From positions 1 through 31,098 of the IMG/VR virus record IMGVR_UViG_3300025770_000065: 31,098 nucleotides of DNA; one strand, written 5' to 3'. This document shows positions 1-31,098 of this stretch, in pieces. How positions within the stretch are numbered: the first letter of the stretch is position 1; every line of letters begins with the position of its first letter. The translations under genes were made by a program, and so were the position numbers. The notes under the pieces are model-generated. The model had not been told where the DNA came from. It ran no database searches and was given only the letters and a program-made list of their open reading frames with translations. The stretch is from a virus.

Positions 1-3000
1 AACACTAACACAACACAAGTAGCTACCACTGCTTATGTGCAGACAGAACTTACAGACTTAATAGGTGGGGCACCGACTGCATTAAACACATTAAATGAAC
101 TAGCAGCAGCAATCGACGACGACGCGTCTTACGCCTCAACGTTGACTACTGCGTTATCTACAAAGTTACCACTTGCTGGTGGAACTTTGACAGGGGATTT
201 AACTGTTTCAGGTAATCAAGTTATAACGACTAATACAAGTGCTGATGTTAAGTTCTCAGTGTGGAGCGGAACTACTTACGGTATAGGCATGACCTCAGGA
301 GTCACTTACGGTGGCCTCAATGACTACGCTATGACGTTCTGTATGAATAATGCCGCGTCGAGGGGGTGGTGGTGGGGGTACGCCGGACAAAGCAAGTCAA
401 GTGGGGCGATGTCATTAACAATGGCAGGACATCTTACTTTAGCGGGGAATGCAACCTTTGCAGGGGATACATTTTCAACTGGATTATATATAAATTCAGC
501 AAGTGCTGTTTCTGGGACTCAAGTCGCTATTGTTGGAACTGGTACTGAAAATTTACAACGATGGGGATCTGCCAATAGCGGGCAAGCATCGTATAGGTTT
601 AGAATAGATCAAAATTATAAATTTATCGCCAATAGTGGTAGTGGTGATAATATCACATTAGATTCGTCTAATGGAACAGGCTTCTTTACAGGTTCACTAT
701 CCGCGTCTAACCTATCCGGCACAAACACAGGCGACCAAACGCTTCCAACTTTATCTTCATTAGGTGCATTGTCAACTAGCGGTGGTACAATGACGGGGGC
801 GTTGGAGCTCGGGGTGTACGCTTCAACTGTTCAAGGTGTTTTAAAGTTAAATGGGTCTACAGCGAATAAGCAGTCCGTTATAAAAACCACAGATGGCAAT
901 CTACACATAGACGCCGCCTCCGGTAATGCTATTTATTTAAACTGGTATGGGGGAACACAAGGAACACAATTTGGTGATGGGTCTGGCGCGAGCGGCGCAA
1001 GCGTAAGTGCTGGTGGTGTTTACACCGCTACAGGAGGTACGTCCACACAGTGGAATACGGCTTATACTCACTCACAAGCAACACATGCGCCATCGGGTGC
1101 AACGGTTAATTCAGCTGACGCTTATTTATTAGCTAGAGCGAACCACACCGGGACGCAGGCATACAGTACGTTAACTGGCACCCCCACAATACCTTCTGGT
1201 AACGCTATATTAGATTGGACTGCAGACCAAGGTTCAAGTAATATACACGCTAACAATATAACTGGTTATATAAACACAACTGAACCAAACGAATCATTCA
1301 ACCCTTTTGGCGGACAGAAATTTCATGATGGTGTATTAACAAACGCATTAGCGGGTAGGCACTCTAGATTTACGGTCACTGTTAATGGTACCACTGAGTC
1401 GGGAGCCCCTCTGCAGCTATCAAACCAAAATTTTGAGCAATATAGTACTAACAACCTTTTCGGGACCAGTGCAGGTGAGACTAAAGTGTTCAGTATTAAT
1501 GTTCAATCTTTAGCAACAGGCTCCGTTAACTCTAGTGGTATAACATATTGTGCAGGGTTTTTTGATGTATGTTTTTACTCTAACCCCTTCCCTGCTTCAT
1601 GGTCTGCGAGGGTTAAAAACAAAGATGGTAACTGGACAACAGTATCTTCTTTTACGAAAATTGGGAATTCTAAATTAAGAGGCGTAATACCTATTAGTAA
1701 CTACTTAACAGACATTGAGTTCACACTAGTAGCAAGAACAAGCGCTCCGTTTGTTACCGGGGCTATAACCTACGGTATATCTGAAATGGAAATATATTTC
1801 AGTAGAATAGCGGCTTCGCAGGGAGGTAACATATCTTCTCTTGGTGGTTATTTAGGTGGAACAATAACAACTGCTTCCGGAACAACCTCTAATAATTGGA
1901 ACACAGCCTACGGTTGGGGAAATCACGCTAGTGCTGGATATACTTCAAATACTGGAGATATTACCGGAGTAACAGCAGGCACGAATCTAAACGGTGGCGG
2001 GACATCAGGTGCGGTCACTTTGAATTTGGATTCAGCCATTGAATTAACCTCTGTACAATATGGTTCAGGGGTTACATTGTCTGAATCAGGTGACAGGCCA
2101 GACTTGCTTTACATTGAAAGTGCAACGGCAACTTGGGGTGGGTTGCAAATAGGTAACACATCAAGCGAGTTCATTTTCTCCCTTATGGGTGATGGGACAC
2201 AAGGCGGTATTTTTGATGACCAAAATTCTGATTGGATTCTTCAGTGGACTGAAAACGCAGGAGTTCAACTGAGATACAATGGTGGAACAAAACTTGTCAC
2301 TACAAACGGAGGTGTATCTGTTACTGGCGCTTTAACAACAACGGGCACTGTCACCGCTACTGGAGGTAATTCCACCGAATGGAACACAGCTTACACAGAC
2401 CGCAACAAGTGGGATGGTGGGGCGACCGGCTTAGTGGCGGCAACAGGTAGAACGTCCTTAGGACTAGGCACAGCAGCCACAACAGCATCTACAGCGTACG
2501 CGACATCAGCACAAGGCACATTAGCAACCAACGCTTTACCAAAGGCAGGTGGTACGATGACCGGGAACCTGACAATGACAGGCTCTCCTGTACTAAGCAT
2601 CGCCACCCACACTGGGTATGAGATTGATTTCACGGGTACCACAGGAGCCACTAACATCCGCTCTGCAGGCACTAACATGTTCCTTCTTGCTGGTACTGGT
2701 AAGTCGTTACGCTTAGGTTCTAACAACGTTAACACAGAACTAGACCTGTACGACGGTAACCTAACCTGTAAGACTAACATAAATCCAGACGCAACCACAA
2801 CCTATGACTTAGGTAGTGACTCTCTACGCTGGTGGACGGTATTCTGTGAGACACTAGATTCAGCAGGTCTACATGAGAAAAACCTATCTAATAAAGATGT
2901 AGGTGACTACCCAACCGGGACCGTCCTAGTATGGGCTAACGGAAAGGCTGTGCCTTCTATCAACAGGGCCGACTACATGAAGATTGGTATTGCGGTTGAG

Positions 3001-3219
3001 GGAATGAATTCACCTCTTGTACACGGAGCGGAGCCGGTGCTTTGCACTGGGCCTGTTAGTGAGGGTGACTATCTAGTCACTTCGCGCAAAGAGGGACACG
3101 CCGTAGCAATGAAAAGGCAAGCGGTTAAAGAGCAGGGTCTTATGGACTGTGTGATAGGTAAGGCATTAATGGCAGGTGATGGTGGAAGCCACCTTGTGAA
3201 AACTTGGTTAACAATTTAA
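1..3219 (+). CDS. Tail fibre protein, 5' end outside the window
   Basis: The reading frame is open from base 1, so the GTG at 37 is not a real start and the gene begins upstream. At least 1072 residues are visible. The protein is rich in Gly, Thr, Ser and Asn and shows typical phage-fibre patterns: TTQVATTAYVQ at the window edge, GGT(L/M)TG-type units (three copies, nt 175-200, 781-800 and 2551-2570), NHTGTQ and NTGDQT stretches, and three TSxxWNTAY units. The last ~100 residues form a different, conserved-looking domain with EPVLCTG, GDYLVTS, GHAVAM and VIGKAL motifs, possibly a trimerisation or tip domain. By family it would be a trimeric host-recognition fibre on the tail. No S74 chaperone motif was seen. 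It is followed after 3 nt by the beta-helix gene. Fibre role is fairly sure; receptor unknown. Confidence 0.85.
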   Translation, partial: NTNTTQVATTAYVQTELTDLIGGAPTALNTLNELAAAIDDDASYASTLTTALSTKLPLAGGTLTGDLTVSGNQVITTNTSADVKFSVWSGTTYGIGMTSGVTYGGLNDYAMTFCMNNAASRGWWWGYAGQSKSSGAMSLTMAGHLTLAGNATFAGDTFSTGLYINSASAVSGTQVAIVGTGTENLQRWGSANSGQASYRFRIDQNYKFIANSGSGDNITLDSSNGTGFFTGSLSASNLSGTNTGDQTLPTLSSLGALSTSGGTMTGALELGVYASTVQGVLKLNGSTANKQSVIKTTDGNLHIDAASGNAIYLNWYGGTQGTQFGDGSGASGASVSAGGVYTATGGTSTQWNTAYTHSQATHAPSGATVNSADAYLLARANHTGTQAYSTLTGTPTIPSGNAILDWTADQGSSNIHANNITGYINTTEPNESFNPFGGQKFHDGVLTNALAGRHSRFTVTVNGTTESGAPLQLSNQNFEQYSTNNLFGTSAGETKVFSINVQSLATGSVNSSGITYCAGFFDVCFYSNPFPASWSARVKNKDGNWTTVSSFTKIGNSKLRGVIPISNYLTDIEFTLVARTSAPFVTGAITYGISEMEIYFSRIAASQGGNISSLGGYLGGTITTASGTTSNNWNTAYGWGNHASAGYTSNTGDITGVTAGTNLNGGGTSGAVTLNLDSAIELTSVQYGSGVTLSESGDRPDLLYIESATATWGGLQIGNTSSEFIFSLMGDGTQGGIFDDQNSDWILQWTENAGVQLRYNGGTKLVTTNGGVSVTGALTTTGTVTATGGNSTEWNTAYTDRNKWDGGATGLVAATGRTSLGLGTAATTASTAYATSAQGTLATNALPKAGGTMTGNLTMTGSPVLSIATHTGYEIDFTGTTGATNIRSAGTNMFLLAGTGKSLRLGSNNVNTELDLYDGNLTCKTNINPDATTTYDLGSDSLRWWTVFCETLDSAGLHEKNLSNKDVGDYPTGTVLVWANGKAVPSINRADYMKIGIAVEGMNSPLVHGAEPVLCTGPVSEGDYLVTSRKEGHAVAMKRQAVKEQGLMDCVIGKALMAGDGGSHLVKTWLTI
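1023..2397 (+). repeat. Three dispersed copies of a WNTAY fibre repeat
   Basis: Within the tail fibre gene, a ~45-nt unit encoding approximately TxTGGxSTxWNTAYT occurs at 1023-1068, 1870-1914 and 2353-2397. The first and third are very close (TATGGTSTQWNTAYT and TATGGNSTEWNTAYT); the middle copy is degenerate (TASGTTSNNWNTAYG). Such units usually mark boundaries between repeated fibre modules and are sites where modules can be exchanged. Confidence 0.7.
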
Positions 3220-3222
3220 GAT

Positions 3223-4716
3223 ATGGCGTTTAGAATATATAAAGGTAAATTTCAAACCAAAGCAAACCCGGGTGATGACTGGAACATGTCGTACATGTTC
3301 GATGCTGAAGGTGACATGCGGAAGACTGACGCGGCTGGTAATGACATTGGCTCTATTAGCGGAACAGGTTCAAACTCTGTTTACGTTACACCCACAGGAA
3401 CTGCTGCACAAAATGGAGTTTTATTACTTGCTGGACTTACAGATGCAATTGCTAAAATTGTCAATACTTCAGTTCCAGGTTCAAACATTCCTATGAATAT
3501 GTATGAGCAATCTGGGCCATCATCTTATACTGGCTATGCAGTCAGTGCTGTTCAGTTTTCAGTCGTGCCACAATATCAAGCAACATTCTTGCCTGATGGA
3601 TTTACTCCAATGCAAGTTTTAATAACTATAAATTGGGTGGGCGCATATGGCCCTGACACTTTTGAGTTTGACATTACCGACTTAAGTGGGGGGCCAATTA
3701 TGATTGGAGGCGGCCCTACTCCACTTTTCCCAACTCCCACTTCAACTTTAACAGTTCCTTCAACTTTAATAATAGCACCTGGAGATTATAGTATAGCATC
3801 CGACTTCATTTTGAATAATTTAGTGAATGTTACTTCTTTAACTGGTCAAGCAGATGTTAACATAAGCACAAGCAATGTTAAGATACAATCGGGAGCAAAT
3901 AATTCAAGTCATCCTATCAGCGTTGTAGGTTTAAATCTAACAACATCGCTTTGGATTGAAAGTAACTTATCATATTTAACTTTTAAAAATTGTAAGGCTT
4001 TAGGGACTAATTCGTTTAGCATAGAGCCAAGCGGAACAGGTTCAATATCGGGAACTTTTGAAGATTGCACAGGGGACTTTAGGTCTTTCGGTAGTGGTGT
4101 TGGAGTAACTGCTTCGGGTTTATTTATTAGATGTAAGGCAACAAGCAGTGCTGCTTTTGGTGGGAAAGGTTCTACGTCTGGCTATTTTGAACATTGTGGC
4201 GGTGCAGTATATGCTCAAGGGTATCTAACAGGTGCGCCATCGGCATCTTTTGGTTCAGATGGCGTTACTGTTAATGGTTATTTCTATTACTGTATAGGCA
4301 GCGGCAGCAGTTTTGCATCACAAAACACAGGGGCTACAGGTGCTGAATTTCACTATTGTAAAGCAATGAACCAATCTTTTGGTTATCGAAATACAAATAA
4401 CTCAGGCAAATACTATAATTGCTCGGCTACTAATGCAGGGAATCAATGTTTTGGTTCAAATGCCTTAAGTGGAGATACTGCTGCAAATGCCCGATATTAT
4501 AACTGTACAGCAAATACTATAGCACAGAACAGCACTTTGTCTTCTCAGTTCTATAATTGTCACGCTGGTTTACATTGGAATGGTTACATTGCAACTAATG
4601 GGGGATTAGCTTATAACTGCTCTTTTGGTTCGGTTGGTAATCAAGGTGGAGTTACTGGAACAGGTAAATATAGAAATTGCTTAGATAGTTCATTTGAGAT
4701 AATTAACGAAGGATAA
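3223..4716 (+). CDS. Parallel beta-helix adhesin with cysteine ladder
   Basis: A 497-residue protein. Residues 1-50 (starting MAFRIYKGKFQTK) look like a virion-attachment region. The C-terminal half is a repeat of about 18-32 residues in which each turn ends in [F/Y]xxC, mostly NC. The cysteines fall at residues 257, 282, 304, 325, 357, 379, 400, 428, 446, 466 and 486, often after an FG step. Stacked Asn/Cys at the same turn position is a hallmark of right-handed parallel beta-helices of the kind seen in tailspikes and polysaccharide-binding or -degrading proteins. I see no catalytic residues I can name, so binding is as likely as cleavage. It starts 3 nt after the tail fibre stop. The gene becomes A/T-rich toward its 3' end compared with the head genes, suggesting acquisition. 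Role as receptor-binding protein is inferred from fold and position. Confidence 0.72.
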   Translation: MAFRIYKGKFQTKANPGDDWNMSYMFDAEGDMRKTDAAGNDIGSISGTGSNSVYVTPTGTAAQNGVLLLAGLTDAIAKIVNTSVPGSNIPMNMYEQSGPSSYTGYAVSAVQFSVVPQYQATFLPDGFTPMQVLITINWVGAYGPDTFEFDITDLSGGPIMIGGGPTPLFPTPTSTLTVPSTLIIAPGDYSIASDFILNNLVNVTSLTGQADVNISTSNVKIQSGANNSSHPISVVGLNLTTSLWIESNLSYLTFKNCKALGTNSFSIEPSGTGSISGTFEDCTGDFRSFGSGVGVTASGLFIRCKATSSAAFGGKGSTSGYFEHCGGAVYAQGYLTGAPSASFGSDGVTVNGYFYYCIGSGSSFASQNTGATGAEFHYCKAMNQSFGYRNTNNSGKYYNCSATNAGNQCFGSNALSGDTAANARYYNCTANTIAQNSTLSSQFYNCHAGLHWNGYIATNGGLAYNCSFGSVGNQGGVTGTGKYRNCLDSSFEIINEG

Positions 4717-4726
4717 AAATATAAAA

Positions 4727-5059
4727 ATGAAAGACTTTAAAAAAATGCACAAAAACTCTGAATGGGTCGCTTTGGTTAATTATCAATTGTCAGATACTGA
4801 AAAACAGTTAATGGATAAAGATGAAAAAACAGATGCAGAATTACTGTTAATGGGTGAATTGCATAAAAAATTTGAATCACAGCCAAGCACAAAAGAAAAA
4901 GAACTTTTAGATAAAGTTTATGAATCATTGTTAGATAGAAATGATATAAGCAAAGAAGATATCAATTTACAAGGTGCGCATATAACGATAGAAAATAATA
5001 AACTAAGAGGGGTTTTGAATCTAATTGGAGATGATGGATTTCAGCAATTATCGTTTTAG
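4727..5059 (+). CDS. Small charged protein following the beta-helix adhesin, unknown
   Basis: A 110-residue protein I do not recognise. It is Lys/Glu/Asp-rich and mostly helical by composition, with a more beta-like end (HITIENNKLRGVLNLIG). It begins 10 nt after the adhesin stop with an A-rich leader. Its base composition is unlike the head genes: bases 4681-4860 contain 49 G+C of 180 (27%) against 89 of 180 (49%) at 14281-14460 in the capsid gene. A small gene directly behind a receptor-binding gene is often a dedicated assembly chaperone, but nothing in the sequence proves that here. It probably travels with the adhesin, since the orphan end of another gene begins right after its stop codon. 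Confidence 0.65.
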   Translation: MKDFKKMHKNSEWVALVNYQLSDTEKQLMDKDEKTDAELLLMGELHKKFESQPSTKEKELLDKVYESLLDRNDISKEDINLQGAHITIENNKLRGVLNLIGDDGFQQLSF

Positions 5060-5062
5060 TAA

Positions 5063-5146
5063 CCTACGGAACTCATCGCGGCAGTACAGGCGCAACAGGC
5101 AACTATCGAAGCACTAACTGCTCGTATAGAAACACTTGAAGGATAA
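5063..5146 (+). pseudogene. Orphan 3' end of an older tail-type gene
   Basis: A 27-codon stretch with no start codon reads PTELIAAVQ at its beginning and ARIETLEG before a TAA stop. It is a heptad-like coiled coil ending in LEG, a very common C-terminus of phage fibre and fibre-chaperone proteins. An in-frame TAA (5060-5062) directly precedes it, immediately after the TAG stop of the 110-residue gene. The best reading is the surviving C-terminal coding end of a gene whose body was replaced by the adhesin plus 110-residue cassette. It could also be an accidental open stretch, but the amino-acid pattern argues against that. Confidence 0.55.
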
Positions 5147-5165
5147 TAAACACTAAACAAACATT

Positions 5166-5357
5166 ATGATCGATAAATTAAAAACAATGGTAGCGTCCTT
5201 TAAGAAAGGACTTATACAGTATCTAAACACAAAACCATCCGCCGTATCCGCTACTTTTACCTTAGGATTAGCTATTGGAGCGTTTGATCTCTCCCTCGGC
5301 TTGTTCTTCCTCGGAGGGTACGCTCTTTGGTTATTCGCAGGTAAAAAATCTAAATAA
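5166..5357 (+). CDS. Small membrane protein, unknown
   Basis: A 63-residue protein. Residues 1-22 are basic and amphipathic (KLKTMVASFKKGLIQYL). Residues 26-58 are strongly hydrophobic with one Asp at 41, enough for one long or two short membrane segments. The tail is GKKSK. Small phage proteins of this shape include holins and superinfection or membrane-anchoring proteins, but there is no endolysin next door, so a holin call is not supported. It lies 19 nt after the orphan gene end and 29 nt before the next gene, each preceded by an A-rich leader lacking a Shine-Dalgarno site. Confidence 0.6.
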   Translation: MIDKLKTMVASFKKGLIQYLNTKPSAVSATFTLGLAIGAFDLSLGLFFLGGYALWLFAGKKSK

Positions 5358-5386
5358 ACAACTAACAACTTAAAAAACAACTAATA

Positions 5387-5650
5387 ATGGCAAACAACAT
5401 TCAAGACCCCCAATATTACCAACTCGCTTCCTTTGGGGCTTTTGGCTTCCGTAAAATCACATCAACATATACCCCTATTGCGGGAGAGGACTACAGAGTA
5501 GTCTACGCTTTAACCGCGGCCACTTTGTCCGTAACCTCTGGATTAGGGGACGACCTAGTGGGTGTTGACGTTGCGGCGGGTACTGTAATTTACGGAGTAT
5601 TCTCCGCTGTATCTGTTAGCACAGGTACTGTAATCGCTTACTTGGGTTAA
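5387..5650 (+). CDS. Small beta-rich virion-type protein
   Basis: An 87-residue protein starting MANNIQDPQYYQLASFGAF. The second half alternates hydrophobic and small residues (TLSVTSGLGDDLVGVDVAAG, then VIYGVFSAVSVSTGTVIAYLG), as in small all-beta phage proteins that decorate heads or fibres. No enzymatic motif is visible. It sits in a run of small adhesin-region genes upstream of the packaging genes, and a TAATAATG arrangement links it to the 39-residue ORF that follows. A structural role is inferred from composition and place only. Confidence 0.6.
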   Translation: MANNIQDPQYYQLASFGAFGFRKITSTYTPIAGEDYRVVYALTAATLSVTSGLGDDLVGVDVAAGTVIYGVFSAVSVSTGTVIAYLG

Positions 5651-5652
5651 TA

Positions 5653-5772
5653 ATGCTAGCTCTAGGTCTTCAAATAGTAAACCTCCTTGAAAAAGGGGCG
5701 GCAAAATTCACCAGAATTTGGAATAACATTTCATCTACCTGGGTTTCGACTACTGGTAACTGGAATAGCTAA
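5653..5772 (+). CDS. 39-residue tryptophan-rich small ORF
   Basis: ATG at 5653, TAA at 5770-5772. The product begins MLALGLQIVNLLEKG and ends STWVSTTGNWNS, with Trp three times in the last 17 residues. The start codon comes 2 nt after the preceding stop and the stop is 12 nt before the next start, so it fills the gap exactly, as a real gene would. The N-terminal third is a hydrophobic helix; the W-rich end resembles short proteins seen in tail-gene clusters of Bacteroidota phages, from memory. Function unknown. Its small size leaves room for doubt. Confidence 0.5.
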   Translation: MLALGLQIVNLLEKGAAKFTRIWNNISSTWVSTTGNWNS

Positions 5773-5784
5773 TAAATATATACA

Positions 5785-6447
5785 ATGAATTTAACAAACA
5801 CTCAAGTACAAAATACTTACGGAAACGTGCTGACTATCGGCACTATCGCAGGATCCCCAGTTACGGGGATTTTCCAAAACGGAGGAGGGTCGGATATTAC
5901 GGCCCTAACCATGAGAGGCGCGCTGTCTCTGGCTCATGATAATACCTATTCGCATTGGCAAGACTCCAATTTAGGATTACAAACCCACGTTGGGTACGAA
6001 ATTTATTTTGATGGACCATCCCCCGTCAATATTTACAATGCCACCACCAGAACTATGTTCTTCCACGGGACGGATACTTCTGATATTAAGTTAGGGCTAG
6101 GCACGTCGTTGGACATGATTGTGTGCGCCGCTAATAAAAACGTAGGTATTAATACCGCCAACCCAACGGCTCAGCTGCATGTTGCAGGCAATTTTGCAGC
6201 GGTAGATGTATCCGCATCAGGTAACGTAGTGGCAGTAGATGTGTCTGCGTCAGGAAACTTAGCAGCCACAGGCACAGCCCAAATCGATTCCACAGCCACC
6301 CCAACTATTACTCTAGCTACTCTAGCTGCGGGGCACAAGGTTTTGACTAACACAGCGTCGGCTGATCGCGTTCTAGGCACACCAGATGTGTGGATGAAAG
6401 TGACTGTAAACGGGGTGGATTATGCTTTCCCAGGCTTCACGGTATAA
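5785..6447 (+). CDS. Fibre-like virion protein
   Basis: A 220-residue protein. Residues ~120-133 read NVGINTANPTAQLHV, the familiar VGIxTxxPxAxLHV motif of phage fibre and adhesin repeats. This is followed by a two-and-a-half-fold repeat of AVDVSASGNxx. The ends are distinctive: an N-terminus with NTYGNVLTI and a C-terminus DVWMKVTVNGVDYAFPGF that may be a short capping or attachment segment. It probably forms a small trimeric fibre or appendage, on tail or head. It is separated from the packaging genes by a 68-nt A/T-rich gap (6448-6515) in which I see no convincing promoter or terminator. Confidence 0.65.
   Translation: MNLTNTQVQNTYGNVLTIGTIAGSPVTGIFQNGGGSDITALTMRGALSLAHDNTYSHWQDSNLGLQTHVGYEIYFDGPSPVNIYNATTRTMFFHGTDTSDIKLGLGTSLDMIVCAANKNVGINTANPTAQLHVAGNFAAVDVSASGNVVAVDVSASGNLAATGTAQIDSTATPTITLATLAAGHKVLTNTASADRVLGTPDVWMKVTVNGVDYAFPGFTV
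6199..6258 (+). repeat. 33-nt tandem repeat encoding AVDVSASGN
   Basis: Two near-identical 27-nt blocks at 6199-6225 and 6232-6258, offset by 33 nt, both encode AVDVSASGN. They differ only at synonymous positions (for example gtatccgca versus gtgtctgcg), so the repeat is old or held by protein structure rather than a fresh duplication. Confidence 0.7.
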
Positions 6448-6515
6448 GAAAATCTTAACATTCCCTTATACAGGTGATATAAATAATAGTATTATAACCA
6501 ATTAAATTAAATATA

Positions 6516-6773
6516 ATGTCAAAAGTAGAGAAAATCACACCAGAAGAGCTTGTTGAGCTCCAGGAATTTGTAGGTAAGCTTAACCAAGTTCAAATGGAAC
6601 TAGGTAAGTTAGAGTTACAAAAGAACCAAGCTATTAGCGCGTATGCAGAAGTGCAGACGTCCATGCGCGAGTTTCAAAAAGGACTAGAAGAGGTTTACGG
6701 CCAAGTGTCCATCAACATCGAAGATGGGGCCATCACGGTTCCTGAAGCCGAGGAGGTCACTGAAGGTGAGTAG
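6516..6773 (+). CDS. Small coiled-coil protein, unknown
   Basis: An 85-residue acidic protein. Residues 9-65 are helical and coiled-coil-like (ELVELQEFVGKLNQVQMELG and onward), followed by an acidic tail ending EAEEVTEGE. The leader before the ATG is purely A/T. It is the first gene of a packed block leading to the terminase, and its TAG stop overlaps the GTG start of the next gene by 8 nt (6766-6773), implying translational coupling. No function can be assigned; small coiled-coil proteins in this place are common in Bacteroidota phages. Confidence 0.65.
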   Translation: MSKVEKITPEELVELQEFVGKLNQVQMELGKLELQKNQAISAYAEVQTSMREFQKGLEEVYGQVSINIEDGAITVPEAEEVTEGE

Positions 6774-6987
6774 TCTAATCCGCAAGATTAGCATCGGTAG
6801 GGATTATAAAAACGAAGCAATGCATTACGCCGTAGGTCAAGAGGTCTACGGCGGGCATTGCATTTGTGATATAATTGAAGAGGGCGATAAATTCAGTATT
6901 TACATACGTAAAGGCGAAGAGGTATTACCCTGGAAGGGATTTAACAAGAACATGGCTATAGCTGTGGAGTATAAGTTAAAATACTGA
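6766..6987 (+). CDS. Conserved-type 73-residue protein, GTG start
   Basis: I chose the GTG at 6766 because the residues from there (VSSLIRKISIGRDYKNEAMH) look like a coherent family start, and because it overlaps the upstream stop by 8 nt. An ATG at 6724 in the same frame would give a 50-nt overlap and an implausible extension. The protein alternates short strands: VGQEVYGGHCICDII, KFSIYIRKG, EVLPWKGFN, and ends in VEYKLKY. It resembles, from memory, a small family found just upstream of terminase genes in crAss-like and other Bacteroidota phages. Function unknown. One base separates its TGA from the next GTG start. Confidence 0.6.
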   Translation: MSSLIRKISIGRDYKNEAMHYAVGQEVYGGHCICDIIEEGDKFSIYIRKGEEVLPWKGFNKNMAIAVEYKLKY

Positions 6988-6988
6988 A

Positions 6989-7594
6989 GTGAAATCACCT
7001 TATAACTTTATGGTTACCCCGGCAGAAGGGAGATCTACTAATGTTAGAGAAGTGGGGGATGCAAAACTTATTCTTAACTCAGACATGCAGAACCATCAGT
7101 ATGTCAGCAGAGAAGGTGTGGTCGTAGAGCCGCCTATCATGGGCTCTAAGGGCTTATTATCCGGAGATAAGGTGATTTTGCACCACAACGTATTCAGACG
7201 CTTCAGGGACGTCCGCGGCAATGAACGAAATAGCACTAGCTATTTTAATGAAGACACATTCTTCTGCCAACCGGACCAGATATTCTTGTACAAAAGAAGT
7301 AACGAGTGGAAGGCCGTAGAGGGCTTCTGCTTTGTAAAGCCACTAAAATCTAATGACGAAACCACGTTAGACAAAGAGCATCCGCACAAGGGGATTATCA
7401 AGTACACTGATAAGACAATAGCGGGGATGGGTATTGTAGAGGGCGATGTTGTTGGTTTCACCCCAGACAGTGAGTATGAGTTTATGGTCGATGGCCAGCG
7501 CTTGTATAGGATCCGTTCAGGGGATATTTCTATTAAATATGAGCGCAAAGGAAACGAAAGAGAGTATAATCAAAGCTGGTCGCAAGGCAATTGA
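6989..7594 (+). CDS. Tandem GroES-like (co-chaperonin-type) protein
   Basis: A 201-residue protein starting at GTG 6989; the ATG at 7010 would cut into the first strand. It appears to hold two related beta-barrel modules. Module 1, residues ~7-101, runs FMVTP ... REGVVVEPP ... LSGDKVILHHNVFR. Module 2, ~113-184, runs CFVKPL ... KGIIKYT ... GDVVGFTPDSEYEFMVDGQ ... RSGDI. Module 2 lines up with the C-terminal half of E. coli GroES (RGEVLAVG ... VGDIVIFNDGYGVKSEK ... SESDI). T4 gp31 is the known precedent for a phage co-chaperonin used in capsid protein folding. The last 17 residues are overprinted by the start of the next gene. The GroES likeness is my alignment by eye; the packaging-side location fits a head assembly helper but does not prove it. 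Confidence 0.55.
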   Translation: MKSPYNFMVTPAEGRSTNVREVGDAKLILNSDMQNHQYVSREGVVVEPPIMGSKGLLSGDKVILHHNVFRRFRDVRGNERNSTSYFNEDTFFCQPDQIFLYKRSNEWKAVEGFCFVKPLKSNDETTLDKEHPHKGIIKYTDKTIAGMGIVEGDVVGFTPDSEYEFMVDGQRLYRIRSGDISIKYERKGNEREYNQSWSQGN

Positions 7595-7814
7595 GGAGTT
7601 AGTTAAAGTGGCCCATGAGCCTATCGTAGATTCAGAGGATGACCTCAGTGCCGACAAGTTGAAGAATGCAGCAGCTACAAAAAAGCTCGCTATCTTCGAC
7701 GCGTTTGAGATTCTAAATAGAATCGAGGAAGAGGAGTCTATGATAACCGGTAAGCCTGTAAACAAGGGAACAACTGAATCCTTTAGCGGGTTTGCGGAAA
7801 AGCGATCTAAGTAA
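7539..7814 (+). CDS. Candidate small terminase subunit
   Basis: A 91-residue, highly helical protein. I chose ATG 7539; upstream in-frame codons would overlap the GroES-like gene by much more and give an unlikely N-terminus. It overlaps that gene by 56 nt, and its stop overlaps the large terminase start as TAATG. Visible pieces are KETKESIIKAGRKAIEELV, then DKLKNAAATKKLAIFDAFEI and LNRIEEEESM. Small terminases bind the packaging start site on DNA and regulate the large subunit; they are short, helical, poorly conserved and lie directly upstream of it, as here. The call rests on position, size and helix content; no clear helix-turn-helix can be claimed. Confidence 0.5.
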   Translation: MSAKETKESIIKAGRKAIEELVKVAHEPIVDSEDDLSADKLKNAAATKKLAIFDAFEILNRIEEEESMITGKPVNKGTTESFSGFAEKRSK

Positions 7815-10042
7815 TGTACAAACAGACACTAGTGCGTACGGTTCAACCCCTTAAGCTATCGACGGTGAGTCGCATGAATGCAGCTAAGAAGTGGGAATAC
7901 GGATATGACAAGGAGCATGATATCATTGTTATCAGTAAAACCGGTCAGATTGGAGAGATATATGATATTCAAGGGCTAGTTGTTGCCTTACCTAAGGTTA
8001 AGAAAGCGGAGAAGGATAATAATTTAGGGAAAAACAAATGGATAGCCACGCAGTATCCAGAGGAGTTGAAGAACATTAAGAATATATTTGACTGGAAAAA
8101 ATATCCAGAGGCCTTTAAGGAAGAATGGGAAGACTATATAAACAATGAATTTAAAAGGCGTGACGAAGGCTACTGGTTTTCTAATAAAGGTGTTGACACT
8201 TATATTACTGGTAGCCACTACATGTACCTTCAGTGGTCCAAAACAGACGTCGGCAAACCAGACTTTAGAGAGGCAAACAGACTCTTCTTTATATTCTGGG
8301 AAGCATGCAAAGCGGACGTGAGAAGCTATGGCATGTGCTACCTTAAGAATAGACGGAGTGGCTTCAGCTTCATGTCAAGTGCTGAGACCGTAAACCAAGC
8401 TACTATTTCTTCAGACTCCAGGTTTGGTATTTTGTCTAAGTCGGGTTCTGATGCTAAGAAGATGTTCACGGATAAGGTTGTTCCTATGTCGGTCAACTAT
8501 CCATTTTTCTTTAAGCCCATACAGGATGGTATGGACAGACCTAAATCTGAACTTGCTTACAGGGTTCCGGCGTCTAAGTTTACGCGTAAGTCTTTACACA
8601 CACACTCGGATCTCGAGGCGCTACAGGGGCTAGATACGACTATCGATTGGAAGAATACAGGAGATAACTCCTATGATGGCGAGAAACTAAAGTTATTGGT
8701 GCATGATGAGAGCGGTAAGTGGGAGAAGCCTGATAACATATTAAACAACTGGCGGGTTACAAAAACTTGTCTTCGTTTGGGTAGCCGTATTATCGGCAAG
8801 TGTTTAATGGGTAGCACTTCAAATGCGCTAGACAAAGGAGGTAATAACTTCAAAGGGCTGTTTGAGGGATCAAACGTTTCGAAGAGAAACCGCAACGGAC
8901 AAACAAAGTCTGGATTATACAGCTTGTTTATTCCCATGGAGTGGAACTACGAGGGGTTTATCGATGAGCACGGCATGCCGGTCTTCGACACGCCTGCAGA
9001 GGATGTTTACGGTCCATTTGGTGAGGTTGTAGATGTGGGGGTTATAGAACATTGGGAAAACGAAGTTGAAGGTCTTAAAGAGGACCAGGACGGGTTGAAT
9101 GAATTCTACCGTCAATTTCCTAGGTCGACGGAGCATGCTTTTCGAGACGAAACAAAAGATAGTATATTTAATCTAGCAAAAATCTACGATCAGATTGATT
9201 ATAACGAAGACTTGCGTAATACTAATGTAGTGAGTACTGGTAATTTTCAGTGGGAGGACGGCATCAAAGATTCTAGGGTTGTGTTTAACCCTGATGCAAA
9301 AGGAAGGTTTAAGCTCTCGTGGATTCCGCCACTAGCCATACAAAATAGCGTGGTGGTTAAGAATGGGGTTAAGTGTCCCGGTAACGAGCACATGGGCGCA
9401 TTTGGATGTGACTCATATGACATATCCGGAACTACAGATGGCAGAGGCTCTAAAGGAGCGTTGCACGGTTTGACAAGATTCTCTATGGAGGATTGCCCGC
9501 CAAACCAGTTTTTCTTAGAATACGTTGCCCGCCCTCAAACAGCGGAGATGTTTTTCGAAGATGTTCTTATGGCGCTAGTGTTCTACGGGATGCCGCTATT
9601 AGCAGAGAACAACAAGCCTCGACTGTTGTATTACCTACGCAGGCGAGGATACCGAGGATTCTCAATGAACCGCCCAGACAAAGCTATTAATAAGCTTTCG
9701 GTAACGGAAAGAGAAATAGGTGGAATACCTAACTCGAGTGAAGATATTAAGCAGGCACACGCTGCAGCGATTGAGATGTATATACAAAACTTCGTGGGAC
9801 TCAAGGAAGACGGGTCATGCGGAACCATGTACTTCAACAGAACGCTAAACGATTGGAGTAAATTTGATATAACAAAGCGTACTAAGTTTGACGCTGCGAT
9901 CAGTTCAGGACTAGCTATTATGGCCTGCAACAAACATTTATATACGCCGAGTAATAAAATTGAAAGAGAACAAGTAAACATAAGCATGGCCCAGTACTCT
10001 AATACTGGATCACGATCAAGAATAATTAACAATTATGGCTGA
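7814..10042 (+). CDS. terL: Terminase large subunit (packaging ATPase-nuclease)
   Basis: A 742-residue motor that pumps DNA into the head through the portal and cuts it. The ATPase half shows a P-loop-position segment LKNRRSGFSFMSSAE (178-191), Walker B LLVHDE (294-299, D298 E299) and coupling motif MGSTSNA (332-338). The nuclease half shows GCDSYD (D533), FFLEYVARP (E569) and KFDAAISSGLAIMA (D693), fitting the acidic triad of the RNase H-like fold. The lysine normally following Gly in Walker A is replaced by Phe. The SGFSFM ... DSRFGILSKSGSDAKKMFTD region and the ~740-residue length match my memory of crAss-like terminases. Translation is coupled to neighbours: TAATG with the preceding gene and an 8-nt overlap with the portal. 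Confidence 0.92.
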   Translation: MYKQTLVRTVQPLKLSTVSRMNAAKKWEYGYDKEHDIIVISKTGQIGEIYDIQGLVVALPKVKKAEKDNNLGKNKWIATQYPEELKNIKNIFDWKKYPEAFKEEWEDYINNEFKRRDEGYWFSNKGVDTYITGSHYMYLQWSKTDVGKPDFREANRLFFIFWEACKADVRSYGMCYLKNRRSGFSFMSSAETVNQATISSDSRFGILSKSGSDAKKMFTDKVVPMSVNYPFFFKPIQDGMDRPKSELAYRVPASKFTRKSLHTHSDLEALQGLDTTIDWKNTGDNSYDGEKLKLLVHDESGKWEKPDNILNNWRVTKTCLRLGSRIIGKCLMGSTSNALDKGGNNFKGLFEGSNVSKRNRNGQTKSGLYSLFIPMEWNYEGFIDEHGMPVFDTPAEDVYGPFGEVVDVGVIEHWENEVEGLKEDQDGLNEFYRQFPRSTEHAFRDETKDSIFNLAKIYDQIDYNEDLRNTNVVSTGNFQWEDGIKDSRVVFNPDAKGRFKLSWIPPLAIQNSVVVKNGVKCPGNEHMGAFGCDSYDISGTTDGRGSKGALHGLTRFSMEDCPPNQFFLEYVARPQTAEMFFEDVLMALVFYGMPLLAENNKPRLLYYLRRRGYRGFSMNRPDKAINKLSVTEREIGGIPNSSEDIKQAHAAAIEMYIQNFVGLKEDGSCGTMYFNRTLNDWSKFDITKRTKFDAAISSGLAIMACNKHLYTPSNKIEREQVNISMAQYSNTGSRSRIINNYG

Positions 10043-12443
10043 GTCAGTTACAAATAGTTATTTCCCATCCCAGACCGCGGGCGACAAAGAGAAAGCTTCT
10101 CATGAGTACGGGTTAAAGGTTAGCTCCGCTATTGAGCGCGAGTGGTTTAACGGAGCCAGCGGCTCTAATAAATACGCATCCACTGGGGATTCGTTTCATC
10201 TGTTGCGTCTTTACGCTCGGGGAGAACAACCCATCGGGAAATACAAAGATGAGCTATCGATCAACGGGGATCTATCTTATTTGAACCTGGACTGGAAGCC
10301 CGTACCCATTATCTCAAAGTTTGTTGACATTGTAGTCAACGGGATCTCAGAACGAGCTTTCCAAGTAAAAACATTTACACAAGACCAGCACGGAATGAAT
10401 AAGCGCTCAGCTTATATGAAATCAGTGCTTAAGGATATGCGCTCTGCCCCAATGCTCAACGCCATACTAGCGGGTACTAATATTAACCTATACGAGAACA
10501 ACCCAGCTGAGTTGCCTGGCTCGAAAGAGGAGTTGGATCTGCACATGCAGCTTAACTACAAGCAAGGTGTGGAAATTGCAGCGGAGCAAGCTATTAGTGT
10601 TACATTAGCGGATAATCGTTATGATGACGTCAAGAAACGAATCACTAAGGATCTAACCGTTATCGGTATTGGTGCCGTCAAGCATAATTTTAACGAGAGC
10701 ACAGGTGTGGAAATCAACTATGTTGACCCCGCTAACTTAGTATACTCCGCAACGGACTCTCCTTATTTTGAAGACATTTATTATGTAGGAGAAGTTAAGG
10801 AAATCCCCGTGAACGAATTGATGAAGATTTATCCAGATATGGATCTAAGTGAAATCGATAAGAGTTCTAGGACTTCAAAGTTTGGTAACGGTTCTTCGTC
10901 TCGGGATCGGGCGGACAACAATTTTGTTAAAGTATTGTATTTTAATTACAAGACATTCGCGAACGAAGTGTACAAGCTTAAAACAACAGGCTCTGGCGGG
11001 AGTAAGATTATCAAAAAAGATGATACCTTCAATCCTCCTGTGTCTGAAACTATGGAATATTCCAAGCTATCTCGCTCAATAGAGGTCGTTTACGAAGGGG
11101 TAAAAGTAGTCGGCAGTGATGTACTGCTGGAATGGGGAGTTGCGGAAAATATGACTCGCCCTAAGAGTGATAGCACTAAAGTACGCATGAACTATAGCAT
11201 TTGCGCACCAAGTATGTACCGCGGTAAGATTGAAAGCTTAGTCGGTAGAGTAACGGGCTTTGCGGATATGATCCAGCTCACTCACCTTAAACTACAACAA
11301 GTCTTATCAAGAATGGTACCAGACGGCGTTTACCTAGACGCAGACGGGCTATCGGAGATTGACTTAGGCAACGGAACAAATTACAACCCGCAGGAAGCAC
11401 TTAATATGTTCTTCCAAACAGGTAGTGTTATCGGGCGCTCCATGACGGCTGACGGTGAACTGAACCACGGCAAGGTTCCAATTCAGGAATTACAATCCGG
11501 GGCGGGAAGCAACAAAATCAATGTACTCGTCAACACGTACAACTATTACCTTCAAATGATCCGTGATGTTACCGGATTGAATGAAGCTCGTGACGGCTCT
11601 ACTCCAGATGAGAGAGCACTAGTAGGTGTGCAGAAGATCGCAGCAGCGAATTCCAACACAGCCACACGTCATATCTTAAACGCGGGATTATTGCTAACCG
11701 CCGAGTTAGTAGAGGGTATCACCCTACGCATCGCAGACATTATTGAGTATGCCCCCGCAAAAGAAGCATTCATTCAAAAGATTGGGGCTCACAACGTGGG
11801 CATCCTGGAAGAGCTGAACGAATTGCATATCCACGACTTTGGTATCTTCTTAGAGCTTGTGCCGGACGAAGAAGAAAAAGCATTATTGGAGAATAACATC
11901 CAAGTAGCACTAGCCCAGCAAGGCATCGACCTTGAGGACGCAATTGACATTCGCGAGGTGCGTAACCTTAAGCTAGCTAACCAGTTGCTTAAGTTGCGTC
12001 GCAAGCAGAAGCACGAGCGTGATCAGCAAGCACAGCAGCAGAATATCCAAGCACAATCGCAAGCTAATATGCAGGCACAGCAAGCAGCAGCACAGCTGGA
12101 CATTCAGAAACAGCAAGCTATCGGACAAGTGGAGGCTCAATTGGAGCAGATGAAAGCGCAGCTCGATTCCCAGAAGCTATCGCAGGAAGGAGCTCTCAAG
12201 AAGGAACTAATGGAATATGAATTCCAGCTTAATATGCAGCTTCGTCAGATGGAAGCCCAAACGTTAAAAGGTCGTGACGACCAAAAAGAAGACCGCAAGG
12301 ACAAGCGCACTAAACTTCAAGCCTCTCAACAGAGTGAGCTTATTGATCAGCGCAAAAATAATAAACCACCAAAGGATTTTGAATCCTCAGGAAATGACAT
12401 ACTAGGCGGTGGTTTTGGCTTAGGTTCTTTTGATCCTAAGTAA
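10035..12443 (+). CDS. Portal protein
   Basis: An 802-residue protein, the size of portals in crAss-like phages. It would form the dodecameric ring at one head vertex through which DNA passes. The N-terminal and central parts fit a portal: YLNLDWKPVPIISKFVDIVV (~residues 80-100), DPANLVYSA, and a long helical clip/stem region around YNYYLQMIRDVTGLNEARDG (~500-520). From ~residue 656 the C-terminus is a Gln/Ala-rich helix (QQAQQQNIQAQSQANMQAQQ and onward to ~775), the barrel-type coiled coil seen in some podovirus portals. It overlaps the terminase by 8 nt. The identification follows from synteny and sequence character; I could not align it. Confidence 0.9.
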   Translation: MAESVTNSYFPSQTAGDKEKASHEYGLKVSSAIEREWFNGASGSNKYASTGDSFHLLRLYARGEQPIGKYKDELSINGDLSYLNLDWKPVPIISKFVDIVVNGISERAFQVKTFTQDQHGMNKRSAYMKSVLKDMRSAPMLNAILAGTNINLYENNPAELPGSKEELDLHMQLNYKQGVEIAAEQAISVTLADNRYDDVKKRITKDLTVIGIGAVKHNFNESTGVEINYVDPANLVYSATDSPYFEDIYYVGEVKEIPVNELMKIYPDMDLSEIDKSSRTSKFGNGSSSRDRADNNFVKVLYFNYKTFANEVYKLKTTGSGGSKIIKKDDTFNPPVSETMEYSKLSRSIEVVYEGVKVVGSDVLLEWGVAENMTRPKSDSTKVRMNYSICAPSMYRGKIESLVGRVTGFADMIQLTHLKLQQVLSRMVPDGVYLDADGLSEIDLGNGTNYNPQEALNMFFQTGSVIGRSMTADGELNHGKVPIQELQSGAGSNKINVLVNTYNYYLQMIRDVTGLNEARDGSTPDERALVGVQKIAAANSNTATRHILNAGLLLTAELVEGITLRIADIIEYAPAKEAFIQKIGAHNVGILEELNELHIHDFGIFLELVPDEEEKALLENNIQVALAQQGIDLEDAIDIREVRNLKLANQLLKLRRKQKHERDQQAQQQNIQAQSQANMQAQQAAAQLDIQKQQAIGQVEAQLEQMKAQLDSQKLSQEGALKKELMEYEFQLNMQLRQMEAQTLKGRDDQKEDRKDKRTKLQASQQSELIDQRKNNKPPKDFESSGNDILGGGFGLGSFDPK

Positions 12444-12476
12444 TATACAATTTGTATAATCTTATAATATCATATC
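12444..12476 (+). promoter_or_regulatory. A/T-rich leader with palindrome before the scaffold candidate
   Basis: This 33-nt gap contains the palindrome TATACA-ATT-TGTATA (12444-12458) and two TATAAT hexamers (12455-12460 and 12463-12468). It also holds ATCTTATAA (12459-12467), placed exactly 9 nt before the ATG. The same ATCTTATAA-N9-ATG arrangement precedes the gene at 15110. It may hold a late promoter or a translation-initiation leader. The Bacteroidota -7 consensus (TAnnTTTG) is only approximated by TACAATTTG, which has one base too many. Confidence 0.35.
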
Positions 12477-13622
12477 ATGTCTAAACAAGAAGATCTCATA
12501 GCTGAGGAACCGGCTATTGAGGATACCGCAGCCCCTGAGGCTGAAGTAGTGGAACAAGAGGAAGCTCCTGAAGCCACTAAGAAAACAACAGTAACCGAAG
12601 ACGGAACATTTGTCGTTAATTTAAGCGATGATCCAGTTGAAGAAACTGTTGAAGCAGAAACCTCTGAAAACGAGGAACAACAAGAGGACACCCCTACTCT
12701 AGAGTTGGTGGTAGATTCTGAAGAAGAAATTAGTAAAGTGGAAGTGGATGCTGCCGAGGAGGTTGAGAAACCCGTCGAACAGCCCGCTACAGAAGCTTTG
12801 CCTGAAGGCGTCCAGAAGTTGGTTGATTTCATGGCGGAAACAGGAGGTAGTCTTGAGGACTACGTTATGTTAAACCGTGATGTCTCTCAGTTGGACGACA
12901 AAGCCCTGTTGCACGAGTTCTATAGTCGTACAAAGTCTCATTTGAATAAAGAGGAAATTAACTTCCTTATCGAGGATAACTTCGATTACGATGAGGACCT
13001 AGACTCAGACCGTGATATCAGGCGAAAGAAATTGGCGTTTAAAGAAGAAGTCAATGCTGCCAGTAAACATGTAACTGAAATGCGCGAAAAGTATTACAGC
13101 GACATTAAAGCTGACCCCCGTTTAACCGAGGATCAGGCAAAAGCAGTGGACTTTTTTAATAGACACAATAAAGAAGCGGACGAGATATCCACAGAGAGGG
13201 AGCGATTGAACGGCATTTTTAACAAACAAACAGATAAGGTTTTCGGAGAGGACTTCAAAGGTTTTGAATTTCAGGTAGGGGAACAAAAATATAGGTTTAA
13301 CGTTAAGAATGTAGATAGCGTAAAGGAAACACAAGGTGACATTAAGAACGTATTCAAGAAGTTTCTTGGAAAAACGGGAGAAATGACAGATGCTAAAGGT
13401 TACCATAAAGCTTTGTTCGCAGCAACTAATCCAGATGTCGTCGCTAACCATTTTTACGAACAAGGGAAGGCTGATGCTATTAAACACAGTACAGCTGCTT
13501 CTAAAAATATCAATATGGATCCGAGAGGGGGACATAACAAAGTTGATAATGCGGGAGCCTTTAAAGCAAGGGTAGTTAGCGGAGATGATACCTCCAAGCT
13601 TAGGATTAAACTAAGTAAATAA
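12477..13622 (+). CDS. Candidate scaffolding protein between portal and capsid
   Basis: A 381-residue protein. Residues 1-115 are extremely Glu/Asp-rich and low-complexity, hence disordered. The rest is charged and largely helical, including KEEVNAASKHVTEMREKYYS and LTEDQAKAVDFFNRHNKEAD. The C-terminus is basic (SKLRIKLSK). An acidic, helical protein encoded between portal and capsid, with a basic end able to touch the capsid lattice, is the usual profile of an internal scaffold. No protease is visible nearby. The same slot is occupied by a protein of similar kind in crAss-like genomes, which supports synteny rather than proving function. Confidence 0.6.
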   Translation: MSKQEDLIAEEPAIEDTAAPEAEVVEQEEAPEATKKTTVTEDGTFVVNLSDDPVEETVEAETSENEEQQEDTPTLELVVDSEEEISKVEVDAAEEVEKPVEQPATEALPEGVQKLVDFMAETGGSLEDYVMLNRDVSQLDDKALLHEFYSRTKSHLNKEEINFLIEDNFDYDEDLDSDRDIRRKKLAFKEEVNAASKHVTEMREKYYSDIKADPRLTEDQAKAVDFFNRHNKEADEISTERERLNGIFNKQTDKVFGEDFKGFEFQVGEQKYRFNVKNVDSVKETQGDIKNVFKKFLGKTGEMTDAKGYHKALFAATNPDVVANHFYEQGKADAIKHSTAASKNINMDPRGGHNKVDNAGAFKARVVSGDDTSKLRIKLSK

Positions 13623-13638
13623 ACTAAAATAAATTAAA

Positions 13639-15027
13639 ATGGCAACATTTAATGCGGGCGTCGACCTAAATGCGGTACCAGCCCCAGTAAAACAAGCCCT
13701 TTCGGGCAACTATTTGGACTTCCATAGTGGAGCCGCCGCCGGATGGGCGCAACAGCACCTACCCGAGCTATATGAAAAAGAAGTAGAGCGTTACGGCAAT
13801 CGTTCCGTAGCTTCCTTCTTGCGCATGGTAGGCGCTGAACTACCTATGACTTCTGACCAGGTTATTTGGTCTGAGCAGGGTCGTTTGCACCTCGCTTATG
13901 AAGGCGCTACTGTTGTAGGCACAGACTCTACTAACCTCGGAGACAACCTCACCGTGACTGGACACGCAATTCGCGTTGGCCAAACGGTGGTTATTAGCGA
14001 TGGCACTAACACTGTTAAAGCTTATGTCCATTACACGGCTACCAACCAGGTAAACGTGAAGACTTATGCTGCTGCTGATTTATTGGCTGCTGGAATTGCA
14101 GACAATGCAACAGTTAAGTTGTTTGTGTATGGTTCTGAGTTCTCTAAAGGAACTACAGGAATGAACGGAGCTGTTGAGCCTTCTTTCAAGTCATTCACTA
14201 ACAAGCCAATCATCATCAAGGACAAGTATGAGGTCTCCGGATCTGACGCTTCTCAGATTGGTTGGGTTGAGATTTCTGGTGAAGGTGGTCAGAGTGGTTA
14301 TATGTGGTACCTAAAAGGTGAAGGCGACACTCGCGTTCGTTTTGAGGACTACCTAGAGATGGCGATGGTTGAAGGTGAACTTGCAGCAACTAGTTCTGGT
14401 GCTTCCGGTACTGTTGAAGGTACGGAAGGTCTTTTCGCAGCTATCACTAAGCGTGGTCACAAAATGTCTGGTGGATTCAGTGGCAACACTGCATCAGCGT
14501 TGTCTGACTTTGACGAAGTGTTGAAGAAGTTCGACAAGCAGGGAGCGATTGAGGAGAACATGTTGTTCTTGGATCGTGAGTCTGCGTTGAACATTGATGA
14601 CATGGTTGCAGGTCTTAATGCTGGCTACAGTGGAGGTACATCTTACGGTGTATTCAACAATAGCGAGAATATGGCTCTAAACCTTGGCTTCAGCGGTTTC
14701 CGTCGCGGTTCTTATGACTTCTACAAAACTGACTGGAAGTATCTTAACGATGCATCCACTCGCGGTTTGATTGATGACGTTAACGGTGTTATCGTACCTG
14801 CTGGAACTAGCTCTGTCTATGACCAGAACATGGGTAAGAACATCAAGCGTCCATTCTTGCACGTTCGCTATCGCGCCTCTCAGGCCGATGACCGTCGCAT
14901 GAAATCTTGGATCACTGGTTCAGTTGGTGGAAACATCACTTCTGACCTTGATGCACTTGAAGTACACTACTTGTCTGAGCGTTGTCTCGTTGTACAAGGA
15001 GCTAACAACTTCATGCTACTCGTCTAA
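13639..15027 (+). CDS. Major capsid protein
   Basis: A 462-residue protein of the size and character of HK97-fold capsid proteins in crAss-like phages. The first ~70 residues are helical (GWAQQHLPELYEKEVERYG). Residues ~90-170 form a Val/Thr-rich beta segment (TGHAIRVGQTVVISDG) that may be an inserted surface domain. The C-terminal ~55 residues, with PFLHVRYRAS, DDRRMKSWITGSVGG, LDALEVHYLSERCLVVQG and ANNF, match my memory of crAss-like capsids closely. Codon use is regular and the G+C content (89 of 180 bases sampled) is higher than in the adhesin cassette. The leader is purely A/T. A strong hairpin terminator follows 18 nt after the stop, which should set capsid mRNA dosage. Confidence 0.92.
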   Translation: MATFNAGVDLNAVPAPVKQALSGNYLDFHSGAAAGWAQQHLPELYEKEVERYGNRSVASFLRMVGAELPMTSDQVIWSEQGRLHLAYEGATVVGTDSTNLGDNLTVTGHAIRVGQTVVISDGTNTVKAYVHYTATNQVNVKTYAAADLLAAGIADNATVKLFVYGSEFSKGTTGMNGAVEPSFKSFTNKPIIIKDKYEVSGSDASQIGWVEISGEGGQSGYMWYLKGEGDTRVRFEDYLEMAMVEGELAATSSGASGTVEGTEGLFAAITKRGHKMSGGFSGNTASALSDFDEVLKKFDKQGAIEENMLFLDRESALNIDDMVAGLNAGYSGGTSYGVFNNSENMALNLGFSGFRRGSYDFYKTDWKYLNDASTRGLIDDVNGVIVPAGTSSVYDQNMGKNIKRPFLHVRYRASQADDRRMKSWITGSVGGNITSDLDALEVHYLSERCLVVQGANNFMLLV

Positions 15028-15045
15028 GACGAAAACTGTAAGTAA

Positions 15046-15086
15046 TTTACCCTCGGCTTCACGGTCGGGGGTAAACCTTACTTTTC
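15046..15086 (+). terminator. Hairpin terminator after the capsid gene
   Basis: A 12-bp stem, TTTACCCTCGGC (15046-15057) with GTCGGGGGTAAA (15064-15075), contains two G-U pairs and closes a 6-nt loop TTCACG. A short T-rich tract, ctTTTct, ends at 15086. It lies wholly between the capsid stop and the next gene. It is the clearest intrinsic terminator in the window; some read-through is needed for downstream genes unless they have their own promoter. Confidence 0.75.
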
Positions 15087-15109
15087 TAATTATCTTATAA
15101 AATTATATT

Positions 15110-15934
15110 ATGGCAAAGAAAAAAGCCGTCGCTCACACTGCTATTGCAGAAGAGCCACAAGTGGAAGCACAGACGCCACCTAAAAAATCTGTCAAAGTAG
15201 AACCTTCAACCCCCAAGTGGGAAATTAAAGACCGAAGGTATATGCTAAAGAACGGCCAATCGCCGTTAACCTTCACTATCAAATCAAGAGAAATCTATTG
15301 GTTTGATGAAGATAAAAATTACGAAAGGGAACTTAAGTATACAAAAAACCAGAAGACTGTGTTTGTGGATGAATTTAAAGGCGATGCGCGTTTAGATCAC
15401 ATCACTTTTGAAGATGGGGTTTTGTATGTACCAAAACAAAAGCAGCCGTTACAAAAGCTCTTGTCACTGTATCATCCTGATTTAAACAAATTGTATGTAG
15501 AACACAATGCTGTTCAGGATGCGGTGGATGAGATGGATTCTATTGAGGCAGAGATTGAGGCTTTGATGTTAGCTAAGGACATGGATATGGACCAAGCAGA
15601 AGCAGTTATGCGTGTAGAGAACGGAAGTTCGGTTACATCTATGACTTCGAAGGAGCTACGCCGCGATCTATTAATCTTCGCTAAGAAAGAGCCAAAGCTG
15701 TTTATGAGTTTAGCTACTGATGAGAATGTGGAAATCCGCAATATGGGTATACGAGCTGTTGAGGCGCGCATTATCGATCTTGCACCGGACCAGCGCACTT
15801 TCACGTGGACATCAAATAACCGCAAGTTGCTTACAGTCCCTTTTGATGAGAATCCTTATTCGGCACTAGCCGCATATTTCAAGACCGACGACGGTATTGA
15901 AGTCTACCAGAGCGTAGAAAAACGATTGAAGTAA
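15110..15934 (+). CDS. Conserved-type protein after the capsid gene, unknown
   Basis: A 274-residue protein. Residues 1-37 are Lys/Pro/Ala-rich and probably disordered. About 38-120 alternate strands around PLTFTIKSREIYWFDEDKN, FVDEFKG and GVLYVPKQKQPLQKLLSLYH. A coiled-coil segment follows at ~138-170 (DEMDSIEAEIEALMLAKDMD). The end is compact, with DQRTFTWTSNNRKLLTVPFD and NPYSALAAYFKTDDGIEVY. From memory, proteins of this layout occupy the slot after the capsid gene in crAss-like and related Bacteroidota phages and are virion-associated; the precise role is not known to me. It is bracketed by two RNA hairpins, so its expression may be set apart from that of the capsid. Confidence 0.7.
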   Translation: MAKKKAVAHTAIAEEPQVEAQTPPKKSVKVEPSTPKWEIKDRRYMLKNGQSPLTFTIKSREIYWFDEDKNYERELKYTKNQKTVFVDEFKGDARLDHITFEDGVLYVPKQKQPLQKLLSLYHPDLNKLYVEHNAVQDAVDEMDSIEAEIEALMLAKDMDMDQAEAVMRVENGSSVTSMTSKELRRDLLIFAKKEPKLFMSLATDENVEIRNMGIRAVEARIIDLAPDQRTFTWTSNNRKLLTVPFDENPYSALAAYFKTDDGIEVYQSVEKRLK

Positions 15935-15944
15935 TCAAACCTAT

Positions 15945-15983
15945 TTGTGTGATCCGGGTCGCTTAGGCGGCTCGGAAACACAA
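15945..15983 (+). terminator. Strong two-part hairpin without a T tract
   Basis: Outer stem TTGTGT/ACACAA (15945-15950 with 15978-15983) and inner 9-bp stem CCGGGTCGC/GCGGCTCGG (15954-15962 with 15967-15975, two G-U pairs) close the tetraloop TTAG. A small GAT/AA internal loop separates the stems. No run of T follows, so it may be a processing or mRNA-stabilising structure rather than an intrinsic terminator. It ends 14 nt before the next start codon and could also influence translation of that gene. Confidence 0.55.
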
Positions 15984-15997
15984 TATAAACACCAGTT

Positions 15998-16690
15998 ATG
16001 GCATTAAGTGTAGACACTATTTATCAAAAGGTACTTGCAATCCTGAATAAGGAGCAGCGAGGTTATATAACACCTGAAGAATTCAACCTTTTTGCTAATC
16101 AGGTCCAGATGGACTTATTTGAGCAATACTTTTACGATATCAACCAGTTCGCTAGAATCGACGGAAATGACCTCGATTATGGCGATATGGTGACTAATTT
16201 GCATAATAAGATTAGTTTATTCGAAACAGAAGTGACATTAACTAGAAACGGTAATTACTTTTCTCTACCCGCTGACCTATACAGAATTGGGACAATAACA
16301 TACGGTTCCATTGAGGTGGAGCGTGTAACAAAAAACGAATACATCTATGCGAATTCTGCGCCTCTTACAAAGCCTAGTAACAAACGTCCGCTCTATACTA
16401 AAAATAGTAGTGGAATCAAAGCTTACGGCGATACTGAATTTTATACTACAGGGGATATTGATTGCAACTATGTTAAAAAACCTGTTAAAGTAGTCTGGGG
16501 TTATTCTACCGTTGGCGGATCCGCTTTATATAATTCGGGGGCGTCAACAGACTTTGAGTTGCACGACTCAGAAGAGGTTGATTTGATTACTGGGATTTTG
16601 GAGCTTAGTGGCCTATCCCTCAGTGATTACAATATGGCTCAAACCGCGGCTGGCATGGATGCTAGATCTACTAACCAAGAAAAAGCTTAA
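15998..16690 (+). CDS. Neck (ring) protein, first
   Basis: A 230-residue protein beginning with a helical segment, IYQKVLAILNKEQRGYITPE, then EFNLFANQVQMDLFEQYFYD. Strands follow (GNYFSLPADLYRIGTITYGS), and it ends with an acidic patch, DFELHDSEEVDLITGILELSG. This resembles a head-to-tail connector of crAss-like and related phages, where two small proteins follow the post-capsid gene and precede the tail stabilisation protein. It would sit under the portal. The next gene starts 3 nt downstream. The neck assignment is from synteny plus sequence character. Confidence 0.65.
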   Translation: MALSVDTIYQKVLAILNKEQRGYITPEEFNLFANQVQMDLFEQYFYDINQFARIDGNDLDYGDMVTNLHNKISLFETEVTLTRNGNYFSLPADLYRIGTITYGSIEVERVTKNEYIYANSAPLTKPSNKRPLYTKNSSGIKAYGDTEFYTTGDIDCNYVKKPVKVVWGYSTVGGSALYNSGASTDFELHDSEEVDLITGILELSGLSLSDYNMAQTAAGMDARSTNQEKA

Positions 16691-16693
16691 CAA

Positions 16694-17563
16694 ATGGGAA
16701 TACTCACAGGCACTGATCAAAGCTATTACACCGATGCTGATTCCTATGGGAATTACCAGTTCACTTCGTTAGATGATATCATAAGCAACTTTATGGTTGT
16801 ATACGTGGGTGAGGGCAAAGCTATATCTAAAGTGAAAAGATTAGACGTAGCGTTTCACGCCCAGAGAGCGTTACAAGAACTCAGCTACGACACTTTGCGC
16901 AGTGAAAAGTCGCAAGAACTTGAGCTGGACACCACCATGTCTATGCCCATTCCCCGAGACTACGTGAATTACGTAAAAGTCACATGGGTGGATGGTAATG
17001 GTGTAGAGAGAGTCATTCAGCCCGCACGTAAGACAAGCAACCCATCAGCGATAGTACAAGACATCGACTATAGCTACATGTGGGATACGGCCGGGAACCT
17101 GCAAACGGCGAGCAACTCGTCCACTTGGACTAAGTTCCGTGAAGCTACCGGAAAAGCCGATATTGAAAAAGCTTATCAGCAAGAGGAGCAGGGCTATGGC
17201 CAACGGTTCGGCATCGACCCTCAATTTGCAACAGCTAACGGGACTTTCTTTATAGACCCTGTTCGCTCAAAAATATATTTCAGTTCAAACCTAGCTTCGG
17301 CTATTGTAACTTTGAAATACATCTCTGATGGCGTTGCCACAGATGCTGAAATGAAAGTGCATAAATTTGCAGAAGAGGCTGTGTACAAATTTATCGCTTA
17401 CGCTATTCTATCCACGAAATCCAACGTACCTGAGTACGTTATTCGTAGATACAAGAAAGAGCGGTCCGCCACAACTAGACAAGCAAAACTTAGATTAGCA
17501 AATCTTAAATCAGAGGAACTCGGCCAGGTAATGCGTGGCAAGTCTAAGCAAATAAAACACTAA
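16694..17563 (+). CDS. Neck/tail tubular protein of P22 gp4-like type
   Basis: A 289-residue protein with the signature VAFHAQRALQELSYDTLRSE (residues ~52-70) that marks head-completion and tail tubular proteins of this lineage. Strand-rich segments follow (LELDTTMSMPIPRDYVNYVK, RSKIYFSSNLASAIVTLKYI), then a helical C-terminus (AEEAVYKFIAYAILSTKSNV, then RYKKERSATTRQAKLRLANL) ending in a basic tail. Proteins of the P22 gp4 kind bind the portal and open into the tail. It lies 3 nt before the stabilisation protein gene. Family assignment is moderately sure. Confidence 0.7.
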   Translation: MGILTGTDQSYYTDADSYGNYQFTSLDDIISNFMVVYVGEGKAISKVKRLDVAFHAQRALQELSYDTLRSEKSQELELDTTMSMPIPRDYVNYVKVTWVDGNGVERVIQPARKTSNPSAIVQDIDYSYMWDTAGNLQTASNSSTWTKFREATGKADIEKAYQQEEQGYGQRFGIDPQFATANGTFFIDPVRSKIYFSSNLASAIVTLKYISDGVATDAEMKVHKFAEEAVYKFIAYAILSTKSNVPEYVIRRYKKERSATTRQAKLRLANLKSEELGQVMRGKSKQIKH

Positions 17564-17566
17564 GCT

Positions 17567-20500
17567 ATGCCTGAACTTAAGCACACATTCACCTCCGGTA
17601 AAATGGATAAGGACTTGGATGAGCGCCTTATCCCAAACGGCACTTATGTTGATGCGGTAAACGTTCAAGTCGGTAGCTCAGAGTCAGGAGACCTAGGCGC
17701 TATAGAGAACGTCCTGGGTAATACTCGACGCAGCACGTTGCCCGGTTTGCTTAACCCCTCGACAGTGGGATCAATCCACGACAATTCCAAAAACTTAATT
17801 TATTGGCTAATCACATCTGATAATGTGGATTGTATTGCAGAATACAGCCCCGCTACGGGTGTTATTACCCCCGTTTTAGTCGACACTGGTAGTGTTTTAA
17901 ACTTTAGTGTGGATAACCATATTACCGGCATCAACATCCTTGATGACATGTTGATGTGGACGGATAACCTGACGGAGCCTAAGAAGATAAATATTAGTAC
18001 TTTTAAAGACGGCTCCACTAACGGGTTCGGGACACACACCCAAGTTTACGGTCACGCATTCACAGAAAGGGACGTGACAGTCGTTAAAAGAGGCCCTAGG
18101 CGTACACTTACAGCTAGTGCTAAGAGCACCTTAAAGCTAGGTACAACTGTAGGTACGGGGCTAGATCCCGTGACTGTAACTTTCAATTTTACAACAACTG
18201 TTGGTTCCACATATGCTATAAAGAAGCCCGGTGAGGCTGTTAGCTTACTCGTTAACAATCAAGCCCATCCTAACTGGGATGTGGGTGATGTGGTTTCGTT
18301 GAAGTCCGCTACATTAGATCACCGAAATTTTGAATCAGACCTGGAGGTAAGAGTAGTGATTACATCTATCACAGGGACCACATCGATTACTGTAGGGGCT
18401 ACAATTAGCTCTATTTCCCCTGATGTACCCAATGGTTCAACCGAGTGGTCTTGTGTATACGAAGAAGACAGCCCTATTTTTGAGAAGAGGTTCCCTCGGT
18501 TTGCTTATCGCTGGAAATATGCCGACGGGGAGTACTCTCCATTTTCCCCGTTTACCCAACCGGTTTTCAATGCTGGTGAGTTTAAATACAGAGCTGGGGA
18601 CGGTCACAACTTAGGGATGACCAATAACGTACGCACCGTGACACTCTCCGCTATGGAGACTCCGCCTGAGGAGGTTATAGAAGTCGAGCTTATCTATTCT
18701 AACGCCGGTAGTGCTGGTGTTTTTGTAGTAGAAAAAAGCGACATAGCTACAACATCATTTACTGTTACTTCTGAGATCATAGATCTAGTGGTTGGTAGCG
18801 ACCAACTCACAAGGGTGTGGGATGCTGTCCCCCGAAAGGCTAAAGCACAAGATATCACGGGTAATCGGGTATTGTATGGCAACTACACCGAGGGATACAA
18901 TATGACTATTGGTTCTTCCGCTAATAAATTATTCCCTGTACTTAGCACATCTGTTACCAATACTAGCCACCCGCAGGTTGACACTGGTCGCCCATCTATT
19001 AAGTCCATCCGCTCTTATCAAGTTGGTGTAGTATACGGGGACAAGTATAACAGGGAATCCCCTGTGTTCACATCCGACGGAGCAGCCTTTACTATTCCTA
19101 AAGCTAATGCTAAGGATATTAATGCTATCAATGTATCCGTCACTTCTGGCTGGCCTGTATGGGCTACTTACTTTAAGTATTATGTCAAGGACGTATCTAA
19201 CTACTATTACAATTTAGCCCTCGACCGCGTATATAAGGCTGATGACGGTAACGTTTGGTTGTCTTTTGCATCTACAGAGCGTAATAAGCTCCTTGAGGAT
19301 GACTATATAATTCTGAAGAAGAGACATAACGACTCAGGAGCCGTCACTGGACCAGCTAAGTTCCGGGTACTTGACATATCCAATACACCGCCATCAGATC
19401 TAACCCTGTCCAGGAAATTACAAATTAAGGCGGCCATAAAGACTAAACTAGGGAACCTCGACCCGCAAGTGGGGCAGTCACAATTTTACTTTCAAGGTCC
19501 CGAAGAGGCCTACGAGCCGGACTTTGTTGCGCATATGAAGTCGGGCGCTGTGATCCGGCTATCATGGCCTCACACAGTCTCAGGGCTGACCACTGTCACT
19601 GACTACTACGAGGTGCGCTCAGTCGAAATAGATCGGAGTGTCAACGCCTCGGCTAACTGGGATAAAGTAGGGTTTACTGTCACTATGACAAAAAGCTTTT
19701 CCGCTTACGAAGCGGATCTAGTTAACGTCGTTAGTGCAACCGCTACAACTATAGAGATATACTCAGAAGAGACAGAAAATAAGCCTGAATTTGAAGGTAA
19801 GTTTTTTGTTAAAATTCACCGCGACCCAGGACTGGAAGAAAATATTATAAACCAAACTTCGCAATGGGTTAGCTCATGGGAACCCATCGGGAGCTCAGGC
19901 GCTATAGATATAACTTCTATTACGGATCCGACCGCTCCGGCAGGCAACCCGCCACCCGCTCTTATATGGGGAGAACATGCTAATGCCCATCCCCAGTCTC
20001 TTTTAAGTGTGCCACTCGATGGTCAGGATTGGATAGGCATAGGCGTGGACAACAATGAGTACATATCAGCTACAGCAGGTGGCAGCAACTCGGTTTCGTC
20101 CCCCTCATTTTTTAACCTTGATGCTTCCGGACAACGAATCACTAAGACAGGCATAGCTTTCTATGATGATCTTCTAATCGTAGGCAACTACGTTAGGTTC
20201 GACCAGGATCCTTCGTCTAAACGCTACGAGATAAAGAGTGTGGTTGATTATTCCACTACCCGAGACGGAGATGATGGGACTAATTCTTCGTTTGCTAAAG
20301 AGAACATGCTCGCCCATAAGGTTGTTACCTTCACTGAGCCTGTGACCGGGACCTGGGCCGTTGCCTCCCCGTCAGCTATGGATATGGCAGTGGATGTGCC
20401 AGCGGGCATTTGGACTGATCAACTGCAGGAAAACGACCTGGTCCTAGCTTCGCCCAACCCAGCGGTATTTGAAACGGAACCCGCAGACCACATTGACATT

Positions 20501-21973
20501 GATTTGTACTTTGAAGCCTCCGGAGCTTATTATACAGCGGACCACGGGAGCGCTCAAACGTTAGATTGGAGTAACTGCTACTCCTTTGGTAACGGTGTGG
20601 AATCAGATCGTATTAGGGATGACTTTAACGCGTTGCGCATGGGTAAGGGCATCAAAGCCTCCATGCCTGTGGACGAACCCTATGCAGAAGAGAATAAAAC
20701 AAACGGTCTTATATTCTCAGGTATCTACAACTCTACTCGTGGAGTAAACAACCTGAACCAGTTTTCATTAGCAGAGGGTATTACTAAAGATCTTAACCCC
20801 GAATACGGATCGATTCAAAAGATCCACGTTAGAGACACCGATGCAATTGTTCTATGTGAGGACAAAGTGCTACGTGTACTAGCAAACAAGGATGCCTTGT
20901 ATAACGCTGACGGTAATACTAACGTTACCTCTAGCCGAGCCGTTTTAGGAACAGCCATGCCTTACAGTGGTGAGTTTGGTATTAGTACCAACCCTGAATC
21001 TTTTGCGCAGTATGGCTTCCGAGCTTACTTTGCTGATAAATCACGAGGAGTGGTGATCCGATTGTCTAGAGATGGCCTGACGCCGATCTCAACGCGTGGT
21101 TTGACTAGATGGTTTGCAACGAACTTGACCAATAATACTGGTAACATCATTGGTTCTTATGACGAGCACAACGGCTCTTACAATATATCTTTAGACTCAA
21201 CGACTGTGTCTTTTAAAGAGAACACCTTAGGCTGGGAGTCTTTTAAGACCTTTGTGCCTGAAAGCGGGTTATCTCTTAACGATACATACTACACCTTCAA
21301 AGGAGCGGATGTATGGTCCCACGATAATGCGGTCCGCAACACTTTTTACGGCGGGGCATTAGCTCCATCGACTATTACGGTTGCGTTAAACGACTCTCCT
21401 TCTGAAGTCAAGCGTTACAGTACTGTAGGATATGAAGGTTCCACAGGATGGGCTGCAACAGCCTTCCTTACCGATTTAGAGACAGGAGGAGGCATGACCT
21501 TTACGAATAAAGAAGGTAAGTGGTTCTCTCAAGTTAAAGGAGCAACAACAACATGGACGGACGACTCATACACTGGCAACATTGACTTCGCTGCTAGCAC
21601 AACTAAAGGGCTTGGGACAATCAGCAGCGTTACTACGAGTGCTTCAAATAACGTCTTAACCTTCGTTGGTGTCGTAAATGAATCCCTTCAGCCTAACAGT
21701 GGAGATAAGGTCTTTGCTGAAAGAGCAAGTGGTATATATACTGTCGGGGAGTGTATAGCAACCACATCTAACACGGTAACCGTAGCTTTGCCATTAGCTC
21801 CCCCCAGTGGTTGGTTGCCGCCAGTCGCTGGTGAGTTTGCCTTCTTTGTAAAAAACACTGAGGTTAATACTGGAGGATTAGCTGGATACCACGCAAAATT
21901 AACACTGTCTTCTTCAGAGTCTGCGATGACGGAACTGTTTGCCGTCAACTCGCGGGTAACAATTAGCAGTTAA
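17567..21973 (+). CDS. Tail stabilisation protein (large tail/hub protein)
   Basis: A 1468-residue virion protein. The N-terminus, HTFTSGKMDKDLDERLIPNG then TYVDAVNVQVGSSESGDLGA, is the signature I associate with the stabilisation protein of crAss-like phages, counterpart of the P22 gp10 class. Beta-propeller-like blocks follow (NLIYWLITSDNVDCIAEYSP; LDDMLMWTDNLTEPKKINIS). Near the end comes a hub-like region with DKSRGVVIRLSRDGLTPIST, GLTRWF and IIGSYDEHNGSYNISL (~1165-1215). The large middle is strand-rich with no enzymatic motif. It would clamp the tail tube and carry the fibres. The start at 17567 is 3 nt after the upstream stop. The family's usual length varies; 1468 is long but not unusual as far as I know. 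Confidence 0.82.
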   Translation: MPELKHTFTSGKMDKDLDERLIPNGTYVDAVNVQVGSSESGDLGAIENVLGNTRRSTLPGLLNPSTVGSIHDNSKNLIYWLITSDNVDCIAEYSPATGVITPVLVDTGSVLNFSVDNHITGINILDDMLMWTDNLTEPKKINISTFKDGSTNGFGTHTQVYGHAFTERDVTVVKRGPRRTLTASAKSTLKLGTTVGTGLDPVTVTFNFTTTVGSTYAIKKPGEAVSLLVNNQAHPNWDVGDVVSLKSATLDHRNFESDLEVRVVITSITGTTSITVGATISSISPDVPNGSTEWSCVYEEDSPIFEKRFPRFAYRWKYADGEYSPFSPFTQPVFNAGEFKYRAGDGHNLGMTNNVRTVTLSAMETPPEEVIEVELIYSNAGSAGVFVVEKSDIATTSFTVTSEIIDLVVGSDQLTRVWDAVPRKAKAQDITGNRVLYGNYTEGYNMTIGSSANKLFPVLSTSVTNTSHPQVDTGRPSIKSIRSYQVGVVYGDKYNRESPVFTSDGAAFTIPKANAKDINAINVSVTSGWPVWATYFKYYVKDVSNYYYNLALDRVYKADDGNVWLSFASTERNKLLEDDYIILKKRHNDSGAVTGPAKFRVLDISNTPPSDLTLSRKLQIKAAIKTKLGNLDPQVGQSQFYFQGPEEAYEPDFVAHMKSGAVIRLSWPHTVSGLTTVTDYYEVRSVEIDRSVNASANWDKVGFTVTMTKSFSAYEADLVNVVSATATTIEIYSEETENKPEFEGKFFVKIHRDPGLEENIINQTSQWVSSWEPIGSSGAIDITSITDPTAPAGNPPPALIWGEHANAHPQSLLSVPLDGQDWIGIGVDNNEYISATAGGSNSVSSPSFFNLDASGQRITKTGIAFYDDLLIVGNYVRFDQDPSSKRYEIKSVVDYSTTRDGDDGTNSSFAKENMLAHKVVTFTEPVTGTWAVASPSAMDMAVDVPAGIWTDQLQENDLVLASPNPAVFETEPADHIDIDLYFEASGAYYTADHGSAQTLDWSNCYSFGNGVESDRIRDDFNALRMGKGIKASMPVDEPYAEENKTNGLIFSGIYNSTRGVNNLNQFSLAEGITKDLNPEYGSIQKIHVRDTDAIVLCEDKVLRVLANKDALYNADGNTNVTSSRAVLGTAMPYSGEFGISTNPESFAQYGFRAYFADKSRGVVIRLSRDGLTPISTRGLTRWFATNLTNNTGNIIGSYDEHNGSYNISLDSTTVSFKENTLGWESFKTFVPESGLSLNDTYYTFKGADVWSHDNAVRNTFYGGALAPSTITVALNDSPSEVKRYSTVGYEGSTGWAATAFLTDLETGGGMTFTNKEGKWFSQVKGATTTWTDDSYTGNIDFAASTTKGLGTISSVTTSASNNVLTFVGVVNESLQPNSGDKVFAERASGIYTVGECIATTSNTVTVALPLAPPSGWLPPVAGEFAFFVKNTEVNTGGLAGYHAKLTLSSSESAMTELFAVNSRVTISS

Positions 21974-22017
21974 CTAACTGCAGTAAAGAGTAATACTAAT
22001 AAAGTAAAAATATAATT

Positions 22018-22632
22018 ATGCCAAACGCAAATCTAATGATGGAAGGTACAAGTAACTTCGCCCAAGGAGTGGGTAAGGTTGCGGGTGCCTATGGTTCCAG
22101 AAAACAAAGCAAAGCTGAAGTTGATAGGACACAAGAGGCCTACGGTATCAGCAGAGACGCCTATTTTGATTATGACATGTCAAACCCGTTCTCTGGGATG
22201 CAGAGCAACTGGGCTAACGCTACCGTTAATCTTGAAGCTAACCGCTTCGAAGAGCAGAGTAATCAAAGTGATTTCGCAACAGCTATAGCAGCCCTCCAAG
22301 CGGGAGGAACTGGAGCGGCGGCTGTTAATGCCACATCAATGCTTAATCTACGTGGACGGCAGGTGGCTCAGAGAGCTACGCGCATCGGAGCTCAGGAGTC
22401 AGCAATACAACGCGGTATGGCACAAGGACAGGACCGTATGGATTTGATGGGTGCACAGACCGACTTCAAAATACAAGCATCAAACTTAGACAGACTAGGT
22501 ACCGCTTTCGGAATGGACCAAGCCGCTTATGCGGCAGCAAGTAATGCAGAGATGAACCGCAAACAGATGTTGTATACCGGGTGGGGTGAAGTTGTTGCGG
22601 GAGGATTGGAAGTAACAGCTGGATTGATATAA
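22018..22632 (+). CDS. Internal virion (ejection) protein, T7 gp14-like in character
   Basis: A 204-residue protein rich in Ala, Gln, Gly and Met. It has long helices, for example TAIAALQAGGTGAAAVNATS and QESAIQRGMAQGQDRMDLMG. A mildly hydrophobic end, GWGEVVAGGLEVTAGLI, could insert into membrane. The layout (NPFxxM, a Gln/Ala-rich repeat-like middle, a glycine-rich hydrophobic C-terminus) matches small internal proteins that leave the head first and form a channel in the host envelope, such as T7 gp14. It comes after the tail protein and before two larger internal proteins, the same order of function as T7 gp14-15-16. Sequence homology to gp14 itself is not claimed. Confidence 0.6.
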   Translation: MPNANLMMEGTSNFAQGVGKVAGAYGSRKQSKAEVDRTQEAYGISRDAYFDYDMSNPFSGMQSNWANATVNLEANRFEEQSNQSDFATAIAALQAGGTGAAAVNATSMLNLRGRQVAQRATRIGAQESAIQRGMAQGQDRMDLMGAQTDFKIQASNLDRLGTAFGMDQAAYAAASNAEMNRKQMLYTGWGEVVAGGLEVTAGLI

Positions 22633-22645
22633 TAAAACACAAATT

Positions 22646-24211
22646 ATGAGTAACATATCAAAAACTTTAATTGAAGGAGAACGCTCATTGCGCTCACAAA
22701 CCAATAGGCGGGCTTATATGGATTCCGCCCCTGCTCTAAAGAAAACCTTTGATGCTACAGCAAAAAGCGTAGGTGATGCGTGGCAGGAGATCATAAATGA
22801 AGACAAAGTGGTCAATGCTGCTTACCAAGAATTGCATGATGGTCTACCTGACGTGGTGGATGCTTCGCTGGAAGGGATGAGCGACGCGGGTGTACATAAA
22901 AATGCCTTAGCGGCTCAGACAAAGCATGCGGAAGACTTGGTAGAAGCGTATGGTACGCTGGTAGGTGAGTCACAAGGCTTGTCTGGCAAATGGGGGTCTA
23001 AAGCAGTAGCTAGAAAAAAAGAGATTAGATCAGAGTTGCAGGATCTGACTAAAAAATTAAAAGTTATGGTCGGTGAAAACTCTAAGCTTAAAACGTACTT
23101 AGAGAACATGAAGGAGAATGGTCGACATGTTTCCCTAGGCAACATGCATACCGAAAAGGGGCGGAAAGCTTACGATGCCAACGCCGCCCTAGAAGCCGGT
23201 GATCAGAAGGAGATTGAGTTTGACAATAGTCCCTCCGCTCAGGGAAGTGAGTCCATGATGACAGATGGCCAGTCTGGCCCGGGAGCAATACCCACTGTCC
23301 CTGAGGTAAAGGTAATAACATACAACGAGAAAGGTGAAATGGTGATCGGTGGAAAGTACTCGTTAAAGGATTTGGGAGGGCTGGAACCAAAAGCTTATGA
23401 TACAGCTAAACTTATTGGGGATAAGCTCATGGAGTTTAATCAGATGACTTTTAAAACAGGTGTTGAAAACCCCTCAGAATGGAAGAACGCCTCAGCGGAC
23501 TTTGCCGCTGGACTTATGAGTATGGATGACGCTACAGTTATGTCTCTGGCTACTGACCGGTTGATACAGGGTATCGATCCTAAAGCACTGGTGTCGCCCT
23601 CAACGGTTAATTCTGGAAATATGAAAGACATACGAGAAGAGCTTGTAGCCTCCCTTCTCCTTGTAGCCGAGGATCATTATGCAGCAGGTATACCTGAACG
23701 CCAGAACTACTTGGACAATGCAGCCGATGAGGCTGCTAAATTGCAGGGAAAAAACTATAGCAGCTATAATAAAGGAAATAAGGATAAGGACGGGGGGGGC
23801 AAATCACTCACCCCTGCAGAGAAAAGGGCTCAGACAAAAATCACCCAGACAAAAACAGCTCAGACGGCATTTACAAACTTCAGGGACATTTCGAAGGAGG
23901 ACATGGCTAGCAAGGAAACGAGGGAAAAACTACTTCGCTCTTTAAGAAGTAATATGAACTCCAATCTTAAAATAAAATTTCAAGGACTCGATAAAAAGGT
24001 GGGAATTAAAAGAATGGAAATTAGTGAGTTAGAAGATCTGCCAGGGACTATAGTGCTGACGGTTTATGGGGAAGGCAGCGAAGGGGACAAGTTACAAAAA
24101 ATGATTCCCGTTGACCTCAATAAATGGGATGCAGAAATTCCGGCATTTAGAGAGTTCATACAAAATGAGCTTTTACTCCAACAGTGGGAAGCTGAAGAGA
24201 TAATCAAGTAA
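22646..24211 (+). CDS. Internal virion protein, 521 residues, unknown
   Basis: A charged, mostly helical protein. Residues 1-165 look like a long helical or coiled-coil region (WGSKAVARKKEIRSELQDLT, KKLKVMVGENSKLKTYLENM). A Gly/Ser/Pro-rich linker (~195-225) and a globular helical part follow, then a Lys/Thr/Gly linker (~375-415, including KDKDGGGKS and an AQTKITQTKTAQT stretch). A small beta-containing end follows, RMEISELEDLPGTIVLTVYG, then an acidic helix. Position between the gp14-like gene and the giant gene suggests an ejected virion protein comparable in role to T7 gp15. The linker is encoded across a run of 8 G (23792-23799). No enzymatic motif is visible. Confidence 0.6.
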   Translation: MSNISKTLIEGERSLRSQTNRRAYMDSAPALKKTFDATAKSVGDAWQEIINEDKVVNAAYQELHDGLPDVVDASLEGMSDAGVHKNALAAQTKHAEDLVEAYGTLVGESQGLSGKWGSKAVARKKEIRSELQDLTKKLKVMVGENSKLKTYLENMKENGRHVSLGNMHTEKGRKAYDANAALEAGDQKEIEFDNSPSAQGSESMMTDGQSGPGAIPTVPEVKVITYNEKGEMVIGGKYSLKDLGGLEPKAYDTAKLIGDKLMEFNQMTFKTGVENPSEWKNASADFAAGLMSMDDATVMSLATDRLIQGIDPKALVSPSTVNSGNMKDIREELVASLLLVAEDHYAAGIPERQNYLDNAADEAAKLQGKNYSSYNKGNKDKDGGGKSLTPAEKRAQTKITQTKTAQTAFTNFRDISKEDMASKETREKLLRSLRSNMNSNLKIKFQGLDKKVGIKRMEISELEDLPGTIVLTVYGEGSEGDKLQKMIPVDLNKWDAEIPAFREFIQNELLLQQWEAEEIIK

Positions 24212-24220
24212 ACGACCGAT

Positions 24221-27200
24221 ATGAGTAATACAACACAAGAGCAAGAGGCTCCCACCACGGGCAGTGAAATGCCTCCTGGTATCATTGAGGATCTGCATTC
24301 AGCGTTTACCGCAGGTGGGTATGTAGATTCAATAGAAGAATTTAAACATCTACTTGGCTCCGACAATGATGCCTTCAATGACGCCTTCCAGATAGCAAAA
24401 GATGGTGGATATGTAGACGGATTTGATGGATTTAAAGAACTCTTGAATTCCGAGCTGGGGGGAAAGATCAATGCTCAAGGTGCGGGTGCCGCTGCGAGCG
24501 AGAAAACATACGCACTCTTCCCCAGCGTAGCGGCAGAGGGATTAGAAACTATTTCAACCGTATTTCCCGCTGGATTCAAAGTTATATCTGATCATAAGAA
24601 AGAGGTCAGGTCTGACGAGTTTAAGGATAAGGTGAAGGAGGCACAAAGCAAAGTAACTCTTAACGGCAAGCTGGTGCGGGGCACCCGCCCCAGTTCCAAC
24701 GGATCGTCCCTCGGTAGGCTTAATAACAAAAAGTCAGCTAACCGCACTGTTTATGAATATGATGCCTATGCAGATCAAGCAAAAGCGATTGTTGCGAACA
24801 AGGAAGGCAAAGCAGTGGCAGAACTTAAGAGAGATGATTGGGCTGAGACAGCGGTTTGGCTCGCTCATGAGGCCATTGAAAAAGGTATGCGCGAGGAAGT
24901 ATTTGAGGGCTTGATTAGAGATGTTAGCGAAGAAGATAAGCAGAAGTTATTAGAATCAGAGTACTTCAAAGAGTTTTCCGAGGGGGCTAAAGCCGTAGAT
25001 TCAGACCCTAAGAGTCTCTCAGCGCGTTTTCTTGAGGTTGGTGGGAAAATGCTTGGTTACACCCCTCGCGAGGAGATGTCATTTTATAGGCTATCAGGGA
25101 AAGAAGCAAATGACGCCATGACTAGCTTTATGGGGGCAAAGCTAGAGGAAATAGATAAAACAGTCAGTGACAGGTTTGCTATCGTCGATAAAGATATAGC
25201 TGCGAGGGTGGCCATCCTCACTGATATGACCTCTGATTTAAAAGCCCTTGAAGAAAAATTAAAAAGGCCGGACATCTCAGATGAAGAATACAACGTATTA
25301 TATGAAGAGTATAATCAAGCAGTGGGCGATTACAATATTGCCTATGCAAGCTACCAAAAGGTAAAAGATGAATACATGCCTTTGGCTGAATGGCATTTGG
25401 ACCCGTCACAGCTGGCTGATTTAGCGGGGCGCAGCTACAGGTGGGACGATGTCTTAGTCGCTAGAGTGGATGCAACTTTGCTTGATTTATCAGCTAATGT
25501 GGTTGATCTAGCAGAAAGTAGCGTGGTGGTGCTTGCTGGGGCTTTAAATAGCGCCATTAATTTTATAAACCCTAGCGATTGGGGTAGCCTCCCTGGTTTG
25601 AGCGAGATGGTAAAGAATGACGTAAATAACACCTCGGGAGTTGAAGCATTTGCTAATATTTTGCGTGCTACAAGCGAGGATATTACAGGGGGTGTGCGAA
25701 AACACCAGGCCTTTACCGGTGACCATGGGATAAAAACGGGTGAGGACTTTCTTGAAGCTACATTTGATTTATTCACAGGACAGGCGGTTAACGTCGCATT
25801 AACAGCATCAACTGGAGGTTTGGGATTATGGCTATTAGCCGGATCTGCAGCGGGTGGAAAGATGGCAGAGCTGGAAGACCTCCGAGAAAAGACTGGGGCA
25901 TTAGTGACCCCCCTAGAGTATTGGGGCAGTTCTATCGCTTATGGATTGGGTGAATATATTACGGAAAGAGTGACATTGGGACAGTTTAAAATGGCTAGGG
26001 AAGGAGCTAAGCAACTTATGCGAACAGGAAAAGTCTTAGCCACAGCATCAAGCCGAGCAGCCTTAGCTTCGCGATCTCTCACTAAGTATGGATTGAACGT
26101 TAACTCGGAAGGCATGGCGGAGCTAGGTGCTTCGTTGATTCAGAACATGGCAGATAAGTACATCCTAGGTGAGGATATCTTATTGACTAGAGGGTTGAAA
26201 GAGTCTTATATTTCAGGAGCGGTTATGTCCGGGCTAGGGTTTGGTGGAGTAGGACTCGCTACTGATATGGCCGCGTCCTTTAGCTTATCTACGGAACAAC
26301 TTCAAGCCAACCGTAATTCCAAGGAAATGCTCAAGTTGCAAGACATGATAGTGGAAATCGAGGCCCGCCCAAAGGATGAAAATGGTAAGATTTCAGATAA
26401 AAACAAAAAGGAACTCAATGCCCTAGCTGACAAACAGCTCGAACTATCGAGCAGTAACATAACCTTAATGGGGGTTATGTATGATCGCTTGAAGGACATC
26501 AATGATGGGGACAAGCGGACGCTAATGCATCTCGGTCAAACAGCCTTTAATATCCGTAAAAAAATAGAGGGGCTCACGGAGAGCGGGCTTGAAGGTGACA
26601 TGCTAAAAGACGAATATCGTAAATTAGTTGTCGAACTAAACGAGATACAGGAAACAAAGGATGGTATCATACATGGGGCCACTTACAAGGAAGATACTAA
26701 GCGAGTCCAAGACAACTTACTAAGCCTGCAAGCGCAAGGCATTAAGATTAATTACGTAAATGTAGATAATCCCGGTGATATGGTTGAAGCATTAACTAAA
26801 TCTATTAATGAATCAGATTTAGATGATGACGCAAAAAAGGAAGCGCTAGCTAAGGTAGAAGGCGTAGCTGAAGATGCTCTGAGGTCCTCAGCTAACGGCC
26901 TTGCTTTATCCGAAGAATTAGGGGTTCCCACTATGGTTACTGTCAAGGGTAGATCTATTACCAACGCTGGCACAGTTGCTTCTCACGAGCTATTCCATGT
27001 GTCTGTAGAGACTGCTTTAGAGAACAACGACGTTGATATAATTAAAGTAGCCAATGAGCTAGAAAAATATGCAGGCAAGCGCTTTAAGAAGGCTAAGGGC
27101 CTATTCAAGGCTATAAGAGCTGCATATATAGCCGAAGAGAATCGCGCCATTGAGGAAGGCACCACCCCCCGGTCTAAAGAAGAATTAGAACGATTGATTG

Positions 27201-30200
27201 CAAAAGAAATCTTAACTAATTTTTCTACATTCGCCAGGGAGAACAACCTAGAGATGGACAGGACAGCTGGTGCGCGAGTGATGGATGTTATGCGTAAATT
27301 CATAGGTAACCGCTCAGAGCTTAGCTCTATAGAGTCAGGAGCGGACGTGCTTGAATTTCTGCTAGAATACAATAGTCGCTTCGAAAAAGGCGAGGTGGGA
27401 CATTTCGTAAGTAAAGTTAATGCGGGGAGCTTAACCTTCGGTGATAATTTCAAAGTAGCAAAACCAGGCTCTCAAAGACCAGCCAACCCACGCTCTAATA
27501 AGAGTGTTGACATTAGCGGCAAAGTCCAAAAAATCTACGAAGAAAAAGGAACTGACGGGGCTTTCGAAATTGCTATGGAGTACCAGGGTATGGCTATCAC
27601 AAAAGCCGCTAAGTATCGTAAAGTCCCAGGATTCAAAGCAGTAGAGGATATCATAGTTGATGAGATTATGACTAGCAATAGAGGCGTGTACGGTATGGTT
27701 ATGAAATATGACCCGGCCTCTAAAGTTCCTTTATCCGGCTACATCAATAAATTCTTAGAAGTCCGGGCTGATGAAATTGCTGGCAAATTATTAGGCACGG
27801 AGTTTACCAAAGATGTGACAGAACTCAAGGACTTAGCAGCAGATGAGGTAAGTATTGAGGCAAGTCAAGGCCCTAAAGATGGCAAGCCTAAGGTCTCGTC
27901 TATTATCCGACGAAAGCTTGGACTAGATGATTCCCAAATGGCGGAAGTACGATCAATCGTGGGAGGAACATTAATTTCACCTACCGCACCAAAAGTACTA
28001 GCTAATCTCAAGGGACACCCGAGGGCTTTCGCTGATTACTTATCGAAGGCCTATGGTAAGGCTATTTTTAAGTTGGTTAAAAACCACATGGGTACTGGAG
28101 ACATGTACGTACTGTGGGTAAAAAAGAACCTGGAGCTTTTTGATAAGCACATGCCCCTATCCGCACTCATTAACGGCAAAATGGACTTATTCTATAAGCC
28201 TGAGCTTGATGAGAGCGGCAAACAAAAAAGGATGAACACTATTGAGGCTAACGACGCAGGTATCCCTATGGATAAGACCGGCGCTGGCCCATTAAAGTGG
28301 ACGCGAGTTTCTCCTACTTTAGAGGCTTGGACCGATTGGGGACTAGGCAAGGGCATGGCCAAGAACACTAAGCCTGCTCGTAAAACGACTATGGCTAGAC
28401 TAATAGCTAGAGAGCTGGGCCTTGACGCAACTATGGAAGTATTGCGCAACCCGGCCATACCAGAATTAGACGCTAACGGAAAAGAAACCGGTAAAGTTCT
28501 TAACGCATTTAGCGTGGTGTCTGAACTTAACCAAGAGTCTATTCGGGAGGATCAGATTGCAGCTATGGTTGGTATCCAAGCGCAGCGCTCACCTGATTTA
28601 CGCTTTGGCCTTCCGGTCAACCGCGCTCCGATATATACATACCCCGCCAAAATAAAGGTTGGTATTGAAGCCATTGATAAGCAGTTGCATGAATTGCAAA
28701 AAGCCGTCAATAAGCGAATGGTGGGCGGAATTACGAGAGAGCAGGTCTTGAAGGACAGGGCTGAGTACCCAGAGGTCCAAAAGCAATGGGACAGTTTAGA
28801 TAAAGCCATCAGTAAATCCAAGGGGATGATTGAAATAAACGGAGAACCTGTGGAGCTAGCTAAGTACGTTAAAAAGATAGGCATCAGCAAGTTCATAGAA
28901 AATAAAACTGAGGAGGCTATGGGGTCCCGCAGTGCGGAGATGGTTTTGAATGCTAAAGGAGCGCGGTGGAAAGGGGAATACAAAGATCATATTTTCGCTA
29001 CATGGGAGGCTTGGGCCAAAGCGACTCCACCCCATAATTACGGCGTAGGGTTTGTTGAGGTTATAAATATGTTTACCTTAACAGCCGCTGCTCGAGGTGA
29101 CAAAAAAGCCTTCGCAGGTAATAAACCTTTTTTCGATGCGGTAGTTAAGCCTTTAGCGGATAAAATAAACGAGGCTGGCGGGGAGTTCATGATTGTTCCT
29201 AGACTTGTGGACCCCCAAAACAAAAATGGAAGACATTCTATAGTTGTAGAGACATTCGATAAGAAAACTGGTGCGCCTATCACTACGGAGTTATTAGGGG
29301 GGTTCGCCCGACTTAGTGTTAAAACCAATGAGGTAGCCAGCGGGCTTGCTAGTGCAGAGGGAGCTGTATCAGCAACTAATATAGATGCTCATATAGAAAG
29401 CAGTGCTGAGGCTAAGAAGAAGATTATAGGCATTTTAGAAATGCTGCGGGACGGCAAGCTATCTTCCTTACCAAATAATGTGAAAGCCACCATCCTACGC
29501 GGGTTTGGGGACCATACTAGGGGGGAGGGTCGTACTATGTACGAAGTAACCACCGCTGTATTACTCGAAGGAGAGTATGGGCCAAAGTACAATAAGATAG
29601 AACACAATCTACCGTGGTGGGACATGGGCGGTATTATGGCCATGTACGTGGATAAAGATATTACCCCTGATGAAGGGGTTGCTAAGAAGGCTTTGCTTGA
29701 GGCTATAAATAACGCGACCGCTACTGTGATAAACAAAAAGATCGCAGCCTACATGGACAAAACCGGGGCAAAATTGGTAGACAAAACTAATAGCGCAATG
29801 GGTGAAGACGGTATGCCAGTACGTGCAGCAAAAGCGTCCGATGTGATTAGCAAGCAGAAAGGCAAGGCTATTGTCGTGCGTACCGCAGAAACAGTGAGGG
29901 CCGCTAACAGTCTAAACGTAAATGCGCGCTTAAACGCTATTCTAGAGGCTACTACATCTATGCCTGAAGGATTAATTATAACCCCTACTGAGGCTATAAA
30001 GCGTGGTAAAATAGCAAGTAGGCATCTTTCGAATCAAGGCATTATGATCTCCGCGGCGGAAGACCACGTTGGGTTGTTATACAAAATGGTAGGCAAAGGC
30101 AAAGAAGGGGCTGAGGACTTGCAATGGTTGCTTGACCAGCTCGTTGTGCCTTATGATAAGGCTGTTGATAATGTTTCCCTAGCAAGAATCCAAAAGCGTG

Positions 30201-31098
30201 AGAGACTTCGGACAATGCCTAAATCGGCTGAACTCAAAAGTCAGCTCAAAGGGGAGGCATTTGATAATTTCTCTGGAGAGGATGCGGTGCGTATGTACAT
30301 CTGGAATCAACGCAAATTAGATACAGGTGGTGTTATCAAAAAGGGGTACTCGGAAAAAGCTGTCGCCCACGTTAATTCTAATCCACAGCTTAAAGCCTAC
30401 GCCGACGCTGTATCCGAAATAGCAGGGCCAATCGCATACGCAGCACCCACTAAACGATGGGCTTATGGTTCAGTTAATCATGATCTCATCGGTGGTATTA
30501 ACGGGGACTTAAGAACAAAGGAGCTGGAGGCTTGGTCAGAAAACGCTAAAGAGATTTTCTCTGAGGACAATCTAAATAAGTTAGAAGCTTTGTTTGGCCT
30601 TAATTACCGCCGAGCTTTGGAGAATAGCTTAGAGCGAATGCGCTCAGGGCGAAACAGAATTAGCGCAGAAAATGATAAGGCCTCTAAAACTATGCAAGCG
30701 TGGATTAGCAACTCAGTTGGTGCTATTATGTTTCTTAACGTGCGGTCGTCTGTCTTACAGCTTTTGTCTACGCTTAACTTTATTAATACAACAGATAATA
30801 ACCCCTTCAACGCTATAATGCGTTTAATCAACATACCCCAGTATGCTGCGGACATGCGCACCATCATGCGATCCCCTTTTCTACGCGACCGAATGGAGGG
30901 TATGCGAATTGATGTGAATGAGGAGGATATCGTACAAGCAGAAAAGGAGGCTACTAACATATTTTCTAAAGCACTTAAATTATTGCTGAATAAAGGCTTC
31001 CTGCCGACTAGGCTGATGGATGCCACCGCTATAGTATTAGGTGGGGCAGGTTTCTATAGAAATAGGATCAACACTTATTTGGATTCAGGTATGGATCT
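24221..31098 (+). CDS. Giant polyvalent virion protein, 3' end outside the window
   Basis: Translated by hand from ATG 24221 (9 nt after the previous stop), this frame has no stop to the window end: at least 2292 codons. Order of visible parts: two GGYVDxxxxFKxLL repeats (29-45, 59-75); long helical region; glycine-rich hydrophobic stretches near 527-545 and 663-688, the second following an ENxADKYILGEDILL-type motif; zincin motif HELFH (H922, E923, H926) with candidate third ligand E996; sigma-region-2-like segment (1129-1187); mixed domains; and a C-terminal region from ~2155 with NVRSSVLQLLSTLNF and, near the edge, GFLPTRLMDATAIVLGGAGF. Such mosaics are the polyvalent proteins with LPD domains described in phages and conjugative elements, thought to be ejected with the DNA. 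Individual activities are inferred. Confidence 0.85.
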   Translation, partial: MSNTTQEQEAPTTGSEMPPGIIEDLHSAFTAGGYVDSIEEFKHLLGSDNDAFNDAFQIAKDGGYVDGFDGFKELLNSELGGKINAQGAGAAASEKTYALFPSVAAEGLETISTVFPAGFKVISDHKKEVRSDEFKDKVKEAQSKVTLNGKLVRGTRPSSNGSSLGRLNNKKSANRTVYEYDAYADQAKAIVANKEGKAVAELKRDDWAETAVWLAHEAIEKGMREEVFEGLIRDVSEEDKQKLLESEYFKEFSEGAKAVDSDPKSLSARFLEVGGKMLGYTPREEMSFYRLSGKEANDAMTSFMGAKLEEIDKTVSDRFAIVDKDIAARVAILTDMTSDLKALEEKLKRPDISDEEYNVLYEEYNQAVGDYNIAYASYQKVKDEYMPLAEWHLDPSQLADLAGRSYRWDDVLVARVDATLLDLSANVVDLAESSVVVLAGALNSAINFINPSDWGSLPGLSEMVKNDVNNTSGVEAFANILRATSEDITGGVRKHQAFTGDHGIKTGEDFLEATFDLFTGQAVNVALTASTGGLGLWLLAGSAAGGKMAELEDLREKTGALVTPLEYWGSSIAYGLGEYITERVTLGQFKMAREGAKQLMRTGKVLATASSRAALASRSLTKYGLNVNSEGMAELGASLIQNMADKYILGEDILLTRGLKESYISGAVMSGLGFGGVGLATDMAASFSLSTEQLQANRNSKEMLKLQDMIVEIEARPKDENGKISDKNKKELNALADKQLELSSSNITLMGVMYDRLKDINDGDKRTLMHLGQTAFNIRKKIEGLTESGLEGDMLKDEYRKLVVELNEIQETKDGIIHGATYKEDTKRVQDNLLSLQAQGIKINYVNVDNPGDMVEALTKSINESDLDDDAKKEALAKVEGVAEDALRSSANGLALSEELGVPTMVTVKGRSITNAGTVASHELFHVSVETALENNDVDIIKVANELEKYAGKRFKKAKGLFKAIRAAYIAEENRAIEEGTTPRSKEELERLIAKEILTNFSTFARENNLEMDRTAGARVMDVMRKFIGNRSELSSIESGADVLEFLLEYNSRFEKGEVGHFVSKVNAGSLTFGDNFKVAKPGSQRPANPRSNKSVDISGKVQKIYEEKGTDGAFEIAMEYQGMAITKAAKYRKVPGFKAVEDIIVDEIMTSNRGVYGMVMKYDPASKVPLSGYINKFLEVRADEIAGKLLGTEFTKDVTELKDLAADEVSIEASQGPKDGKPKVSSIIRRKLGLDDSQMAEVRSIVGGTLISPTAPKVLANLKGHPRAFADYLSKAYGKAIFKLVKNHMGTGDMYVLWVKKNLELFDKHMPLSALINGKMDLFYKPELDESGKQKRMNTIEANDAGIPMDKTGAGPLKWTRVSPTLEAWTDWGLGKGMAKNTKPARKTTMARLIARELGLDATMEVLRNPAIPELDANGKETGKVLNAFSVVSELNQESIREDQIAAMVGIQAQRSPDLRFGLPVNRAPIYTYPAKIKVGIEAIDKQLHELQKAVNKRMVGGITREQVLKDRAEYPEVQKQWDSLDKAISKSKGMIEINGEPVELAKYVKKIGISKFIENKTEEAMGSRSAEMVLNAKGARWKGEYKDHIFATWEAWAKATPPHNYGVGFVEVINMFTLTAAARGDKKAFAGNKPFFDAVVKPLADKINEAGGEFMIVPRLVDPQNKNGRHSIVVETFDKKTGAPITTELLGGFARLSVKTNEVASGLASAEGAVSATNIDAHIESSAEAKKKIIGILEMLRDGKLSSLPNNVKATILRGFGDHTRGEGRTMYEVTTAVLLEGEYGPKYNKIEHNLPWWDMGGIMAMYVDKDITPDEGVAKKALLEAINNATATVINKKIAAYMDKTGAKLVDKTNSAMGEDGMPVRAAKASDVISKQKGKAIVVRTAETVRAANSLNVNARLNAILEATTSMPEGLIITPTEAIKRGKIASRHLSNQGIMISAAEDHVGLLYKMVGKGKEGAEDLQWLLDQLVVPYDKAVDNVSLARIQKRERLRTMPKSAELKSQLKGEAFDNFSGEDAVRMYIWNQRKLDTGGVIKKGYSEKAVAHVNSNPQLKAYADAVSEIAGPIAYAAPTKRWAYGSVNHDLIGGINGDLRTKELEAWSENAKEIFSEDNLNKLEALFGLNYRRALENSLERMRSGRNRISAENDKASKTMQAWISNSVGAIMFLNVRSSVLQLLSTLNFINTTDNNPFNAIMRLINIPQYAADMRTIMRSPFLRDRMEGMRIDVNEEDIVQAEKEATNIFSKALKLLLNKGFLPTRLMDATAIVLGGAGFYRNRINTYLDSGMD
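24305..24445 (+). repeat. Two-copy GYVD-FK-LL motif at the N-terminus of the giant protein
   Basis: Residues 29-45 (FTAGGYVDSIEEFKHLL) and 59-75 (AKDGGYVDGFDGFKELL) are the same motif 30 residues apart. DNA identity is moderate, so this is an old protein-level repeat. From memory, similar GYxxSxxxFxxLL pairs occur at the starts of large internal virion proteins of many marine phages, perhaps as a packaging or docking tag. Confidence 0.65.

Follow-up and report, generated by a model that had tools for sequence, protein, structure and literature searches.

Organization of the tail fibre locus

The window, that is, the whole analyzed stretch of DNA, is a metagenomic virus contig of 31,098 bases with no isolate or known host, classed without end repeats. 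No close relatives of this record were found in the collections searched. The large terminase showed 73%–77% identity to those of many IMG/VR contigs, and 62% to that of an uncultured Caudoviricetes record; its identity to those of Flavobacterium and Cellulophaga phages did not exceed about 45%. The phage is an uncultured tailed virus of marine type and distant kin of the latter two groups. A single open reading frame of at least 2,292 codons occupies positions 24221–31096 and extends past the contig end.

The tail region comprises a fibre gene of 1,060 residues (37–3219), a 497-residue gene (3223–4716), a 110-residue gene (4727–5059), and 27 codons lacking a start. They are followed by genes for 63, 87, and 220 residues and then by a conserved block reaching up to the terminase. 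The 110-residue gene ends with TAG (5057–5059), and a TAA (5060–5062) stands in tandem with it. The features of the locus are the following.

2854–3219, + strand: C-terminal part of the upstream fibre gene, a marker of the resident position (59%–73% identity in loci L087–L097)
3223–3363, + strand: residues 1–47, putative resident N-terminal anchor retained from the previous fibre gene (family alignment, codon usage)
3364–4716, + strand: residues 48–497 and stop, predicted beta-helix tailspike body, probably imported (identity to L082 and L083, GC3, fold)
4727–5059, + strand: 110-residue gene accompanying the tailspike, proposed assembly partner (homologues in L082 and L083)
5060–5062, + strand: second stop codon, TAA; the right junction probably lies here or a few bases away (homology borders)
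5063–5146, + strand: startless relic, the putative final 27 codons and stop of a former S74-type fibre gene (S74-tail profile)
5166–5357, + strand: resident gene for a membrane-like protein of 63 residues, about 20 nt 3' of the relic stop (open reading frame)

Homologues of the 87-residue gene (5387–5650), 39%–40% identical, were found in L089 (2172–2435) and L097 (3931–4194), where they lie upstream of the fibre block; small genes near the locus have therefore switched sides.

A probable remnant of an S74-type fibre gene

The relic consists of 27 sense codons (5063–5143; CCT ACG GAA at the start, GGA at the end) encoding the peptide PTELIAAVQAQQATIEALTARIETLEG, and a TAA stop (5144–5146). Direct reading of the sequence confirmed the 27 startless codons that the first-pass annotation had placed right after the TAG-TAA pair and taken for a phage fibre or chaperone C-terminus. 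The latter assignment could be narrowed with a profile of fibres carrying a C-terminal S74 domain. These fibres came from loci fetched mostly via the terminase or the upstream fibre gene and never via the relic; the core profile used to collect them left out the last 38 residues of its members, and the S74-tail profile was built from the last 35 residues of the ten open reading frames collected. Among 1,135 stop-to-stop segments in the six frames of the window, it matched the relic only (E 1.3e-6; next E 6.5). None of 1,000 shuffled versions of the relic peptide reached its score, and none of 33,957 short stop-to-stop segments of related loci matched at E < 0.1 (best 13.0 bits versus 24.2 for the relic). 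Twenty-seven open codons are by themselves unremarkable and could be a random stretch resembling a coiled coil, with the low G+C of the 110-residue gene a local variation, but in view of the profile E-value, the shuffles, and the related loci, the probability of such a coincidence is negligible.

The degenerate pattern LTARIE[AT]LE occurs at least 121 times in IMG/VR. Among the matches listed, 115 of 121 have a stop no more than six residues away and 20 terminate exactly as LEG-stop, mostly after ...KAIQEQQ or a similar sequence. Since the pattern was built from the relic, the likeness is not independent evidence, while the position at the stop is. Judged by these sequence matches, the relic is most likely the 3' end of a tail fibre gene with a C-terminal S74 chaperone of endosialidase type (PF13884). 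It holds just the terminal helix of such a fibre, without the PF13884 core, and a PHROGs search with the 27-mer gave no match. Its first half is approximately four residues shorter than in most S74 ends. Another frame just upstream reads V-T-Y, the usual lead into the S74 helix, and the relic may therefore extend a few codons further in frameshifted form. A second degenerate pattern drawn from the relic peptide (ELIAAVQAQ...) had one IMG/VR match, located inside the terminase gene of L084 and dismissed as chance.

The relic is in frame with the 110-residue gene and still free of stops, and could in principle be functional, either as a coiled-coil extension of the 110-residue protein made by stop readthrough or through an unusual start. 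This is very improbable: two tandem stops intervene, none of the codons is ATG, GTG, or TTG, homologues of the 110-residue protein in two other phages (L082 and L083) end without such an extension, and a shared frame has a one-in-three chance. The open reading of the relic suggests that the event that left it was recent.

The resident anchor and its relatives

Relatives of the locus were recovered using the end of the upstream fibre gene (2854–3216) as a profile, a query that worked, while a search with the anchor only found none. In every related locus with sequence left, a gene starting with M[AG]FRI..G.(F/W)Q directly follows the upstream fibre. Residues 1–47 of the 497-residue protein align with such genes in eight related loci, each time in this position (L069, the same contig as L092; L087; L088; L089 and L090; L091; L093; L094; L095). 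The proposal that the N-terminal 50 or so residues are an ancestral attachment region was thereby borne out, with the end of the region at residue 47–48. The bodies and ends of the genes vary widely; one of the seven complete distinct anchor genes at the locus ends in S74, and most do not. The anchor (in its L087 form), the anchor of L083, and the upstream fibre end were all absent from the isolate phage collection, and PHROGs did not recognize the 46-residue anchor.

The closest relative of the window in this set is L087 (73% in the upstream fibre end), whose contig stops before the gene end. The gene that would link anchor and relic, with a MAFRIYKGKF-like start and an ARIETLEG-like end, had been suggested as a check and is present in L095 (8377–11532). 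This gene of 1,051 residues lies directly behind the same upstream fibre gene and starts with MAFRISRGIWQ...DAAGNEVS. Its C-terminal part contains PF13884 (residues 957–1008, E 2.6e-11) followed by ...KEQQEMIDSLTARIEALENK (...LTARIEALENK). Of the loci collected up to then, L095 matched the N-terminal query best and likewise the C-terminal one, and neither query had been used to retrieve it. Its fibre gene ends with TAATAA, and a new gene begins within 20 nt, a spacing as short as that behind the relic. L095 is not a close relative: the N-terminus is 36% identical to that of the window, and the relic is 61% identical over 23 residues of the L095 fibre end.

Other contents were found at some of these loci. 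L094 (8379–13897) carries an anchor gene of 152 residues followed by a protein of 1,683 residues composed of repeats rich in S and T (NTSRSTTT, TTWNT); here too the fibre body has apparently been replaced. The tail neighborhood of L088 (9997–11806) encodes GroEL-like (522 residues) and GroES-like (85 residues) proteins, and a GroES-like gene of 85 residues is also present in L050.

The tailspike body and its proposed partner gene

Residues 48–497 recur in two IMG/VR contigs, L082 (71%–74% identity) and L083 (55%–59%). The similarity has a sharp onset at G(S/N)NSVYV in each of the phages, on three unrelated N-termini: the anchor of the window, present in neither of the others, approximately 600 residues of another fibre in L082, and the anchor MAIIPNAQQFHTLSSTV in L083. 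A homologue of the 110-residue gene lies directly 3' of the tailspike in all three genomes, with gaps of 10 (window), 15 (L082), and 12 nt (L083). The window protein is 41% identical to its homologue in L082 and 37% to that in L083 (39%–42% in another estimate), and the two homologues share 69% identity with each other. Between the window and L082, conservation of this gene is highest at second codon positions, intermediate at first, and lowest at third positions, indicating a constrained protein. By this shared arrangement, the tailspike body and the 110-residue gene form a two-gene unit. Of 126 four-fold sites in the tailspike gene, 59 are identical between the window and L082; synonymous sites have thus diverged far, and L082 is not the immediate donor.

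Homology to L082 and L083 stops at the stop codon of the 110-residue gene, and the S74 tail starts at 5063. Neither genome has the relic, and both carry other N-termini; the pattern that would have contradicted an exchange, a constant set of adhesin, small gene, and 27 codons in all relatives, was not observed.

Neither the tailspike body nor the 110-residue gene was found in the isolate phage collection, and profiles of both had no match in 84,980 prokaryote genomes. The 110-residue gene alone retrieved no relatives from IMG/VR; single-sequence patterns miss even L082 and L083.

The AlphaFold model of the 497-residue protein is of low confidence (pLDDT 56.5, with the anchor under 40). A VIA-align search with this low-confidence model placed the tailspike of Sf6 at the top (Z 24.6, with an rmsd of 3.0 over 315 residues; model residues 46–489), followed by other tailspikes, many above Z 20, and polysaccharide-active beta-helix proteins. 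The match starts at the border between anchor and body. A ladder of Cys and Asn residues, mostly spaced by 18–25 residues, fits beta-helix rungs. Residues 48–497 are thus predicted to form a beta-helix tailspike of Sf6/P22 type, which most likely attaches to a polysaccharide on the host surface and may also cleave it.

The model of the 110-residue protein is better (pLDDT 83.7). Foldseek searches of PDB and BFVD gave no match for it at E ≤ 0.001, and VIA-align gave no convincing relation; no S74 chaperones were among the structure matches listed by either program, and no convincing sequence relation was found in Pfam, PHROGs, or PDB. Its position behind the tailspike and its co-transfer recall the paired adhesins and chaperones of phages such as Alteromonas phages A5 and V22, and make it a likely folding or assembly partner of the tailspike.

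Composition and codon usage

The first-pass annotation had pointed to an A/T-rich stretch before the orphan end and to a return of the latter to the composition of the rest, and both observations hold. No 180-nt stretch of the window has a lower G+C content than 4681–4860 (0.272); the median is 0.444, and the values are 0.478 for the capsid gene and 0.506 for the relic. The GC3 value is 0.24 in the tailspike body and 0.23 in the 110-residue gene, 0.48 in the anchor, and 0.37–0.51 in the other long genes of the window; the value of 0.30 for the relic is not informative at 27 codons. The L082 and L083 loci have G+C contents of 0.32 and 0.34, and GC3 in their tailspike and 110-residue genes is 0.10–0.18. 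Among the genes compared, the 110-residue gene has the highest A/T content, in L082 and L083 as well.

Codon usage was scored as log-odds of resident genes against cassette homologues. The first 46 codons of the tailspike gene score +7.9, and the sum falls to −45 at the end of this gene; the 110-residue gene scores −27 and the relic +9.7. Resident 27-codon windows average +11.4 and are negative in 3% of cases. The tailspike body and the 110-residue gene are foreign in codon usage, and the anchor and relic are not; the foreign stretch is bordered roughly by the same two junctions as those drawn from homology. A codon-usage change-point placed the left junction near codon 57, and the homology border at codon 48 was preferred.

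The record is a contig without end repeats or an isolate, so a chimera has to be considered, in which assembly merged two phages of the same sample. It would need two independent false joins, one falling in frame at a natural domain border used by two other phages and the other exactly at a gene end, which makes a chimera highly unlikely.

History of the locus

These data are best explained as the scar of an exchange of receptor-binding proteins (probability about 0.86), in which the anchor and relic are resident and the tailspike and 110-residue unit is foreign. The ancestor would have had one long fibre gene with the anchor MAFRIYKGKF... at its start and an S74 intramolecular chaperone with a C-terminal helix (...ATIEALTARIETLEG) at its end. 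A foreign unit of two genes, the beta-helix tailspike body and its 110-residue partner, would have come in by recombination. An in-frame fusion at residue 47/48 would form the left junction, so that the resident anchor carries the foreign tailspike. The right junction would lie at the stop of the partner gene, and the final 27 codons of the former gene would remain untranslated. Having no S74 chaperone in cis, the new tailspike would probably rely on the 110-residue protein for folding or assembly.

The layout of L083 bears on the order of events. It comprises an anchor with the tailspike (7860–9377), the 110-residue gene (9390–9722), and a second copy of the anchor with an S74 fibre (9805–10866), that is, two genes of receptor-binding type sharing one attachment end. 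It is plausibly a half-way state with cassette, duplicated anchor, and resident S74 fibre. Removal of the resident fibre from L083 would give the layout of the window; therefore, a double crossover and an insertion followed by deletion both explain the latter. In the two-step variant, the cassette with a copied anchor was first inserted before the resident S74 fibre, which was then deleted down to its last 27 codons. Besides L083 itself, the right junction of the window agrees with this variant, as it abuts the partner stop, which in L082 and L083 is separated from the next gene by 70–85 nt. The same product could arise from a single double crossover, and an intermediate in the lineage of the window itself is not known; we regard the two-step route as a serious contender at somewhat below even odds. 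The earlier claim that a cassette of a beta-helix gene and a small gene took over the body of an older gene thus stands as far as the exchange is concerned, given the unity of the cassette, its foreign composition, and L095, while its one-step form is left undecided by the L083-type layout.

In a bolder reading, the exchange also swapped chaperone strategies, from S74 in cis to a new type of chaperone acting in trans (the 110-residue family, which would have no kin among known chaperones), and L083 and the window would represent the states before and after the deletion on this route. We consider this idea speculative and rather unlikely. Right after the stop of the 110-residue homologue, L083 (9720–9752) reads NNIAELGKK-stop, which resembles a coiled-coil fibre end and is possibly a second, very short relic.

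Comparison with known receptor-binding modules

In Alteromonas phages A5 and V22, a host-recognition module of a tail fibre and its cognate chaperone is shared by distantly related marine phages (PMC10579305, PMC7289586), and the chaperones, although separate proteins, are similar to the intramolecular ones of K1F/T5 type (PMC10579305). The window likewise has a receptor-binding protein and a paired small gene common to distantly related phages. Unlike the characterized A5/V22 chaperone, its 110-residue protein is without a match in sequence or fold; a beta-helix spike serves as the adhesin, and the replaced gene can still be read at its 3' end. A small gene directly 3' of the adhesin and travelling with it, as in the three genomes described here, is also known from gp38, Tfa, and V22 gp27.

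Modular tailspikes, in which a conserved N-terminal anchor can carry different bodies, have been described for phages like P22, Sf6, and HK620 and for Klebsiella and E. coli phages (PMC8262889, PMC10408124). The window resembles them in that a short resident anchor is fused in frame, at a domain border, to a beta-helix body of foreign origin. It differs in that the exchanged unit includes a second gene and that the isolate collection searched contains neither the anchor (L087 form) nor the cassette. S74 (PF13884) fibres, intact in L095, are the apparent source of the relic; in contrast to them, the window keeps the last 27 codons alone, and its present tailspike gene has no S74 domain. The window and its relatives show the arrangement that characterizes module exchange, a foreign body on a resident anchor that carries other bodies in relatives. 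Such exchange is already well known; a scar as readable as this one is unusual.

Exchange of receptor-binding modules is a main phage route to new hosts, but the points of recombination usually leave no trace. In this case each border can be located to within a few codons, the surviving end reveals which kind of gene has gone, and L083 shows a possible intermediate. The 110-residue gene accompanies the tailspike in all three phages found, which singles it out as a candidate for an assembly partner of a new kind.
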